A DNA stretch of 64,000 bases. Source: Haloferax litoreum (lineage in GTDB: Archaea; Halobacteriota; Halobacteria; Halobacteriales; Haloferacaceae). Each line of letters begins with the position of its first letter. The first letter of the stretch is position 1. Positions 1 to 64,000 of this stretch are shown piece after piece. The translations under genes were made by a program, and so were the position numbers. Where the stretch lies: NCBI RefSeq assembly GCF_009674605.1, contig NZ_WKJO01000001.1, positions 2,418,001 to 2,482,000 on the forward strand, read 5' to 3'. The notes beneath the pieces are model-generated. The model had not been told where the DNA came from. It saw nothing but the letters and a program-made list of their open reading frames with translations, and did not search any database.

Positions 1-906
1 CCCCGCGTGCGTGTGGACGATGCCTTTCGGCTTGCCCGTCGTCCCCGACGAGTACAGGAGCATGGACTCGGCGTCCGACGGGAGGTGCTTCGTCTCGTAC
101 TCGCTTTCGGCCTCGCCGACGGTGTCGTCCCACCATTCGTCGCGTTCGTCGTTCCACGGGACTGCTTCGTCACTGTCGTCGAATCGCTGGTAGACGACAG
201 TGTGTTCGACGCACCCCGCTTCCTCGATAGCCTCGTCGGCCGTCGGTTTCAGACGGACCTCGGACCCGCGACGGTAGAATCCGTCTGCCGTGAACAGTAC
301 CGAGCACTCGGGGTCTTCGAGACGGGTCGCCGTGGCGTCGACGCCGAACCCGGAGAAGATGGGGACGGCGATGGCACCGACTTTGAAACACCCGTAGAGA
401 ATCGAGATGACTTCGGGGACCATCGGCATGTAGAGGCCGACGGTGTCGCCCGTGCCGACGCCGTAGGATTCGAGGACGTTGGCGACGCGGTTTGCCTCCT
501 GATACAGGTCGTGGTAGGTTCGCTGGACGACGTCACCGTCTTCGCCTTCCCAGAGACAGGCGACGCGGTTTCGGTTCGGCGAGTCGACGGCGGCGTGGCG
601 GTCCAAGACGTTGTGGGCGACGTTGAGTTCACCACCCGGATACCAGTGTGAGAACTGTGGACCCTCGGTGTCGTCGCGCACCTCGTCGTAGTCTTCGTAG
701 AAGTCGATACCGAGGTAGTCGACGAGTTCGTCCCAGAACCACTCGACGCCGGACTCGCCGACGCCGGGTACCTCTGTCGTGGTTCGTTCGATGAGTTCGT
801 CGTAGTCTGCGATGTCGTACTCCCGCATGAATTGCGTCACGTTGGCGTCTTCGACGAACGCCGGGTCGGGTTCGTGTACCACCGTGTCGGTATCGGGTAC
901 GTCCAT
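1..906 (-). CDS. AMP-forming acyl-CoA (acetyl-CoA-like) synthetase, N-terminal part, cut by window edge
   Basis: The frame is open from ATG at 906 to the left edge (302 codons) and carries the N-terminal half of an ANL-superfamily ligase. Residues 283-302 hold the P-loop-like AMP-binding motif SSGTTGKPKG, preceded by a typical region (GLYMPMVPEVISILYGCFKVGA). Family members adenylate a carboxylic acid with ATP and transfer it to CoA in the cytoplasm. The long N-terminal extension before the core (EWFWDELVDYLGIDFYEDY) matches the acetyl-CoA/propionyl-CoA synthetase branch, but the acyl-binding and C-terminal lid parts lie outside the window, so the substrate is open. The gene is divergent from the GNAT gene. 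Confidence 0.9.
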   Translation of the reverse strand, partial: MDVPDTDTVVHEPDPAFVEDANVTQFMREYDIADYDELIERTTTEVPGVGESGVEWFWDELVDYLGIDFYEDYDEVRDDTEGPQFSHWYPGGELNVAHNVLDRHAAVDSPNRNRVACLWEGEDGDVVQRTYHDLYQEANRVANVLESYGVGTGDTVGLYMPMVPEVISILYGCFKVGAIAVPIFSGFGVDATATRLEDPECSVLFTADGFYRRGSEVRLKPTADEAIEEAGCVEHTVVYQRFDDSDEAVPWNDERDEWWDDTVGEAESEYETKHLPSDAESMLLYSSGTTGKPKGIVHTHAG

Positions 907-1050
907 AAATCGACGTACTCCAACCGGGAGTATGAATCTTTACCGTTCTATCATGTGGGTGCTCGCCGATTATCCCGTCAGGCGGACGCCGTCTCTCGAA
1001 TCTGCTCACTGGCCGAGGTGTTTTTACCGACCGGAGAGGTATACTCGGGT

Positions 1051-1635
1051 ATGTACGTCCGGGATGCCAAGAACCGAGACGAGGCCTGGTTGCTCGACGC
1101 ACTCGAGGACCTGGAACTCGACGATGGCGCGTTCCGCTCCCGCGACTACGTCATCGCACTCGACGAAGAGACGAACGAGAAGGCCGGGTTCGGCCGGATA
1201 CGCGTTCACAAGGGTGACGAGTCGTTCTGCGAGATTACCTGCGTGGGCGTCCCTGAGCGGTGGCGCAACCAAGGTGTCGGTGCGCACGTAGTCGAGCGAC
1301 TGGTGGACCGTGCGACGGCCGAAGGATTCGATACTGTGTACGGGTTTTCGTCAGAACACCGGTACTGCATGCAGTTCGGATTCGACCCTGTCGACGCCGC
1401 CGACCTGCCGGACCGGGTCGAAACTCGCTACGAACAGGTCAAAGCGCGCGACTCGGACGCGATTGCCGTCCGACTCGAAAACGACGAGTTCATGATGTCG
1501 GACCGGGCCCGCGAACGGTTCAAAGTCGCCACACCGGCCCCGAGCGGCGACGACACGGAACCAGAACTCACGGCCGAAGACTTCGGCTACGACGAAGAGA
1601 CACCGACGAAGTATTCCACCAACCTCCGACGCTGA
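1051..1635 (+). CDS. GNAT-family N-acetyltransferase
   Basis: A 194-residue protein. The acetyl-CoA pyrophosphate-binding loop of the GNAT fold is visible at residues 72-80 (RNQGVGAHV, the R/Q-x-x-G-x-G pattern) after a central strand ending ITCVGVP, and the C-terminal half shows the usual YGF...F.GF pattern. A longer frame opens upstream (832), but ATG 1051 starts the protein right at the GNAT fold and avoids overlap with the divergent synthetase promoter. An acidic tail of about 60 residues follows the domain. The acceptor substrate cannot be read from sequence. Confidence 0.85.
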   Translation: MYVRDAKNRDEAWLLDALEDLELDDGAFRSRDYVIALDEETNEKAGFGRIRVHKGDESFCEITCVGVPERWRNQGVGAHVVERLVDRATAEGFDTVYGFSSEHRYCMQFGFDPVDAADLPDRVETRYEQVKARDSDAIAVRLENDEFMMSDRARERFKVATPAPSGDDTEPELTAEDFGYDEETPTKYSTNLRR

Positions 1636-1643
1636 CAGACCGT

Positions 1644-1910
1644 TCAGGTCCGCCCTTCGAGGAAGTCCGTACTGAAGACAATCCACGTCAGCACGCTACA
1701 GAAGAGAATCGGCGGGAGGATGGCAAAGCCCCAGAGCGGTTCGAGTCCTTGCATCAAGATGAGGACCACGTCCGCGAGTCCGAGTGCGAGGAACGGAGCA
1801 GTCGCCAACGCGGCACGTTTCCGGTTCTTCCCACCTTCTTCTTCCGGAAGTGGGCCGGGTGAAGGCTCACCGGCCGAAGACGACGTCGATGTCGACGAGG
1901 GCGCGTCCAT
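1644..1910 (-). CDS. Small membrane protein, two predicted helices
   Basis: An 88-residue protein if it starts at ATG 1910; an ATG at 1937 adds nine residues. The first 30 residues are Ser/Pro/Glu rich and disordered-looking, followed by a basic patch (GGKNRKRAA) and two hydrophobic stretches (about residues 35-55 and 60-80), which suggests two membrane helices with a charged cytoplasmic N-terminus. It is convergent with the GNAT gene and lies just upstream of nothing recognisable. No family recognised; it resembles the small conserved membrane proteins common in haloarchaea. Confidence 0.6.
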   Translation of the reverse strand: MDAPSSTSTSSSAGEPSPGPLPEEEGGKNRKRAALATAPFLALGLADVVLILMQGLEPLWGFAILPPILFCSVLTWIVFSTDFLEGRT

Positions 1911-1975
1911 AGTCGTCCCTCTGGCCCCGACGAGCAAAAACGGTCCGCCTTTTTGCCGGTCTCGTCGCGACGCGG

Positions 1976-2227
1976 TCAGGCCTCTTCGAGACGAGAGACG
2001 AACTCGACGAGACCGAACAGCACCGCGAGGACGAGCGCCGAGACGACCATCCCGTAGAGACTGAACGCCAGCGGTGACGTCGGCAGCGAGAGGATGCCGA
2101 ACAGCGTTACTGCCTCGGTGACTTGCCCGCCGTTCTCCCCGATGAAGACGCCGAGAATCCCGGAGATGACCACGACGCTCGCGCCGACGAGGAGGAGGAT
2201 GTTCTGACCGCCTAACGTGTCGTTCAC
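1976..2227 (-). CDS. Small membrane protein, GTG start
   Basis: An 83-residue protein beginning with GTG at 2227 (VNDTLGGQNILLLVG). Three hydrophobic segments fill most of it (about residues 8-27, 38-55 and 58-76), leaving a short acidic tail (SRLEEA). It is co-directional with the neighbouring small membrane protein 66 bases downstream, so the two may be co-transcribed. Function unknown. The hydrophobicity pattern and the glycine-rich helices support a real protein rather than a chance frame. Confidence 0.6.
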   Translation of the reverse strand: MNDTLGGQNILLLVGASVVVISGILGVFIGENGGQVTEAVTLFGILSLPTSPLAFSLYGMVVSALVLAVLFGLVEFVSRLEEA

Positions 2228-2264
2228 GATGCCGCGTTAGGACTGGACGGTATAGTCGCTTGCG

Positions 2265-2307
2265 GGACGGGCCGGGACGAGACAGGATGGAATAGGACGG
2301 GCCGGGA
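2265..2307. repeat. Short direct repeat, 30-bp period
   Basis: A 13-base G-rich unit (GGACGGGCCGGGA) occurs exactly at 2265-2277 and 2295-2307, in the 190-base gap between the divergent small membrane protein and cdd. It looks like a local tandem duplication; nothing points to a regulatory role beyond its position. Confidence 0.55.
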
Positions 2308-2418
2308 GCGAATGGAACGGAGTGAGTCGGTGCACCGGTGGGTTCCTGACAGTCGGACGATAGTGACAGTCAGGGAGACGAACGAACTAAGCCACCCCGC
2401 ACGAATCACGGCCACACG

Positions 2419-2841
2419 ATGCCCGAATCACTCGTCGAACGCGCCCGAGAAGCGCTCGACAACGCCTACGTCCCCTACTCTGAGTACACTGTCGGTGCCG
2501 CGCTCAGAACCGCCGATGGAACGGTGTACGTCGGGTGCAACATCGAGAACGCCAACTACTCGAACAGCCTCCACGCTGAAGAAGTCGCCATCGCGGAGGC
2601 GGTGAAGAACGGCCACACCGACTTCGACCGTCTCGTTGTCACCTCGGGTGCCCGCGACGGCGTGACGCCGTGCGGGATGTGTCGCCAGACAATCGCGGAG
2701 TTCGCCGACGAAGACCTCGATATCGTCTGTGACCTCGGCGACGGTGAGACTGCCAAGTACACGCTGGGCGAACTCCTCCCCAACACCATCTCCCTCGACA
2801 CGCTCGAAGCGGCGGCCGAGAAACGCGAACGCGACGAGTAA
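2419..2841 (+). CDS. cdd: Cytidine deaminase
   Basis: A 140-residue zinc enzyme that deaminates cytidine and deoxycytidine to uridine for nucleoside salvage in the cytoplasm. Visible motifs are the substrate-binding stretch NIENANYSNS (41-50), the catalytic H52-A-E54 and the second zinc motif P84-C85-G-M-C88. The length is that of the short homotetrameric class, although the first zinc ligand is His, as in the longer E. coli-type enzymes, where short ones usually have Cys. It heads a group with a lipoprotein gene (1-base gap) and uridine phosphorylase, so cytidine to uridine to uracil plus ribose-1-phosphate is encoded together. Confidence 0.95.
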   Translation: MPESLVERAREALDNAYVPYSEYTVGAALRTADGTVYVGCNIENANYSNSLHAEEVAIAEAVKNGHTDFDRLVVTSGARDGVTPCGMCRQTIAEFADEDLDIVCDLGDGETAKYTLGELLPNTISLDTLEAAAEKRERDE

Positions 2842-2842
2842 C

Positions 2843-3931
2843 GTGCCATCTGCTGCCGACCACTGGAACAGTTCGCTCGCACTTGCGGTTCTCGTCCTCC
2901 TGTCGGGGTGTACGGGAACCTCTGCCGTCCACGCGGTAGATGGTGCACTCTTGGACTCGTCGTCTACTCCTGACCCTTCGGCGACACAACAGGCAGCGAA
3001 CCCGTGGGGCCACGCTCCCATCGTCGTCTCGGTGGACGCGCCCGACGACGGCCGTGACTACGCGTCACTCATCGAATCGGCAGTCTCGTACTGGGTCGAG
3101 AACAGCACGAACACCTCCTACGACCCGCGATTTGTCGTCAGGCCGAACGCGTCCGACCCGGACGTTCGCGTCTCCATCGTCGACGATATCGACTCGTGCG
3201 GTGAGTACGCCGGCCAAAACGCCGTCGGGTGTGCGCCACTGTTAGACGGGTCGAAGACGCAGGTGGGACAGAACGCCACGCCGGTTCAGGTCGCCGCAGG
3301 CTACGACGACGACACGACGACGACTGCCCTCACCCACGAGTTCGGTCACCTCCTCGGGGTGACCCACGACGACGCCGAGGCACATCCCGTTATGAGTCCC
3401 CGAATCGAGACGACACGACTGCCGGCCACGAACGCCACAGTCCGCGAGTCTCCGTACCGGACCGAGACACTCCGGGTCTACGTGGACCTCTCGAACGTCT
3501 CGGTGACGGACCGAGACGCGTACGAGGCCGAAATCGACCACGCGCTCACGTACTACGACTCTGGTGCCGCCGGATTCACCCCAGACGACCTCTCGATAAC
3601 TCGTGTATCCGACCCGTCTCGCGCGCACGTCGTCGTCTCGGTCACCGACTTCGAAGACGGACACTCCGGCGCCCGATGGCGACGAACTGGCGAGTCGGTA
3701 GACGACGACGCCGCCTTCGAGTGGTACACGGGCGGCGACATCGTCGTCGACGCCGGGATGGGGCCGACACTCGTCGATTGGTACGTCGGGTCGAGTTTCG
3801 GATACCTGCTCGCGGCAGAGGACCGGTCGGAGTTACCCCCTCCGTTCCGCGACAGTGACTTACGAGACGACCCGCGGTGGCGCGGCGTGGTGAACGAGTC
3901 GGCTCTCGGACCGTCGCAGACTGCTCCGTAG
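2843..3931 (+). CDS. Metzincin-like zinc metalloprotease, lipoprotein
   Basis: GTG at 2843, one base after the cdd stop, gives 362 residues with an N-terminal hydrophobic stretch and a lipobox LLSGC (Cys23). That supports this start over the longer frame from 2729, which would overlap cdd and hide the signal. Residues 165-175 read HEFGHLLGVTH, the extended zinc motif HExxHxxGxxH of metzincins, followed by a possible Met-turn (PVMS, Met184). The protein is probably anchored outside the cell membrane. A second half (residues 190-362) has no recognised motif. Substrate unknown. Its place between two cytoplasmic nucleoside enzymes is unexpected and may be only transcriptional. Confidence 0.75.
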   Translation: MPSAADHWNSSLALAVLVLLSGCTGTSAVHAVDGALLDSSSTPDPSATQQAANPWGHAPIVVSVDAPDDGRDYASLIESAVSYWVENSTNTSYDPRFVVRPNASDPDVRVSIVDDIDSCGEYAGQNAVGCAPLLDGSKTQVGQNATPVQVAAGYDDDTTTTALTHEFGHLLGVTHDDAEAHPVMSPRIETTRLPATNATVRESPYRTETLRVYVDLSNVSVTDRDAYEAEIDHALTYYDSGAAGFTPDDLSITRVSDPSRAHVVVSVTDFEDGHSGARWRRTGESVDDDAAFEWYTGGDIVVDAGMGPTLVDWYVGSSFGYLLAAEDRSELPPPFRDSDLRDDPRWRGVVNESALGPSQTAP

Positions 3932-3982
3932 TGGGGTTTCGGAGAACGCAAGAATTTCCACTGTCCCGGTGGGAGTACATCT

Positions 3983-4801
3983 ATGAACGACAGTGAGGAC
4001 CCGAACGCCGAGGTCCAGTACCACCTCGAAGTTGGACCATCGGACCTCGCCGATGCGGTCTTACTCCCCGGAAACCCAGAGCGCGTCGACAAGATAACTG
4101 CGCTGTGGAACGACTACGAAGAGAAGGCCTACCACCGCGAGTACCGTACCGCGACGGGGACGTACGACGAGACGCCCATCTCCGTCACGTCGACGGGTAT
4201 CGGCAGTCCATCGGCCGCCATCGCCGTCGAAGAACTCGCTCGCGTCGGCGTCGAGACGTTCATCCGCGTCGGGTCGTGCGGTGCCATCCAACCCGAGATG
4301 GACGTGGGTGACCTCGTCATCACGTCCGGTGCGGTCAGACAGGAAGGAACCTCGAAGGAGTACGTCCGCGAGGACTACCCGGCCGTCGCAGACCACGAAG
4401 TCGTCTCAGCCCTCGTCGCCGCCGCAGAACGACTCGACTACGACTACCACGTCGGCCTCACGATGAGTGCGGACTCGTTCTACGCTGGACAGGGTCGTCC
4501 CGGATTCGAGGAGTTCCGTGCCGCAGGGTCCGAATCGCTGGTGAAGGAACTACAGGACGCGAACGTCAAGAACATCGAGATGGAGGCGTCCGCGCTCTTG
4601 ACCATCGCCAACGTCTACGGTCTGCGCGCCGGTGCCGTCTGCTCAGTCTACGCTAACCGCGTTACCGGCGAGTTCCGTACCGAAGGTGAGTCCAGAGCGT
4701 CAGAAGTTGCGAGTCTCGCGGTTCACCTCCTCGCCAAGATGGACGAGGCCAAACGTGAGGCCGGCGTCGACCACTGGCACGCCGGTTTGACGCTGGAATA
4801 G
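3983..4801 (+). CDS. udp: Uridine phosphorylase-like nucleoside phosphorylase
   Basis: A 272-residue member of the PNP/UDP phosphorylase family 1. It shows LLPGNPERVDKI near the N-terminus (phosphate-binding loop), GIGSPSAAIAVEEL, the IRVGSCGAI phosphate-site strand and the NIEMEASAL ribose-binding motif. It cleaves uridine with phosphate into uracil and ribose-1-phosphate. The neighbouring cytidine deaminase supports pyrimidine specificity. In haloarchaea such phosphorylases are reported to feed ribose-1-phosphate into a pentose-bisphosphate route for nucleoside degradation; the later enzymes are not in this window. Purine specificity is the main alternative. Confidence 0.9.
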   Translation: MNDSEDPNAEVQYHLEVGPSDLADAVLLPGNPERVDKITALWNDYEEKAYHREYRTATGTYDETPISVTSTGIGSPSAAIAVEELARVGVETFIRVGSCGAIQPEMDVGDLVITSGAVRQEGTSKEYVREDYPAVADHEVVSALVAAAERLDYDYHVGLTMSADSFYAGQGRPGFEEFRAAGSESLVKELQDANVKNIEMEASALLTIANVYGLRAGAVCSVYANRVTGEFRTEGESRASEVASLAVHLLAKMDEAKREAGVDHWHAGLTLE

Positions 4802-4885
4802 TCCGACGAACGTCGAACCCGAATTTCGACGCGTCGGGCCGCATACCCCACAAATACGCACATCTCGGGAGACGGTTTCAAAGCC

Positions 4886-4893
4886 CCTTTATC
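4886..4893 (+). promoter_or_regulatory. TATA element of the NADH dehydrogenase gene
   Basis: CCTTTATC centred 26 bases before ATG 4916, the spacing expected for a leaderless haloarchaeal transcript. Confidence 0.6.
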
Positions 4894-4915
4894 TGATGAC
4901 TGCACAGACGACGAC

Positions 4916-6109
4916 ATGAGCACGCAGGTCGTCGTTCTCGGCTCGGGCTACGCCGGGGCCGGCGCAGTAAAACGCCTGGAAGCGGAACTCGGTCACGACG
5001 CACAACTAACGTGGGTCGCCGAACACGACTACCACCTCGTCCTCCACGAGGTCCACCGATGTATCCGTGACCCGAGTGTCGAGTCGAACATCGCCATCCC
5101 CATCGACGACGTGAAATCCAGCGAGACGGACTTCGTCAAGGGGCGCGTCACCGACGTCGACGTGGACGAACGCCTCGTCGAACTCGAAGGCGGCGACACC
5201 GTCGACTACGACTACCTTCTGGTCGCCATCGGGTCGTCCACCGCGTTCTTCGGTATCGAGGGCCTCGAAGAGTACGCCCACCAACTCAAGGGCCTCGACG
5301 ACGCTCGCGAGATTCATCAGGACATCAAGCAGGCCTCCGCAGACGCCTCCCGCGACGACCCTGCACAGGTCGTCATCGGCGGTGCCGGTCTGTCTGGCAT
5401 CCAGACGGCCGCGGAAGTCGCCGAGTACCGCGACCTGAACCGCGCCCCAATCGACATCAAACTCGTCGAAGGGATGGACGAAATCTTCCCCGGCAACGAC
5501 CCAGAACTGCAGGGTGCGCTCCGTCGCCGTCTCGAAGCCCTCGACATCGACATCCTGACCGGCGACTTCATCTCGAAAGTCGACGAGGAGACGGTCTTCA
5601 TCGGCGGTGGCGAGGACGAAGAACCCGCCGAGCTCGCCTACGACGTGCTGGTCTGGACCGGTGGCATCACGGGTCAGCCAGAGGCACAGGACCTCGAACT
5701 CGAACAGGACGAGCGCTCCCACCGCTTCTTCGCGGAGGACGATTTCCAGACGAGCGACGACCGCGTCTTCGCGGTCGGTGACTGTGCACTGGTCGAACAG
5801 GGGTCCGACAACGTCGCACCGCCGACGGCGCAGGCCGCTTGGGACGCCGCCGACGTCGCCGGCGAGAACGTCGCTCGCGCCATCGCCGGCCGTCCGCTCA
5901 AGCGCTGGTCGTTCACCGACAAGGGGACGGTCATCTCCATCGGCGAGGACGCCGTCGCCCACGGCGTCAAATTCCCCGTCGTCGGCGAGTTCCCGGTCAA
6001 CGTCTTCGGTGGCCCCCTCGCCAAGATGCTGAAGAAGGGTATCGCCGCCAACTGGATTGCCGACGTGACCTCCGTCAACCGCGCACTCTCGGCGTGGAGC
6101 GACCTGTAA
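4916..6109 (+). CDS. ndh: Type II NADH dehydrogenase-like FAD/NAD-dependent oxidoreductase
   Basis: A 397-residue pyridine-nucleotide-disulphide oxidoreductase fold protein. It has an FAD dinucleotide motif at the N-terminus (LGSGYAGAGAV, residues 8-18), the LLVAIGSST strand, a second nucleotide-binding motif (VIGGAGLSGIQTA, 153-165) and the FAD-binding VFAVGDCA near residue 285. This is the architecture of single-subunit NADH:quinone oxidoreductases, which reduce menaquinone without pumping protons. No redox-active CxxC is present, which argues against lipoamide dehydrogenase. A sulfide:quinone reductase is less likely because the catalytic cysteines are missing. The protein is monotopic at best; no clear helix is seen. 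Confidence 0.8.
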   Translation: MSTQVVVLGSGYAGAGAVKRLEAELGHDAQLTWVAEHDYHLVLHEVHRCIRDPSVESNIAIPIDDVKSSETDFVKGRVTDVDVDERLVELEGGDTVDYDYLLVAIGSSTAFFGIEGLEEYAHQLKGLDDAREIHQDIKQASADASRDDPAQVVIGGAGLSGIQTAAEVAEYRDLNRAPIDIKLVEGMDEIFPGNDPELQGALRRRLEALDIDILTGDFISKVDEETVFIGGGEDEEPAELAYDVLVWTGGITGQPEAQDLELEQDERSHRFFAEDDFQTSDDRVFAVGDCALVEQGSDNVAPPTAQAAWDAADVAGENVARAIAGRPLKRWSFTDKGTVISIGEDAVAHGVKFPVVGEFPVNVFGGPLAKMLKKGIAANWIADVTSVNRALSAWSDL

Positions 6110-6295
6110 ACTGACCCGTTCGGTACGCACTCGACACTCCTCGATTCGTCACGTCTTTTCCCCACTTCTCTTCGTCTGCTGTTCTCGCGCACGTGAGGAC
6201 AGTGTTCTCACTACCGAATCGCCGTGTTAGCGCTCAGACGGTGCGCACGCTGTTGCGGTCGTTCGCAGTAGAACAGAGAAGAGACGGCGAGAGAG

Positions 6296-6829
6296 TTAGT
6301 GCGACGGTTCGCCGACTGGGGCCTCCATATCGTCGATACGGAGGATGAGGATGTTGCTCGTGTCGTCCTTGCCGTCGAGTGTGCCGTCGATGACGAGTTT
6401 CGAGAGCGGCGTCGGACCGACGCGAATCTTGTCTCCTTCGTGGAAGTCACGAACCGAGCCCTGCACGTGAATCTCTGCGCGGCAGAGTTCGGGGTGGTGG
6501 ACGCTCGACAGGTCGATTTCGTCGACGTTCACGCCTTCGACCTGCTCGTCGTTGTGGAACAGCGGAACCGACGCGGGTTCGTCCATCTTGTCTACGTCGA
6601 GTGCCTCGTAGGCGTTCGCCGTCGGCTTGTAGCCACCCTTTGGGCCGGGTACACCCTCGACGAGCTGGAGCGCTTTCAGACTCTGCATCTGGTTGCGGAT
6701 GGTGCCCGGATTACGGTTGACCTCCTCCGCAATGTCTTCTCCTTTCACCGCATCTTCGGAGTCTCGGTAGAGATTGATGAGTGCGGTAAGGATAGTTTTC
6801 TGACTCGAAGTCAGCTCGATTGACGACAT
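6296..6829 (-). CDS. Winged-helix transcriptional regulator with conserved C-terminal domain
   Basis: A 177-residue protein starting at ATG 6829 (MSSIELTSSQKT). Residues 8-75 form a winged helix: helices in KTILTALINLYR and DIAEEVNRN, a recognition helix in GTIRNQMQSLKAL, and a Gly-rich wing (VPGPKGGY). The remaining 100 residues contain a beta-rich segment (RAEIHVQGSVRDFHEGDKIRVGP) that looks like a sensor or oligomerisation domain. The longer frame to 6910 is unlikely because the TATA element (6853-6860) fits the shorter start. The target is unknown; the gene is divergent from the epimerase gene, which it might control. It belongs to a family widespread in haloarchaea. Confidence 0.8.
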   Translation of the reverse strand: MSSIELTSSQKTILTALINLYRDSEDAVKGEDIAEEVNRNPGTIRNQMQSLKALQLVEGVPGPKGGYKPTANAYEALDVDKMDEPASVPLFHNDEQVEGVNVDEIDLSSVHHPELCRAEIHVQGSVRDFHEGDKIRVGPTPLSKLVIDGTLDGKDDTSNILILRIDDMEAPVGEPSH

Positions 6830-6852
6830 GGAGAGTGGTTCGCTACATACGT

Positions 6853-6860
6853 CCTTAAAT
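6853..6860 (-). promoter_or_regulatory. TATA element of the winged-helix regulator
   Basis: ATTTAAGG read on the minus strand, about 27 bases before ATG 6829. It supports the short start and a leaderless transcript. Confidence 0.55.
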
Positions 6861-6962
6861 CCGATGGATGGTGGGTCGAATATTCTGTTCGGTCCCGTTG
6901 TAACGAACACCTTTTCAAGAATGTCAAAGTGGGACAGACGTTCATCGAGTTGGTGTCGATAG

Positions 6963-6970
6963 CCCTTTAC
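6963..6970 (+). promoter_or_regulatory. TATA-like element of the epimerase gene
   Basis: CCCTTTAC, centred about 28 bases before ATG 6995. It decides for that start rather than the longer frame from 6929. Confidence 0.5.
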
Positions 6971-6994
6971 GCTTCACGGGAGTGCGGTCGAATC

Positions 6995-7915
6995 ATGAAC
7001 GGGAAACGAGTGCTCGTCACCGGCGGTGCAGGGTTCATCGGTTCCAACCTCGCGAACTCGCTCGCCGGAGACAACGACGTCGTCGCCATCGACGACCTCT
7101 ACCTCGGGACGCCCGAGAACCTCGACGACGCAGTCGAGTTCCACGACGTGAGCGTGCTCGACGACGACTTGCCGACCGAGGATGTGGACGTGGTGTTCCA
7201 CCTCGCGGCGCTGTCGTCGTACAAGATGCACGAAGATGACCCGGCACGCGGTGCCCGTGTCAACGTCGAAGGATTCGTCAACACGGTCGAACAGGCCCGC
7301 AACGACGGGTGCGACACCGTCGTCTACGCCTCCACGTCGTCGATTTACGGGTCGCGGACCGACCCGTCGCCCGAAGACATGCCTGTCGAGGCGCGGACGG
7401 GGTACGAGGCGTCGAAACTCGCACGCGAACGCTATGCCGAATACTTCCACCACCACTACGACATGCACCTCGCCGGCCTGCGTTTCTTCTCTGTCTATCA
7501 GGGATTCGGCGGGGCGGAAGAACACAAAGGCGAGTTCGCCAACACCGTCGCACAGTTCGCCGACAAGATTGCCCACGGCGAACGACCCGAACTCTTCGGG
7601 GACGGGTCACAGACGCGCGACTTCACCCACGTCGACGACGTCGTCCGCGGCATCGAACTCGCCGCCGACCACCGACTTCAGGGTATCTACAACCTCGGGA
7701 CGGGCGAGAGTTACTCGTTCAACGAGATGGTTTCGATGATAAACGACGCTCTTGGAACCGACGTGGACCCTGCGTACATCGAGAACCCACTGGACGTGTA
7801 CGTCCACGATACGATGGCCGATTGCACGAAGATTCGCGAGGCGACCGGATGGGAACCGGAAATCTCGTTCGACGAGGGCGTCCGTCGCGTCTGCGAACCG
7901 TACCACTCCGACTAA
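6995..7915 (+). CDS. NAD-dependent nucleotide-sugar epimerase/dehydratase
   Basis: A 306-residue extended short-chain dehydrogenase. The NAD motif GGAGFIG is at residues 10-16, the central VFHLAAL at 68-74, the catalytic serine region YASTSSIYG at 111-119 and the catalytic pair Y137-x-x-x-K141. C-terminal motifs RDFTHVDDVVRGI and YNLGTGESYS are typical of UDP-glucose/UDP-galactose 4-epimerases and related enzymes. It acts on a nucleotide sugar in the cytoplasm, plausibly for cell-surface glycan synthesis. The exact substrate cannot be assigned. Its 3' end overlaps the convergent DUF389 gene by four bases. Confidence 0.9.
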   Translation: MNGKRVLVTGGAGFIGSNLANSLAGDNDVVAIDDLYLGTPENLDDAVEFHDVSVLDDDLPTEDVDVVFHLAALSSYKMHEDDPARGARVNVEGFVNTVEQARNDGCDTVVYASTSSIYGSRTDPSPEDMPVEARTGYEASKLARERYAEYFHHHYDMHLAGLRFFSVYQGFGGAEEHKGEFANTVAQFADKIAHGERPELFGDGSQTRDFTHVDDVVRGIELAADHRLQGIYNLGTGESYSFNEMVSMINDALGTDVDPAYIENPLDVYVHDTMADCTKIREATGWEPEISFDEGVRRVCEPYHSD

Positions 7916-9243
7916 CTCCCCGACGCCTCCGGCGCCGGTGACCGACTTCGTTCTTCGAACTCCACGTTCACGGTGACGTCTCGCTGCGTCGTCGCACGTA
8001 TCTCGTTCCCGAACCGAGATGCTAACTGAGGATACTGTTCACCGACTGGGTGCTGGACAGTGACCGTGACTTCTCGGGGGGCGTCACTCAGTCCCGCAGT
8101 TCCGAAGTCGACTCGAACCGAGAGGAGTTCGAGCGAGTCGTACGTCGGGTCGTCCAGGACGGTCTGAACCGCCGCTGTCGATTGATTCTCGAACACGATG
8201 TGTGAGGTAAGCAGGGCCCCCGGTCCGAGTACCGTCAGCCCGAGCAGTGCGATGGCGACCCACGTCGTCCGGTTTCCGACGAGTGTCCGGACGAACGCGC
8301 GCGTAGACGATGCCGAGTCCCAGTCGGTGGGACGGTAGCCGAGATACCACAGCGAGAGCGTTCCAGCGAAGACGATGCCGACGATGTTGACCACGAGTAG
8401 CGTGAGTGCACCGACAGTCACCGTCGGAATGCCCCACGCGACGCCGATGCCGACTGCCGCCGCGGCGGGAACGGTCGCAGCAGCGACGGCGACACCAACA
8501 ATCGAGACTGGAAGTTCGGTGGCGAGGCCCACGCCTCCGGCGGCACCGGCACAGAGTGCGACGAGCAACGTCAACAGGCCCGGCGACGAACGACTCGCTA
8601 TCTGCTGGACTGTCGTCACGTCCAGCGACGGAGGGACGAACTGTGCCGTCTTGAGTCCCCACCCGAGGAGGGCGGCAGCGACGGCGGCGACGGCGAGTCC
8701 ACTCACCGTCGACCGAATCCCTTGTGTGAACATCGTCTCGTCGCCGAGTGCCGCACCGACGCTCCCCGTGAGTGCTGCTCCGATTTGTGGTGCGATGACC
8801 ATCGACCCGACGACGAGTGCGGGCGAGTCGAGCAACAACCCTGCTGTCGCGACGAGGGCGCTCAGAATCGTCATCAGGTAGTACGCCGTCGGTTGCGGGT
8901 TGAGGTCGTGTGCCTTCGTCTGAATCTCTTCGTTCGAGACGCGCTCTTCTTCTTCGTGGCCTTCGACGAACCGCTCGACGAGGTGGTCGTAGTTCGGTGT
9001 GTTCGCCGACTCGGCGTTGCCGATGACGAGATGGTCTTCTTCGAATCCCGTCTCGGCGAGGTTGTCTCTGATTCTATCGACTGCCTCTGTCGGCACCGGA
9101 AAGACGACGAGGAAGGCCCGACTCTCGTCGTCTGCGCGTTCGTCGTGAATCGGGAGTGCCACGGGGTCGATGTTCTCGTCTCGAAGTGTGCCGAGGACCG
9201 CGTCGAGGTGGCCACTCCCGACGCGCATCTGAAGGAGACGCAT
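7912..9243 (-). CDS. DUF389 (TIGR00341-like) membrane protein
   Basis: A 443-residue protein starting at MRLLQMRVGSG (ATG 9243). Residues 1-125 form a soluble N-terminal domain, rich in acidic residues, that resembles a ferredoxin-fold/ACT-like sensor. Residues 140-370 hold a run of hydrophobic helices with the family signature LDSPALVVGSMVIAPQIGAA, and a periplasm-facing C-terminal domain of about 90 residues follows. The family is annotated only as conserved hydrophobic protein; its function is unknown. It is transcribed toward the epimerase gene and away from arginase. The alternative start at 9270 adds nine residues with no support. Confidence 0.85.
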   Translation of the reverse strand: MRLLQMRVGSGHLDAVLGTLRDENIDPVALPIHDERADDESRAFLVVFPVPTEAVDRIRDNLAETGFEEDHLVIGNAESANTPNYDHLVERFVEGHEEEERVSNEEIQTKAHDLNPQPTAYYLMTILSALVATAGLLLDSPALVVGSMVIAPQIGAALTGSVGAALGDETMFTQGIRSTVSGLAVAAVAAALLGWGLKTAQFVPPSLDVTTVQQIASRSSPGLLTLLVALCAGAAGGVGLATELPVSIVGVAVAAATVPAAAAVGIGVAWGIPTVTVGALTLLVVNIVGIVFAGTLSLWYLGYRPTDWDSASSTRAFVRTLVGNRTTWVAIALLGLTVLGPGALLTSHIVFENQSTAAVQTVLDDPTYDSLELLSVRVDFGTAGLSDAPREVTVTVQHPVGEQYPQLASRFGNEIRATTQRDVTVNVEFEERSRSPAPEASGS

Positions 9244-9377
9244 GCCGTGGGATACAACGCCTCGCCGCAAAAATCGGGATGCTGTCTGGTCTGTTCACCG
9301 GACGGTCTGCCGTTCCGAGGTGTCCGCATGAGTGTGGTTTCCGATGCCACTAAACACCCGCACCGAGTGATTCGACT

Positions 9378-10277
9378 ATGGAACGGAACGTTCGAATTCT
9401 CGGTGCACCGACTGACTACGGTGCAAACCGTCGTGGTGTGGACATGGGTCCTTCTGCGATTCGATATGCGGGACTGACGGCGCAACTGGAGTCTGCGGGT
9501 GTCTCGACGACGGATGCGGGTGACCTCAGCGTCCCCCACCACGCGACGCGCGACGCCGACGCAGGTGCAGAGAACGCAAAACACATCCAGGAAGTCGAAG
9601 AGGTGTGTACCGCACTCGCCGACACTGTCTCGACTGCGCTCGCGGACGGGGCGACGCCGCTCGCCCTCGGCGGCGACCACTCTATCGCAATCGGGTCGAT
9701 GGTCGGCAGTGCCCGCGACGCCGACATCGGTGTCGTCTGGTTCGACGCCCACGGCGACTTCAACACGCCGGGAACCTCACCGTCGGGGAACGTCCACGGG
9801 ATGCCCCTCGCTGCGGCCCTCGGTATCGGCGACTTCGACGGCGTCGAATGGGCGAACGCCGACGGCCTGAACGAAGAGAACGTCGCCATCGTCGGCCTCC
9901 GCGACGTGGACGAAAACGAGACAGCGGCGATTCGCGACAGCGACGTGACTGCCTACACGATGTCCGACATCGACGAACGTGGCATCACCGAGGTGACGCA
10001 GGACGCACTCGACGTTGCCACGAGTGGAACGGACGGTATCCACATCAGTCTGGACCTCGATTGGCTCGACCCCCGCGAAGCACCGGGTGTCGGGACGCCC
10101 GTCCGCGGCGGTGCCACGTACCGAGAGGCACACGCGGCGATGGAACTCGTCGCCGAGTCGGAGGCGATGCGGTCGTTCGAACTCGTCGAGGTCAACCCCA
10201 TCCTCGACCAGCACAACGAGACGGCAACGCTCGCGACTGAACTCGCCGCCAGCGCCTTCGGCAAGCGCATCCTCTGA
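9378..10277 (+). CDS. rocF: Arginase (ureohydrolase family)
   Basis: A 299-residue manganese enzyme. The metal ligands are all visible: GGDHS (His101), DAHGDFN (Asp123, His125, Asp127) and SLDLDWLDP (Asp226, Asp228). The stretch NTPGTSPSGNVHGMPLAAALG and the C-terminal ending SAFGKRIL match arginases rather than agmatinases. It would hydrolyse L-arginine to ornithine and urea. DLDWLDP is a small departure from the common DVDALDP. Formiminoglutamase or another guanidino-acid hydrolase is an alternative. The stop overlaps the next start (TGATG), so it is translationally coupled to a Nudix hydrolase. Confidence 0.88.
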   Translation: MERNVRILGAPTDYGANRRGVDMGPSAIRYAGLTAQLESAGVSTTDAGDLSVPHHATRDADAGAENAKHIQEVEEVCTALADTVSTALADGATPLALGGDHSIAIGSMVGSARDADIGVVWFDAHGDFNTPGTSPSGNVHGMPLAAALGIGDFDGVEWANADGLNEENVAIVGLRDVDENETAAIRDSDVTAYTMSDIDERGITEVTQDALDVATSGTDGIHISLDLDWLDPREAPGVGTPVRGGATYREAHAAMELVAESEAMRSFELVEVNPILDQHNETATLATELAASAFGKRIL

Positions 10278-10744
10278 TGGCAGCGCCGAGAGAAGCACCC
10301 GCACCGCACGACTTGGCCGCCGGCGTCGTCGTCATCCGTGACGACGCCATCCTCGCGGTGTACGAGAAGGACCGCTGGGGACTGCCGAAAGGCGGGTCCG
10401 AACCCGGGGAGTTCTTCTTCGAGACGGCCGCCCGCGAGGCAGCAGAAGAGACTGGCATCCCGGTCGAAATTCAGTCGCTCGCCTTCACGAGCGAGATTCG
10501 CGGCCCGGACCGCCGTATCTACCTCCAGCGGTTCTATCACGCCGAGGCGCAGGACGACGCCGATCCGTCACCCCGCGACCCGGACGACGAAATCGAAGAA
10601 GCAGCGTACCTCCCACTGTCCGAACTGGGGTCGACGCTCACGTACCGTCCGCGTGTCGAACCCCTCCGTGAGTGGTTGCGGGACCGGAAACCCCGGCACT
10701 ACACGTACGACCTGACGAGCGAACCGTCGCACGTCGACGAGTAG
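10277..10744 (+). CDS. Nudix hydrolase
   Basis: A 155-residue protein with a perfect Nudix box, G-x5-E-x7-REAAEETGI, at about residues 36-58. The N-terminus (AAGVVVIRDDAILAVYEKDRWGLPKGG) and the YLQRFYHAEAQ segment resemble diadenosine polyphosphate or (di)phosphoinositol polyphosphate hydrolases, but substrate choice cannot be made from sequence. It would hydrolyse a nucleoside diphosphate linked to another moiety in the cytoplasm. It overlaps arginase by one base, so the two are made from one transcript; the metabolic link is not obvious. Confidence 0.9.
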   Translation: MAAPREAPAPHDLAAGVVVIRDDAILAVYEKDRWGLPKGGSEPGEFFFETAAREAAEETGIPVEIQSLAFTSEIRGPDRRIYLQRFYHAEAQDDADPSPRDPDDEIEEAAYLPLSELGSTLTYRPRVEPLREWLRDRKPRHYTYDLTSEPSHVDE

Positions 10745-10757
10745 CCACTCGGAGACC

Positions 10758-10767
10758 GATTTTTTGA
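10758..10767. terminator. T-rich terminator between convergent Nudix and gyrA genes
   Basis: A run of six T (10760-10765) lies about 15 bases after the Nudix stop in the 57-base convergent gap. Archaeal termination commonly uses such U tracts; there is no strong hairpin. Confidence 0.4.
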
Positions 10768-10801
10768 GAACAGGAACGAGATGGGAAACCCCTATTAGCG
10801 G

Positions 10802-13417
10802 TTACTCTTCGTCCGCTTCGGGTTCTTCGTCTGCGTCGGGTGCAGCGCTCACTTCGTTCGTTTCCGCTGTTTCGTCTGCATCGCCTGCGTCCACTGCGTC
10901 GTCTTCGAGTTCCTCGTCTTCGGTCGTCATCGCCGGCGGAATCACGTCGACAGAGGCGACGGTGTCGCCCGCGTCGAGGTCCATGACGATGACGCCCATC
11001 GTGTTGCGACCGACCGTCGAGATGTCTTCGACGGGCGTCCGGAGTATCTGGCCCTCGTCGGACATGACGACGAGGTGGTCGCCTTCGCCGACGGTGTTGA
11101 TGGCGCAGACCGGGCCGTTTCGCTCGTTCGTCTTGATGTCGATGAGCCCTTTCCCGTTACGGGATTGCGCGCGGTACTTGTCGAGGTCGGTCCGTTTGCC
11201 GTACCCGTTTTCGGTGACGGTGAGAATCCAACTGTGGTGGGCTTCGTCGATGGCGGCGACGCCGGCGACCTGGTCGTCGCCGGTGAGTTTGATGCCGCGC
11301 ACACCGCGGGCCGAGCGACCCATCGCACGAACTTCGTCTTCGTCGAAGCGGATGGACATTCCCTGTTCGGTGCCGATGACTAAGTCGTGCGCACCGCGGG
11401 TGACCTCCACGTCGACGAGTTCGTCGCCGTCGTCCAGTTTGGTGGCGATGATACCCGTCGAGAGGATGTTCTGGAAGCGGTCCATGTTCGTCCGCTTGAT
11501 GTACCCGCTTCGGGTCACCATCGTCAGGTAGCCGTCTTCTTCCTCTAAGTCGTCACAGTTGACGACGGCGGTAATCTCCTCTCCGTCGTCGAAGTCAAGC
11601 AGGTTGACTGCGGACTTGCCGCGGGCGGTGCGGGACATCTCCGGAACCTGGTAGGTCTTGAGTTGGTAGACCTGCCCGTGGTTGGTGAAGCACAACAGGT
11701 CGTCGTGGGTGTTCGTGACGAATACCGACGACACCTTGTCGCCTTCCTTCAGGTCGGTGCCGATGATGCCTTTGCCACCGCGGTGCTGGGCGCGGAAGCG
11801 CGAGACGGGCATCCGCTTGATGTAGTCGTCTTCGCTGACGACGACGACGACGTCCTCTTCGGGGATGAGGTCTGCGCGGGTGACTTCGCCGGTGTTGGCG
11901 ACGAACGAGGTCCGCCGGTCGTCGGCGTACTCGTCTTTGATGTCGAGGAGTTCGGATTCGATGACGGCGTCCAGTTCGGACGCGTCCCCGAGGATGGTTT
12001 CGAGGCGCTCGATGGTCGCCTGCACGTCCTCGTACTCGTCTTCGATTTCGGCCGCTTCCATCGAGGTGAGCGAACCGAGTTGCATCGAGACGATGTGGTT
12101 CGCCTGGTCTTCGGAGAAGTCGAACGCCGGAAGTGGTTCGCCGTCGACCTCGACGGTCACCTCGCCACGGAGTGCGGCCTTCGCGTCGTCACGACTCTCG
12201 GAGTTTCGGATGGTCTCGACCACGTCGTCGATGTTGTCGAGGGCCTTCAGGCGGCCTTCGAGGATGTGTGCCCGGTCTTCGGCCTCGGCGAGTTCGTACT
12301 CGGAGCGCCGACGGACCACGTCGCGGCGGTGGTCGAGGTAGTGCTGGAGCGTCTCTTTGAGCGTCAGCACTTGGGGTTGGCCGTCCACGAGGGCGAGGTT
12401 GATGACGCCGAACGTGGATTCGAGGTGGTTGTCGAGCAGTTGGTTCTTGACGACTTCCGCCATCGCGCCGCGCTTGAGTTCGATGACGACGCGGATACCG
12501 TCGCGGTCGGACTCGTCGCGGATGTCGCGGATGCCCTCTATCTTGCCGGCGTTCACGTCGTCGGCGATTCGCTCGATGAGGCGGGCCTTGTTCTCCTGAT
12601 ACGGGAGTTCGTTGATGACGATACGGCCTTCCTCTTCGTCTACATCGTAGTCGGCGCGGACACGGACTCGCCCGCGACCCGTCTTGTACGCCTTGTGGAC
12701 CGCGTTTCGGCCGACGATGTTCGCACCGGTTGGGAAGTCCGGCCCTTTGACGTGCTCCATCAGGTCGCTGACGGTTGCATCGGGATTCTCGATGAGTTCG
12801 ACGGTGGCGTCGATGACTTCACCGAGGTTGTGCGGCGGGATGTTCGTGGACATCCCGACGGCGATACCGGACGACCCGTTGACGAGCAGGTTCGGGAACG
12901 ACGACGGAAGGACGGTCGGTTCCTGTTTGCGGTCGTCGTAGTTCGACTGGAAGTCGACGGTGTCTTTGTCGATATCCGCGAGGAGTTCCTCCGCGATGGA
13001 GGACATCCGCGCTTCCGTGTACCGCATCGCTGCCGGCGGGTCACCGTCGACAGACCCGAAGTTCCCCTGTCCGTCGACGAGGGGGTAACGCATGGAGAAA
13101 TCCTGTGCCATGCGCGCGAGAGTGTCGTAGATTGCGGAGTCACCGTGCGGGTGGTAGTCACCCATCGTCTCGCCCACGATGGACGAAGACTTCCGGTGTG
13201 AGGAGTTGGAGGTCACACCGGCCTGATGCATCGCGTAGAGGATGCGTCGGTGGACCGGTTTCAGGCCGTCGCGGACGTCCGGAAGAGCACGTCCTGCGAT
13301 GACCGACATCGCGTAGTCGATGTACGACTGTTCCATCTCGTCTTCGATGCGAGCGTTGCGAATCTCCGCCGCGATGCCCGCGCCGGGTTCGAAGGAATCA
13401 GGTGCGTCAGAACTCAT
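10802..13417 (-). CDS. gyrA: DNA gyrase subunit A
   Basis: An 871-residue breakage-reunion subunit. The catalytic tyrosine lies in [11 protein letters not shown] (Tyr133). The quinolone-determining region reads [11 protein letters not shown] with Ser94 and Asp98, both the drug-sensitive residues at the positions of E. coli Ser83 and Asp87. The C-terminal domain has the beta-pinwheel repeats and a GyrA-box-like QHRGGKG; the tail is highly acidic. With GyrB it introduces negative supercoils using ATP. Its start codon is one base after the gyrB stop (13419), so it is the second gene of a gyrB-gyrA operon. There is no obvious Shine-Dalgarno site. Confidence 0.98.
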
Positions 13418-13418
13418 A

Positions 13419-15372
<1,954 letters not shown>

Positions 15373-15518
15373 CTCGCACGCGCGGGCGCGAACTACTTAC
15401 AGGAACGCTGCTTCGAGCCACCAACGGCGGACCTGTCGTGCAATTTTCGACCGGTTCTGACCTGCAACCGCGGTCACGATTCGCCAGCCCCGTTCACTTT
15501 CACCCTGGTGCCGGTGAG

Positions 15519-15526
15519 TACTTAAC
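15519..15526 (+). promoter_or_regulatory. TATA-like element of the top6BA operon
   Basis: TACTTAAC, centred about 32 bases before ATG 15555. It lies inside the longer open frame that begins at 15144, which supports the internal start for top6B. Confidence 0.5.
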
Positions 15527-15554
15527 GCGGGACTGGGTAGATGCGGCACAGGAA

Positions 15555-17951
15555 ATGACGTCGTTCCAGTCGACGCTCGGTGAAGACGAGGGGATCGCAG
15601 AGGAGTTGGCGAAAGGCCAGCGAGAGATCTCCATCGCCGAGTTCTTCGAGAAGAACAAGCACATGTTGGGCTTCGACAGTGGAGCCCGCGGGTTGGTCAC
15701 CGCCGTCAAGGAGGCTGTGGACAACGCGCTCGACGCCACGGAGGAGGCGGGCATCCAGCCCGACATCTACGTGGAAATCAGCGAGGTACGCGACTACTAT
15801 CGCCTCGTCATCGAAGACAACGGGCCGGGCATCACGAAAGAACAGGTGCCCAAAGTGTTCGGGAAACTCCTCTATGGGTCTCGTTTCCACGCACGCGAAC
15901 AGTCCCGCGGTCAGCAGGGTATCGGTATCTCTGCGGCAGTTCTCTACTCGCAACTGACGAGCGGGAAACCCGCGAAGATTACGAGTCGGACGCAAGGTTC
16001 CGCGGACGCCGAGTACTTCGAACTCGTCATCGACACGGACAAGAACGAACCCGAGATTCGCACGTCGAAGACCACGTCGTGGGACCGGCCCCACGGCACG
16101 CGAATCGAGTTAGAGATGGAAGCGAACATGCGGGCGCGCCAGCAACTCCACGACTACATCCTCCACACGGCAGTCGTGAACCCGCACGCACGCTTCGAAC
16201 TTCGGGAACCCGGCCTCGACGAACCGATGAAGTTCGAACGGGCCACCGACCAACTTCCGGAACAGACCAGCGAGATTCGGCCACACCCACACGGGGTCGA
16301 ACTCGGGACGCTGTTGAAGATGCTCACTGCGACGGAGTCGTACTCCGTCTCCGGGTTCCTCCAAGAGGAGTTCACCCGCGTCGGTGCGAAAACGTCGAGC
16401 AAAGTTATCGACGCCTTCCGTGACCGACACTTCGGCCGCGAGATGACGTGGAAGACGCCGGCGACACACGAATCGGACGAACTCGTCGCCGTCGTCGAAG
16501 ATGCAATCGCGAACAAAGGGAAAGGCCCGACGGCCGCGTTCGCCGAGGAACTCGTCGATATCGTCGTCGGCAAAGACCGCATCGCCCACGAAGAACTCGT
16601 GACTATCGTCGGCAACGTTGCCGAGTCGGTCGGTGCCGAGACGGACACCTCGTTCGGTGACACGGTTCAATCGAACGTCGTCGAAGCCCTGTGGCCCGTC
16701 CTCACCGAGGACCGCGAAGGCGACATCTACAGTATCGTCGACGAGGTGACGACGACGAAGAAGAGCGACGCCGGCAAAGTGTCGATTTCGCGTTCTATCG
16801 CGACGCAGTTCGCCGAGACGACCGGACCCGCAGACCGCGCCACACACGACGACATCGACGAGTTCGTCACGTGGGCGGCGGAACGAACCAAAGAACGGCA
16901 AGACGAGACGTACGGCGAGACGGCCCGCGAGAACATCGTGGACGCACTCTGGTCACGCATGCGAACTGTCTCGGACGACGTACCGAAAGTCCGTGACATC
17001 GCCGACGACCGGGACGTGGCCCGCGACTTGCTCGAAGGCATGCGCGAGACGGACATCCTCGCGCCACCGACGGACTGTCTCTCGCCCATCACGGCCGAAC
17101 TCGTCGAAGAAGGGCTGAAAAAAGAGTTCGACGCCGACTTCTACGCCGCGGCGACGCGTGACGCGGAAGTCCACGGCGGCGACCCGTTCATCGTCGAAGC
17201 GGGCATCGCCTACGGCGGCGAACTCAAATCCGAGGGGAGCATCGACCTGCTTCGCTTCGCGAACCGCGTCCCCCTCGTCTACCAGCAGGGCGCGTGTACC
17301 ATCACGCACGTCGTGAAGGACATCGGCTGGCGGAACTACGGCCTCGACCAACCGGGCGGGAGCGGCATGCCGAACGGTCCCGCCGTCCTCATGGTCCACG
17401 TCGCATCCACGAACGTGCCGTTCACGAGCGAGTCGAAAGACGCACTCGCGGACGTGCCGGCGATTCAAGACGAAGTCGAACTCGCCATCCGCGAGGCGGC
17501 CCGCGACCTCAAGTCGTACCTCTCGAAGCGTCGTTCGCTCCAGAAGCGCCGGAAGAAGCAGGACGTGCTCGGTCGCATCCTGCCGCAGATGGCGACAAAA
17601 CTCTCGGAAGTCACCGGACGCGAGGAACCCAACATCGAGGGCGCACTCGCTCGCATCATGAACAACGTGAGTGTGGACCGCGACGTCGACGACGGCGAGG
17701 TGACGCTCACAGTGAAGAACTACTCGAGTACGAACGAGGCACCCGACATCACGGACATCGTCTCTGCGGAACCGAGCGGTCTCAACGGTGACGCTACGGT
17801 GGTCGACCTCGACGGCGAGTGGTTCGTCAAGTGGAGTCCGGAGGTGTCTGCCGGCGAATCGGCGACGCTCACGTACTCAGTCGCACAGGACGCGTCGTTC
17901 GACATCAACGTCGACGGCGTCGAGACGGAGAAACTCACGGTGAACGCATAA
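15555..17951 (+). CDS. top6B: DNA topoisomerase VI subunit B
   Basis: A 798-residue ATPase subunit of the type IIB topoisomerase. It starts at [10 protein letters not shown]; the upstream part of the frame overlaps gyrB and does not look like protein. GHKL motifs are EAVDNALDA (Asn57), EDNGPGI (87-93) and the lid [11 protein letters not shown] helix-two-turns-helix and transducer region follow, and the C-terminal residues resemble the immunoglobulin-like extension of larger archaeal Top6B proteins. It is longer than Sulfolobus Top6B (about 530 residues) because of a long acidic insertion around residues 290-480. The enzyme relaxes and decatenates DNA. It overlaps top6A by one base. Confidence 0.97.
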
Positions 17952-19051
17952 TGGCATCCGAATCCAAGACCTCCGAGGAGATTGCCCGCGAACGGCTCAT
18001 CGACCTCGCAGCGGAGTTCTACGACCAGTTCGACCGCGGGGAGATTCCCGAGATGAAACTCCCGACGCGGACGAAGAGCAACATCGAATACGACGAAGAC
18101 TCGCACGTGTGGGTCTACGGCGACCGAACCTCGACCCGGTCGGCGAACAGCGTCCGCGGCGCGCGGAAACTGCTGAAGGCCGCCTACACTATCGAGTTCC
18201 TCGCCCGGCAACTCGACGAAGACCGCTCGTCTACCCTCCGTGAACTCTACTACCTCTCCGAGTCGTGGGACGCAGAAGAGGCCCACTTCTCCGACCAGGA
18301 CGAGTCGAACCAACTCGTCGAAGACCTCGAAATCGTCTCGAAGGTCACCCGTGAGGACTTCCACATGCGACCCGAGGAGTCGGGTGCGACGCTCATGGGG
18401 CCACTCCAGATTCGCGAGCAGACTCGCCGCGGCGAGCGCGAAATCCACTGTCAAGGTGACGTGGGCGAAGGTGGCTATCAGATTCCGAACAACCCGGACA
18501 CCATCGAGTTCCTCGACCACGACATCGACTTCGTGATGTGTGTCGAGACCGGTGGTATGCGCGACCGTCTCATCGAAAACGGGTTCGACGAGGAGTACAA
18601 CGCCCTCATCGTCCACCTGAAGGGACAACCCGCACGGGCGACCCGTCGTATCACCAAGCGACTCCACGACGAACTCGACTTGCCCGTCGTGGTCTTCACA
18701 GACGGCGACCCGTGGTCGTACCGCATCTTCGGGTCCGTCGCGTACGGGTCCATCAAGTCTGCACACCTCTCGGAGTACCTCGCGACGCCGGAAGCCCGGT
18801 TCGTGGGTATCCAACCGCAGGACATCGTCGACTACGACCTGCCGACCGACCCGCTGGCAGACTCCGACATCAACGCGCTCAAGTCCGAACTGGACGACCC
18901 GCGCTTCATGACCGACTACTGGGAGGAGCAGATAGAACTGCAACTCGACATCGGGAAGAAGGCAGAACAGCAGGCACTCGCGGCACGCGGTCTGGACTTC
19001 GTCACCGACGAATACCTGCCCACGCGTCTGGACGAGATGGGCGTCATCTGA
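17951..19051 (+). CDS. top6A: DNA topoisomerase VI subunit A (Spo11-like)
   Basis: A 366-residue DNA-cleaving subunit. The 5Y-CAP domain carries [10 protein letters not shown], where Tyr101 aligns with the catalytic tyrosine of Spo11. The TOPRIM domain has the glutamate E199 (VETGGM) and the metal pair D251-x-D253 (TDGDPW). It forms an A2B2 tetramer with Top6B and makes double-strand breaks with two-base overhangs. The start ATG shares a base with the top6B stop, so translation is coupled; the longer frame to 17819 is an artefact inside top6B. Confidence 0.97.
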
Positions 19052-19075
19052 CTCGGCGAGGCACGTTCCGGCCCC

Positions 19076-19090
19076 GCTTTCGTTTTTCGT
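19076..19090 (+). terminator. T-rich terminator after top6A
   Basis: CTTTCGTTTTTCG lies about 30 bases after the top6A stop, in the convergent gap with the alpha/beta hydrolase gene. The T5 run ends at 19087. Confidence 0.4.
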
Positions 19091-19096
19091 GCCCGC

Positions 19097-19930
19097 TTAC
19101 GGATACAGTCCGTCACCGCGGAATCCGTCGAAGAATCGACTGACGACGCCGTTGAGTTCTCTCGGCGTCCCGGTCGCAAGGTTGTGCCCGACACCCTTGA
19201 ACATCGCCAGCGTCGCGTCGTCGATGCCATCTTTCACCTCGCGGATGCGCGGTTCGGGGAACAGTCGGTCAGCGTCCCCCGCCGCGACGAGCGTAGGTGC
19301 GTCGATTGTTTCGAGAATCTCACGTGAGTCGTGTTCGAGACAGGCGGTACACGAAAGAACCACGTCGGCGGGAACCTCCGGACGGAAGTCGGCGACTCGT
19401 CCGGCGAGTTGGATGAGTGGCGGAGCGATGCGCTTCTCGTACCCGTCTGCTACCTCGCGTTCGGTGTCCGCGAGTACGTCGCTCCACTTTCCTTTGCCCG
19501 CCCAGTTCCGCCACCGTTTCAGTGCCGTTTCACCGTGGCCACCGAGGCGCGTTCCCGCCGAGACGATAGCCACCGACCCGACGTAGTCGGGGTAGTCGGC
19601 GGAGAGGTACTGCGCGACGAGGCCACCCATCGAGACACCGATTACGTCGGCAGGCCACAGGTCCTGTTCGTCGATGATGGTCGCGTACGCCGCGGCCATG
19701 TCGCGGGTCGAAGACCCGACGGGGAGGTGGCGGCGTCGGCCGACCACCCACACGTCTCGGTCGGAGAACTCTCGGTAGAGTCCGGTCAGTGCCATCGCGA
19801 TACCACGGTTCGGTTCGCCGCGTTGGAGGGCGTCGGAGAGGCCGGGGAGGACGAGGAGGGGGTCACCGTCGGTGTCGCCAAACCGGTAGTAGGGCCGCCG
19901 GCCACCGAGCATACCATAGTCGAGGTCCAT
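19097..19930 (-). CDS. Alpha/beta hydrolase
   Basis: A 277-residue protein from ATG 19930. The nucleophile elbow is GVSMGG with Ser100, the oxyanion strand is LVLPGLSD (26-33), the acid is in AAGDADRLFPE and the catalytic His is in GVGHN near the C-terminus, so the Ser-Asp-His triad is complete. Family members include esterases, haloperoxidase-like enzymes and thioesterases; the substrate is unknown. No signal peptide, so it is cytoplasmic. The longer frame to 19957 adds nine residues and is less likely. It is co-directional with the metallo-hydrolase upstream, 52 bases away. Confidence 0.88.
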   Translation of the reverse strand: MDLDYGMLGGRRPYYRFGDTDGDPLLVLPGLSDALQRGEPNRGIAMALTGLYREFSDRDVWVVGRRRHLPVGSSTRDMAAAYATIIDEQDLWPADVIGVSMGGLVAQYLSADYPDYVGSVAIVSAGTRLGGHGETALKRWRNWAGKGKWSDVLADTEREVADGYEKRIAPPLIQLAGRVADFRPEVPADVVLSCTACLEHDSREILETIDAPTLVAAGDADRLFPEPRIREVKDGIDDATLAMFKGVGHNLATGTPRELNGVVSRFFDGFRGDGLYP

Positions 19931-19982
19931 GCGTCGATACACGGTGCGATGCGGCAAAACCGTTCTGTCTATTTACACCTTC

Positions 19983-20693
19983 TCAGATTTGGTCCGGGTC
20001 GTCGAGGACGACCGGAATTCCGCGCGTCGCCACGTCGACGACGAACGCCGCTTCGTCCGCTTCGAGGAGGGGGATGGTGTCGTAGTGGATGGGCAACACG
20101 AGGTCTGGGTCCAGTGTCTCTGCGAGGTCCGCGGCCTCGTGACGGTCCATCACCACTGTCCCGCCGATGTTGGCGAGGAACAGCGACACTTCGAGGTGCT
20201 CGAATCCTTCCAGCACGTCGGAGTCACCGGGCCAGAAGATGGTTCGGTCGCCGAGGGAGATATGGTAGGCACACCCGAGTCCGCGCGGATGATAGGGTTC
20301 GCCGTTGTCGCGGAGGTGTGGCCCGTCTGGGTCGTTGAACGCGGGAAGCGTCCACACGTCGGCGTCGCCGACCGTGAGGTAGTCTTCTTCACCGACACGA
20401 ATCGTCTCGTAGGGCAGGTCTTCGACAGGTGTCACGTCGCGGTCGATGTTCGACGCGTCGACACCCTCGAAGGCGACGACAGTCGCGTCAGTGTCGGCCA
20501 CCTGCTCGATGGCGTCGGAGTCGTAGTGGTGGTCGTGGGTGACGAGAATCAGGTCGCCGTCGCGGGCGTAGTAGTCGTCGAGGACGCCGTACCGACCGGG
20601 GTCGAAGTAGACGACGAAGCCGTCGGGTGACTCGATGCGGACCGTGGCGTATCCAAGCCACGAGACGTCGAGGCCGTCGTGTTTGATGCTCAT
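19983..20693 (-). CDS. Metallo-beta-lactamase-fold hydrolase with variant metal motif
   Basis: A 236-residue protein from ATG 20693 (MSIKHDGLDVSWLGYATVRI). The fold signature is clear: LGYATVRI, DPG, a metal-motif region VTHDHHYD (52-58), a WPGDSD aspartate and PIHYDT near the C-terminus. The usual HxHxDH motif is changed: after H53 and H55 the positions expected to be Asp-His are Tyr57-Asp58. The relatives closest to it by eye are the UPF0173/UlaG-type hydrolases. The substrate is unknown. The metal set may be altered, or the alignment may need a one-residue shift. Confidence 0.8.
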   Translation of the reverse strand: MSIKHDGLDVSWLGYATVRIESPDGFVVYFDPGRYGVLDDYYARDGDLILVTHDHHYDSDAIEQVADTDATVVAFEGVDASNIDRDVTPVEDLPYETIRVGEEDYLTVGDADVWTLPAFNDPDGPHLRDNGEPYHPRGLGCAYHISLGDRTIFWPGDSDVLEGFEHLEVSLFLANIGGTVVMDRHEAADLAETLDPDLVLPIHYDTIPLLEADEAAFVVDVATRGIPVVLDDPDQI

Positions 20694-20765
20694 GGACGTG
20701 AGGTGGACCCGCCGCATGAAAAACGCGACTACTGCGAGTGGGGAAGCCTCCGACCCGGACCCCGT

Positions 20766-22529
20766 CTATTGCGACTCGGCCAACCGTTCGACGCGTTCGA
20801 GTGTGTCCGCCGTCTCCGCCGTCTTGTCTTCGCGGACGGTGACGAACCGCGGGAATCTGAGCGCGTACCCCGACGAGTAGGTCGGTGACGCCTGAATTTC
20901 CTCGTACCCGACTTCGAAGACGACCGATGGACGAATGTCGACTTCCTTCCCCGACTCGCGTTCGATTTCGGGTTCGAGCAGGTCGGTGAGTTCGACGAGT
21001 TGCTCGTCGGTGATTCCCGTCGCGACCTTACCGATGGTCTCGAACCCGTCTCCATCACCTGTGTCGCCCTCGACGCGGGCCGAAAGCAGGAACGTCCCGA
21101 GGAACTTCGCGCGGCGACCTTCACCCCACTCTGCGCCGGTGACGACGAGGTCCAGTGTCTCCACGTCGGGTTTGCGCTTCAGCCAATTCTTCCCGCGGTC
21201 ACCCGGTGAGTACGACGCGTCGGGGTTCTTCAGCATGATTCCCTCGTGGCCGTCGTCGAGGGCGTCAGCCTCGTAGGCGGCGATTTCGTCGGCGTCGTCC
21301 GAGAGGAGTAGGTCAGATACCGCGTCGGATTCGGGGCCGAGGACCGTCGCCAGTCGGTCGTGTCGCGTCGTGAGCGGTTCGGTCAACAGGTCGTCGCCGG
21401 CGGCGTGGAGACAGTCGAACGCCCGAAGTTCCACGCGGACCTCTTCGCGCATCCGCCCCACGTCGTGTTTGCGTCGGAAGCGACGCAGAATCTCCTGAAA
21501 CGGAAGCGGGTCGCCGGCGTCGTCCATCGCCACGACTTCGCCGTCCAAGATGACCATTTCGTCTACCGTCGCTTCGACGAACTCGACGACTTCGGGGAGC
21601 GCCTCCGTCACGTCCTCCATGTTTCGTGAGAAGAGCGACACGTCGCCGGAGTCGTCGTGATGGACCTGCACGCGAGCGCCGTCGAACTTCGTCTCGACTC
21701 CCGCGGACTCCCATTCTTCGAGGGCGTCTGCGGCAGTCCCGGCCTGCGCGAGCATGGCCTGAACCGGCCGGCCGACTTCGAGACGTACCTCGCTGAGGCC
21801 GGATTCGCCCTCATCGCGGGTGACTTCGGCGACCATCCCGTAGTCGTTCGAGACTTGCAGTGCGCGGGCGACGTGTGCGATGGCGTCGTCGCGTCGTTCT
21901 CGTGCCGCCGACTCTGTTTCTGCGTCCACGTCGTCGTCGCGGATTGCCGCGGCGTCTTCGGGTGCGACGAGGAACGCTTCGGCGATTGCGTCGCGGACGC
22001 TGCCTTCGCCGACGCCGATTCGCATCTCCGAGAGGACGAGACGCGCGAGGAATCGCGCCTCTTCGGGTTCGGTCCGGTTGAGCAGACCGTAGAGCGTCTT
22101 GAGTTTCGTCTCTTCGCTTCCCGACCCCGAGGCGGCGGCGAGCGCTCGGAGTTCGGAATCGACTTCGGCGACCGTGAGGCCGTCTTGGCCACCGCCACTG
22201 CCGAACGCGGCGAGTCCGCGTTGGCCGCCGAAGTCGTAACTCGCGGCGACAGCGCCGATTTCGCCGAGGTCGGCGAGTCTCTCTTCCACGTCGTCCGCGG
22301 AGACGTTCGGTCCAGCGGCGCGGGCAATCGCCTCGTGGCAGAGGCGGGGGCCGATGTCGAGCGTGGTCGAGTCCCACGCTGGGAAGACGCGGCCTTGCAC
22401 GAATCGGGCGACCGTCGAGAGGTCGTCACCCGAGTCGCGAAACAGGTCGGCGAGGAGAGAGACGATGGCGAGGTCCGCGCTCTCTGCTTCGATGTCGGCG
22501 GCGCGGGTTGCGAACTCGGCGAACTGCAT
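20766..22529 (-). CDS. ligA: ATP-dependent DNA ligase
   Basis: A 587-residue ligase. The catalytic lysine lies in ETKFDGARVQ (Lys281). Other nucleotidyltransferase motifs are visible: LFSRNMEDVT (III), VILDGEVVAMD (IIIa), EGIMLKN (IV) and WLKRKPD (V). Residues 1-225 match the archaeal/eukaryotic DNA-binding domain, and an OB fold follows residue 460. It seals nicks during replication and repair, with AMP from ATP. ATG 22529 starts MQFAEFATRAADIEAES, which fits known haloarchaeal ligases of about 585 residues; the upstream extension to 22772 does not look like protein. Confidence 0.97.
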   Translation of the reverse strand: MQFAEFATRAADIEAESADLAIVSLLADLFRDSGDDLSTVARFVQGRVFPAWDSTTLDIGPRLCHEAIARAAGPNVSADDVEERLADLGEIGAVAASYDFGGQRGLAAFGSGGGQDGLTVAEVDSELRALAAASGSGSEETKLKTLYGLLNRTEPEEARFLARLVLSEMRIGVGEGSVRDAIAEAFLVAPEDAAAIRDDDVDAETESAARERRDDAIAHVARALQVSNDYGMVAEVTRDEGESGLSEVRLEVGRPVQAMLAQAGTAADALEEWESAGVETKFDGARVQVHHDDSGDVSLFSRNMEDVTEALPEVVEFVEATVDEMVILDGEVVAMDDAGDPLPFQEILRRFRRKHDVGRMREEVRVELRAFDCLHAAGDDLLTEPLTTRHDRLATVLGPESDAVSDLLLSDDADEIAAYEADALDDGHEGIMLKNPDASYSPGDRGKNWLKRKPDVETLDLVVTGAEWGEGRRAKFLGTFLLSARVEGDTGDGDGFETIGKVATGITDEQLVELTDLLEPEIERESGKEVDIRPSVVFEVGYEEIQASPTYSSGYALRFPRFVTVREDKTAETADTLERVERLAESQ

Positions 22530-22647
22530 CGAGCGTGAGTATCCCCGCCCGCCCCAAAAGCATCTCGACAGTCGTCGGGAGTGTGATTCGCTGCCGAACG
22601 ACTGCGCTGCCGGGACGTTCAAGGGTCTCGGCGTCCCAGCGGTGGGT

Positions 22648-24177
22648 ATGAGCGACGACCTCGCAGAGCGCGTCGAAGACGTGCTTGCGGTCGACGCGGC
22701 CGAGTTCGAAGCACAAGCGAAAGCCGACGGTGAGGTTCTCAAGCGCGAACTTCGCGAGGGGACCTTCGACAATCACCAGTCTATCGTCGGGCTGGAGTAC
22801 GAGTTCTACGCCGTCTCGGACGGTCGATGGTCCGCGAGCGAAGACGACGTTCACGCGCTCATGCGGGTCCCGCGCCGTCTGCTCGGACTCATGGGCTTCG
22901 AGAAGGAATTGGGCCTTCACAACGCCGAGATGACGACGAGTCCCCAACCGCTGAACCCCCACGGCCTCCGCGCACAGGAGTCGGAGGTCCGCGCCCGACT
23001 CGACGCGGCCCTCGACACCGCCGCCGCCGAGGGGATGCGCCTCGTCTCCGACGGGATGTGGAGCATCCCGCCTGCCGGCGAATCTGCCCGCGAGTACCTC
23101 ACGGATTCTATCAGGGACGGTGGGGTCCGCCTCGCGACGAACATGAGTAACTCGGTGCGGTATCACGCGATGGCGAACGGGCCGACTGCACCGCCGTCGT
23201 TCGAACTCGAGGCACCACACGTCTCGCTCGAAGCGGACACGGTGATGCCCGAGGCACTCATCACGTCCATCCAACCGCACTATCAGGTGCCGCACGCGGT
23301 AGACCTCCCTCACTTCTTCAACTACGCACTCCGGGTCGCCGGACCGCTTCTCGCACTCGGCGTCAACTCGCCGTTCTTCCCCGCCGACCTCTACGACGAC
23401 GAGGCGACGGCCGAGGAGATACTGGACGACGGGTGGGACGAACACCGCATCGCCGTCTTCGAGTCGGTCCTCAACTCCGGCGACCACGAGAAAGTCACGT
23501 TCCCCACCGACCTCGACACCGTCGAAGATGCCGTCGACCGGGTCGTCGCCGACTCGACGATGGTCCCGATGTCCGTCGCGCGCGGCGACCGCTTCGACGA
23601 CGAGTTCGCCACACTCCGTCGGAAACACGGCACCTACTGGCGATGGGTTCGTCCGGTGTTCGACGGGGCATCACGGTCGTCGGCAAACGCACGCATCGAG
23701 TTCCGGCCAATCGCCGGGCAACCGACTGTCCGCGACTCCGTGGCGTTTCAGGCCGCGTTCGCGGGTCTGATGGAACGCCTCCCGCGTCAGGACCACCCGG
23801 TCATCGACCTCGACTGGGACGTCGCGAACGAGAACTTCTACACCGCGATGCGCGAGGGACCGCACGGCGACTTGCAGTGGATAGACGCCGACGGCGACGC
23901 GGTATCGGGGGCCGAGTTATACGAGGACCTGCTCATTCACGCCCGCGACGGCCTTCGACTCGCCGGGTGTTCGGAAGAAGAAGCCAACTACTACCTCGAA
24001 CCCCTGCGAAAGCGCGTCGAGACGGGTGTCACCCCGGCCGACTGGAAGCGCGAACGCGTTCGTGAACACCTCGACAACGGTGCCGACTTCGAGGCCGCAC
24101 TTCACCAGATGCAACGTGAGTACGTCGAACAGCAGTCGGACACGCTCCTCGAAGGGGCATTCGCGGACTGGTTCTAA
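22648..24177 (+). CDS. GCS2-like carboxylate-amine ligase family protein
   Basis: A 509-residue protein from ATG 22648. The N-terminal region has VGLEYEFYAV (Glu50, Glu52), the glutamate-binding signature of the glutamate-cysteine ligase 2 family, then HNAEMTTSPQPL, and FFPADLYDD, RIEFRPIAGQPT and DLQWIDAD further on. These enzymes couple a carboxylate to an amine with ATP. Haloferax makes gamma-glutamylcysteine as its main thiol, but the established gshA maps elsewhere in H. volcanii as far as I recall, so this is a relative with unknown amine substrate. Divergent from ligA with a 118-base gap. Confidence 0.7.
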   Translation: MSDDLAERVEDVLAVDAAEFEAQAKADGEVLKRELREGTFDNHQSIVGLEYEFYAVSDGRWSASEDDVHALMRVPRRLLGLMGFEKELGLHNAEMTTSPQPLNPHGLRAQESEVRARLDAALDTAAAEGMRLVSDGMWSIPPAGESAREYLTDSIRDGGVRLATNMSNSVRYHAMANGPTAPPSFELEAPHVSLEADTVMPEALITSIQPHYQVPHAVDLPHFFNYALRVAGPLLALGVNSPFFPADLYDDEATAEEILDDGWDEHRIAVFESVLNSGDHEKVTFPTDLDTVEDAVDRVVADSTMVPMSVARGDRFDDEFATLRRKHGTYWRWVRPVFDGASRSSANARIEFRPIAGQPTVRDSVAFQAAFAGLMERLPRQDHPVIDLDWDVANENFYTAMREGPHGDLQWIDADGDAVSGAELYEDLLIHARDGLRLAGCSEEEANYYLEPLRKRVETGVTPADWKRERVREHLDNGADFEAALHQMQREYVEQQSDTLLEGAFADWF

Positions 24178-24204
24178 ACGGGCGAAGGCAGTCTCCGTCT
24201 CCAG

Positions 24205-24369
24205 TCAGCAGTTTCGGTCCGTGGGCGGTGCGAAGTACGTGTAATCGCCTAATTTGTGCGTAATCTCTTCGAGAGATGGTTCTTCGCACCTACTGCACCG
24301 TACCGGTTCTTCGGGGTCTGCGGTGACGGTGCCACACCGACCACACGCGAAGAATCGCAATCCAAGCAC
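24205..24369 (-). CDS. Small zinc-ribbon (rubredoxin-like) protein, GTG start
   Basis: A 54-residue protein from GTG 24369 (VLGLRFFACGRCGTV). Two CxxC pairs, CGRC and CSRC, separated by 13 residues, form a zinc or iron knuckle, and the C-terminal end EEITHKLGDYTYFAPP matches small rubredoxin-like proteins of haloarchaea. The ATG at 24432 gives a longer frame, but the TATA element at 24392-24399 sits about 26 bases before the GTG and inside the longer frame. Function unknown; a DNA-, RNA- or protein-binding ribbon is likely. Confidence 0.7.
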   Translation of the reverse strand: MLGLRFFACGRCGTVTADPEEPVRCSRCEEPSLEEITHKLGDYTYFAPPTDRNC

Positions 24370-24391
24370 GGGTGCTGATAGGGGTGACGAG

Positions 24392-24399
24392 AGATAAGC
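24392..24399 (-). promoter_or_regulatory. TATA element deciding the zinc-ribbon start
   Basis: GCTTATCT on the minus strand, 26 bases before GTG 24369. It points to a leaderless GTG start. Confidence 0.5.
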
Positions 24400-24489
24400 G
24401 ACGCCCCGTGCTTCTCGACTGTGTTGACTCACCGGACGAGTCCAGCGGGTACGCGGGTCGCTGAAAGCGAAGAGAAATCGAGAGGGGCC

Positions 24490-25221
24490 TTATTCGAGGC
24501 CTTCGAAGTTCTGGTGGCGCTGGATGTCGACGCCGTCTTCGGTGACGACGGCGATGTTGATGCCGTTACCCGACGCGAGGTCACGCTCGACTGCCGCGCG
24601 GATGGCGTTCGTGGCGACCTGCTTCGCTTCGTCGACGCTCAGGCCGTCGCTGTACTCGCGTTCGAGGACACCGAGGGCGTACTGACTGCCGGAGCCAGTG
24701 ACGGTGTACTCTTCTTCGAGGACGGACCCTGCGGGGTCGATGCTGTAGATGTGGCCGCCTTCTTCGTCCACGCCGCCGAGGATAGGCTGGACGATGTAGA
24801 AGCCACCGGAGCGCAGGAAGTTGCCGACGAGCGTCGACAGTGCCTGCATGCTCATGTCTTCGCCGCGGCGGGCCTCGTAGAGGCGGACTTCCGCGCGGAG
24901 CGAACTGATGAGCGACTGGGCGGCAGAGACCGACCCAGCGATGGTCAGTGCGCCCGTCGGGTGAATCTCTTCGACCTTCTGGACGTCCTTCGAGGAGACC
25001 ATGTAGCCCATGCTTGCGCGCATGTCGGTCGCCAGGACGACGCCCTCTTCCGTTTTGATACCGACGGTCGTGGTACCGGTCTTCGTCTCTTTGTCACCGA
25101 GTGATTCGGCGCGTCGCTCGGCGTGTGGGAACTCGCCGAGTTCGGGGCCGAACACGTTCGAGTGGTCGCCGTTGAGCGAATCGAGACGGCCGGAGAACTC
25201 GTCGTGAGTCGGGGTACGCAT
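24490..25221 (-). CDS. psmB: Proteasome beta subunit (precursor)
   Basis: A 243-residue catalytic subunit of the 20S proteasome. The 49-residue propeptide ends in KTG, and cleavage exposes Thr50 of TTTVGIK as the N-terminal nucleophile. Asp and Lys partners are visible in ATDMRASMGYMV, and GSGSQYA carries the Ser-Gly-Ser near the active site. The ATG at 25221 gives MRTPTHDEFSG, as in the well-known Haloferax beta subunit; the frame to 25236 adds five residues. It assembles with alpha rings, not in this window, and degrades proteins in the cytoplasm with PAN ATPases. Confidence 0.97.
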   Translation of the reverse strand: MRTPTHDEFSGRLDSLNGDHSNVFGPELGEFPHAERRAESLGDKETKTGTTTVGIKTEEGVVLATDMRASMGYMVSSKDVQKVEEIHPTGALTIAGSVSAAQSLISSLRAEVRLYEARRGEDMSMQALSTLVGNFLRSGGFYIVQPILGGVDEEGGHIYSIDPAGSVLEEEYTVTGSGSQYALGVLEREYSDGLSVDEAKQVATNAIRAAVERDLASGNGINIAVVTEDGVDIQRHQNFEGLE

Positions 25222-25244
25222 TGTCTGCGATTGCACTTCGGCGC

Positions 25245-25252
25245 TGATAAAT
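25245..25252 (-). promoter_or_regulatory. TATA element of psmB
   Basis: ATTTATCA on the minus strand, 27 bases before ATG 25221, consistent with a leaderless transcript. Confidence 0.6.
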
Positions 25253-25360
25253 GCAACCCTTCACCTCGCCGTTGCCGGTGTCGTGCTGTCTGACGCCTGT
25301 CGGCGGCGTCGTCGCTCTTCGGCGATGGTGCGTCTGTCAAAATGTGGCGTGTGGGCCGGG

Positions 25361-25534
25361 TTAGCGGGCCGCAGCGCGTTCGTATGCGTTTCCAGTCGTC
25401 TCGACGAGACGACGGATTGGGAGGGTCACGCCCATCCGGCGGGCGGCGAGGGCAATCGGCAGGAGTGCGATGCCTGTCGCGACCGACAGTTGATAGGCGG
25501 CGAATAGGACGTACTTCGTCAGGCGGGGTGTCAT
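25361..25534 (-). CDS. Small membrane-associated protein, 57 residues
   Basis: An ATG at 25534 opens a 57-residue frame ending at TAA 25361-25363. The protein starts MTPRLTKYVLFAAYQ, has one hydrophobic helix (residues 8-31, ending PIALAARRM) and a basic amphipathic tail (VTLPIRRLVETTGNAYE). It lies between psmB and UPF0212, where no other frame looks coding, and a TATA-like stretch (ATATAAGC, 25571-25578) lies about 40 bases upstream. Third codon positions are G/C biased. Function unknown; it looks like a conserved short haloarchaeal protein that standard length cut-offs miss. Confidence 0.6.
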   Translation of the reverse strand: MTPRLTKYVLFAAYQLSVATGIALLPIALAARRMGVTLPIRRLVETTGNAYERAAAR

Positions 25535-25868
25535 TTCCGTGTCCTCAGTCGTGGCTCCAGATGCCCTCGGATATAAGCTTTGCCACCTCGGGGAATTACT
25601 ACCCCGACGCTGTCTGGCGATTCAACTACACTTGTACATACTCCAACAACAGCGACTATTCCGCGTGGGTAGTCTGTGGCCAGTCGGGGGGATTCTCGTA
25701 ACTTATGGCGATAATATCGATGGCATGCGCAGGCCGTGCGCGTTCTGGTCTGAGTTCACGACTGTCGCGGATGACGGTCCATCGACTGCATCGCGTGCGG
25801 GTGGAACTGTCTACCATCCGTCCGCGCGAACCACAAGACACGAAACCCCACCGGCGCGTAACAGGTGT
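25535..25868. other. 334-base stretch without convincing gene
   Basis: Lower GC than its neighbours, with no reading frame of protein-like composition. It holds a TATA-like ATATAAGC (25571-25578), an inverted repeat CGGGG-N8-CCCCG (25589-25606) and the 11-base palindrome CGATAATATCG (25709-25719). It separates two divergent genes and could contain regulatory sites or a small RNA; nothing decides between these. Confidence 0.4.
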
Positions 25869-26225
25869 ATGAGCAACTATCTCGTCGCGATGGAGGCGGC
25901 CTGGTTGGTACGGGACGTCGAGGACATCGACGACGCCATCGGCGTCGCCGTCAGCGAGGCTGGCAAGCGACTCAACGAAAAGAACAAAGAGTACGTCGAA
26001 GTCGAAGTCGGTGCTACGCCGTGTCCGGCCTGTGGCGAACCGTTCGACTCCGCGTTCATCGCGGCCAACACCGCACTCGTCGGACTGCTCCTCGAAATCA
26101 AGATTTTCAACGCAGACGGCGAGAAACACGCCTCCCGCATCGCGAAGAGCGAAGTCGGCGGCGCACTTCGTGACGTCCCCCTCGACGTCATCGACGTGAT
26201 GGAGTTCGACGAAGAAGAGGCCTGA
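25869..26225 (+). CDS. UPF0212 (DUF555) family protein
   Basis: A 118-residue protein from ATG 25869 (MSNYLVAMEAAWLVRDVEDIDDAIGVAVSE in outline). A CPACGEPF knuckle in the middle, followed by SAFIAANTALVGLLLEIKIFNAD, is the signature of the archaeal UPF0212 family. It is cytoplasmic and small, and its function is unknown. A single CxxC may bind metal in a dimer. It sits 42 bases upstream of the XRE-CBS regulator in the same direction; that gene appears to have its own promoter. The longer frame from 25539 is not protein-like. Confidence 0.85.
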   Translation: MSNYLVAMEAAWLVRDVEDIDDAIGVAVSEAGKRLNEKNKEYVEVEVGATPCPACGEPFDSAFIAANTALVGLLLEIKIFNADGEKHASRIAKSEVGGALRDVPLDVIDVMEFDEEEA

Positions 26226-26245
26226 GCGACCAGAACCTTTTTTTC

Positions 26246-26260
26246 ATAACCGTGGGTTAT
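26246..26260. promoter_or_regulatory. Palindrome at the XRE-CBS gene promoter, candidate operator
   Basis: ATAACC-GTG-GGTTAT is a perfect 6-base inverted repeat with a 3-base centre. It ends seven bases before ATG 26268 and follows a T-rich TATA-like stretch (26237-26245), so it covers the space between the TATA element and the start. Confidence 0.55.
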
Positions 26261-26267
26261 CCCCGGC

Positions 26268-26807
26268 ATGGAACTCCCCACGCCGCAGGACCTTCGGGAA
26301 CGCCGTAAGGCACTGGAGTTGACCCAGAGTAAACTCGCCGACATGGCGGGTGTCTCACAACCACTCATCGCCCGCATCGAGGGCGGAGACGTCGACCCAC
26401 GGCTTTCGACGCTGAGACGCATCGTCGAGGCACTCGACGAGGCGGAGGGGCGTATCGTCCGCGCAGAAGATATCATGAACACGCAGGTTCGAAGCGTCGC
26501 ACCGGACAACTCCGTCCTCGAAGCACGCGACATGATGCTCGACGCAGGATTCTCTCAGTTGCCCGTCATCGAAAATGGCCGCCCGCTGGGAATCATCTCG
26601 AACGCCGACATCCGCCACGTGCAAGAGGACAACGTCGCAGAGCGCCCGGTGAACGAAGTCATGTCCGAGAGTATCACGACAGTCGAACCCGAGACCACGC
26701 TGGACGAAGTCGGCGTCTACCTCGACCACAACTCGGCGATTCTCGTCGTCGAAGGCGGCGAGACGGTCGGTATCATCACGGAAGCGGACATCGCCGCGCA
26801 CATCTGA
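26268..26807 (+). CDS. XRE-type HTH protein with two CBS domains
   Basis: A 179-residue regulator. Residues 5-60 are an XRE helix-turn-helix (ALELTQSKLADMAGVSQPLIARIEGGDVDPRLSTLRRI), followed by a CBS pair (about residues 66-120 with MNTQVRSVAPDNSV, and 125-179 with MSESITTVEPETTLDEV). CBS pairs bind adenosine nucleotides or S-adenosylmethionine, so the protein likely joins an energy or methyl signal to DNA binding. The palindrome at 26246-26260, directly before the start, suggests autoregulation. Orthologs are widespread in archaea; targets are unknown. Confidence 0.92.
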   Translation: MELPTPQDLRERRKALELTQSKLADMAGVSQPLIARIEGGDVDPRLSTLRRIVEALDEAEGRIVRAEDIMNTQVRSVAPDNSVLEARDMMLDAGFSQLPVIENGRPLGIISNADIRHVQEDNVAERPVNEVMSESITTVEPETTLDEVGVYLDHNSAILVVEGGETVGIITEADIAAHI

Positions 26808-26870
26808 CGTCGCAGGGCGAAATCGACAGCGGACGACCACCGACGCTATCGACGGCAGGCGATGACGACG

Positions 26871-28172
26871 CTATCGGCGGCGAACGACGAGGGGAGTCGA
26901 ACCCTTCGGTTGGGTCGTCATCTCGGGAGTGACTTCCAACGGCCCGTCTGCACCCCAGTCGACGTCGAAGTCTCGGAGAATCGTTGCGAGAGCGAGCTTT
27001 GCTTCGGTGAGGGCGAACGCTCGGCCGAGGCAACTCCGTGGTCCTGCGCCGAACGGGAGGTACGCATATTTTGATCGCTCTTCGTCCTCGTCGGCCCACC
27101 GTTCGGGACGGAACGAACCCGGGTCGTCGTACCAGCGTTCGTCCCGGTGGAGACGGAGTATCGAGAGGTGGACGTCGGTCCCCGCGGGGATGGTTCGGTC
27201 ACCAACCGAAAACGGTTCGCTGGTCTCACGTGGAATGGTGTGGACCGGCGGGTACAGTCTGAGACTCTCTTTGAGGACGCGTTCGAGTAGTGGTAGTCGC
27301 TCGGTCGTTTCGGCTGTCACCGGTCCGTCGCCGACGACGCGGTCGACTTCCTCGACGGCGCGTTCACGCACGTCCGCGTGCGTCGCCAAGAAGTAACACG
27401 TGAACGTGAGCGCCAGCGCAGTCGTCTCGTGGCCCGCGAAAATCATCCCGACGAGTTGGTCCTCCATCGACTCGACAGTCTGTGGGTACTCGCTCCCGAG
27501 AGCGTCGGCGAGTCTGGCCGCGAGACTGTCTTCGTTCGCCGTCTCTACGAGGTCCCTCACTTCCTCGCGGAGGATTCGGTTCGACCGGTCGAACCGACGG
27601 CGACTCGGTGTCGGAACCCAACTCGGAAGAACCCAGGAGGCGGGGGAGAATCGTCCGTTGAGGCCATCGGCGGCGGCGCGGATTCGTTCGTCGCCGTCGA
27701 CGTCGAGTTCGCGGCCCAGAATCGTCGCGAAGATGATATCCAGCGTCAGGTTCTTCATCTCCGATTCGAGCGGAACCGTCCCCGAATCGGGCCACGTTTC
27801 GAGTCGCCGCTCGATTTGTCGACTCATCTCGGGCGTGTACGTCTCGACTTTGCCCCAACGGAAGAACGGGTCGAGCGTCGACCGCTGTCGCTTCCACTCG
27901 TCTCCCTCGACGGCGGTGACGGCGTCACCGAACGCGGCTAGAAACTCGTCACCCTTCGAGAACGCGTCTCGCTCTGTGACCAGTGCTCGTTCGAAGTGGT
28001 CGGGGTGAGCCAGCACGTACAGGTCGTCCATCCCGAGTACGTCGAGGCCGACTACGTCGTCGACGCCGTGGTCCGCCAAGAGGTCGGCGACGTATCCGAA
28101 CGGGTCGACAGCGAAGCCGATAGTGTGTCCCAAAACCGGGAGACCGTCGGGTGTCGGTGGTCGTCGTGTCAC
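26871..28172 (-). CDS. Cytochrome P450
   Basis: A 433-residue haem monooxygenase. The haem-binding loop is FGAGPRSCLG with Cys381, the I-helix has AGHETTALAL, the K-helix is ESLRLYPP with ExxR, and a PERW meander is present. There is no transmembrane anchor, so it is a soluble type that needs ferredoxin-based reduction; no partner gene is in the window. The substrate is unknown; the N-terminal DGLPVLGHTIGF proline region is like bacterial class P450s. A TATA-like CTTAAGCG is 24 bases upstream (28193-28200). Confidence 0.95.
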   Translation of the reverse strand: MTRRPPTPDGLPVLGHTIGFAVDPFGYVADLLADHGVDDVVGLDVLGMDDLYVLAHPDHFERALVTERDAFSKGDEFLAAFGDAVTAVEGDEWKRQRSTLDPFFRWGKVETYTPEMSRQIERRLETWPDSGTVPLESEMKNLTLDIIFATILGRELDVDGDERIRAAADGLNGRFSPASWVLPSWVPTPSRRRFDRSNRILREEVRDLVETANEDSLAARLADALGSEYPQTVESMEDQLVGMIFAGHETTALALTFTCYFLATHADVRERAVEEVDRVVGDGPVTAETTERLPLLERVLKESLRLYPPVHTIPRETSEPFSVGDRTIPAGTDVHLSILRLHRDERWYDDPGSFRPERWADEDEERSKYAYLPFGAGPRSCLGRAFALTEAKLALATILRDFDVDWGADGPLEVTPEMTTQPKGSTPLVVRRR

Positions 28173-28214
28173 ACTTCGATAACGAAAAACAGCGCTTAAG
28201 AATGGTTCGCCTCG

Positions 28215-29189
28215 TTACAGGTCGAGGCCGCGAATCGAGACGCCCGACCCGTCTTCGACGTGGCCGATGATTCGCCCGTCCGTCGCCTCGACGAGTGCCT
28301 CGGCGTTTGCCTCGGGGACGGCGGCGACGAATCCGGTTCCCATGTTGAACGTCTTGTGCATCTCTTCGTCGGAGACGCCGCCTCTCTCTTGGACGAACTC
28401 GAAGACCGCCTGCGGGTCGAACGCGTCGTCGACGACGTAGCGGAAGTCGCCCATTCGTTCAAGGTTCGTCCATCCACCGCCAGTGACGTGGGCCGCCGCG
28501 CGAGTCTCGGCGGCGCGCAGGTCGTCTAAGAGGTACGTGTAGAGGCGCGTCGGTTCGAGAAGCGCCTCGCCGACCGTCTCGTACTCGTCGCCGTCCCACT
28601 CGTCGTCGTAGTCACCTTCGCTCGTGGCCGCCTTGCGCGCGAGCGTCAGGCCGTTCGAGTGGATACCCGACGACGGGAACCCGACGAGGACATCGCCCGA
28701 TTCGGCCTCTCCGGGGAAGATAGCGTCTTTCTTCGCAAGGCCGGCGCACGTTCCTGCGAGGTCGAGTCCGTTGATGACTTCGGGCATGACCGCCGTCTCG
28801 CCGCCGACGAGTTCGATATCCGCTTCTTCGGCACCGGCGGCGAGTCCCTGTCCGACCTGTTCTGCGAAGGTTTCGTCCGGGGCGTCGACTGCGAGGTAGT
28901 CCACGAACGCGACGGGCCGAACGCCCGCAGCGACGAGGTCGTTGGCGTTCATCGCGATGCAGTCGATGCCGACTGTCGAGTAGTCTCCGAGTGCCTCGGC
29001 GACGAGGAGTTTCGTGCCGACGCCGTCGGTGGCGAGAGCGAGGTATCGGTCGCCGATGTCGAGCAGTCCGGCGTAGTCGCCCGACCCGCCGCCGACCTGC
29101 GCGACGAGCGCTGCCGTGGCGGCCTCACTCGCCTCGATATCGACGCCAGCCTCGGCGTACGTCATCCCCTCGGAGTCGTCTTTCGTCAT
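28215..29189 (-). CDS. purM: Phosphoribosylformylglycinamidine cyclo-ligase
   Basis: A 324-residue AIR synthetase. It catalyses the ATP-dependent ring closure of formylglycinamidine ribonucleotide, the fifth step of purine synthesis. Characteristic parts are MTYAEAGVDIEASE at the N-terminus, VGTKLLVAEALGDYSTVGIDC, NANDLVAAG, ELVGGETAVMPEV and the ATP-binding FPSSGIHSNGLTL. Length fits the family. The gene lies directly upstream of the P450 gene on the same strand with 42 bases between, but the P450 seems to have its own TATA element. Confidence 0.97.
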   Translation of the reverse strand: MTKDDSEGMTYAEAGVDIEASEAATAALVAQVGGGSGDYAGLLDIGDRYLALATDGVGTKLLVAEALGDYSTVGIDCIAMNANDLVAAGVRPVAFVDYLAVDAPDETFAEQVGQGLAAGAEEADIELVGGETAVMPEVINGLDLAGTCAGLAKKDAIFPGEAESGDVLVGFPSSGIHSNGLTLARKAATSEGDYDDEWDGDEYETVGEALLEPTRLYTYLLDDLRAAETRAAAHVTGGGWTNLERMGDFRYVVDDAFDPQAVFEFVQERGGVSDEEMHKTFNMGTGFVAAVPEANAEALVEATDGRIIGHVEDGSGVSIRGLDL

Positions 29190-29210
29190 GTTCGTGTACG
29201 AGATAGGCCG

Positions 29211-29220
29211 AAATATAAAA
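29211..29220 (-). promoter_or_regulatory. TATA element of purM
   Basis: TTTTATATTT on the minus strand, 26 bases before ATG 29189; a strong leaderless promoter match. Confidence 0.65.
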
Positions 29221-29598
29221 TCACAGGGTCTCGATTATGCATGCACTTGGATATGTCCGTTACCGCAACGGGTGGTGAACGCCGGAGTGCGTCGTCGCCG
29301 CGACACGCGTCCGAGAACCGTCTGCCGAGACAGGCCAACCGTAACTGGTTCCTGTTACGTTGGGGTGGGTGTGAATTGGTGGAGCAGTGGCCGATTTCTC
29401 CTCGGATTTGGCAATTTTCTCCCGAACAGTCGAAAAAGACCGAGAAGCGATTATAAACCGTCTCGTGCGCTCTGAAGTGTTTGTAAAACGTTTCAAAAAC
29501 GTCCTAACCGGGTTCGTTCGGGGATAAAGAGTGAGAAAAGCGAGCGAATTCACCGTAACGCTCGGCCCCTTATATGATGGTCCCAGTTGTATGGATGA
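29221..29598. other. Intergenic region between purM and a small membrane protein
   Basis: No protein-like frame. It contains the inverted repeat ACGTTT-CAA-AAACGT (29488-29502), which overlaps the palindrome AAACGTTT, and the TATA element of the next gene (CCTTATAT, 29568-29575). Confidence 0.45.
29568..29575 (+). promoter_or_regulatory. TATA element of the 80-residue membrane protein
   Basis: CCTTATAT, 27 bases before ATG 29599, which supports that start over the later ATG at 29605. Confidence 0.55.
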
Positions 29599-29841
29599 AT
29601 GACGATGTCCGGAATCCCCTCCACCACCGACTCGATCGCCCTCGACTTCGCCTCCACGGTCGGTCGCCTCGCGTACCAACCGATAGAAGCCGTCGCGTTC
29701 TGGTCAGCCGTCGCCCTTCCAATTGCATACTTGCCCCTCCTCGCGAACGGTCTCACCTCCGCTGACGTGCCTCTATTCGTGGGTCTCTTGGCGCTCCACG
29801 CGACGATGCTGGTCCTCGGACGCGGACACGCACAGGACTAA
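29599..29841 (+). CDS. Small membrane protein, 80 residues
   Basis: Starts MTMSGIPSTT and contains two hydrophobic segments, about residues 32-51 (AFWSAVALPIAYLPLLANGL) and 56-73 (PLFVGLLALHATMLVLG), so two membrane helices joined by a short loop. The TATA spacing and the G/C-rich third codon positions support it as a real gene. Function unknown; no family recognised. It is followed by a 240-base gap that has no apparent gene and then the convergent M50 gene. Confidence 0.65.
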   Translation: MTMSGIPSTTDSIALDFASTVGRLAYQPIEAVAFWSAVALPIAYLPLLANGLTSADVPLFVGLLALHATMLVLGRGHAQD

Positions 29842-30081
29842 CCCGAGACATCCGCTACGGTACTGCGTTCGACTCCACTCTGGACTCGTCTCGGACCCCG
29901 AGACGTCTGCTGTTGCCCCAGCAGGCGTCGATTGGTCCCACTCCCTTCACGCTGCAACTGCACCTCCACTCTCCATGTTTTTCACCTGTTGAGCCTCAGT
30001 TCTCACGATTCACTCGACGGCACGTGAGCGAGTGAGAAACGAGGTCGGTGAGTACAACCGACCGACGGTGGTGACGCGAGT

Positions 30082-30705
30082 TCAGAACCCGACGAACAGG
30101 AGGAGTCCCACGGTCAAGAGAATCGAGAGGACGAGGACACCCGCGAAGACGGGGGTACTCCACGCTTTGACCGTCCGACCGTCGAGCGACCCGAACGGGA
30201 GCATGTTGAACGCCGCGAGGAACGCGTTGATGACGAGTCCACGCGCGCCGATGAGTTCGATGACGCCAGACCCGAGGACGACCCCTGCGACGAAGAGGGG
30301 GGCGAAGGCGACGAGGAGCAGGAGGTTCGTCGCTGGTCCGGCCAGCGCGATGAGACCGTGTTCGCGTTCGGTGAGCATCCCGCGGTGGTAGACGGCACCC
30401 GGTGCGGCGAAGATGAACCCGACGAGGGCGCTCATGATGGCGATGCCGAGCATACTGTAGTCGGCGCGGAACTCGGCGATTTGCCCGTACCGAACGGCGA
30501 CGACTTTGTGGGCGACTTCGTGAAGGAGGAAGCCCACACCGGCGGTCAACAGACTCACGACGAGTGCGAGGCCGAACGACCCGCCGAGGAGCATCGAAAT
30601 CGCTCGCTGGCCGCCACCGGCGAAGAAGATAGCGAATGCGAGACCCAGCGCGACCCACGCGACCACGAGGTCACGCAGTTCACGCGACGAGAAGGTGATG
30701 TTCAC
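30082..30705 (-). CDS. M50 (site-2 protease-like) membrane metalloprotease, GTG start
   Basis: A 207-residue integral membrane protein. The zinc motif HEVAH is at residues 62-66 within a helix, and the second family motif N167-x-x-P170-x4-D175-G supplies the third ligand. Around six helices are visible. It begins with GTG 30705, which overlaps the TGA of the TraB gene in a four-base GTGA; the longer frame to 31050 lies in the TraB gene. It would cleave transmembrane proteins inside the membrane. It has no PDZ or CBS domain, so this is a minimal S2P. Confidence 0.88.
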   Translation of the reverse strand: MNITFSSRELRDLVVAWVALGLAFAIFFAGGGQRAISMLLGGSFGLALVVSLLTAGVGFLLHEVAHKVVAVRYGQIAEFRADYSMLGIAIMSALVGFIFAAPGAVYHRGMLTEREHGLIALAGPATNLLLLVAFAPLFVAGVVLGSGVIELIGARGLVINAFLAAFNMLPFGSLDGRTVKAWSTPVFAGVLVLSILLTVGLLLFVGF

Positions 30706-32378
30706 GCGAGCGTCCTCCAGATGAGGTCGGCACTGTTCGCCGCGCCTTCGAGCATGAGGTTCGTGACGCCCGTGATGCCGCCGAGGTCCGCCGCGATGAC
30801 CGGGAGGACGTACGTTACGAAGAGGAAACTCGCGATGATGCTCCCGATGTTCGTCATCGCCACGACCATGATGAGTTTGAACAGTGGAACGTCGAACATC
30901 TGGCCCACGAGGTCGGCGATAGGCGTCTCTTCGTCGGAGAGAATCTCGTTCAACTTGCCGATGTCGCCGACGTTGACGGGCGTGTGGCGGAGTTCGACGT
31001 AGCCAGTGAACCATCCCGGAGCGAGAAGCGGGTTGATGGAGGTCATCCACGCGACGGCACCGCCGACGAGGGCGGAGGTCCAGCGCGCGCCGGCGAGTTT
31101 AGCGAGGCCAGCGGCGAAGATACCGTTGATGAGGAACCACGCACCGAAGATGGTCAGGAGGCGCTGGTTCCCGACACCCGCCATCGCGAGGAGGACGAAG
31201 AACGCGACGAACACGGCGGTGATGCCGAATCCGACTATCTTCCCCCACGGGAACCCGTCTTTCTCGGCGACGCCGACGAGTGACTCCATCGGGGGAAGTG
31301 TCTGCGGGTTCTCGAGGTAGCCTTCGATACCGGCTTTGTGGCCAGCGCCGACCACGGCGACCACGCTCCGACCCGACTGGCGAAGTGCGACGAGTTGGTG
31401 GGCGATGTAGGCGTCACGCTCGTCGATGAGGGCTTCGGCACCGCCCGGACTGAACCGGCGGAACTCTTCCATCATCGCAGAGACCACGTCGCCGTCGGTC
31501 AGGTCGGCCATGTCGAACTCTTCGACGTCAGTTCCCTCGGCCGGTGTGAACAGGCCGACGGCGTTCAAGACGGTCCCGACGGCGACACCGACGGCGACGC
31601 CAGCGAGGATACCGACGACGAGACTGCCGACGATGGTCGTCCCGAGACCACCGAGAATCGACGTGACGAGACCGGTCCCATATCCGAGTCCGAACCCGCC
31701 GATGAGTCCAACCGCCGCGCCCCCACCGAGTCCAGCGAGCAGGGCGTCGTCGCCGCTCAGGGAGAACGACGCGAGTGTGTAGAGGAGATACGCCGCCGCC
31801 GCGCCGACGACTGCGCCGGTCGCTGCGCGCGTCAAGAAGAGGTCCGAGATACCGACCACGTCGCCGTAGAGGCCGACGAGTGGCCCGAGGAAGACGCCGA
31901 CGGCGATGCCAGCGATAGCACCGACACCGCGTGCGTCGGCGACGCCGAACGCGAGGTCACCAGCCATACGCATCTTTTCGAGCGTCCCCATCCGTCGCCA
32001 GAAGCGCTGGATGGTCGTCTGGATGTCACGGTCGACGAGTGCGACGTCGAGACCTTCTTCTTCGGCCGTCTCGACCGCCGCGAGCATGTCTGCACCGGGT
32101 TTCACGTCGAACTTGTCTCCCATCCGTGACTGGACGTACGAGAGCATCCAGTAGGCGATAAACTGGAAGACGGTGTTACCGCGGAGCAAGTCGCGCGCTT
32201 CGATATCGTCTGGCGTTCCGCCCTTCAACTGTCGGTACCGACCCTCGTCGAGTTCGACCGCGACAACGTCTGGGCGTTCCGATTTGACGGTCTCTTCGAC
32301 CTCTCGGACGCTGTCGGCCGAGACGTGGGCCGTCCCGACGACGTGGACGTGGCCCTCGCCGGGCGACGAATCGTTCAT
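30702..32378 (-). CDS. TraB/PrgY family membrane protein
   Basis: A 558-residue protein from ATG 32378 (MNDSSPGEGHVHVVGTAH). The N-terminal 230 residues contain the TraB motifs: GTAHVS (15-20), ELDEGRY (42-48) and IQTTIQRFWRR. About 280 residues rich in glycine helices follow, giving roughly eight membrane segments, including two glycine-zipper-like stretches. The Enterococcus relative PrgY/TraB lowers peptide pheromone activity; the archaeal function is unknown, and the conserved residues suggest a tiki-like metalloprotease fold. A second ATG at 32426 is less likely because the TATA element lies between. It overlaps the M50 gene. Confidence 0.85.
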   Translation of the reverse strand: MNDSSPGEGHVHVVGTAHVSADSVREVEETVKSERPDVVAVELDEGRYRQLKGGTPDDIEARDLLRGNTVFQFIAYWMLSYVQSRMGDKFDVKPGADMLAAVETAEEEGLDVALVDRDIQTTIQRFWRRMGTLEKMRMAGDLAFGVADARGVGAIAGIAVGVFLGPLVGLYGDVVGISDLFLTRAATGAVVGAAAAYLLYTLASFSLSGDDALLAGLGGGAAVGLIGGFGLGYGTGLVTSILGGLGTTIVGSLVVGILAGVAVGVAVGTVLNAVGLFTPAEGTDVEEFDMADLTDGDVVSAMMEEFRRFSPGGAEALIDERDAYIAHQLVALRQSGRSVVAVVGAGHKAGIEGYLENPQTLPPMESLVGVAEKDGFPWGKIVGFGITAVFVAFFVLLAMAGVGNQRLLTIFGAWFLINGIFAAGLAKLAGARWTSALVGGAVAWMTSINPLLAPGWFTGYVELRHTPVNVGDIGKLNEILSDEETPIADLVGQMFDVPLFKLIMVVAMTNIGSIIASFLFVTYVLPVIAADLGGITGVTNLMLEGAANSADLIWRTLA

Positions 32379-32399
32379 CGCCGGGTTTACCGGCCCACG

Positions 32400-32409
32400 G
32401 TTTTTATCC
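32400..32409. promoter_or_regulatory. Shared TATA element of divergent TraB and glycerate kinase genes
   Basis: GTTTTTATCC on the plus strand (GGATAAAAAC on the minus strand) lies in the centre of a 53-base intergenic gap. It is about 27 bases from both ATG 32378 (minus) and ATG 32432 (plus), so one AT-rich element can serve two leaderless genes. Confidence 0.6.
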
Positions 32410-32431
32410 GTGTCGGCATCACCCACGAACC

Positions 32432-33754
32432 ATGCAGGATTTCGATGCGCGAACGCCGACCCGTGCCCACGAGACGGCCGTCGAGTGTCTCCGTGGGGGC
32501 GTCGAGGCCGTCCTCCCCGAACGCGTCGTCAGCAACTCCGTCTCACTCGACGACGACGTGCTCTCTATTGCGGACTCTACCTACGACCTCTTCTCGTACG
32601 ACCGAATTCTCGTCGTTGGCGGCGGAAAAGCGGGAGACGGCGTGGCGGATGCACTCGAAGATATCCTCGGCGACCGAATCGACGCGGGCGTGGTCGTGAC
32701 GCCGAATCCGGGCGATGGAGACCGAATCGACCGCCTGCCCGGTGACCATCCGGTTCCTTCGGAACGCGGCGTCGAGAGTACCCGCCCCCTCGTGGACCTC
32801 GTCTCCGACCTCGACGAACGAACCCTCGTCCTCGTCGCCGTCACCGGTGGGGCGAGTGCGATTCTCCCGGCCCCTGTAGACGGAATCTCGCTTTCGGACC
32901 TCCGCGAGACGACGGACCAGTTGCTCGCGAGTGGTGCGGAGATTCACGACCTCAACGCCGTCAGAAAGCACCTCTCGACGCTCAAGGGTGGCGGCCTCGC
33001 CCGCCTCGCGTCGCCGGCGACTGTCGTCGGACTCGTCCTCTCGGACGTGGTCGGAAACGACCTCGGCGTCATCGCCTCGGGGCCGACGGCCCCCGACGAG
33101 ACGACCTACGACGACGCCCTCGACGTGCTGGACCGGTTCGACCTCGACGTTCCGAAGTCGGTTCGGACACGCCTCGCTCGTGGGTCTGCGGGAGACGTAC
33201 CAGAGACGCCCAAACCCGGCGATTCGGTGTTCGACCGGGTCGAGAACCACGTCCTCGCCGATACGTTCACCGCGCTCGATGCGGCCCGTGAGGTTGCGAC
33301 CGACCGCGGGTACAACACCGTTATCCTCTCGTCTCGCGTACGCGGCGAAGCGCGAGAAGCGGCGAAGACGCACGTCGCCGTCGCCGAAGAGGTTCTCGCC
33401 ACTGGGAATCCGCTCGATACCCCTGCCGTGATTCTCTCGGGCGGCGAGTGCACGGTCACCGTCAGGGGAGACGGGTCGGGCGGCCCGAACCTCGAATTCT
33501 GCCTCGCCGCCGCGCCCGAACTCCCGGTGGACGTGGTCCTCGCCAGCATCGACAGCGACGGAAAAGACGGCGGAACCGGCGTTGCCGGTGCCCTCGTGGA
33601 TGCGCCGTCCGTCTCCGCACGGGACGCACACACCGCGTTGGCCAAGAACGATGCACTGCCAACGCTCCGCGCCGCCGACGCACTCGTCGACACGGGACCG
33701 ACTGGGACCAACGTCAACGACTTGCGGGTGCTGGTCGTCGACCCGAGCGAGTAA
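32432..33754 (+). CDS. Glycerate 2-kinase (MOFRL family)
   Basis: A 440-residue class II glycerate kinase. Motifs are VVGGGKAGDGVADAL near residue 60, LPGDHPVPS, VAVTGGASAILPAPV, the LNAVRKHLSTLKGGGLA catalytic segment with the phosphate-binding lysines, SDVVGNDLGVIASGPTAPD and the C-terminal MOFRL signature GPTGTNVNDLRVL. It phosphorylates D-glycerate to 2-phosphoglycerate, feeding lower glycolysis. It could use glycerate from serine, glyoxylate or nonphosphorylative sugar breakdown. Hydroxypyruvate reductase was an old annotation of this family. It has its own leaderless promoter shared with TraB. Confidence 0.9.
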   Translation: MQDFDARTPTRAHETAVECLRGGVEAVLPERVVSNSVSLDDDVLSIADSTYDLFSYDRILVVGGGKAGDGVADALEDILGDRIDAGVVVTPNPGDGDRIDRLPGDHPVPSERGVESTRPLVDLVSDLDERTLVLVAVTGGASAILPAPVDGISLSDLRETTDQLLASGAEIHDLNAVRKHLSTLKGGGLARLASPATVVGLVLSDVVGNDLGVIASGPTAPDETTYDDALDVLDRFDLDVPKSVRTRLARGSAGDVPETPKPGDSVFDRVENHVLADTFTALDAAREVATDRGYNTVILSSRVRGEAREAAKTHVAVAEEVLATGNPLDTPAVILSGGECTVTVRGDGSGGPNLEFCLAAAPELPVDVVLASIDSDGKDGGTGVAGALVDAPSVSARDAHTALAKNDALPTLRAADALVDTGPTGTNVNDLRVLVVDPSE

Positions 33755-33823
33755 CGAGGCGTGGTCGACTGGGCTGACCGTCGGGACAACAAGTTTGTAA
33801 CCTCCCGTGTAGTATCGGCTGGT

Positions 33824-34441
33824 ATGGCAGGTTTGCTGCCCTCCGCTCCAGACACCTCCTCTGCAGACGAGGCCGCGCCCAGAGTCATCGGACTCGGCGA
33901 CGACGAGGCCTCTGACCTCCTGTCGGCGCTCTCGTCTGCAACCGCCCGTCACATCCTCGCTGCGCTCCACGAGCAACCCACCAACGCCGCGGACCTCGCA
34001 GAGCGTGTCGAAACCTCCCTCCAGAACGTCCAGTACCACCTCCGAAAACTGGACGCTGCCGGTCTCATCGAAGTGGTCGACACCGTCTACTCTGAGAAGG
34101 GACGAGAGATGAAAGTGTATGCCCCCGCTGACAGACCACTCGTCGTCGTCGCGGCAACCGAAGAGACAAGGTCGGGAGTCGCGAGTATCCTCAGTAGCCT
34201 CCTCGGTGCCGTGGCAGTCTTGGGACTCCTCTCTGCACTCGTCCAGTGGTTCGCGATGCGCGGCCTCCGTGAGATTGCACCGGTCGCCCAGTCCGGCGGT
34301 GCAGAGGCGGACGCCGTGACGACAGTGGCCACCGAAGCGGCCCCAGCAGTCGTGCAGGGATTCCCGCCGGGACTGGCGTTCTTCGCGGGTGGCCTCGTCA
34401 TCCTCCTCGCAATCGCAGTCGTCCAGTTCTCCCGTCGGTGA
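33824..34441 (+). CDS. ArsR-type winged-helix protein with C-terminal membrane anchor
   Basis: A 205-residue protein from ATG 33824. Residues 30-100 are a winged helix (DLLSALSSATARHILAALHEQPTNAADLAERVETSLQNVQYHLRKLDAAGLIEV in outline), and two hydrophobic segments follow (about 118-138 and 180-200), which tether the DNA-binding domain to the membrane. An acidic alanine-rich stretch connects them. Such membrane-tethered HTH proteins are common in haloarchaea and may sense envelope or stress signals; the target is unknown. The upstream TATA-like AAGTTTGTAAC is at 33791-33801. Confidence 0.85.
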   Translation: MAGLLPSAPDTSSADEAAPRVIGLGDDEASDLLSALSSATARHILAALHEQPTNAADLAERVETSLQNVQYHLRKLDAAGLIEVVDTVYSEKGREMKVYAPADRPLVVVAATEETRSGVASILSSLLGAVAVLGLLSALVQWFAMRGLREIAPVAQSGGAEADAVTTVATEAAPAVVQGFPPGLAFFAGGLVILLAIAVVQFSRR

Positions 34442-34546
34442 CGAGCGGTTTCGCCGACCTTCTAGAAATATGACTGGTTCTCGCGCACCTGTTTTGGGAA
34501 TCGTCGGTGGGGTAACTATTCGTACTCCGCGAAACTACAGAGTAGC

Positions 34547-34990
34547 ATGAAACACCGTGCCGTGGTCCGTGGTATCGGGGTCGGTGTCGGTGAGGACGGG
34601 TCGAGCGTCCCCGCAGTCATACTAGAGGCCCGCGACGAGTTCCTCCCGATTGTCATCACGTCGGACCAGGCTCAAGCCATCCAACTCGGTCTCTCAGGCG
34701 AGCAGTTCGAGCGTCCGCTGACACACGACTTGCTCGTCGAGATGGTGACTGAGTTCGGTGGCGCTATCGACAGTATCCGAATCGACGACATCTCGAACGG
34801 GACGTTCTACGCGAAAGTCGACGCCGAACGCTACCAACACGGGGAGGCACAGACGTTCGTGTTCGACGCCCGCCCGAGCGACGCCATCTCCCTCGCGATC
34901 CGCGTCGACTGCCCGATTCTCATCTCCGACGGCGTCCTCGACGCGGCGGGCCAACCGCCCGAGGCCTTCGACGTCGACTTCGACGAGTGA
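34547..34990 (+). CDS. Bifunctional nuclease-family (DUF151) protein
   Basis: A 147-residue protein of the BFN/DUF151 family. Signature parts are VVRGIGVGVGEDG, ILEARDEFLPIVITSDQA and the ending RPSDAISLAIRVDCPILISDGVLDAAG in outline. Plant members have DNase and RNase activity, and a Thermotoga structure is known, but archaeal function is unproven. It is cytoplasmic. It is followed 55 bases downstream by the thioesterase gene in the same direction. Confidence 0.88.
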   Translation: MKHRAVVRGIGVGVGEDGSSVPAVILEARDEFLPIVITSDQAQAIQLGLSGEQFERPLTHDLLVEMVTEFGGAIDSIRIDDISNGTFYAKVDAERYQHGEAQTFVFDARPSDAISLAIRVDCPILISDGVLDAAGQPPEAFDVDFDE

Positions 34991-35045
34991 CCGCGGTGCG
35001 GTCAGGTCCTACGATTTCAAGCCCCCTCGGTGCGACGCCCCGTTC

Positions 35046-35531
35046 ATGAGCGAACGTACTGCGACCCTCGCAGAGTCTCAGACGGAGATGACCGAACTCC
35101 TCCTTCCGAACGACACTAACAACCTCGGACGCGCCCTCGGTGGGGCCGTCCTCCACTGGATGGACATCTGCGGCGCGATTGCCGCGATGCGCTTTTGCAA
35201 CCGCCAGTGCGTCACCGCCTCGATGGATCACGTCGACTTCATCGGTCCCATCGACCTCGGCGAAGTCGCGGTCATGGAGGCGTACGTCTTCAACGTCGGT
35301 CGGACGAGCATCGACGTAAAAGTCGACGTGCACGCGGAGAATCCGAAGACCGACGAACGACGCAAGACGACCACCTCGTTCCTGACGTTCGTTGCCCTCG
35401 ACGACGACGGCACGCCGACCCCGGTTCCGCGACTCGTCTGTGAGACCGAAGCGGAGAAAGAACTCCGCGCGGAGGCAGTCGCCGCCCGTGCCGACCAGTT
35501 GGAGTCCGTCATCGAGCGGATGGAAGAGTGA
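35046..35531 (+). CDS. Acyl-CoA thioesterase, hotdog fold
   Basis: A 161-residue BACH/YciA-type hotdog protein. The N-terminal TEMTELLLPNDTNNLGRALGGAVLHWMDICGA segment (in outline) carries the catalytic region with the conserved Asp/Asn and HWMD, followed by VTASMDHVDFIGP and the EAYVFNVGRTSIDVKVDV strand. It hydrolyses acyl-CoA in the cytoplasm; chain length is not predictable. Haloarchaea lack fatty-acid synthase, so it may act on CoA esters of amino-acid or polyester metabolism. ATG 35046 was chosen because the longer frame overlaps the nuclease gene. Confidence 0.88.
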   Translation: MSERTATLAESQTEMTELLLPNDTNNLGRALGGAVLHWMDICGAIAAMRFCNRQCVTASMDHVDFIGPIDLGEVAVMEAYVFNVGRTSIDVKVDVHAENPKTDERRKTTTSFLTFVALDDDGTPTPVPRLVCETEAEKELRAEAVAARADQLESVIERMEE

Positions 35532-35573
35532 CTCTGCGAGTCAGGTGACGCTCGTCGGGGGCGAATCGGCTAA

Positions 35574-35581
35574 CCCTTATC
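35574..35581 (+). promoter_or_regulatory. TATA element of the 151-residue hypothetical gene
   Basis: CCCTTATC, 27 bases before ATG 35606. Confidence 0.5.
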
Positions 35582-35605
35582 CGGGAAGACGCCTCACCCT
35601 CTGTC

Positions 35606-36061
35606 ATGCTCGACGTTTCCGCCCCCGACCCGCCGTCGCTCCCGAAGGTCGACCCGAACCAGTACGAGGACGCTCAGGTCGCGGTCGACGCCGACTTCAA
35701 ACGGACCGAACTGGAGGCGTTCCTGAACGAGGGTGCGTGGGAAGATGCGTTCGAAGAGTGGACGGCAGAGACGCCCGTCACCGAAGACCAGTGGCAGGTC
35801 GTCCTCGAACTCGACCTGCTCTCGTACTTCGACTTCTTCTGGGACGACTTCGCCGACCGCGTCGGGTATCACGCACCGGGAATCCCCGAAGACTGGAAGG
35901 AGCGACAACTGCACCCCAAACTGACCTCGTGGGGGCAGGTGTCGTCGATAAACGCGGGCCTCACCGAACTCGGACAACAGGTGTGTGACGTGCTCAAAGA
36001 CGACTACATCGACTGGGAGTCGTCGTACGAGGCACCAGACGACCTTCCAGACTTCGACTGA
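35606..36061 (+). CDS. Conserved hypothetical protein, 151 residues
   Basis: No family recognised. It starts MLDVSAPDPPSLPKVDP, is rich in acidic and aromatic residues (FDFFWDDFAD near residue 75) and has no signal, membrane segment or cysteine. Predicted to be a soluble mostly helical protein with two clusters (DQWQVVLELDLLSYF and SSINAGLTELGQQVCDVLK). A clean TATA element and a codon pattern like the neighbours show that it is a real gene. Context gives no clue to its function. Confidence 0.75.
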   Translation: MLDVSAPDPPSLPKVDPNQYEDAQVAVDADFKRTELEAFLNEGAWEDAFEEWTAETPVTEDQWQVVLELDLLSYFDFFWDDFADRVGYHAPGIPEDWKERQLHPKLTSWGQVSSINAGLTELGQQVCDVLKDDYIDWESSYEAPDDLPDFD

Positions 36062-36228
36062 GCAGGGACGGGACACCCCGATGGGAGCGCGGGTCGCAGG
36101 TCGTATTCGCCCCGGGCGCGTGAGCTAATTCCAGACAGAGACGGTCGCAACTAACGCTGCCGCAGGGTGACAGCAGGGAGACACTTGGGCGGCATCCGGT
36201 GACATCAGGGTGAGATTTGGGAAAACCC

Positions 36229-36236
36229 TCAAATAT
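36229..36236 (+). promoter_or_regulatory. TATA element of the DUF4397 gene
   Basis: TCAAATAT, about 30 bases before ATG 36264, inside the longer frame from 36210. It supports the start at the twin-arginine signal. Confidence 0.5.
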
Positions 36237-36263
36237 GCACTGACGATTCCATCTTTCGTCGCT

Positions 36264-37670
36264 ATGACGAATCTAAAGCGCCGTGAGATGCTGCGTGGAA
36301 TCGGTGGTGTAGCCATCATCGGTGGCCTCGCCGGTTGTACGGGAAGTGGAAATACTGGTGGCGGAGACGACTCCGAGACAACGACCGAAGCCGAGATGAA
36401 CGAGACGACGACGTCGCCGACGCCCGAACCGGAGATGGCGATGGTCCGCGTCGCGCACCTCTCGCCCGACGCCCCGAACGTCGACGTATACGTCGATGGC
36501 GAAGTCGCCCTCTCGGACGTTCCATTCGGTGCCGTCAGCGACTACCTCTCGGTTCCAGTCGGAACTCGGATGGTGAAGGTCACGGCCGCCGGTGACGAAT
36601 CGACCGTCGCCTTCGAAGGCGACGTTCCGGTCGAAGAAGCGACCTACACCGTCGCCGCCGTCGGCGAACTGGGAGAAGGCACGTTCGAACCGCTCATCCT
36701 CGAAGACGACGTCTCGCTCCCCGATGCCGACATGGCCCGCGTCCGCGTCGTCCACGCGTCTCCCGACGCACCCGCCGTGGACATCACCGCCGGCGACCAG
36801 ACGCTCTTCGACGGCGTCGAGTTCACGCAGTCCGGCAGTGTCGAAGTCCCCGCTGACACCTACACCCTACAAGTCAGAGGCGACACCGAGTCGAACGATG
36901 GCGACGCAGTCGCCGAGTTCGACGTCCAACTCGCCGGCGAGACGGTCTACACCGTCTTCGCCGCAGGCTACCTCTCGCCCCCCGAAGACGCGATGGACAA
37001 GGCGTTCCGCCCAATCGCCGTCGTCGACGCCGGCATGGGTGGCGGCGGTCTGTTGGACGTGGACCTCCGCGCAGCACACCTCTCGCCTGACGCCCCGAAC
37101 GTGGACGTCCTCGTCGACGAAGAAGTCGCCCTCTCCGACGTGCCCTTCGGTGCCGTCAGTGACTACCTCGGACTGACCTCCGGCATGCACCAAGTGACGA
37201 TTCGCGCGACAGAGGCACCCGACACCGTGGTCTTCGACGCGGAACTCGACTTGATGGCCGGTGCGTACACCGCCGCCGCTATCGGCGAACTCGAAGACGG
37301 CGCGGAGAACGCGTTCGAAGTCGTGCTTCTGGAAGACGACCGGTCTGCCCCCGCTGACGATATGGCCCGCATTCGTGTCTTCCACGCCTCGCCCGACGCA
37401 CCCGCCGTCGACGTGACCGTCAAATCGGCCGACCTCACGCTCGTCGACGGTGCCGCGTTCGGTGACACGGCGACGGTCGAAGTCGCCGCCGGCGAGTACA
37501 CCCTCGAAATACGCGGCGACACTGAGATGAACGATGGCGACGTCGTCGCCGAGTTCGACGTCGCACCCGAGGGCGGCCGTGCGTACACCGCCATCGCACA
37601 GGGTTACCTGACGACGGACGACGAACCCACGGACGCTGCCTTCGACCTCCAACTCGTCGCCGACAACTAA
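36264..37670 (+). CDS. DUF4397 Tat lipoprotein with a duplicated two-module unit
   Basis: A 468-residue surface protein. The signal has twin arginines at 6-7 (KRREML) and a lipobox LAGC with Cys25, so export by Tat and lipid anchoring are expected. A Thr/Glu linker (30-60) precedes four beta-rich modules of DUF4397 type arranged A-B-A-B. The A modules share AHLSPDAPNVDV and DVPFGAVSDYL; the B modules share HASPDAPAVD and RGDTE.NDGD.VAEFDV. The duplication is recent, as identity between the copies is high over about 200 residues. Ligand unknown; the family is extracellular and often linked to adhesion or metal or redox proteins. Confidence 0.92.
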   Translation: MTNLKRREMLRGIGGVAIIGGLAGCTGSGNTGGGDDSETTTEAEMNETTTSPTPEPEMAMVRVAHLSPDAPNVDVYVDGEVALSDVPFGAVSDYLSVPVGTRMVKVTAAGDESTVAFEGDVPVEEATYTVAAVGELGEGTFEPLILEDDVSLPDADMARVRVVHASPDAPAVDITAGDQTLFDGVEFTQSGSVEVPADTYTLQVRGDTESNDGDAVAEFDVQLAGETVYTVFAAGYLSPPEDAMDKAFRPIAVVDAGMGGGGLLDVDLRAAHLSPDAPNVDVLVDEEVALSDVPFGAVSDYLGLTSGMHQVTIRATEAPDTVVFDAELDLMAGAYTAAAIGELEDGAENAFEVVLLEDDRSAPADDMARIRVFHASPDAPAVDVTVKSADLTLVDGAAFGDTATVEVAAGEYTLEIRGDTEMNDGDVVAEFDVAPEGGRAYTAIAQGYLTTDDEPTDAAFDLQLVADN

Positions 37671-37763
37671 TCGGGATTCGAACTCCCGTTAGCCGGCGAC
37701 TTCGACGGGTAACCTCTCAGATAGCCGATGTGCTTAGGTCGGTATCTGACGTAGTACGGGGCG

Positions 37764-38042
37764 ATGGAGGGCGTCCTCTGGTACGTGCTGACCGGCACGC
37801 GCGGCGGTGCAAATCGCATCAGAATCCTCCGCGAACTCTCGGAGCGCCCACGAAACGCGAACCGACTCGCAGAGGAGTTACACCTCGACTACAAGACGGT
37901 CCGCCACCACCTCGACGTCCTCGTCCAGAACGGCGTCGTCGAACACAGCGGAACCGGGTATGGCTCTGTGTACATCCCCTCCGGGCAAACGAGACAACAT
38001 TGGGACACGATAGAACGGATAATCGCGCAGGTGACCGAATGA
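37764..38042 (+). CDS. Winged-helix (ArsR-like) transcriptional regulator, 92 residues
   Basis: A minimal winged-helix protein. Helix-turn-helix residues are RIRILRELSERPRNANRLAEELHLDYKTVRHHLDVL (outline), followed by a short wing (VEHSGTGYGSVY). There is no effector domain. It is followed within 50 bases by a 101-residue three-helix membrane protein, a pairing seen repeatedly in haloarchaea as far as I recall, so the membrane protein may be its sensor or antagonist. TATA-like TGCTTAGG (37731-37738) is about 29 bases upstream. Confidence 0.85.
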   Translation: MEGVLWYVLTGTRGGANRIRILRELSERPRNANRLAEELHLDYKTVRHHLDVLVQNGVVEHSGTGYGSVYIPSGQTRQHWDTIERIIAQVTE

Positions 38043-38088
38043 CGCCCACGACACCGTGCTGGGAGTCTGCCAGAGCGGAGCGGCGGCG

Positions 38089-38394
38089 ATGAGTATCTGG
38101 GTCGATATCGCCCGCCTCTCCGTCGGGATGAGCGCCGCCTTCCTCGTCGTCCTCCTCTTCATCTGGGGTCGAAACCTGCTCACGTTCCGCTCGAAGCACG
38201 CACTGGGATTGGTCGTCTTCGGGTTCTTCCTGCTCGCACAGAACCTCTTTGCCCTCTACTACTACCTCGTCGACCCGACGCTCTCGGTGTGGTTCGCCAC
38301 CGAGATGCCCGATATCGCGTGGCAAGTGCTGATGGGCATTCATGTCCTCCAAGCGGTGGCACTCGCCGTCCTCTTGTGGGTGACGTGGGACTGA
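38089..38394 (+). CDS. Three-helix membrane protein, partner of the winged-helix gene
   Basis: A 101-residue protein. Hydrophobic helices at about residues 8-25 (SVGMSAAFLVVLLFIWG), 32-55 and 75-100 (VLMGIHVLQAVALAVLLWVTW) leave very short loops. The longer GTG frame from 38056 was rejected because ATG 38089 has a GGAG site eight to twelve bases upstream. It is translated from the same transcript as the regulator, 46 bases after its stop. Function unknown; size and order suggest a membrane sensor. Confidence 0.75.
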   Translation: MSIWVDIARLSVGMSAAFLVVLLFIWGRNLLTFRSKHALGLVVFGFFLLAQNLFALYYYLVDPTLSVWFATEMPDIAWQVLMGIHVLQAVALAVLLWVTWD

Positions 38395-38400
38395 TTTATC
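38393..38400 (+). promoter_or_regulatory. TATA element of the 196-residue lipoprotein
   Basis: GATTTATC, 28 bases before ATG 38425, overlapping the stop codon of the previous gene. It shows that the lipoprotein has its own promoter. Confidence 0.55.
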
Positions 38401-38424
38401 AGGGGCTTGTCCGAATTGGCTGGC

Positions 38425-39015
38425 ATGCGCCGTCGCGCCCTCCTCGCCAGCGTCGCTTCACTCTCTTTCGCATCGACCGCCGGTTGTCTCACAGACGCAC
38501 GTCGCACCGTGAGCGGCCACATCTATCAGGACCACGGGTACGCAAATCTCCACGCCGCTGACGAACAGTACGTCTGTGGCTCGTTCCCCGACGACACCGA
38601 CGTCCGGGGATGGCTGTTTCCCGACCCTCCGGACGACCAGCGAGACGTTCTGACAGCACGGGCGATGGAGGGAGAATTCTCGAACGACTTGCTGTGGGCA
38701 GAAGGCAACTCGTTCGTCCTTCTGTTCGAGGTCCGGATGCCGCGCGACGAGGCGGCCTTCTACAACGTCGGCGGCCCGGTTCGATGGACGGGATGGAACA
38801 CGGCCGAGATATCGATTCGACGGTCTGAAACTCACTTCAGCGGTGACGACGACGCCCAGAAACTGGTCTGTACCGCAATCACGAAACTCGATGCCGAGAA
38901 CGGTGGTGTGCCTTCGGAGGTGACGCTGGCTATCCGCGACCAAGACACCGGAGAGTCGTACGGTCGATACCTCCTTCGCGGGTGGACGAAGCAGTGTAGT
39001 GCCCCGTCAGAGTGA
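38425..39015 (+). CDS. Tat-type lipoprotein of unknown function
   Basis: A 196-residue protein from ATG 38425. The signal MRRRALLASVASLSFASTAGC ends in a lipobox Cys21. The mature part has no recognised domain; it shows a WLFPDPPDD patch, LLFEVRMPRDEAAFYNV, a cluster WTGWNTAEI and two cysteines late in the chain (VCTAI, QCSAP), which may form a disulphide outside the cell. The upstream start at 38407 is not needed. It follows the regulator/membrane-protein pair and might be controlled by it. Confidence 0.8.
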   Translation: MRRRALLASVASLSFASTAGCLTDARRTVSGHIYQDHGYANLHAADEQYVCGSFPDDTDVRGWLFPDPPDDQRDVLTARAMEGEFSNDLLWAEGNSFVLLFEVRMPRDEAAFYNVGGPVRWTGWNTAEISIRRSETHFSGDDDAQKLVCTAITKLDAENGGVPSEVTLAIRDQDTGESYGRYLLRGWTKQCSAPSE

Positions 39016-39424
39016 GGAACTTCTGGGACTCGAACCGCCGAGGTGTCCGCTCCGGAGTAAGCGTTATTGCCGAGGCGACACTTCTCTCGGATACGATGCG
39101 ACGCGACGAGACGTCTCCGACTGGCCGCTTCGAGCGTCACCAGTCGAAACGCTCTGTCGTCGCCCAGTCGTCCATTATTGCGGGGCGCTAGCCTCGCATT
39201 CATCTCATCCTGACCGTTCGCTGAATCGCCGCTGAGTGCCAGCAGTACATCGTCTGGAGCGACACGTACACCACATGGACCAACACACGCACGACACACG
39301 ATTGGAGTATCGACGACACACGAACCCCACATCCAGACACACGAATCCCGCGCCCAACGCGGAGGAAGACCATGTCTGAGAGTGACACGGCTGAACGCCC
39401 GACGGACGCAGACGAGACCCGCCG
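39016..39424. repeat. Leader region of ileS with phased ACACACGA repeats
   Basis: About 400 bases without a convincing gene. GACACACGA occurs at 39293-39301, 39315-39323 and 39336-39344, spaced 22 and 21 bases. Two weaker copies begin at 39261 and 39282, so the five sites are 21, 11, 22 and 21 bases apart, all close to whole helical turns. They lie about 110-190 bases before the proposed ileS start. Confidence 0.5.
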
Positions 39425-39437
39425 TTTTGATATATAT
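39425..39437 (+). promoter_or_regulatory. TATA element deciding the ileS start
   Basis: TTTTGATATATAT, with its centre about 26 bases before ATG 39456. It lies inside the longer open frame from 39372 and supports the later start. Confidence 0.6.
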
Positions 39438-39455
39438 CCACGAGAAGGACGGGGT

Positions 39456-42400
39456 ATGGAAGACATCGCAGACCAGTACACGCCGGCGGACGTCGAGTCC
39501 GTCGTCGGCGAGTACTGGGACGAGAACGACGCGTACGAGGCGACGAAGGAGGCACACGCCGACGACCCGTCGTTCTTCTTCGTCGACGGCCCGCCGTACA
39601 CGTCCGGACAGATGCACCTCGGGACGGCGTGGAACAAGACGCTGAAGGACGCAGTCATCCGGCACAAGCGCATGACGGGGCATCAGGTCACCGACCGGCC
39701 CGGATACGACATGCACGGCCTCCCCATCGAGGTCAAAGTCGAAGAAGAACTCGGCTTCACCACGAAGCGCGACATCGAGGAGTTCGGGATGGAGGCGTTC
39801 ATCCAGAAGTGTAAGGAGTTCGCCGTCCGCAACCGCGAGGCCATGGACGAGGACTTCCAGTCTATCGGGACGTGGATGGACTGGGACGACCCCTACGAGA
39901 CGCTGTCCCCCGAGTACATGGAGGCCGCGTGGTGGGCGTTCTCGAACGTCGCTGACAACGGACTCGTCGAGCAGGGCAAGCGCAGTGTCAACTACTGCCC
40001 GCGCTGTCAGACCGCCATCGCCGCGAACGAAGTCGAGTACGACGAGATTACCTCGCCGTCCATCTACGTCAAGTTCCCACTGAAGGAACGCGAGGGCAAC
40101 CTCGTCATCTGGACGACGACGCCGTGGACCATCCCGGCGAACACCTTCGTCGCCGTCGACGGCGAGATGACCTATCAGGCCGTCCGCGCCGAGAAAGACG
40201 GCGAGAGCGAAGTGCTCTACCTCGCCGAACCGTGCGTCGAGGGCGTCCTGAAGAAGGGCCGCTACGAGGACTACGAAGTCCTCGACGAACTCACCGGCGA
40301 CGAGATGGTCGGCTGGGAGTACGACCACCCCCTCGCGGACGTGCTCGGCGAGTACGCCGACTTCGAGGGTGCTGGACAGGTCTACACCGCCGACTACGTC
40401 GAAGCGGACCGCACGGGTCTCGTCCACTCCGCACCCGGGCACGGTCAAGAGGACTTCGCCCGCGGACAGGAACTCGGCCTCGACGTGTTCGTCCCCGTAG
40501 ACGACAAAGGAGAGTTCACCGAGCAAGGCGGCGACTACGCGGGCACGTTCGTCCGCGACGCCAACCCTGCCGTCATCGAGGACTTAGACGAGCGTGGGAA
40601 CCTGCTCCACGCCGGCGAACACGACCACCGCTACGGTCACTGTTGGCGCTGTGACACGGACATCATCTTCCTCGCCACAGACCAGTGGTTCATCACAGTC
40701 ACAGACGTCAAAGACCAACTTCTCGACAACATCGAGGAGTCTGAGTGGCACCCACAGTGGGCGCGCGACAACCGCTTCCGTGACTTCGTGAGCGACGCGC
40801 CCGACTGGAACATCTCCCGCCAGCGCTACTGGGGTATCCCGCTCCCCATCTGGGTGCCGCAGGACCCCGACGCCGAGGGCGCAGAAGAGATGATTGTCAT
40901 CGGCACGCGCGAGGAACTCGCCGAACGCGTCGACCAGGACATCGACCCCGAGACGGTGGACCTCCACCGACCGTCGGTCGACCCCCTCACCATCACCGAA
41001 GACGGCGTGACCTACGAGCGCGTTCCCGACGTGTTCGACGTGTGGATCGACTCCTCGGTCGCCACGTGGGGCACGCTCGACTTCCCCGGCGAGACGGAGG
41101 CCTACGAGGAACTGTGGCCCGCCGACCTCATCATCGAAGCGCACGACCAGACCCGCGGGTGGTTCTGGTCGCAACTCGGCATGGGAACCGCCGCGACGGG
41201 GCAGTCTCCGTACAAGGAGGTCATCATGCACGGGTTCGCCAACGACAAGGACGGCCGCAAGATGTCCAAGTCCGTCGGCAACATCGTCACGCCCGAGGAG
41301 GCCATCGAGCGTGCAGGCCGCGACCCGCTTCGCGCCTACCTCCTCTCGCACGACCAGCAGGGCGTCGACCTCTCGTTCGAGTGGGACGGCCTCGCCGACA
41401 CGCAGTCGACGCTCAACATCTTCTGGAACGTCTTCCGCTTCCCGCTGCCGTACATGGACCTCGACGGCTACGACCCGGCCGAGGCGGACCTCTCGGAGGG
41501 TGAACTCACCGTCGTCGACGAGTGGGTCCTCTCGCGTCTCCAGACCGTCAAAGCCGAGATGCACGAGGCGTGGGACGACTACGAGGTCCACACCGCGCTC
41601 AACACGCTTCTGGACTTCATCACGCAGGACGTCTCGCGCTTCTACGTGAAGGCAATCCGCGAGCGGATGTGGGACGAAGAAGAGTCCGACTCCAAACTCG
41701 GTGCGTACGCGACGCTCTCGACGGTGCTCGCAGAGGCCATCCGCCTCATCGCGCCCTACACGCCGTACATGGCAGAGCAGATGTACCAGCGACTCGACGG
41801 TAGCGAGACCACCGTCCACATGCTCTCGTACCCCGAGGTGGACGAGGACCTCCGCGACGAGGACCTCGAAGCTAACATGGCCGTTCTCCGTGACGTGGAA
41901 GAGGCGGCGGCACACGCCCGCCAACTCGGCGGCCGGAAACTTCGCTGGCCCGTCTCGCGCATCGTGGTCGAGTCCAACGACGAAGGCGTCGCCGAGGCCG
42001 TCGAAGCACTCTCGGACCTCCTCTCGGAGCGCGTGAACACGCGGTCCGTCGAAGTCGTCGAGGTGTTCGACGAACTCGTCGAGACGGCCGAACCCCAGAT
42101 GAGCGTCATCGGACCGGAGTTCGGTACCGACGCGCAGAAAATCATGGAGGCCGTCGAAGGCCTCACGCGCGCCGACGTCGAAGCGGGCGTCGAGGTGGAC
42201 GGCGAGACGTACGACCTCACCGACGAGATGGTCTCGTACCGCGCCGAACCACCGGAGAACGTCGCCAGCGCCGAGTTCGAAGGTGGGTCCGTCTACGTCG
42301 ACACGACCCTCTCCGACGACATCGAGTCAGAAGGCTACTCCCGCGACGTCATCCGCCGCATCCAGGAGATGCGCAAACAACTCGACCTCGACGTCGAAGA

Positions 42401-42587
42401 GGAAATCGACGTGGGCGTCGTCGTCGACGACGACCGTGTCGCCGGATTCGTCGAAGAGAACGCCGGCCTCGTCGCCGACGAGGTTCGCGCCCGCGAGTTC
42501 GAACTCGGCACGGCCGAGGGCGACACCGTCGAAGAGTGGGACATCGAAGGCGTGTCTGTGACCATCGCGGTCACGCGACTCGACTGA
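39456..42587 (+). CDS. ileS: Isoleucine-tRNA ligase
   Basis: A 1043-residue class I synthetase. The HIGH-type signature is MHLGT (His54) after DGPPYTSGQ, and KMSKS is at residues 602-606. A large CP1 editing insertion lies between (WTTTPWTIPANTF, THG-type GHGQEDF). An anticodon-binding domain and C-terminal module of about 250 residues follow. It attaches isoleucine to tRNA-Ile and removes mischarged valine. The start at ATG 39456 (MEDIADQYTP) fits a leaderless transcript; an in-frame ATG at 39372 would add 28 residues of acidic low-complexity sequence. Confidence 0.96.
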   Translation: MEDIADQYTPADVESVVGEYWDENDAYEATKEAHADDPSFFFVDGPPYTSGQMHLGTAWNKTLKDAVIRHKRMTGHQVTDRPGYDMHGLPIEVKVEEELGFTTKRDIEEFGMEAFIQKCKEFAVRNREAMDEDFQSIGTWMDWDDPYETLSPEYMEAAWWAFSNVADNGLVEQGKRSVNYCPRCQTAIAANEVEYDEITSPSIYVKFPLKEREGNLVIWTTTPWTIPANTFVAVDGEMTYQAVRAEKDGESEVLYLAEPCVEGVLKKGRYEDYEVLDELTGDEMVGWEYDHPLADVLGEYADFEGAGQVYTADYVEADRTGLVHSAPGHGQEDFARGQELGLDVFVPVDDKGEFTEQGGDYAGTFVRDANPAVIEDLDERGNLLHAGEHDHRYGHCWRCDTDIIFLATDQWFITVTDVKDQLLDNIEESEWHPQWARDNRFRDFVSDAPDWNISRQRYWGIPLPIWVPQDPDAEGAEEMIVIGTREELAERVDQDIDPETVDLHRPSVDPLTITEDGVTYERVPDVFDVWIDSSVATWGTLDFPGETEAYEELWPADLIIEAHDQTRGWFWSQLGMGTAATGQSPYKEVIMHGFANDKDGRKMSKSVGNIVTPEEAIERAGRDPLRAYLLSHDQQGVDLSFEWDGLADTQSTLNIFWNVFRFPLPYMDLDGYDPAEADLSEGELTVVDEWVLSRLQTVKAEMHEAWDDYEVHTALNTLLDFITQDVSRFYVKAIRERMWDEEESDSKLGAYATLSTVLAEAIRLIAPYTPYMAEQMYQRLDGSETTVHMLSYPEVDEDLRDEDLEANMAVLRDVEEAAAHARQLGGRKLRWPVSRIVVESNDEGVAEAVEALSDLLSERVNTRSVEVVEVFDELVETAEPQMSVIGPEFGTDAQKIMEAVEGLTRADVEAGVEVDGETYDLTDEMVSYRAEPPENVASAEFEGGSVYVDTTLSDDIESEGYSRDVIRRIQEMRKQLDLDVEEEIDVGVVVDDDRVAGFVEENAGLVADEVRAREFELGTAEGDTVEEWDIEGVSVTIAVTRLD

Positions 42588-42610
42588 GCCGTCACCTCCC
42601 CGAATCGACA

Positions 42611-42621
42611 GCGGATTTTTC
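42611..42621 (+). terminator. T-rich terminator after ileS
   Basis: GCGGATTTTTC with a T5 run at 42616-42620, 29 bases after the ileS stop. Confidence 0.35.
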
Positions 42622-42649
42622 GGTGCAATCCCCGCGTAGCCTTCAGTTT

Positions 42650-42666
42650 GACCAACACTTTTGGTC
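42650..42666. promoter_or_regulatory. Inverted repeat overlapping the dhaK promoter, candidate operator
   Basis: GACCAA-CACTT-TTGGTC is a perfect 6-base inverted repeat. It ends 26 bases before ATG 42693 and covers the only AT-rich candidate TATA stretch (ACTTTTGG), the position expected for a repressor site. Confidence 0.55.
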
Positions 42667-42692
42667 GAATCACACGTGTGGTAACACGAGGC

Positions 42693-43694
42693 ATGAAGAA
42701 ACTAATCAACGAACCCGGTGACGTGGTCGACGAGATGCTCGATGGCATGGTTGTGGCGCACCCAGAACTGCGCCGACTCGACGGGACGAACGTCCTCGTA
42801 CGCGGCGACGCGCCGGTCGACGGAAAGGTGGCCGTCGTCTCGGGTGGGGGGTCCGGACACGAACCGACACACGCGGGGTATCTCGGTGACGGGATGCTCG
42901 ACGGTGCCGCCGCGGGTGAAGTGTTCACCTCGCCGACGGCCGACCAACTGAACGACATGATTCAGGCAGTCGATGCCGGCGAAGGTGTCCTCTGTGTCGT
43001 CAAGAACTACGAAGGCGACGTGATGAACTTCGACACCGCCGCAGAGATGGCGGGGATGGAAGACGTCGACGTCGAGCAAGTCGTCGTCAACGACGACGTA
43101 GCGGTCGAAGACTCGTTGTACACATCGGGTCGACGCGGTGTCGCAGGGACCATCTTCGTCCACAAGTGCGCCGGCGCGAAAGCGGCCGAAGGCGCTGACC
43201 TCGGTGAGGTCAAGGCCGTCGCCGAGAAGGTCATCGACAACGTTCGAACGATGGGGATGGCCCTCACGTCCTGCGTAACGCCTGATAAGGGCGAACCGAC
43301 CTTCGACCTCGGTGAAGACGAGATAGAACTCGGCATCGGCATCCACGGCGAACCGGGGACCGAACGTGCCGACATCATGAGTGCCGACGAGATTACCGAA
43401 CACCTGACCGAGAACGTCCTCGACGACCTGGAGGTTGGTGAGGGTGAGGAAGTCGTCACGATGGTCAACGGGATGGGAGGGACGCCCCTGTCGGAACTCT
43501 ACATCGTCAATCGCAAACTCCAGTCGATGCTCGGCGACCGCGGTATCGAGACGTGGGACGCGTGGGTCGGCGACTACATGACCTCGCTCGACATGATGGG
43601 GTGTTCCGTCTCTGTCCTTCGCGTGGACGACGAACTGAAAGACTTGCTCGGCGCACCCGCACACACGCCGGCGCTCACCGTCGCCGAGGAGTAG
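42693..43694 (+). CDS. dhaK: Dihydroxyacetone kinase subunit DhaK
   Basis: A 333-residue substrate-binding subunit of the PTS-dependent dihydroxyacetone kinase. His218 in GIGIHGEPG matches the residue that forms the covalent hemiaminal with dihydroxyacetone, at the same number as in E. coli DhaK. Other motifs: SGGGSGHEPTHAG (50-62) and AAAGEVFTSP. It works with DhaL and DhaM, encoded next, to make dihydroxyacetone phosphate from phosphoenolpyruvate. The start ATG 42693 was chosen because it begins MKKLINEPGD, as in relatives. A palindrome sits at the promoter. Confidence 0.96.
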   Translation: MKKLINEPGDVVDEMLDGMVVAHPELRRLDGTNVLVRGDAPVDGKVAVVSGGGSGHEPTHAGYLGDGMLDGAAAGEVFTSPTADQLNDMIQAVDAGEGVLCVVKNYEGDVMNFDTAAEMAGMEDVDVEQVVVNDDVAVEDSLYTSGRRGVAGTIFVHKCAGAKAAEGADLGEVKAVAEKVIDNVRTMGMALTSCVTPDKGEPTFDLGEDEIELGIGIHGEPGTERADIMSADEITEHLTENVLDDLEVGEGEEVVTMVNGMGGTPLSELYIVNRKLQSMLGDRGIETWDAWVGDYMTSLDMMGCSVSVLRVDDELKDLLGAPAHTPALTVAEE

Positions 43695-43778
43695 TCCTCG
43701 CGACTCGCGTCTCGCCACTGCGGACAGCCGCGACCGACCGACGAACTCATTTTTCGCGGCAGAACGTTTCATCGGGGC

Positions 43779-43790
43779 AAGGGATTAACG
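43779..43790 (+). promoter_or_regulatory. Possible TATA element of dhaLM
   Basis: AAGGGATTAACG, centred about 28 bases before ATG 43813. With the T-run at 43750-43754 before it, dhaLM could be transcribed apart from dhaK. Confidence 0.35.
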
Positions 43791-43812
43791 ACAAGCGGCC
43801 GAAGGAGACTCC

Positions 43813-44511
43813 ATGGCCGACGTTGACACACAGCGCGATGCGGTGATAGCCGCCCTCGACAATGTCGCAGAGCGACTCACAGCGGAGAAATCGTACCTCA
43901 CCGACCTCGACTCTGCAATCGGTGACGCGGACCACGGGTCGAACATGCAACGTGGGTTCTCGAAGGCGGCAGAGAAACGCGACGAGTTCGCCGACATGGA
44001 CCCCGACGACATCGTGAAGACCATCGGAACGACACTCATCTCGAACGTCGGCGGAGCATCTGGTCCGCTCTACGGCGGGTCGATAATGTTCGCCAGTCAG
44101 GAACTCGACGGCGGTATCACGGCCGAGACGTCCGTTGCGTTCGCCGAGGCGTATCTGGACAAGGTGAAAGACCGTGGTGGGGCACAGGTCGGGTCGAAGA
44201 CGATGGTCGACGCACTCGTGCCCGCCGTCCACACCTACAAGAAATCTATCGAACAGGACGACCTGCCGCCACTGGAAGCCCTCGCGAAAGCGGTCGATGC
44301 TGCCGAGCGCGGTGTCCAGTTCACCACGCCCATCAAGGCGCTGAAGGGGCGCGCGTCGTTCCTCGATTGGCGCTCTGTCGGCCACCAAGACCCCGGTGCG
44401 ACGAGCACGCTGTTCATCATGGAAGAACTGCTTGCGACGGCCGAAGAGTACCTCGACGGTGACGTCGAACGCGACGCCCGTGCGGCGGACGCCGTGCGGA
44501 GAGACGAATGA
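43813..44511 (+). CDS. dhaL: Dihydroxyacetone kinase subunit DhaL (ADP-binding)
   Basis: A 232-residue subunit that keeps ADP bound as a cofactor, is phosphorylated to ATP by DhaM and passes the phosphate to dihydroxyacetone on DhaK. The magnesium ligands are visible in DLDSAIGDADHG (Asp33, Asp38, Asp40). NVGGASGPLYG and the GATSTL segment match the family nucleotide site. It is 118 bases downstream of dhaK, with a possible promoter in between, and overlaps dhaM by four bases (ATGA). Confidence 0.95.
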   Translation: MADVDTQRDAVIAALDNVAERLTAEKSYLTDLDSAIGDADHGSNMQRGFSKAAEKRDEFADMDPDDIVKTIGTTLISNVGGASGPLYGGSIMFASQELDGGITAETSVAFAEAYLDKVKDRGGAQVGSKTMVDALVPAVHTYKKSIEQDDLPPLEALAKAVDAAERGVQFTTPIKALKGRASFLDWRSVGHQDPGATSTLFIMEELLATAEEYLDGDVERDARAADAVRRDE

Positions 44512-44894
44512 TTGGACTCGTCGTCGTCTCGCACAGCGCGAAGGCGGCAGAGGGAATCGCGGACGTCGCCGCACAGATGGGCGGTGGGAACGCTCGAATC
44601 GTGCCTGCCGGGGGCGAAGACGGCGGCATCGGCACGTCGCCGGACACCATCCGCGAGGCAATCGAGGAGGCTGACGACGGTGACGGTGTGGTCGTCCTCG
44701 TGGACCTCGGGAGTGCAGTGATGAACACGGAACTCGCCATCGAGATGGCGACGGACGTGAACGCCGCCATCGCAGATGCGCCGATTCTCGAAGGCACGCT
44801 CAACGCCGCGGTGGAGACGACCAGTAAGAAGGCGACGCTTCAGTCTGTCGTCGAACGCGCCGAAGAGGCGCGTGAGTACCGAAAACTGAACTAA
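44508..44894 (+). CDS. dhaM: Phosphotransfer subunit DhaM (EIIA-like)
   Basis: A 128-residue protein with the mannose-type EIIA fold. The active histidine is H9 (VVVSHSAK), as in E. coli DhaM. It accepts phosphate from HPr and passes it to ADP on DhaL. It is short and lacks the HPr and EI-like domains fused to E. coli DhaM, so it depends on separate PTS proteins. An HPr gene is 19 bases downstream on the opposite strand. No enzyme I gene is in the window. Confidence 0.94.
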   Translation: MIGLVVVSHSAKAAEGIADVAAQMGGGNARIVPAGGEDGGIGTSPDTIREAIEEADDGDGVVVLVDLGSAVMNTELAIEMATDVNAAIADAPILEGTLNAAVETTSKKATLQSVVERAEEAREYRKLN

Positions 44895-44912
44895 ACGGAC
44901 GCTGGGAGAACG

Positions 44913-45188
44913 CTATTCTTCGTCTCCCGATTCGGGTGTCGAGAGCACTTCTTCGAGGGCGTCGAGTGCGGATTCTGCGTCGTCACCGTCGGCGACGAGG
45001 CGCACTTCTTCGCCGTGTGAGACGCCTAGTCCCGTCACCGCGAGCATACTCGCCGCGGGGACGAGTTCGTCGTCGCCGGCGCGGCCCAGTTGTACGTCGG
45101 CGTCGAAGGAGTTGGCAGTCTCGACGAAACGAGAGGCAGGGCGCGCGTGGAGGCCGTCTTTCGGGACGACAGAGACGATTCGTTCCAT
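44913..45188 (-). CDS. ptsH: Phosphocarrier protein HPr
   Basis: A 91-residue HPr. The active-site histidine is His14 in DGLHARPAS, and the region of the regulatory serine is present (AASMLAVTGLG, Ser47). It carries phosphate from enzyme I to EII or to DhaM. The gene is convergent with dhaM and has a TATA-like stretch (about 45211-45220) 30 bases before its start. A T7 run at 45242-45248 separates it from the permease gene, so it may be an independent unit. Haloferax has other PTS genes elsewhere. Confidence 0.93.
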   Translation of the reverse strand: MERIVSVVPKDGLHARPASRFVETANSFDADVQLGRAGDDELVPAASMLAVTGLGVSHGEEVRLVADGDDAESALDALEEVLSTPESGDEE

Positions 45189-45241
45189 GCCTCTGCTTCC
45201 GACTGCGAGGCGTTATCGCTGACGGTTGCGGAAGCCGTGTC

Positions 45242-45248
45242 AAAAAAA
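45242..45248 (-). terminator. T7 run after the glpK-permease operon
   Basis: Seven T on the minus strand, 30 bases after the permease stop (45278), before the HPr promoter. Confidence 0.45.
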
Positions 45249-45277
45249 TCGAAGGGGCTGTGTGTTCGTGTCGCTGC

Positions 45278-46294
45278 TTAGAGGCCGAGCGTGGCGACCC
45301 ACGACGAACTCGGGAAGATTCCGGCGATGGCGAGCATCGCGATGAGGAACGTCCCGAAGACGATTGCTGCCGCCGGCGGGTCCCAGTGCGTGTCTCCGTG
45401 TGCGTAGAAGATACGCTGGAACACTTCACCGAAGAGCGCGCAGATGAGGCCGAAGAAGCCCCCGATGAGGAGTGCAACGACACCGAGTTCTGCGGCCCCG
45501 GACGTCCACGCCAGCGCTGCCGTCGAACCGGGAAGCGCCATGTGGTGCGTCACCGGGAGACGCTCGACGCCGAGGTTCAAGAACAGCAGTGTCGCCGCCG
45601 AGATACCGAACGCGAGGAACGGACTCCCGGTCACGAGGGCGATGTACGCCGACGAGATGCCGACGACGACACCGATAGCGGCCACTTCTTGCCACTTGTA
45701 CATGTTCGGAAGCCACGGTTCGACGCTCAGGCGGGCACCTTCACCGCCGTCTGCGACTGCGCCGCCGCGGGTCTGCCCGCGTTCGAAGGGCGACATGTCG
45801 AACAGACCGTCACCGCGGACTTTTCCGACGATGTCGTAGCCGAAGGCGACGCGGTGGAGGAGCGCTGAGAGCGTCACACCCATCGCGATGTGGTCGTACG
45901 GCATGCTGAACGACGCCGAGAGGACGGTCAGCCAGTAGCCGATGATACCGAAGACACCACCGACTGCGAGCACGTCGGGCTTGGAGCCGAGTGCGAAGCC
46001 GATGTCCTTGGCCTTGTGGTAGTCGAATCCGCTGTCGATGTAGCCACGATTGGCCGCGTAGGCCGTTGCGGCCGCACCGCCGGCGAAACTGATGGCAGGC
46101 GAGAACGGAACACCGAACGCGACAGCACCGGTGATTGCACCTGCGTCGGCGTCGACGTAGGATGCAACCTCACCTGCGATGACCGCGAAGCCAGTGAAGA
46201 TGAAGACCGGGAGCGCACCGATTGCTGCCCCGAACGCGCCACCCGCGAAGGCGGCGATAATCATCTCGATGGCCCAGAGTTCGTTGAGTGCCAT
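45278..46294 (-). CDS. Multi-helix permease downstream of glpK (candidate glycerol transporter)
   Basis: A 338-residue integral membrane protein with about nine or ten helices and many Gly/Ala motifs, such as AGGAFGAAIGALPVFIFTGF and GGFFGLICALFGE. It has no NPA motif and is not an aquaglyceroporin, although the matching Haloferax gene is often labelled glpF. Its translation starts 11 bases after glpK, with a strong Shine-Dalgarno site (GAGGTGA, minus strand 46307-46301). The operon position points to glycerol uptake or a related role; the mechanism is unknown. Confidence 0.75.
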   Translation of the reverse strand: MALNELWAIEMIIAAFAGGAFGAAIGALPVFIFTGFAVIAGEVASYVDADAGAITGAVAFGVPFSPAISFAGGAAATAYAANRGYIDSGFDYHKAKDIGFALGSKPDVLAVGGVFGIIGYWLTVLSASFSMPYDHIAMGVTLSALLHRVAFGYDIVGKVRGDGLFDMSPFERGQTRGGAVADGGEGARLSVEPWLPNMYKWQEVAAIGVVVGISSAYIALVTGSPFLAFGISAATLLFLNLGVERLPVTHHMALPGSTAALAWTSGAAELGVVALLIGGFFGLICALFGEVFQRIFYAHGDTHWDPPAAAIVFGTFLIAMLAIAGIFPSSSWVATLGL

Positions 46295-46300
46295 GCAAGC

Positions 46301-46307
46301 TCACCTC
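46301..46307 (-). promoter_or_regulatory. Shine-Dalgarno site of the permease gene
   Basis: GAGGTGA, six bases before the ATG, overlapping the glpK stop codon. Internal operon genes here use Shine-Dalgarno sites, while first genes are mostly leaderless. Confidence 0.6.
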
Positions 46308-47844
46308 ATTCCTCGGTGTCCCGCGCCCAGTCGAGCGACCGGTCGACTGCTTCTTTCCAACGGCCGTAGCGGTGTTCGACGTTCTGCGGGTTCGACGGTG
46401 CGAACTCTCGGTCGACCTGCCAGTTCTTGCGGAGTTCGTCCATCGTCTCCCAGTACCCGACGGCGAGGCCGGCGGCGTACGCAGCACCGAGCGCCGTCGT
46501 CTCGTCGACTTCGGGACGGACGATTTCCGTGTCGAGGATGTTCGACTGGAGTTGGCAGAGGAAGTTGTTCTTGACTGCACCGCCGTCGACGCGGAGCGTC
46601 GAGAGGTCGATGTCGCTGTCGGACTCCATTGCCTCGGCGACGTCACGCGTCTGGAACGCGATTGCTTCGAGCGTCGCGCGGACGATGTGCTCGCGGCGGG
46701 TACCGCGGGTCATGCCGACGATGGTCCCACGGGCGCGCTGGTCCCAGTGCGGGGCACCAAGGCCGGTGAAGGCAGGAACGAAGTACACGCCGTCCGTCGA
46801 GTCGACAGAGCGGGCGAGTTTCTCGGACTCCGCGGCGTCCTCGATGAGGGTCATGTCTTCGAGCCACTCGATTGCGGCACCCGTGATGAAGATGGAACCT
46901 TCGAGTGCGTACTGGACAGGTTCGCCGGAGCGCTGGAAGCCGACGGTTGTGAGGAGGCCGTGTTCGGACATGACCGCCTCTTCGCCGGTGTTCATCAGCA
47001 TGAACGAACCGGTCCCGTAGGTGTTCTTCGCGTCACCCGCGTCGAAACAGGTCTGGCCGAACAGCGCGGCCTGCTGGTCACCGAGCGCACCCGCGACGGG
47101 AATCTCGGCGCCGAGGAACCCACTCGCGTCGGTCGACCCGTAGTGGTCGTCGTCGGACGACGGGCGGACTTCCGGAACCATCTCTCTCGGAACGTTGAAC
47201 TCGTCTAAGAGTTCGTCGTCCCACTCCATGTCGTGGATGTTGAACAACATGGTCCGGGAGGCGTTCGTGACGTCCGTGATGTGGTTCCCCGTGAGTTTGT
47301 AGATGAGCCACGTGTCGATGGTACCGAACGCGAGTTCCCCCTCTTCGGCGCGTTCGCGAACGTCTGCGGGTCGTGCGCGCTGAAGCTTGATTGGGTCAGA
47401 GTTGTCGAGCAACCACTCTGCCTTCGTCGCAGAGAAGTAGGCGTCGGGTTCGAGACCCGTCTTGTGGCGAACGTCGTCGGTCTTGCCGTCTGCTTCGAGC
47501 GTCTCGATTCGGTCTGTCGTCCGTCGGTCTTGCCAGACGATGGCGTTGTGAATCGGTTGTCCTGTCTCACGGTCCCAGACGACTGTCGTCTCGCGCTGGT
47601 TCGTGATACCGATTGCTTCGAGTTGCTCCGGTTCGAGAAGCGCGTCGTCCAGCGCCTCCTGAATTACCTCCTTCGTGTTCTCCCAAATCTCGTTGGCGTC
47701 GTGTTCGACCCAACCGGGTTCGGGGTATATCTGTTCGTGCTTTTCGTAGGCGTTCGCGACCACTTTGCCGTCGTGGTCGAACACCATGAACCGCGTACCA
47801 GTGGTGCCCTGGTCGATGGCACCGACATACGTTTCTCCTGACAT
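46306..47844 (-). CDS. glpK: Glycerol kinase
   Basis: A 512-residue FGGY-family kinase that makes glycerol-3-phosphate. The N-terminal signature is GAIDQGTTGTRFMVFDHDG, substrate-site parts are YPEPGWVEHDANEIW and NQRETTVVWDR, and the C-terminal VDGGAVKNNFLCQLQ is the family pattern. Start ATG 47844 (MSGETYVG) replaces the longer frame to 47904. It leads an operon with the permease. The mRNA leader of about 40 bases carries an inverted repeat (47866-47881). Glycerol is a major carbon source in salterns because Dunaliella accumulates it. Confidence 0.97.
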   Translation of the reverse strand: MSGETYVGAIDQGTTGTRFMVFDHDGKVVANAYEKHEQIYPEPGWVEHDANEIWENTKEVIQEALDDALLEPEQLEAIGITNQRETTVVWDRETGQPIHNAIVWQDRRTTDRIETLEADGKTDDVRHKTGLEPDAYFSATKAEWLLDNSDPIKLQRARPADVRERAEEGELAFGTIDTWLIYKLTGNHITDVTNASRTMLFNIHDMEWDDELLDEFNVPREMVPEVRPSSDDDHYGSTDASGFLGAEIPVAGALGDQQAALFGQTCFDAGDAKNTYGTGSFMLMNTGEEAVMSEHGLLTTVGFQRSGEPVQYALEGSIFITGAAIEWLEDMTLIEDAAESEKLARSVDSTDGVYFVPAFTGLGAPHWDQRARGTIVGMTRGTRREHIVRATLEAIAFQTRDVAEAMESDSDIDLSTLRVDGGAVKNNFLCQLQSNILDTEIVRPEVDETTALGAAYAAGLAVGYWETMDELRKNWQVDREFAPSNPQNVEHRYGRWKEAVDRSLDWARDTEE

Positions 47845-47865
47845 TGCTAACCAACCTCGAATCGA

Positions 47866-47881
47866 ACTCTCCGCTGAGAGT
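47866..47881. promoter_or_regulatory. Inverted repeat in the glpK leader
   Basis: ACTCTC-CGCT-GAGAGT, a perfect 6-base inverted repeat 22 bases before the glpK start and downstream of the TATA stretch. It may be an operator or a short RNA hairpin. Confidence 0.5.
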
Positions 47882-47903
47882 CCAACCACTACAAACATGT
47901 ACA

Positions 47904-47918
47904 AATAATATGATAAAT
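47904..47918 (-). promoter_or_regulatory. TATA region of glpK
   Basis: TTTATCATATTATTT on the minus strand, about 65 bases before ATG 47844, which implies a 5' leader of about 40 bases, unlike the leaderless genes here. Confidence 0.5.
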
Positions 47919-48057
47919 GTTTCTTTACTCGTGAGTTACTACCGGTGATATAGATTCCGTCTGATTGGCGGGGCTAACCTCCTAGAAAACGCAAATCATT
48001 TCGTACTACTGCTGGTAAATTGTTCCATACGTGTGTCAACGGTGCGCATAGAAGAAC

Positions 48058-48097
48058 ACACGAAAAACGTGTAATCGCACCACCAGATAGTGGTGCG
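48058..48097 (-). terminator. Double-hairpin terminator of glpABC
   Basis: Just after the glpC stop, the minus strand has an 8-base-pair stem, CGCACCAC with GTGGTGCG (48076-48097, six-base loop), then a second stem ACACG-TTTTT-CGTGT (48058-48072) whose loop is a T tract. This is a strong terminator layout. Confidence 0.65.
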
Positions 48098-48109
48098 ACG
48101 AGCGTCGAC

Positions 48110-49420
48110 TCAGACCAGCGCTTCTTCGAGGAGTTGGAGTGGGTGTTTGATGTCGTACCCAGTGCCGTGTTCCATCTGCATCGAACAGGTCGGACACTCC
48201 GTCATACCGACGTTCCCCTCGGCGTGCTCCATGTGGTCGAACATGTCCGAGCCGATTTGCATCGACTTGTCGTACTTCTCTTCTTTCCACCCGTAGGTGC
48301 CGGAGATGCCGGAGCAAGAGTCGCCGACGTCTTCGATGTTCACACCGTCGAGTTCGCGGAAGAGTTCGACTGCTTGCCGGTCGAGGCCTTGATTCCGGCC
48401 GTGACACGGGGCGTGGTAGGCGAACGACTGGTCGGACACCGACGCCTCACGAATCTCACTTTCGAGGTCCTCGTGGATGCGGAGGTATTCGAGCGCCTCG
48501 TACGTGTGTGCAGAGAGGTCTTCGATACCGTTGATGTCGAACAGTTCGGGGTACTCCTGTCGGAGCGACATCGAACAGGAGGTACACGACGCGATGATGT
48601 CGTACCCCTCCGGAATGAGACCGGAGAAGTTCTCGACGTTGATGCCGGCGGCGCGTTTCGCGTCGTCTAGCATCCCGTTTGCGAACATCGGCGTCCCCGA
48701 ACAGCGTTGCTTGGGGACGACGACTTCGTAGCCGAACGACTCGAAGATGCGCACCATCGCCTTCCCGACTTCGGGGGTGTTGTAGTTAGAGTAACACCCG
48801 TGGAAGTAGGCGACCCGCTTTTCTTCGGAGCGGACCTGTGGACCACCGCGTTCGTTCCACCACTCACGGAACGTCTGTGTGGCGAACTCGGGGAAGTCGC
48901 GTTCGGCGGTGATGCCGAGGACTTTCTCGTTTATCTGTTGGACGACCGAATTCCCCATGACGGCGTTCGTCAGGCGGGGGAACATGCTACCCAGTTGGGC
49001 GAGCGTCCCGTAGTTCGCGAGGATGCGGTTGCGGACGTACTCACGCGAGAGTTTGTCCATTTCCTCGTCGACGTACTCGCCGCGGGCCGTGTTGTGCATC
49101 TGGCTGAGCGGGACACCCGACGGGCAGGCGTCGTCACAGCGCATGCAGTTCGAACACGACATGATGGAGTCGTCGACGGCAGCGTCGTCTTTGCGCTTCA
49201 GACGCCACTGTTCTGGCCCCTGGAACTTCGGCCCGGGGAACTCGTCGTCGACTTCGGCGACCGGACAGGACACGTCGCAGGCGGTGCACTTGTAACAGTT
49301 GTCCGCGCCGGGACGGAGGTCCATGTCGGTGCTCTCTGCAAACACGTCGACTGCTTCGAAGTCGTCTGTCTGTGCATCCGGGGTGAGTGTCGGGTTCGTC
49401 GGTGATTCTGCGTCGCTCAT
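48110..49420 (-). CDS. glpC: Anaerobic-type glycerol-3-phosphate dehydrogenase subunit C
   Basis: A 436-residue electron-transfer subunit. Two 4Fe-4S clusters are shown by CYKCTACDVSCP and CSNCMRCDDACP in the N-terminal third. Two CCG-type motifs (CTSCSMSLRQEYP and CPTCSMQMEHGTG) occur later, as in heterodisulfide-reductase-like subunits. It passes electrons from GlpAB to menaquinone at the membrane. ATG 49420 overlaps the glpB stop (ATGA) and has a GGAGG site seven bases upstream. It is the last gene of glpABC. Confidence 0.95.
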   Translation of the reverse strand: MSDAESPTNPTLTPDAQTDDFEAVDVFAESTDMDLRPGADNCYKCTACDVSCPVAEVDDEFPGPKFQGPEQWRLKRKDDAAVDDSIMSCSNCMRCDDACPSGVPLSQMHNTARGEYVDEEMDKLSREYVRNRILANYGTLAQLGSMFPRLTNAVMGNSVVQQINEKVLGITAERDFPEFATQTFREWWNERGGPQVRSEEKRVAYFHGCYSNYNTPEVGKAMVRIFESFGYEVVVPKQRCSGTPMFANGMLDDAKRAAGINVENFSGLIPEGYDIIASCTSCSMSLRQEYPELFDINGIEDLSAHTYEALEYLRIHEDLESEIREASVSDQSFAYHAPCHGRNQGLDRQAVELFRELDGVNIEDVGDSCSGISGTYGWKEEKYDKSMQIGSDMFDHMEHAEGNVGMTECPTCSMQMEHGTGYDIKHPLQLLEEALV

Positions 49421-50685
49421 TGGGTAGCCTCCTCGCCTGCGAGTCGCCCGGCGACGGCACCCGTCGCCAGCGAGACGCCACTCGCGGACTTCTCTCGCGC
49501 CACGTCGGCGCCGCCGACGACACCGCCCGCCGCACGCAGGTTTTCGAAGTGTGGTTCGCCGTCTTCGCCGGTCGGTCGCAGTTCGTCGTCGGGGACGACG
49601 CCGAACCGGGCGAACGCGTGGTCGCCGAACGCTTCGGGGTCGGACCACTCGTAGCGGTCCTCGGGGTGCGGGACGTGGCACCCGAAGACGGGTTCAGTGA
49701 CCTGTTCGCGGTCGGAGTCGAGTCCCTTCCCGACGAGTCCGCCCGTCGCGAGGACGATTTGGTCGGCCTCGTACGGAGTCAGGCGACTCTTCTGGTCGAC
49801 CAACACCGTGTCGATACGGCCGTCGTTCGCCTCGAAATCGACCGCCGGATTCCCCGACGAGATGCGAACGCCCGCGTCGTCGAGGGCGTCGAACAGCATG
49901 TCTTCGAGTTTGAGGCCGAGGAGACTCGGCGGTCCCGTCGGGACCTCGAAGACTGGCACACCGAGTCTGTCGGCGAGTTCGTCGCGGACTTCCTCGTCGT
50001 GGTCGTCGCCGAGAATCGCCGGGAACCCGACACGGGTCTGACCGTCCATCTCGGCGGCGACGGTGTCGGCCAATACGGACCGGACGGTTCCACCGGACAC
50101 GGATTCGTCTCTGTCGAGTGCTTTTGCGAAGCGCGTGACCTTCGCGTCCGAGCGGAACGACTTGGGGTACCTGACGGTGACGCCCCGCACGTCGAAGGGG
50201 ACGCCTGAAGCGGTGAGGTGGTCGGCGGCGACCGGTGCGTCGAAGTCGGTCAACCCCTCGAACCCGACGAGGAGCATGTCCCCTGTCGAACTTGCGAGGC
50301 CCGTCGCGACCGACGCTGGGTAGCGAGCGGTCGGTTTCACGGTGCCGCCGTACGTCACGACGAGGGCGTTCGTGTCGGTGTGCCCGCCCCGGTAGGTGTC
50401 ACCGACCGCCTCGTCGAAGATTCTGAGGCCGTCGCGGATGCCGTCCTCGCCGACGACGTGATACGGGTGGTCCGCGGGGAGCGAGTCGAGTGCGTCGAAT
50501 GGGTCGGCGGACGGCCCTCCGTCGCCGATGTACCCAAGCACGTCCACGAGGCCACTGGCCTGCCGGAGCGTACTCTTTTTGTGTGCCAGTAGGCGAACCC
50601 GCGCACCGGTCTCTGCGGCCGAGAGCGCGGCCGTACAGGCGGCGATACCGCCACCGACGACGAGAACGTCGTCAGTTATCGCCAT
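49417..50685 (-). CDS. glpB: Anaerobic-type glycerol-3-phosphate dehydrogenase subunit B
   Basis: A 422-residue flavoprotein subunit. The dinucleotide-binding motif [19 protein letters not shown] lies at residues 9-27, and the C-terminal [14 protein letters not shown] is the second FAD contact. With GlpA it oxidises glycerol-3-phosphate to dihydroxyacetone phosphate. A perfect AAGGAGGTG site lies three bases before the ATG, inside the end of glpA, so it is translated from the same transcript with a 14-base overlap. The frame upstream to 50778 was rejected. Confidence 0.93.
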
Positions 50686-52453
50686 CGGCACCTCCTTCGT
50701 GCTCGTCGTCGGCAGCACGGCGCTTTTGGCCGCCATCGGCGACGGCACTGTCTGAGGACGCACCTGCGGCGTCTCCACCCTCCGAGGAACCGTCGTCGAA
50801 CGCCGCGAAGTCGATGTCTTTGTCCACCGTCGCGGGGTCTCCGTCGCGGTTCATCGTCGTGACGTGGAGCATGTGTTTGAGCGCCGTCTGAGAGAGTTGT
50901 TCGCCCCACATCGCGTGGCGTTCACCCTTCCAGCGTTCTTGATAGAGGTCGTCCAGCGACGCGCGGACGGTCTCTTCGTCGTACTCGGGGGCGAGTTCGT
51001 TCGCCATCCGGTGACAGCATATCGCGCCCTGACAGTTCCCCATCGAGGCGCGCGTCTGGATGCGAACCGAGTTGAGGTCCGTCCCCGCTGTTTCCAGCGA
51101 GTCTCGAATCTCGGCGCGGGTGACGGCCTCACACTCACAAACGACCGGGTTGGGGTCGACGCTGGTGAGTACCTCGTCGGCGCGCGACCCGAGTCGCTGA
51201 ACCGACCGGCGGCCGATGGGCGAGCGCAGATTGAAGTCGTCCATGTAGTCACGGAGGACGGAGAAATCCTCGCTCCCCGGGAGCGGGACGTCGGCGGTGC
51301 GACACTCGGAGTCGACGCCGAGTTTCTCGCAGACGTGGTCCGAAATCTTCTCGGCCATCATCCGGTAGGTCGTGAGTTTCCCGCCGACGATGCTGGTCAT
51401 GCCGGGTAAGTCGTCGCGCGACTCGTGGTCGAGGAGGAAGAACTCGCGTGTGATATCTGTCGGGTCTTCCGTCCCCGTTCCCGGCGGTTCGTAGAGTGGA
51501 CGGACACCCCAGAACGACCGAATCGTCCGCGCTTCCTTCAGCATCGGGACGAGTTCCGAGAGGGTGTCTATCATCAGGTCGACTTCCCACCCCTCTTCGG
51601 GGTAGTCTTCTGGGTCTTCGACCTCTTCGTCGGTCGTACCGAGAATACACGTCGTCTCGTGCGGGACGATGATGTCGGCGTCACCCTTCGGCCGACAACG
51701 GTTGACGACGGTGTCGACCTGCCGGGTGTTCATGATGGTCATGACGCCCTTCGACGGTCTGACTTCGACGTCGACGCCGGCGAGGTCACCGACTTGTCCC
51801 GCCCACGCGCCCGTCGCGTTGACGACGTAGTCGGCGTATATCTCTTCGACTGTCCCGGGTTCACCGTGGACGTACGGGCCACTCCCGGTCTGGTGGGTCA
51901 CTTCGACGCCGACGACTTCGCCGTCTTCGACGAGGACGTCTGTGACCTCGGAGTGCGTCTCGATACGGGCACCGTGTTCGACGGCGCTCGCGGCGTTCGC
52001 GACACAGAGTCGGAACGGGTCGATAGCGCCGTCGGGAACTTTGATAGCCCGTTTGATATCTTTGGCAAGGTACGGTTCTACCTCGCGGGCCTCTTCGGCC
52101 GAGAGAACTTCGGCGGGGATACCGCACTCGCGGCACCCTTCCAACTTCTTCTCGAAGTACTCGTCGGAGTCTTCCGGGCGCTGGACGAACAGTCCGCCCG
52201 TCATCTCGACACAGTGTCCCGCGATTCGTCGGAGGACGCGGTTTTCTACGATGCACTCCCTCGCAGATGGCTGGTCGGACACCGCGTACCGACCGCCACT
52301 GTGGAGCAGGCCGTGCATCCGCCCCGTCGTCCCGTGTGTGAGGTTCCCCTTCTCGACGAGGGTGACGTCCAGTCCACGCATCGCGAGGTCTCGCGCGATG
52401 CCTGTTCCGGTCGACCCCCCGCCAATGACGAGGACGCTCGGCGATTTGTTCAT
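50672..52453 (-). CDS. glpA: Anaerobic-type glycerol-3-phosphate dehydrogenase subunit A
   Basis: A 593-residue FAD subunit with the catalytic site. The FAD motif [19 protein letters not shown] is at residues 10-28, and [17 protein letters not shown] is the family glycerol-3-phosphate dehydrogenase signature. The C-terminal third has a BFD-like 2Fe-2S site (CECEAVTR ... [12 protein letters not shown]), followed by an acidic alanine-rich tail unique to haloarchaea. It is the first gene of glpABC. The enzyme is the one used by Haloferax for glycerol catabolism in air despite the 'anaerobic' name. Confidence 0.96.
50689..50697 (-). promoter_or_regulatory. Shine-Dalgarno site of glpB
   Basis: AAGGAGGTG, three bases before the glpB ATG, inside glpA. 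It fixes the glpB start. Confidence 0.7.
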
Positions 52454-52480
52454 TCGTCTTTCGTGAAGTAGGACCGCCTG

Positions 52481-52493
52481 CACTTTATTTTAC
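52481..52493 (-). promoter_or_regulatory. TATA element of glpABC
   Basis: GTAAAATAAAGTG on the minus strand, about 34 bases before ATG 52453, giving a leader of only a few bases. Confidence 0.55.
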
Positions 52494-52810
52494 CTTCACT
52501 CGTCGACTCCGACGTTCGTCTCAACGTCAAAATCACTATTTGCTGATACGATTGGTTCGATATCCCCTCGAATACCGGAGCACACCGATTCTGGCTTGAT
52601 GTAAAACGACAAAGACAATTCAAAATCATCGTTCGAATTAGTTACGCTCGATACTTCTCGTATCGGGGGTGACCCCTGCTGAACGTCCCGGTAGCGGCCC
52701 CTCGGGCGGCAATATTTGTGACTCATGTTCACACCTGACACGCCATCTGGCGACAGTGGGTCAATTTTTACACTTGCACCGGCTACCGTCGGGTCGAGAC
52801 GTTTCACCTC
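52494..52810. other. Divergent intergenic region between glpA and the Orc-like gene
   Basis: About 320 bases, AT-richer than the surroundings, with no gene. It contains the palindrome CGCCA-TC-TGGCG (52741-52752) and a TATA-like TCAATTTTTA (52761-52770), 45 bases before the Orc-like start. I did not find a clear origin-recognition-box repeat. Confidence 0.4.
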
Positions 52811-53977
52811 ATGCGACTCGAAGACCGAATCACACGACGGCGCCGACGTGGACGGACGCGTCGGGTCGTCCGCGACTTGAGTGCCCTGGACCCGACTGCC
52901 CACCCGGACGAACCGACGGGTCGTGGGCCAACACTCGAGCGAATCCTCGACGTTCTGGACCCCGTCTTCGACGGGTCGTTGCCGCCGCACGCGCACATCT
53001 ACGGCCCGAAGGGCGTCGGAAAGTCGGCCGTCGTGACCGCACTCTTCGAGCAACTTGCGCGTGCGATACCCTCCCAGCAGTCGGTCATCTACACGACGAC
53101 GCGAACGGCCGGAACACCGGCTACCTCGTTCGCGTACGTCGATGCACGGACAGCCTCGACCGAATTTGCACTTCTCCACGCGACACTCGACGCCCTCTCG
53201 GAAGAACGGGTTCCGTCGCAAGGCGTCGGTATCGAGTCGCTGCGGAGTCGTCTGTCCGACCGCGTCTCGCACGACGAGCGAGCAGTCGTCGCTGTCGACC
53301 ACGTCGGCGAACCGGAGACGTACTCGGCGCAGACTGCAATCGACTTGCTCGACGACGTATCGCCCCACTTCTCGGTGCTCACAATCGGCCGCGACCCGGT
53401 CGACGGCGTCGGCGACGGCGTCGAAACGGTCGAAGTTCAGGCGTACGAGCGACACAACCTCGTCGACATCCTCGTCGAACGCGCCTCCGACGGTATCGCA
53501 CGGAACGCACTCACCCACGAGGCGACGAGCGAAGTGGCAGCGTGGGCCGACGGCGACGCCCACGACGCACTGTCGGCACTGTACGGGGCGGCGAGACTCG
53601 CGGCGGCAGACGGTGCTGAGACGCTCGACACGGACCTCGTCACCGCCGGCATCGACGCAGTCCCGGAGGACGGGTGTTCGTTGGGCCGCGTGTTCGCGCT
53701 CTCTGAGAGTCGAAGACAGGTCCTGCAGACGTTCGTCGCCCTCGACGACGCCGACAAATCCTCCGTGACCGCTGCGACCGAGAGCATCGCGGCGGCACCG
53801 TCTGTCTCGCTGTCGGCGACGACCATCAGACGCGTCCTCTACGAACTCTCTGACCTCGGACTCGTCCGCCGGGTTCCGGTGGCCGAATCGGCCGACGGCC
53901 CGGGCCGCCCGGCCACGCGCCCCATCCCGAACTTCTCTACGCTGGCGTTTCGCGGCCTGAACGACACGGACCGCTGA
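52811..53977 (+). CDS. Orc1/Cdc6-like AAA ATPase with degenerate Walker B
   Basis: A 388-residue AAA protein. Walker A is complete (GPKGVGKSA, residues 65-73), but the Walker B position reads VVAVDHV with Asp163 followed by His164, where the catalytic Glu is expected. The arrangement is that of Orc1/Cdc6: a basic N-terminus (RRRRRGRTRRVVRD), an ATPase core, then a winged-helix domain near residues 300-375 (SESRRQVLQTFVALDD, ATTIRRVLYELSDLGLVRR). Canonical archaeal members bind origin repeats and recruit MCM. This one may regulate or have lost ATP hydrolysis. Confidence 0.85.
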   Translation: MRLEDRITRRRRRGRTRRVVRDLSALDPTAHPDEPTGRGPTLERILDVLDPVFDGSLPPHAHIYGPKGVGKSAVVTALFEQLARAIPSQQSVIYTTTRTAGTPATSFAYVDARTASTEFALLHATLDALSEERVPSQGVGIESLRSRLSDRVSHDERAVVAVDHVGEPETYSAQTAIDLLDDVSPHFSVLTIGRDPVDGVGDGVETVEVQAYERHNLVDILVERASDGIARNALTHEATSEVAAWADGDAHDALSALYGAARLAAADGAETLDTDLVTAGIDAVPEDGCSLGRVFALSESRRQVLQTFVALDDADKSSVTAATESIAAAPSVSLSATTIRRVLYELSDLGLVRRVPVAESADGPGRPATRPIPNFSTLAFRGLNDTDR

Positions 53978-53978
53978 T

Positions 53979-53990
53979 TCTTTTTCCCCG
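53979..53990 (+). terminator. T-rich stretch after the Orc-like gene
   Basis: TCTTTTTCCCCG with a T5 run directly after the stop. It lies about 27 bases before ATG 54008, so it could also be the TATA element of the next gene. Confidence 0.35.
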
Positions 53991-54007
53991 GTGCACGAAG
54001 CGCCCCT

Positions 54008-54679
54008 ATGATTCCGCCGCTGGTACTCGATATCGATGGGACGCTCACCGACGCGCAGGGCCGACTCGACCCGCGCGTCTTCGAGGTGCTGCCGTCGTGG
54101 GACGCCCCTGTCGTCCTCGCGACGGGCAAGGCGTTCCCCTACCCCGTCTCGCTGTGTCACTACCTCGGACTCCCGCAGACGGTCATCGCCGAAAACGGCG
54201 GCGTCGTCCTCGTCGATGGCGAGGTGACGTTCGCAGGCGACAGAGAGGCCGCCCAGGCCGTCGCCGACGAGTTCGTCTCACGGGGTGGCACGCTCGGCTG
54301 GGACGCCGCCGACACCGTCAACCGCTGGCGCGAGACGGAGATTGCCGTCAGTCTCGACGCGGACGAGGCACTCCTCCGGGAAGTCGCCGCAGCGTTCGAC
54401 CTAGAGGTCATCGACACGGGATTCGCCTACCACGTCAAGTCGCGCGGCATCGAGAAAGGAATCGGTCTCGAACACGTCTGCGAGACGATGGACTACGACC
54501 CGGCGGACTTCGTTGCAATCGGTGACAGCGAGAACGACGCGTCGACGTTCCGTGTCGTCGGTCAGTCCTACGCCGTCGCCAACGCGGACGAGGTAGCGAA
54601 AGACGCGGCGGACGAGGTTCTCGAACAGTCGTACATGGACGGCACGTTCTCGGTGCTCGAATCGTTGCAGAACTCGTAA
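54008..54679 (+). CDS. pgp: Phosphoglycolate phosphatase (HAD superfamily)
   Basis: A 223-residue HAD phosphatase of the archaeal TA0175 type. Motif I is VLDIDGTLTD (6-15), motif II VLATGK, and motif IV GDSENDAS near residue 175, with a small cap domain between (VIAENGGVVLVDGEV). It dephosphorylates phosphoglycolate, a product of DNA-damage processing, or a related sugar phosphate. The family is common in archaea and often acts on several phosphates. It follows the Orc-like gene by 30 bases but appears to have its own initiation signal. Confidence 0.9.
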   Translation: MIPPLVLDIDGTLTDAQGRLDPRVFEVLPSWDAPVVLATGKAFPYPVSLCHYLGLPQTVIAENGGVVLVDGEVTFAGDREAAQAVADEFVSRGGTLGWDAADTVNRWRETEIAVSLDADEALLREVAAAFDLEVIDTGFAYHVKSRGIEKGIGLEHVCETMDYDPADFVAIGDSENDASTFRVVGQSYAVANADEVAKDAADEVLEQSYMDGTFSVLESLQNS

Positions 54680-54719
54680 TCTGTCGGCCGTCGGGTCGGC
54701 TATCCCGCCCCGGCGTCTC

Positions 54720-55022
54720 CTATCGCACTTCGTCTTCGACCCACGTCGCGTACGCTTCTAGGACGTGAGATTCGTCGAACCGCTCGATGCAGGGGACGTC
54801 GTAGGGGTGGAGTTCGACGACTCGTGAGACGAACTCTTCGTATCGTTCGTCGGTCGTCTTCGCGAGGAGGATGACCTCGTCGCCGTCGTGGACCTCGCCC
54901 TCCCATCGGTAGGTAGAGCGACAGGTGAGGCGGTTCACACAGGCGGCGAGACGTTCTTCGACGAGCGCTCGAGCGAGGTCGTCCGCCGCAGCAGGCGGTG
55001 CTGTAACGTAGACGGTTGGCAT
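54720..55022 (-). CDS. cutA: Divalent-cation tolerance protein CutA
   Basis: A 100-residue CutA1 protein. The family pattern is clear: YVTAPPAAADDLARALVEERLAACVN, YRWEGEVHDGDEVILLAKTT and HPYDVPCIERFDESH (all in outline). Trimers of ferredoxin-like domains bind copper and other metals. Function in archaea is not proven; the name comes from a copper-tolerance locus. It is 25 bases downstream of the HEWD zinc protein on the same strand, so both may be transcribed together. Confidence 0.95.
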   Translation of the reverse strand: MPTVYVTAPPAAADDLARALVEERLAACVNRLTCRSTYRWEGEVHDGDEVILLAKTTDERYEEFVSRVVELHPYDVPCIERFDESHVLEAYATWVEDEVR

Positions 55023-55047
55023 GAAATCGAACGGGTACGTCGGACGC

Positions 55048-55236
55048 TCAGACCGCTTCTTCGAACGGTGCGAAGCGGCCGTTGATGTCCCACTCGTGGA
55101 TGCAGTAGGGGCTTCCGACCTGCTTCTCGCCGTCTTCCGACGCGATGCGCCACGTCGCCACGTCGTCGTCCCAGCGTTCTACTCGACCACAGCGCTCACA
55201 GGCGCGTCGGGTCGGCCGTCGAAGGTGGGGTTCCAT
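55048..55236 (-). CDS. HEWD-family small protein
   Basis: A 62-residue protein from ATG 55236 (MEPHLRRPTRRACERCGR). A CERC knuckle near residue 13 and the conserved C-terminal block YCIHEWDINGRFAPFEE give it the name HEWD. It has no signal peptide and probably binds zinc. Function unknown. It is upstream of cutA on the same strand, so the two may form an operon; this suggests, without proof, a metal-linked role. The longer frame to 55308 is not protein-like. Confidence 0.8.
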   Translation of the reverse strand: MEPHLRRPTRRACERCGRVERWDDDVATWRIASEDGEKQVGSPYCIHEWDINGRFAPFEEAV

Positions 55237-55365
55237 ACGTGAGAGAGTGCGTGTCAGTATGCAAAAGCCCATCGCCGACGGCAGTTTCGCGGCCGTTATT
55301 GTACGCAAGTCGAACGACCGTACACAAACCGATGGTACTTACCTCTCACCGACCCGAGTCCGTCT

Positions 55366-55920
55366 ATGGGCTTTCACACCTTCGACGCCGACGCGGCGGC
55401 GAAACTCGACGACCCCGCGAGGTACCGCTACGTCTCTCGGGAGGAACTCCTCTCGTTCCTCGGCCCCGGTTCTGAAGACGTGGTCGCCGACCTGGGGAGT
55501 GGCACCGGGTTCTTCACCGACGACGTGGCCCCCTACGTCGACGAACTCCACGCAGTCGACGTACAAGAGGAGATGCACGACTTCTACCGGGAGAAAGGCG
55601 CACCCGAGAACGTCACGTTCGTCACCGCCGACGTGGCGTCGCTCCCCTTCGACGACGACTACCTCGACGGCGCGTTCTCGACGATGACCTACCACGAGTT
55701 CGCTACCGACGACGCGATGGCAGAACTCGCGCGCGTCGTCCGTCCAGGCGGAGTCGTTGTCGTGGTCGATTGGTCCACGACTGGTGAGGGACAGGCCGGA
55801 CCGCCGACAGACGAACGATTCGGCCTCGCAGACGCCATCGACGCCTTCGAATCCGTCGGGTTCACCGTCACACACGGCGAGTCGCGACGCGAGACGTTCG
55901 TCTGTGTCGCTCGGCGCTGA
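55366..55920 (+). CDS. Class I SAM-dependent methyltransferase
   Basis: A 184-residue Rossmann methyltransferase. The SAM-binding motif I is VVADLGSGTGFFT (about residues 40-52), motif II ends in HAVDVQEEM, and LPFDDDYLDGAFSTMTYHEF marks the substrate-side loop. Related to the UbiE/Trm9-like group; it could methylate a quinone, arsenite or small molecule. A TATA-like GTACTTACC (55335-55343) is 27 bases upstream of the ATG. The neighbours give no substrate clue. Confidence 0.9.
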   Translation: MGFHTFDADAAAKLDDPARYRYVSREELLSFLGPGSEDVVADLGSGTGFFTDDVAPYVDELHAVDVQEEMHDFYREKGAPENVTFVTADVASLPFDDDYLDGAFSTMTYHEFATDDAMAELARVVRPGGVVVVVDWSTTGEGQAGPPTDERFGLADAIDAFESVGFTVTHGESRRETFVCVARR

Positions 55921-56006
55921 GACACGAGCGGAAAGTAACATACTATTCACGATTGTTCGTTACAGATTGGTTTCAGAGGAGTTCTAACGCCAATCGTACT
56001 AGTTTC

Positions 56007-56020
56007 CTAGAACAATCTAG
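56007..56020. promoter_or_regulatory. Inverted repeat upstream of the small zinc-ribbon gene
   Basis: CTAGA-ACAA-TCTAG, a perfect 5-base inverted repeat 17 bases before the TATA element (56038-56045). It is in an AT-rich part of the 147-base gap after the methyltransferase. Confidence 0.4.
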
Positions 56021-56037
56021 TGGATTTCAGGACAAAC

Positions 56038-56045
56038 GTTATATC
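56038..56045 (+). promoter_or_regulatory. TATA element of the 51-residue zinc-ribbon gene
   Basis: GTTATATC, 26 bases before ATG 56068, inside the longer frame from 56020; supports the internal start. Confidence 0.6.
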
Positions 56046-56067
56046 GGGCAGTGTGCTACGAATTAGC

Positions 56068-56223
56068 ATGACAGTACACAACTCGACCATCGACAACTAT
56101 CGTGCCACCGAAGGGTACTTCGAGTGCCGCTCCTGTGGGTCGCGAACGGTCAGCGACGCACATCTCGGTTCGTGTCCCAGTTGTGGCGGGTCGGTACGGA
56201 ACATCGCCGTCGCCCGCGAATAA
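56068..56223 (+). CDS. Small double-CxxC zinc-ribbon protein, 51 residues
   Basis: A rubrerythrin-like zinc ribbon. It starts MTVHNSTIDNYRATEGYFEC, and the two knuckles CRSCGSR and CPSCGGS, 14 residues apart, bind one zinc or iron. It has no helical domain, so this is a free-standing ribbon as found in many haloarchaeal genomes; role unknown. A good TATA element fixes the start. It is convergent with the DUF368 gene. Confidence 0.8.
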   Translation: MTVHNSTIDNYRATEGYFECRSCGSRTVSDAHLGSCPSCGGSVRNIAVARE

Positions 56224-56233
56224 TCAGTCTCCG

Positions 56234-56260
56234 TTTTTTGGGCTGGCTACTGTAACCAGC
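56234..56260. terminator. T run and near-palindrome between convergent genes
   Basis: A T6 run (56234-56239), then GCTGG-C-TAC-T-GTA-A-CCAGC (56242-56260), an almost perfect palindrome, lie between the zinc ribbon and DUF368 genes. Likely a terminator for the plus-strand gene, possibly for both. Confidence 0.45.
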
Positions 56261-56267
56261 GGCGTCC

Positions 56268-57236
56268 TCAGGGCTCGATAACCATCGTGTAGCGGTCGAC
56301 CAGAAGAACGAGTATCGCACCGCCGAGCGCTGCGAGCGCGAAGATGCCGAACAGTTCGACAGACCACGTCTGGCCCAACTCCGCGAGTTTCTCACTCGTC
56401 TTGACGACGGGTGCGCGGAGTGCACCGGCGATGAGACTCACGAGAAACGCGAGCGTCTCACGGCGATAGTGTTCGAGCGCCCACCGGACGATATGGGCGA
56501 TGGTGAATAGTCCGACGAGTGCACCGGCGATGAAGGCGACGACGATGGTTCCGGGTTCGACGAGCGCCGACACTGGACCACCTCTCGCCACGTCGATGAG
56601 CGTGTCGACGAATTGGCTGAGAGCCGTGGTCATGTACTCGTACTGGCCGAGAAGCAACAAGAGGAGCGACCCCGAGATGCCGGGGAGAATCATCGCACTC
56701 ACCGCGATTGCCCCTGTGACGACGGTCACCGGGAGTGAGTTCCCGAGTGCACTCCCGACGGTTCCCGACGCGACGAACGCGACGGTGAATCCCGCGGCTG
56801 CTGCGACGAGTTGTCGAGGCGAGTCGAGTGAGACCTGCGCGTACAAGACGACGGCGGACGCGGCGATGAGACCGAAGAAGAATCCGAACGTCGGCACTGG
56901 TTGTTGGTCGATTGCGACGGTGAGGACGCGGGTGACGGTGATGATGGCGGTGGCGATTCCCGCTCCGAGGACGATGAGGAACCCCACGTCGATTTCGCGT
57001 AAGGCCGTTACCGCGTCGTTCCGGTGCTTCGGCGAGATTCCGGTCAGTACCCGACGAATTCGCTCGGGTGTGATGGCAGTCACCGCACTGATGAGTCGTT
57101 CGTAGATGCCTGTGACGAGAGCGATGGTCCCACCGGATACCCCGGGGACCGCGTCTGCTGCACCCATGCAGACACCCTTCAGGTAGAGGACGAGCCACGA
57201 GAGGAGGGCCGGACGCTCGTCTGTGTGCGTCGACAT
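56268..57236 (-). CDS. DUF368 membrane protein, candidate polyprenyl-phosphate transporter
   Basis: A 322-residue integral membrane protein with about eight helices. The N-terminal signature KGVCMGAADAVPGVSGGTIALVTGIY and the internal copy-like MILPGISGSLLLLLLGQYEY are the duplicated DUF368 motifs (PG.SGG and PG.SGS). Bacterial DUF368 proteins have been shown to be undecaprenyl-phosphate translocases. Here the gene is 112 bases from aglM at the edge of the N-glycosylation genes, so recycling of dolichyl phosphate across the membrane is a reasonable inference. The start ATG 57236 fits a TATA element at 57263-57270. Confidence 0.85.
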   Translation of the reverse strand: MSTHTDERPALLSWLVLYLKGVCMGAADAVPGVSGGTIALVTGIYERLISAVTAITPERIRRVLTGISPKHRNDAVTALREIDVGFLIVLGAGIATAIITVTRVLTVAIDQQPVPTFGFFFGLIAASAVVLYAQVSLDSPRQLVAAAAGFTVAFVASGTVGSALGNSLPVTVVTGAIAVSAMILPGISGSLLLLLLGQYEYMTTALSQFVDTLIDVARGGPVSALVEPGTIVVAFIAGALVGLFTIAHIVRWALEHYRRETLAFLVSLIAGALRAPVVKTSEKLAELGQTWSVELFGIFALAALGGAILVLLVDRYTMVIEP

Positions 57237-57262
57237 TTGGTTGTGCGATTCTTCTTTGGGAC

Positions 57263-57270
57263 CCATATCA
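57263..57270 (-). promoter_or_regulatory. TATA-like element of the DUF368 gene
   Basis: TGATATGG on the minus strand, about 30 bases before ATG 57236. It supports that start over ATG 57266. Confidence 0.45.
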
Positions 57271-57348
57271 GTCCACCGTTCGACTTCGTGTGTCTTCGAA
57301 GGCGCGACGCGGAAAGAATCAAACCGTCGGGCGAAGACGTGTTGGATA

Positions 57349-58641
57349 ATGGAACTCAGCATCATCGGCAGTGGGTACGTCGGCACGACGATTGCCGCGT
57401 GTTTCGCTGACCTCGGCCACGACGTGGTCAACGTCGATATCGACGACGCCATCGTCGACTCGCTGAACGCCGGCCAGGCCCCGATTCACGAACCCGGCCT
57501 CGACGAACTCGTCGAGACACACGCCGGCGACCGACTCAGGGCGACGACAGACTACGACGCGGTTCTCGACACGGACGCGACGTTCCTCGCCCTCCCGACT
57601 CCCTCGAACGACGACGGAAGTATCGACCTAAGCGCGATGAAAGCGGCGGCGTCGTCGCTCGGTGAGACACTCGCGCAGAAAGACGACGCACACCTCGTCG
57701 TCACCAAGAGTACGGTCGTTCCGACGACGACGGTGGAAGTCATCGGACCACGAATCGAGGAGGCATCGGGGAAGACTGTCGGCGAGGAGTTCGATATCGC
57801 GATGAACCCCGAATTCCTCCGCGAAGGGACCGCTGTCGAGGACTTCCTCTCCCCCGACAAAATCGTCCTCGGTGCACAGAGCGAACGCGCGTACGAGCAG
57901 TTAGACGAGATATTCGCCTCGCTTGTCGAACGCGCGGGCGACCCGCCGGTCGTCAAGACCGGAATCAGCGAAGCAGAGATGATAAAGTACGCGAACAACG
58001 CCTTCCTCGCGTCGAAGATTAGCCTCGCGAACGACCTCGCGAACATCTGCAAAGAGTTCGGTGTCGACTCCGAGGAGGTTCTCGATGCAATCGGTCTCGA
58101 CGCTCGCATCGGGTCGGCGTTCCTCGGTGCAGGTCTCGGATGGGGTGGGTCGTGCTTCCCAAAAGACACGGCCGCGATTATCGCCGCCGCTCGTGCACGG
58201 GGCTACGAACCACGCCTTCTGCAAGCCGCCGTCGACGTCAACGACGAGCAACCGAAGCGGATGCTCGAACTCCTCGAAGACCGATTCGACCCGGAGGGAA
58301 AGCGTGTCGCCGTCCTCGGCCTCTCGTTCAAGCCCGGCACCGACGACGTTCGAAATTCACGTGCGATTCTCCTCATCGACCACCTCCTCGACGCGGGTGC
58401 CGACGTCGTCGGCTACGACCCCGTCGCGACCGAGAATATGCGTGCGCACTTCCCGAATATCGACTACGCCACGTCTGCCGCAGACGCACTCGTCGATGCC
58501 GATGCCGCACTCGTCGCGACCGACTGGGACGAGTTCGCCGCACTCGACGCACAGTTCGACGAGATGCGCGAGCGAGTCGTCATCGACGGTCGCCGTATCG
58601 TGACCCGGCGTGACGGACTCGACTACGAATCGCTCGTCTGA
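57349..58641 (+). CDS. aglM: UDP-glucose 6-dehydrogenase AglM
   Basis: A 430-residue enzyme that oxidises UDP-glucose twice to UDP-glucuronic acid with NAD. The NAD motif is IIGSGYVGTTIA (5-16), the catalytic cysteine is Cys269 in GWGGSCFPKD, and the NPEFLREG and SFKPGTDDVR blocks are typical. Length and position match Haloferax AglM, which provides glucuronic acid for the N-linked pentasaccharide of the S-layer. Start ATG 57349 gives MELSIIGSGY; the upstream extension to 57223 overlaps DUF368. It is divergent from DUF368 and convergent with aglF. Confidence 0.95.
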   Translation: MELSIIGSGYVGTTIAACFADLGHDVVNVDIDDAIVDSLNAGQAPIHEPGLDELVETHAGDRLRATTDYDAVLDTDATFLALPTPSNDDGSIDLSAMKAAASSLGETLAQKDDAHLVVTKSTVVPTTTVEVIGPRIEEASGKTVGEEFDIAMNPEFLREGTAVEDFLSPDKIVLGAQSERAYEQLDEIFASLVERAGDPPVVKTGISEAEMIKYANNAFLASKISLANDLANICKEFGVDSEEVLDAIGLDARIGSAFLGAGLGWGGSCFPKDTAAIIAAARARGYEPRLLQAAVDVNDEQPKRMLELLEDRFDPEGKRVAVLGLSFKPGTDDVRNSRAILLIDHLLDAGADVVGYDPVATENMRAHFPNIDYATSAADALVDADAALVATDWDEFAALDAQFDEMRERVVIDGRRIVTRRDGLDYESLV

Positions 58642-58686
58642 GAGCAATTATTATACCGAAAACCCCAGTTCAGCGTTGACCCTCGC

Positions 58687-59427
58687 TCAGTCAGAGACTG
58701 CTTCCGTCGACTGGATTTCTTTTTGGAGTCTTCGTTCTGCTTCGTCGCGGTCTTCTGGATAGCCAATATCCAGTCGCCACCCGTCGAGACGAATTGCATC
58801 GATTGTTCTGCCAGACCTGATGAGGAGGTCGATTGCTTCACTAATCTCGTACTCGCCCCGATTAGACGGTTGGACGAGGTGGCAGGCATGGAATATCGAG
58901 GGTGTGAACGTGTAGAATCCAGTCATCACGAGATTCGACGGTGGGTCCTCGGGTTTCTCGATGACTTCGATAATCTCTCCGTAATCGTTCGTAACGCACA
59001 CACCGTAGCGCGAAGCTTCGTCCCACTCTACTTCCTCGATCAGGAAAGCTGCATCTGCTCGCTCTTCGCGTTGTCGTCGCACCACATCGTCGAGATTCGC
59101 TTGAAAGATGTTGTCTCCTAACATCAACATAAAATCGTCGTCGATGTGTTCTTCGACGGTTAAGAGCGCGTGCGCAAGCCCTTTCTGTTCCCGTTGGTGG
59201 GAGTACGTAATCGGGATACCGCGGTATTCGTCGCCGTAGTGGCTGATAATCACTTCTTTTTTGTAGCCGACGACGACCACGATTTTGTCGGCACCGAGTT
59301 CGACTAGCTGGTCGAAGCAGTGCGTTAGAATTGGCTTCCCGTCGACCTCGACCATTCCTTTGGGCTTCTCTTTCGTGAGTGGGCGGAGACGAGTCCCCCT
59401 CCCTGCGGCCAAGACGACTGCTTGCAT
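58687..59427 (-). CDS. aglF: Glucose-1-phosphate uridylyl/thymidylyltransferase-like AglF
   Basis: A 246-residue nucleotidyltransferase. The N-terminal signature is AAGRGTRLRPLTKEKPK, the substrate region has LGDNIF and YGVCVTNDYGEI, and the C-terminal WRLDIGYPEDRDEA closes the fold. AglF of Haloferax is reported to be a glucose-1-phosphate uridylyltransferase that works ahead of AglM. Here it is between aglM and aglB and points away from aglM. A TATA element (GATATAC, 59451-59457) 27 bases upstream shows its own promoter. A dTDP-glucose pyrophosphorylase is a possible alternative activity. Confidence 0.85.
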   Translation of the reverse strand: MQAVVLAAGRGTRLRPLTKEKPKGMVEVDGKPILTHCFDQLVELGADKIVVVVGYKKEVIISHYGDEYRGIPITYSHQREQKGLAHALLTVEEHIDDDFMLMLGDNIFQANLDDVVRRQREERADAAFLIEEVEWDEASRYGVCVTNDYGEIIEVIEKPEDPPSNLVMTGFYTFTPSIFHACHLVQPSNRGEYEISEAIDLLIRSGRTIDAIRLDGWRLDIGYPEDRDEAERRLQKEIQSTEAVSD

Positions 59428-59450
59428 AGGCCTCTGTTCAGCAGTGACAC

Positions 59451-59457
59451 GTATATC
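59451..59457 (-). promoter_or_regulatory. TATA element of aglF
   Basis: GATATAC on the minus strand, 27 bases before ATG 59427. Confidence 0.55.
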
Positions 59458-59482
59458 TATGGAGTCAGAAACACCAAATAAA

Positions 59483-59497
59483 CAGAATATAATTCTG
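59483..59497. terminator. Hairpin between aglB and aglF
   Basis: CAGAAT-ATA-ATTCTG, a perfect inverted repeat. On the minus strand it is followed by TGTTTATTTGG, and it lies 63 bases after the aglB stop. It looks like the aglB terminator, though an operator for aglF is possible. Confidence 0.45.
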
Positions 59498-59560
59498 ATT
59501 TTTGGATGTGTTCAAAGAAAAGTCAGGGGACGTTTGGAACGCGATGCGCGGTCGCTGACG

Positions 59561-62500
59561 TTACGCGACCACGGTGGTCCGAACTGCGCTGGCGTCGATG
59601 GAGGCTGACTCGTTCGATGTCGATTCGTTACCAGACTGTTCGGTAAACGTCAGTTCCTGTTCATTGCGTTCGAGGGTAACCTCGATGGTACCGTCTTCAG
59701 CACCGTTGACGAGGCCTTCGTCGACGCTGACATTCTGTGCCTGATAGGCGACGATGGTGTTGTTCCCTTCGAACGACGTTGGGCCAGTGAACGTGTAGTC
59801 GCCCGTCGCACGGACGCTCACGTTGGTGTACCCGTTCTCGGGACCGTAGTCGTCGTAGCCAGTCGTCGAGTACGGGAGCGTCATGGTGAACTCGCCGTTC
59901 CCGTCGGTCTGGACCTGCTGCGTGTAGGTGAACGTCGTGTTGGTCGTGAGGTCACGCATCTCGACCTGTGCGGTCACCGTCGAGTCGGCCGGGGCACCGG
60001 ACCCTTCGACTGTCGCGCCGGGGACGCGTTCGAACGTCTTGACCCACGCCGGGTTGTTGTCGAGGAGGACCTGCGGTTGGATGCCAAGAGTGTTCCCTGC
60101 GCGAATGAGGGAGTTCTGGTAGGAACCGGACCGAAGTGACGAACTGTTCGACGACTTCACGAGGCGGTAGTGTTCCAGGGCAGGGACACGCTCTTCAGGG
60201 AACGCGGCGATGCCGCCAATCTGCGAGGTTGGGTCGCTCTCGACGTACGCCTCGGCGGCGCTCATGTTCTCGAACGTCTTGATCGCCTGCCCGTCGGACG
60301 GCGTCACGCGAATGGTCTGCGTGTCGGAGACCGGACGCTCGTCCCAGTCGACGACGACGGGTGATGGGTCACGGGCACTGCCGTGGTACTTGTAGAGGCG
60401 AATCATCATGCTCTCGTAGTACCGCTGGTCGTGGACTTTGGTCTGGGAGAACCCAGTTACCTGCCCGTCCTGTTCTTGCAGGCGGTACACGGTGCTGTAG
60501 AAGTCCGACGTCGAGACATCTTCTTCGTCGTAGAAGACAGTCGGTGCACCGAACTTCGAGTCGGTCGAGGCCATCTGCCAGTCGACCATCACGTAGCGCG
60601 TCTGGTCGCCTTCCTCGCTCTGTCCGGTGAGGACGTCGTTGGCCTGTGCTTCGTTGGGTGCGAGAAGATAGTTCGCCGCAGAGGTTGCACCTTCCTGGAA
60701 CGGGTTCGCGTTCGGAATCCGTTCACCGAGGACGGTAATCCAGTGCCCGTAGTCCCACCAGGACATCACACCGTAGGTGCCGTCCGCGTATTCGTAATCG
60801 CTCGTGGCTTTGTACGTCCCGTAGTACTCCATCTCGTTGGATGCGCCACCGAGCGTTCCTTCTTCAGGAGTGTTGTTTTGCATCCATTCGAGTGATCCTT
60901 CCCACTCAGTAACCGTCCCCGGTCCAGTCTGTGACGCCTCAAGAGCGTTGTCGCTCGTGCCAGCGTTCCCAAGTTGAATCGGGACGAGGAGGACTGGAGT
61001 GAGGACCAGCAGGAGAGCGACTACAACGGCCGCGACTTGGCCGTAGGAGACATCCCCCACGCGCTTCACGTCCGCGAGTCCGATGAAACTGAGACCGAGA
61101 ACTTCGCGGAGGAGGTATGCGTTCATCACCGCGACGACGACTGCGAGGTAGTAATTGAAACGGACTTGGGTGAACGCCGCCGAGGTGATGATGGCTGCCC
61201 AGACGAGAACGAACAGGTGTTCGCTCTCGTAGTCAGCTTGCAACACTGCACCGACGACCAGTGCCGTGACGATTGCGAGGCTGACCAGCGACGAGTCGAT
61301 TCCGACGAGGCCACCGACCCCAGCTGGGACGGCCGGAATCAAGAAGATGAGCCCGATAACAGCGAGACTTCCAGCAACGTACCCGATTTTTCGAGAGTCT
61401 CCGTCGTTGACGAGCGGTTTCGCGACGAACCAGACCGTCGCGACGACACCGGTGAAGAATGTGAAGCCGTATTCTGACATGATCCGCTCGACTGCGGACA
61501 TGCCAGTCGCTTGGAGTGTGTTCGCAGCAAGGAACGGTTGTGCCTCACCGATAGTCCGCGTTGCTGCGCCGGCGCTAAAGCCGACGGTACGGAGGAAGTT
61601 GGTGCTAATTTGGTTGAAGACGTTGGGGAGAACGAATGCGGTAAAGAGGATTCCAACGACTCCGAGAACACCGACTGCCGCGGGGTATCCACGGTCGTCG
61701 ACGTCGTTTGCTTCCCACCAGCGGGCCATCGCTGCGAGGACGACTGCCCCGGCACCGATGCCGAACGAGAAGAGCGGCTGGAGGAGGCTGAACTGAGTCA
61801 CGCTGAACGACGTTTCAGCGAGGGGAACGAACATCAGCACTCCGGTGACGAACATCGACACAGCACCGACGAATGCGACGTGTTCGGGGGACCGGCCACG
61901 GACGTAGTCCGAGACCATCGTGAGGACCAAGAACAGGCCGAAGATACCTACGAGGAGAATACCTGGCGGCCACGACCACATGTAGACTGCCATCGCGACG
62001 CCAGCGAGGGCGGACCACGTGAGTGGCGTTCGAAGCGCGTCGAAGTCACGGGCGTCGACGAGTTCCCAGACCGGTTTTTCGCGGTCTGCGACGGCGAGTG
62101 CGACCATGACCGCGAGGACAGCGAAGCCCTGGAAGAACGGTTCGGCGATGTTGTGGTCGGCAAAGCCGACGAGGCCACGTCGGAGGAACGTCCCCGGGAG
62201 GAGCATCAAGATGAGTGCTCCGAAGAGACCACCGAGACGCCCACCGAGGCGTCGTCCGATCAGGAACGTTGGGATGACGACTAGTGCTCCGAAGACTGCG
62301 GGGGCAACGAGGAGCGTCTTCGCGACGAGGTCAGCCGATGGGCTACCGAGGCCGACGATGAGGGCGGCCGTCGCAACTATCTGGTCGTAAATCGTCCCGA
62401 ACTGACCGACACTCGTCCCGAATGGGAAGTAGGTCCACGGGTCGAACGGCATCGTGCTCGGCCAGTGACGGACTGTGTACGACACCTCTCGGAGGTGGTA

Positions 62501-62683
62501 CCAGGCGTCGTTTCCGGAGAACAAGACGCTCCCATCTGTGATGAAATTGCTGTACGACTTCAGACGAATAGCCAACATCGTGACTAGTACCACGAGGAGG
62601 ACGGGGACGTGGTACCAGTCTTTGAACAGTTCGAGGACCGACGAAGAGTCAGGGCCCTCTGTGTGTTCAGAGTCTGTACTCAT
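59561..62683 (-). CDS. aglB: Oligosaccharyltransferase AglB
   Basis: A 1040-residue STT3-family enzyme that transfers the lipid-linked glycan to Asn in N-x-S/T sequons outside the cell. The catalytic WWDYG motif is at residues 642-646. An early NDAWYHLREV follows the first helix, and about 13 membrane helices occupy the first 560 residues; the large extracytoplasmic C-terminal part ends in beta-rich domains. The start ATG 62683 has a TATA element (GCTTATAC) 28 bases upstream. It is the core of the N-glycosylation locus and is transcribed away from a sugar aminotransferase gene. Confidence 0.96.
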   Translation of the reverse strand: MSTDSEHTEGPDSSSVLELFKDWYHVPVLLVVLVTMLAIRLKSYSNFITDGSVLFSGNDAWYHLREVSYTVRHWPSTMPFDPWTYFPFGTSVGQFGTIYDQIVATAALIVGLGSPSADLVAKTLLVAPAVFGALVVIPTFLIGRRLGGRLGGLFGALILMLLPGTFLRRGLVGFADHNIAEPFFQGFAVLAVMVALAVADREKPVWELVDARDFDALRTPLTWSALAGVAMAVYMWSWPPGILLVGIFGLFLVLTMVSDYVRGRSPEHVAFVGAVSMFVTGVLMFVPLAETSFSVTQFSLLQPLFSFGIGAGAVVLAAMARWWEANDVDDRGYPAAVGVLGVVGILFTAFVLPNVFNQISTNFLRTVGFSAGAATRTIGEAQPFLAANTLQATGMSAVERIMSEYGFTFFTGVVATVWFVAKPLVNDGDSRKIGYVAGSLAVIGLIFLIPAVPAGVGGLVGIDSSLVSLAIVTALVVGAVLQADYESEHLFVLVWAAIITSAAFTQVRFNYYLAVVVAVMNAYLLREVLGLSFIGLADVKRVGDVSYGQVAAVVVALLLVLTPVLLVPIQLGNAGTSDNALEASQTGPGTVTEWEGSLEWMQNNTPEEGTLGGASNEMEYYGTYKATSDYEYADGTYGVMSWWDYGHWITVLGERIPNANPFQEGATSAANYLLAPNEAQANDVLTGQSEEGDQTRYVMVDWQMASTDSKFGAPTVFYDEEDVSTSDFYSTVYRLQEQDGQVTGFSQTKVHDQRYYESMMIRLYKYHGSARDPSPVVVDWDERPVSDTQTIRVTPSDGQAIKTFENMSAAEAYVESDPTSQIGGIAAFPEERVPALEHYRLVKSSNSSSLRSGSYQNSLIRAGNTLGIQPQVLLDNNPAWVKTFERVPGATVEGSGAPADSTVTAQVEMRDLTTNTTFTYTQQVQTDGNGEFTMTLPYSTTGYDDYGPENGYTNVSVRATGDYTFTGPTSFEGNNTIVAYQAQNVSVDEGLVNGAEDGTIEVTLERNEQELTFTEQSGNESTSNESASIDASAVRTTVVA

Positions 62684-62707
62684 TGGTTTGTGCGACTGGG
62701 AAAACGC

Positions 62708-62715
62708 GTATAAGC
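62708..62715 (-). promoter_or_regulatory. TATA element of aglB
   Basis: GCTTATAC on the minus strand, 28 bases before ATG 62683. Confidence 0.6.
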
Positions 62716-62963
62716 CTTGTGATGGATGGTTGCTGATTCACTGGTTCCTGATTTCAAACGTAATGTCGGTCTCCGCCGATTCGGGTAGTAATTGCGCAGA
62801 CCAAACTAAACATAATTAATAGCACATTTGTCCACAATTTTGAACGAGGGAATTGTTGCTATGTTACTTGATTTCGAACGGTTCGGTGACTCTCGTGGTT
62901 TCTTATGTCAACATCGTTTTTCCAATCGCAGTATTCTTGTCGGCACAGACAATGGTGGGTCAT
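62716..62963. other. AT-rich divergent region between aglB and the aminotransferase
   Basis: No gene seen. It contains ACAATT-N11-AATTGT (62834-62856) and an AT tract near 62808-62820 (CATAATTAATAG). The base composition is much lower in GC than the rest of the window. Confidence 0.4.
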
Positions 62964-64000
62964 ATGACCGACCGCTTCGTTAGTGTTGCCGAGCCGATAA
63001 TCGGAGAGGAAGAACGAGAAAATATCAATCGGGTGTTAGACAGTGGACGATTTCTTCAGGGTCCATTAGTAGAAGAGTTTGAAAAGAAATGGGCAGACTA
63101 CGTGGGTACTAAACACGCCATCGCTGTGAGTAACGGCACAACTGCAATACAGCTTTCGCTAAACGCGCTCGGTCTCGAGCCTGGTGACGAAGTAATCGTT
63201 CCAAGTCTTACCTTTGGTTCAACAGCAACTGCGGTCGTACACCAAGCCTGTGTGCCTGTTTTCGCTGACATCGATAGAGAAATTTATACGCTCGACCATA
63301 CCGACCTCGAACGATGTCTTTCAGATCGCACAGAAGCTATTCTTCCTGTCCATCTTTATGGCCACCCAGCAGAGATGGACAAAATCCGCTCGTTCGCAGA
63401 CGAGCACGATTTGGCAATCGTCGAAGATGCGGCTCAAGCACACGGCGCTTCATATAAAGGAGACCCTGTTGGTAGCATCGGAGACGTTGGTTGTTTCTCT
63501 TTCTATGCGACCAAGAACATAACTACTGGAGAGGGTGGGATTGTCACCACTGATGACGATGACATTGCAGAGTCTATTCGCCTATTGCGGAGTCACGGTA
63601 TGGCCAACCGTGACGAGCACGTGTCTCTTGGGTATAACTATCGAATGAGTGAACTCAATGGCGCGATTGGTTCCCCGCAAGTTGACCGTCTTCCTGATTT
63701 CAATCGTCGCCGTACCGAAATCACAGAACGTCTTTTCGCTGAGCTCGATGATCTCGATTGGATTCGCCCTGCGACGGTTAGGGATTATGTTGACCACGCG
63801 TACTTTTGGGCACCGTTCGAACTTGATACAACTGCGATAGGAATGTCCGGAAAAGAGGTCTGGAAAAAATTAAAAGAACAAGGTGTTGAAACCCGCCATC
63901 GATATGTGGATCCACTGTATAAACAACCTGTTTTCACCGAACACCGCGGGTTTAATTCTGATTTCCCGTGGTCGGCAAACGAGCATACCCACGATTACGG
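62964..64000 (+). CDS. DegT/DnrJ/EryC1/StrS-family sugar aminotransferase, cut by window edge
   Basis: The first 345 codons of a PLP aminotransferase are present. Family parts: GPLVEEFEKKWADYVGTKHA, the phosphate-binding VSNGTTAIQL, VPSLTFGSTATAV, DAAQAHGASYKG, and the PLP lysine Lys184 in FYATKNITTGEGG. It would add an amino group to a nucleotide-linked keto-sugar, the step before an amino or acetamido sugar in a glycan. Codon use is clearly less GC-rich than its neighbours (TTA, ATA and AAT codons), which suggests lateral exchange of the glycan genes. ATG 62952 (12 bases upstream) is an alternative start. Confidence 0.9.
   Translation, partial: MTDRFVSVAEPIIGEEERENINRVLDSGRFLQGPLVEEFEKKWADYVGTKHAIAVSNGTTAIQLSLNALGLEPGDEVIVPSLTFGSTATAVVHQACVPVFADIDREIYTLDHTDLERCLSDRTEAILPVHLYGHPAEMDKIRSFADEHDLAIVEDAAQAHGASYKGDPVGSIGDVGCFSFYATKNITTGEGGIVTTDDDDIAESIRLLRSHGMANRDEHVSLGYNYRMSELNGAIGSPQVDRLPDFNRRRTEITERLFAELDDLDWIRPATVRDYVDHAYFWAPFELDTTAIGMSGKEVWKKLKEQGVETRHRYVDPLYKQPVFTEHRGFNSDFPWSANEHTHDY

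Follow-up and report, generated by a model that had tools for sequence, protein, structure and literature searches.

The DUF368 gene and its neighbours

The window, a stretch of 64,000 nucleotides of the Haloferax litoreum genome, carries a DUF368 gene next to aglM, with aglF and aglB further along (Table 1). The open reading frame is real. The predicted protein matched the Pfam profile PF04018, described as 'VCA0040-like, undecaprenyl phosphate translocase-like', over residues 24 to 276, with 221.3 bits (E 1.9e-65) against a gathering cut-off of 26 bits. Its ATG, at 57236, matches the start found in close relatives, for instance H. profundi, whose DUF368 is the closest named one (94% identity), and H. 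marinum (87%); the interval in the table includes the stop codon. A genome-wide profile search returned a single PF04018 copy in this Haloferax genome. Scores with the NCBIfam PopT equivalog models NF052563 and NF052564 were 93 bits (PopT model) and 189 bits (VIBCH-type model), both far below the 400-bit cut-off, so that by the NCBI rule the protein is a relative and not an equivalog.

Table 1. Coordinates of the features discussed, as positions in the window
Feature	Position	Strand	Evidence
DUF368 (PF04018), 322 aa, resembling polyprenyl-phosphate transporters; candidate for dolichyl-phosphate transport	56268..57236	-	Pfam
Second PGxSG motif (PGISG), residues 185-189, second protein half	56670..56684	-	alignment, 86 sequences
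First PGxSG motif (PGVSG), residues 31-35	57132..57146	-	alignment, 86 sequences
Divergent region between DUF368 and aglM start codons, 112 bp	57237..57348		
aglM, UDP-glucose 6-dehydrogenase, N-glycosylation pathway	57349..58641	+	NF041297 equivalog, 747.9 bits, cut-off 670
aglF, UTP-glucose-1-phosphate uridylyltransferase	58687..59427	-	NF041313 equivalog, 444.2 bits, cut-off 400
aglB, oligosaccharyltransferase	59561..62683	-	TIGR04154 archaeal STT3 model, 974 bits, cut-off 450

The initial annotation had placed DUF368 beside aglM and near aglF and aglB, and NCBIfam models confirmed all three neighbours. Both aglM and aglF sit between DUF368 and aglB. As aglM lies there on the opposite strand, the DUF368 gene of the window is not simply bicistronic with aglB. 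The short gap that separates it from aglM may act as a shared divergent control region.

Linkage of DUF368 to aglB across haloarchaea

DUF368 was present in 192 of 194 haloarchaeal genomes and in 64 of 65 genera, usually as one copy. Neighbourhoods of 20 kb were compared at 128 loci, covering nearly all haloarchaeal genera and 27 named loci. At 94 of them aglB was present, invariably upstream and on the same strand, never opposite, and the gap between the two genes, using homology-based start positions, was -33 to +170 bp at 81 of the 128. An independent count was made from coordinates in the 151 haloarchaeal genomes for which the places of both genes were listed. In 105 of them aglB preceded DUF368 at close range and in the same orientation, at less than 3 kb in 97 and at 3 to 6 kb in 8, including this one; no other orientation was encountered within 10 kb in any of the 151. 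The two genes were unlinked in the other 46, either far apart (24 genomes) or on different contigs (22, of which at least one, G161, is probably interrupted by the end of a contig), and most of these 46 genomes have a separate DUF368 paralogue.

The junctions themselves are often tight. Stop and start codons overlapped as TAATG or TGATG in five checked junctions (L067, L069, L049, L102 and L159), and as ATGA in two others (L093 and L104), such overlaps being the usual signature of translational coupling. Long open frames were also checked for an AglB-DUF368 fusion, and none joins both.

Conservation of the other neighbours was examined at 35 diverse loci. These had been picked for being linked, and the presence of aglB at 35 of 35 is thus not itself evidence; what counts is the contrast with the far side of DUF368, where the gene content is reshuffled, the commonest family occurring at 5 of the 35 loci. 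In about 18 of them aglB and DUF368 form a stand-alone pair, both flanking genes pointing the other way. That the adjacency is an inherited gene order devoid of functional meaning is very improbable in our opinion: haloarchaea do descend from a common ancestor, and chance alone preserves some gene pairs, but here the other neighbours of DUF368 were reshuffled while aglB was kept in several families, with overlapping codons.

The conserved partner of DUF368 is aglB, not aglM. The link to agl loci, whose absence from other genomes would have told against the proposal of the initial annotation, was strongly conserved across haloarchaeal genomes as regards aglB, usually as a tight bicistron. Within Haloferax, aglB stands directly before DUF368 in H. 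mucosum, H. marisrubri, H. prahovense and H. gibbonsii, and aglM is placed between the two genes in H. marinum, H. larsenii, H. elongans, H. massiliensis, H. denitrificans and H. sulfurifontis. At two Halobellus loci aglM adjoins DUF368 and aglB is not within reach. Contact of DUF368 with aglM or aglF was confined to some Haloferax and close genera. These variants of order indicate that contact with aglM arose recently as a variant of the aglB-DUF368 pair, and that the aglM neighbourhood is derived and of local extent.

Across Haloferax species (the window and L135-L145), the presence of aglM and aglF in the interval separating aglB from DUF368 varies, the order of the latter two remaining constant, as if cassettes were being swapped.

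History of the linked and unlinked copies

A quick maximum-likelihood tree of DUF368 was built, from which the L073 and L054 rows were omitted (the L073 row was the neighbouring aglB frame). Linked copies were distributed over families f1, f2, f3, f4, f6, f7, f8, f9 and f10, that is, in every sampled family having DUF368. Unlinked copies fell mostly into one clade of 23, made of part of f3 and of the second copy in f4. Across the tree the linkage label switches about 8 times, versus 28.6 times for shuffled labels. Both types coexist in three genomes (G090, G142 and G180). When only the unlinked type is found, aglB is a single gene elsewhere, and at five loci (L167, L171, L173, L178 and L180) it has kept its place beside the orc/glp genes, as in the linked relatives, without DUF368. 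The simplest reading is that the linked copy was lost after the paralogue took over.

Distribution outside Halobacteria

In the whole phylum, DUF368 was found in 101 of 296 genomes and was missing from most of those outside Halobacteria. It is therefore not universal to archaeal N-glycosylation and, given this patchiness, other archaea must use another protein. Coordinates in the genomes of the phylum revealed no tight aglB-DUF368 linkage in methanogens, and a loose one, at 13-16 kb, in one family.

In that methanogen family (f28; G264, G272, G288, G371 and G423), an STT3-type oligosaccharyltransferase gene is on the same strand as DUF368, and the order of the two is reversed compared to haloarchaea. 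This spacing possibly reflects a wider glycosylation island.

The same counts bear on the idea that DUF368 is part of the archaeosortase (ArtA) system of the S-layer and not of N-glycosylation. The AglB of the window does fall in the 'archaeosortase A system-associated' subfamily, TIGR04154. However, nearly every genome of the phylum has ArtA (289 of 296), whose distribution does not track that of DUF368, so that we give almost no credit to this idea.

Protein motifs and predicted fold

Two PGxSG motifs, one per protein half, were common to the archaeal and bacterial DUF368 members compared. Aligning 86 sequences, drawn from haloarchaea, methanogens and only two bacteria, showed residues P31, G32, S34 and G35 and residues P185, G186, S188 and G189 to be invariant, D28 being kept in 85 sequences and R47 in 82. 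A confident AlphaFold2 model (pLDDT 92.2, pTM 0.86) has an all-helical, polytopic membrane fold, with helices stopping at 29 and 183, directly ahead of the PGxSG motifs, whose loops break the helices. The motifs may have a role in phosphate binding. Searches for a solved structural homologue returned nothing, whether by sequence or by fold (best fold match at E 0.17), which limits the fold comparison to the DUF368 family's own pattern.

The membrane domain belongs over its whole length to the same Pfam family as VCA0040 of Vibrio cholerae and SAOUHSC_00846/PopT of Staphylococcus aureus. The window copy differs from these two in being archaeal, in its presumed carrier, dolichyl phosphate (DolP), and in having kin linked to an oligosaccharyltransferase gene.

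A candidate for the return of dolichyl phosphate

According to Sit et al. (2022, PMC9876793), bacteria lacking DUF368 proteins build up surface C55-P, and the phenotype of such mutants depends on pH and, in V. cholerae, also on sodium; the evidence given for C55-P recycling is genetic, and the authors themselves note that transport as such is unproven. The same study reports that HVO_RS12060, a DUF368 protein of H. volcanii, hence of the same genus as the window, complements at least partly a V. cholerae DUF368 mutant, the test having been done only in this bacterial host. Dolichol-phosphate translocation is raised there as an implication, and the passages retrieved from it by term searches make no mention of aglB or N-glycosylation. 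Given the partial rescue, the chemistry is probably shared between bacteria and haloarchaea.

Haloarchaeal N-glycans use dolichol monophosphate as carrier, and AglB moves the glycan to protein (PMC4335974). It follows that the carrier left by AglB should be DolP on the outer face and, as it is already a monophosphate, the AglB product would be a direct substrate of DUF368, with no phosphatase step. By analogy, outer-face DolP should be the direct counterpart of surface C55-P. A protein of a recycler family encoded directly behind aglB in most haloarchaea is the best candidate for returning this carrier, and we propose that DUF368 is probably a polyprenyl-phosphate transporter that brings the DolP freed by AglB back to the cytoplasmic leaflet, both substrate and direction being presumed. 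In this scheme, AglB takes the glycan off dolichyl monophosphate at the outer face and attaches it to asparagine; the DolP that stays behind in the outer leaflet would be moved by the DUF368 protein to the cytoplasmic leaflet, where AglJ-type transferases would reload it. Glycosylation would then be expected to depend on the DUF368 gene. An ancestral, translationally coupled aglB-DUF368 bicistron would match the supply of the recycler to that of the oligosaccharyltransferase. In the Haloferax lineage of the window, aglM (together with aglF) now stands between the two genes.

Several observations speak against this proposal: the 46 genomes of 151 where the genes are unlinked, though most have the separate paralogue, the lack of DUF368 in most genomes of the phylum outside Halobacteria, the intervening aglM on the other strand in the window, and the presence of DedA proteins in all haloarchaea sampled (see below). 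The conserved aglB link and the published experiment with the H. volcanii homologue both favour the suggestion, already made in the initial annotation, of a candidate dolichyl-phosphate flippase. With DedA proteins co-occurring in the same genomes, DUF368 is a well-supported candidate and not an established assignment.

Vicinity to oligosaccharyltransferase genes would also suit a protein that carries glycan-loaded DolP, or a DolP-mannose precursor, outward, instead of the empty carrier inward. For Haloferax, the literature gives the outward step as proceeding by an unknown mechanism, with AglR apparently involved (PMC4335974). We find this reading improbable: relatives of DUF368 act on unloaded C55-P, whose surface level rises upon their loss (PMC9876793), and in Halobacterium salinarum Agl29 has been identified as the loaded-carrier flippase, or a contributor to this step (PMC11980604). 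The gene cluster described earlier in this species extends from VNG1048G to VNG1068G, the latter being aglB, at the cluster edge (PMC4335974, PMC11980604).

DedA/UptA (PF09335), a Pfam family different from DUF368, is the other family implicated in polyprenyl-phosphate recycling. It was present in 59 of 59 haloarchaea sampled, with 1 to 6 copies each, and in this Haloferax genome with 4 copies, 3 of them above cut-off. DUF368 could accordingly be a broad polyprenyl-phosphate or lipid scramblase for envelope homeostasis under high salt or alkaline conditions, having N-glycosylation as one client, DedA being then mainly responsible for recycling DolP. The conditional phenotypes of bacterial DUF368 mutants (pH, and sodium in V. 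cholerae; PMC9876793) and the persistence of DUF368 in genomes that lack the link to aglB would fit such a role. On the other hand, the linkage concerns aglB specifically, the two genes often forming a pair that stands alone, and a comparison by eye of the places listed for DedA found none within 3 kb of AglB, so that we regard a general scramblase as unlikely. Under the DolP-return reading, DedA may still provide a redundant route, DUF368 being redundant or conditional, and with DedA in all 59 genomes sampled a single deletion of DUF368 may show a conditional or mild phenotype.

It is conceivable, and we offer it tentatively, that AglB and DUF368 make up an obligate functional, perhaps even physical, pair, spent DolP being handed directly by the transferase to its own transporter. 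If so, the two would constitute a dedicated carrier-recycling module of haloarchaeal N-glycosylation. The class-wide operon with overlapping codons opens DolP return to testing in the genetic model Haloferax volcanii, for which S-layer glycan assays are established. DolP return by DUF368 would carry the recycling concept over from the wall polymers of bacteria to the glycosylation of proteins. Searches of the literature, not covering Roney and Rudner 2023 (Nature, PopT), found no biochemical or genetic test of DUF368 in an archaeon, no match for DUF368 together with N-glycosylation, and no protein assigned to the return of spent DolP to the cytoplasmic side in archaea; within that literature the class-wide aglB-DUF368 bicistron is new, the family itself being known.

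Exceptional genomes and additional copies

G186 has neither AglB nor DUF368, its assembly consisting of 180 contigs. The sole haloarchaeal genome with AglB but without a DUF368 match is G021 (family f5; L162), which encodes two DedA proteins. It could represent a natural redundancy test, unless the draft assembly misses the DUF368 gene.

At six unlinked f4 loci (L118, L127, L128, L130, L132 and L133), DUF368 adjoins and faces a family-2 glycosyltransferase-like gene, and in several of these a thermosome-like subunit is encoded nearby. The unlinked f4 copy may serve another glycan. Finally, a partial second DUF368, corresponding to the C-terminal half, was detected about 1 kb past the full gene in two genomes (G074:C1:2722822-2722971 and G089:C25:154401-154529); these fragments may be remnants of a tandem duplication.
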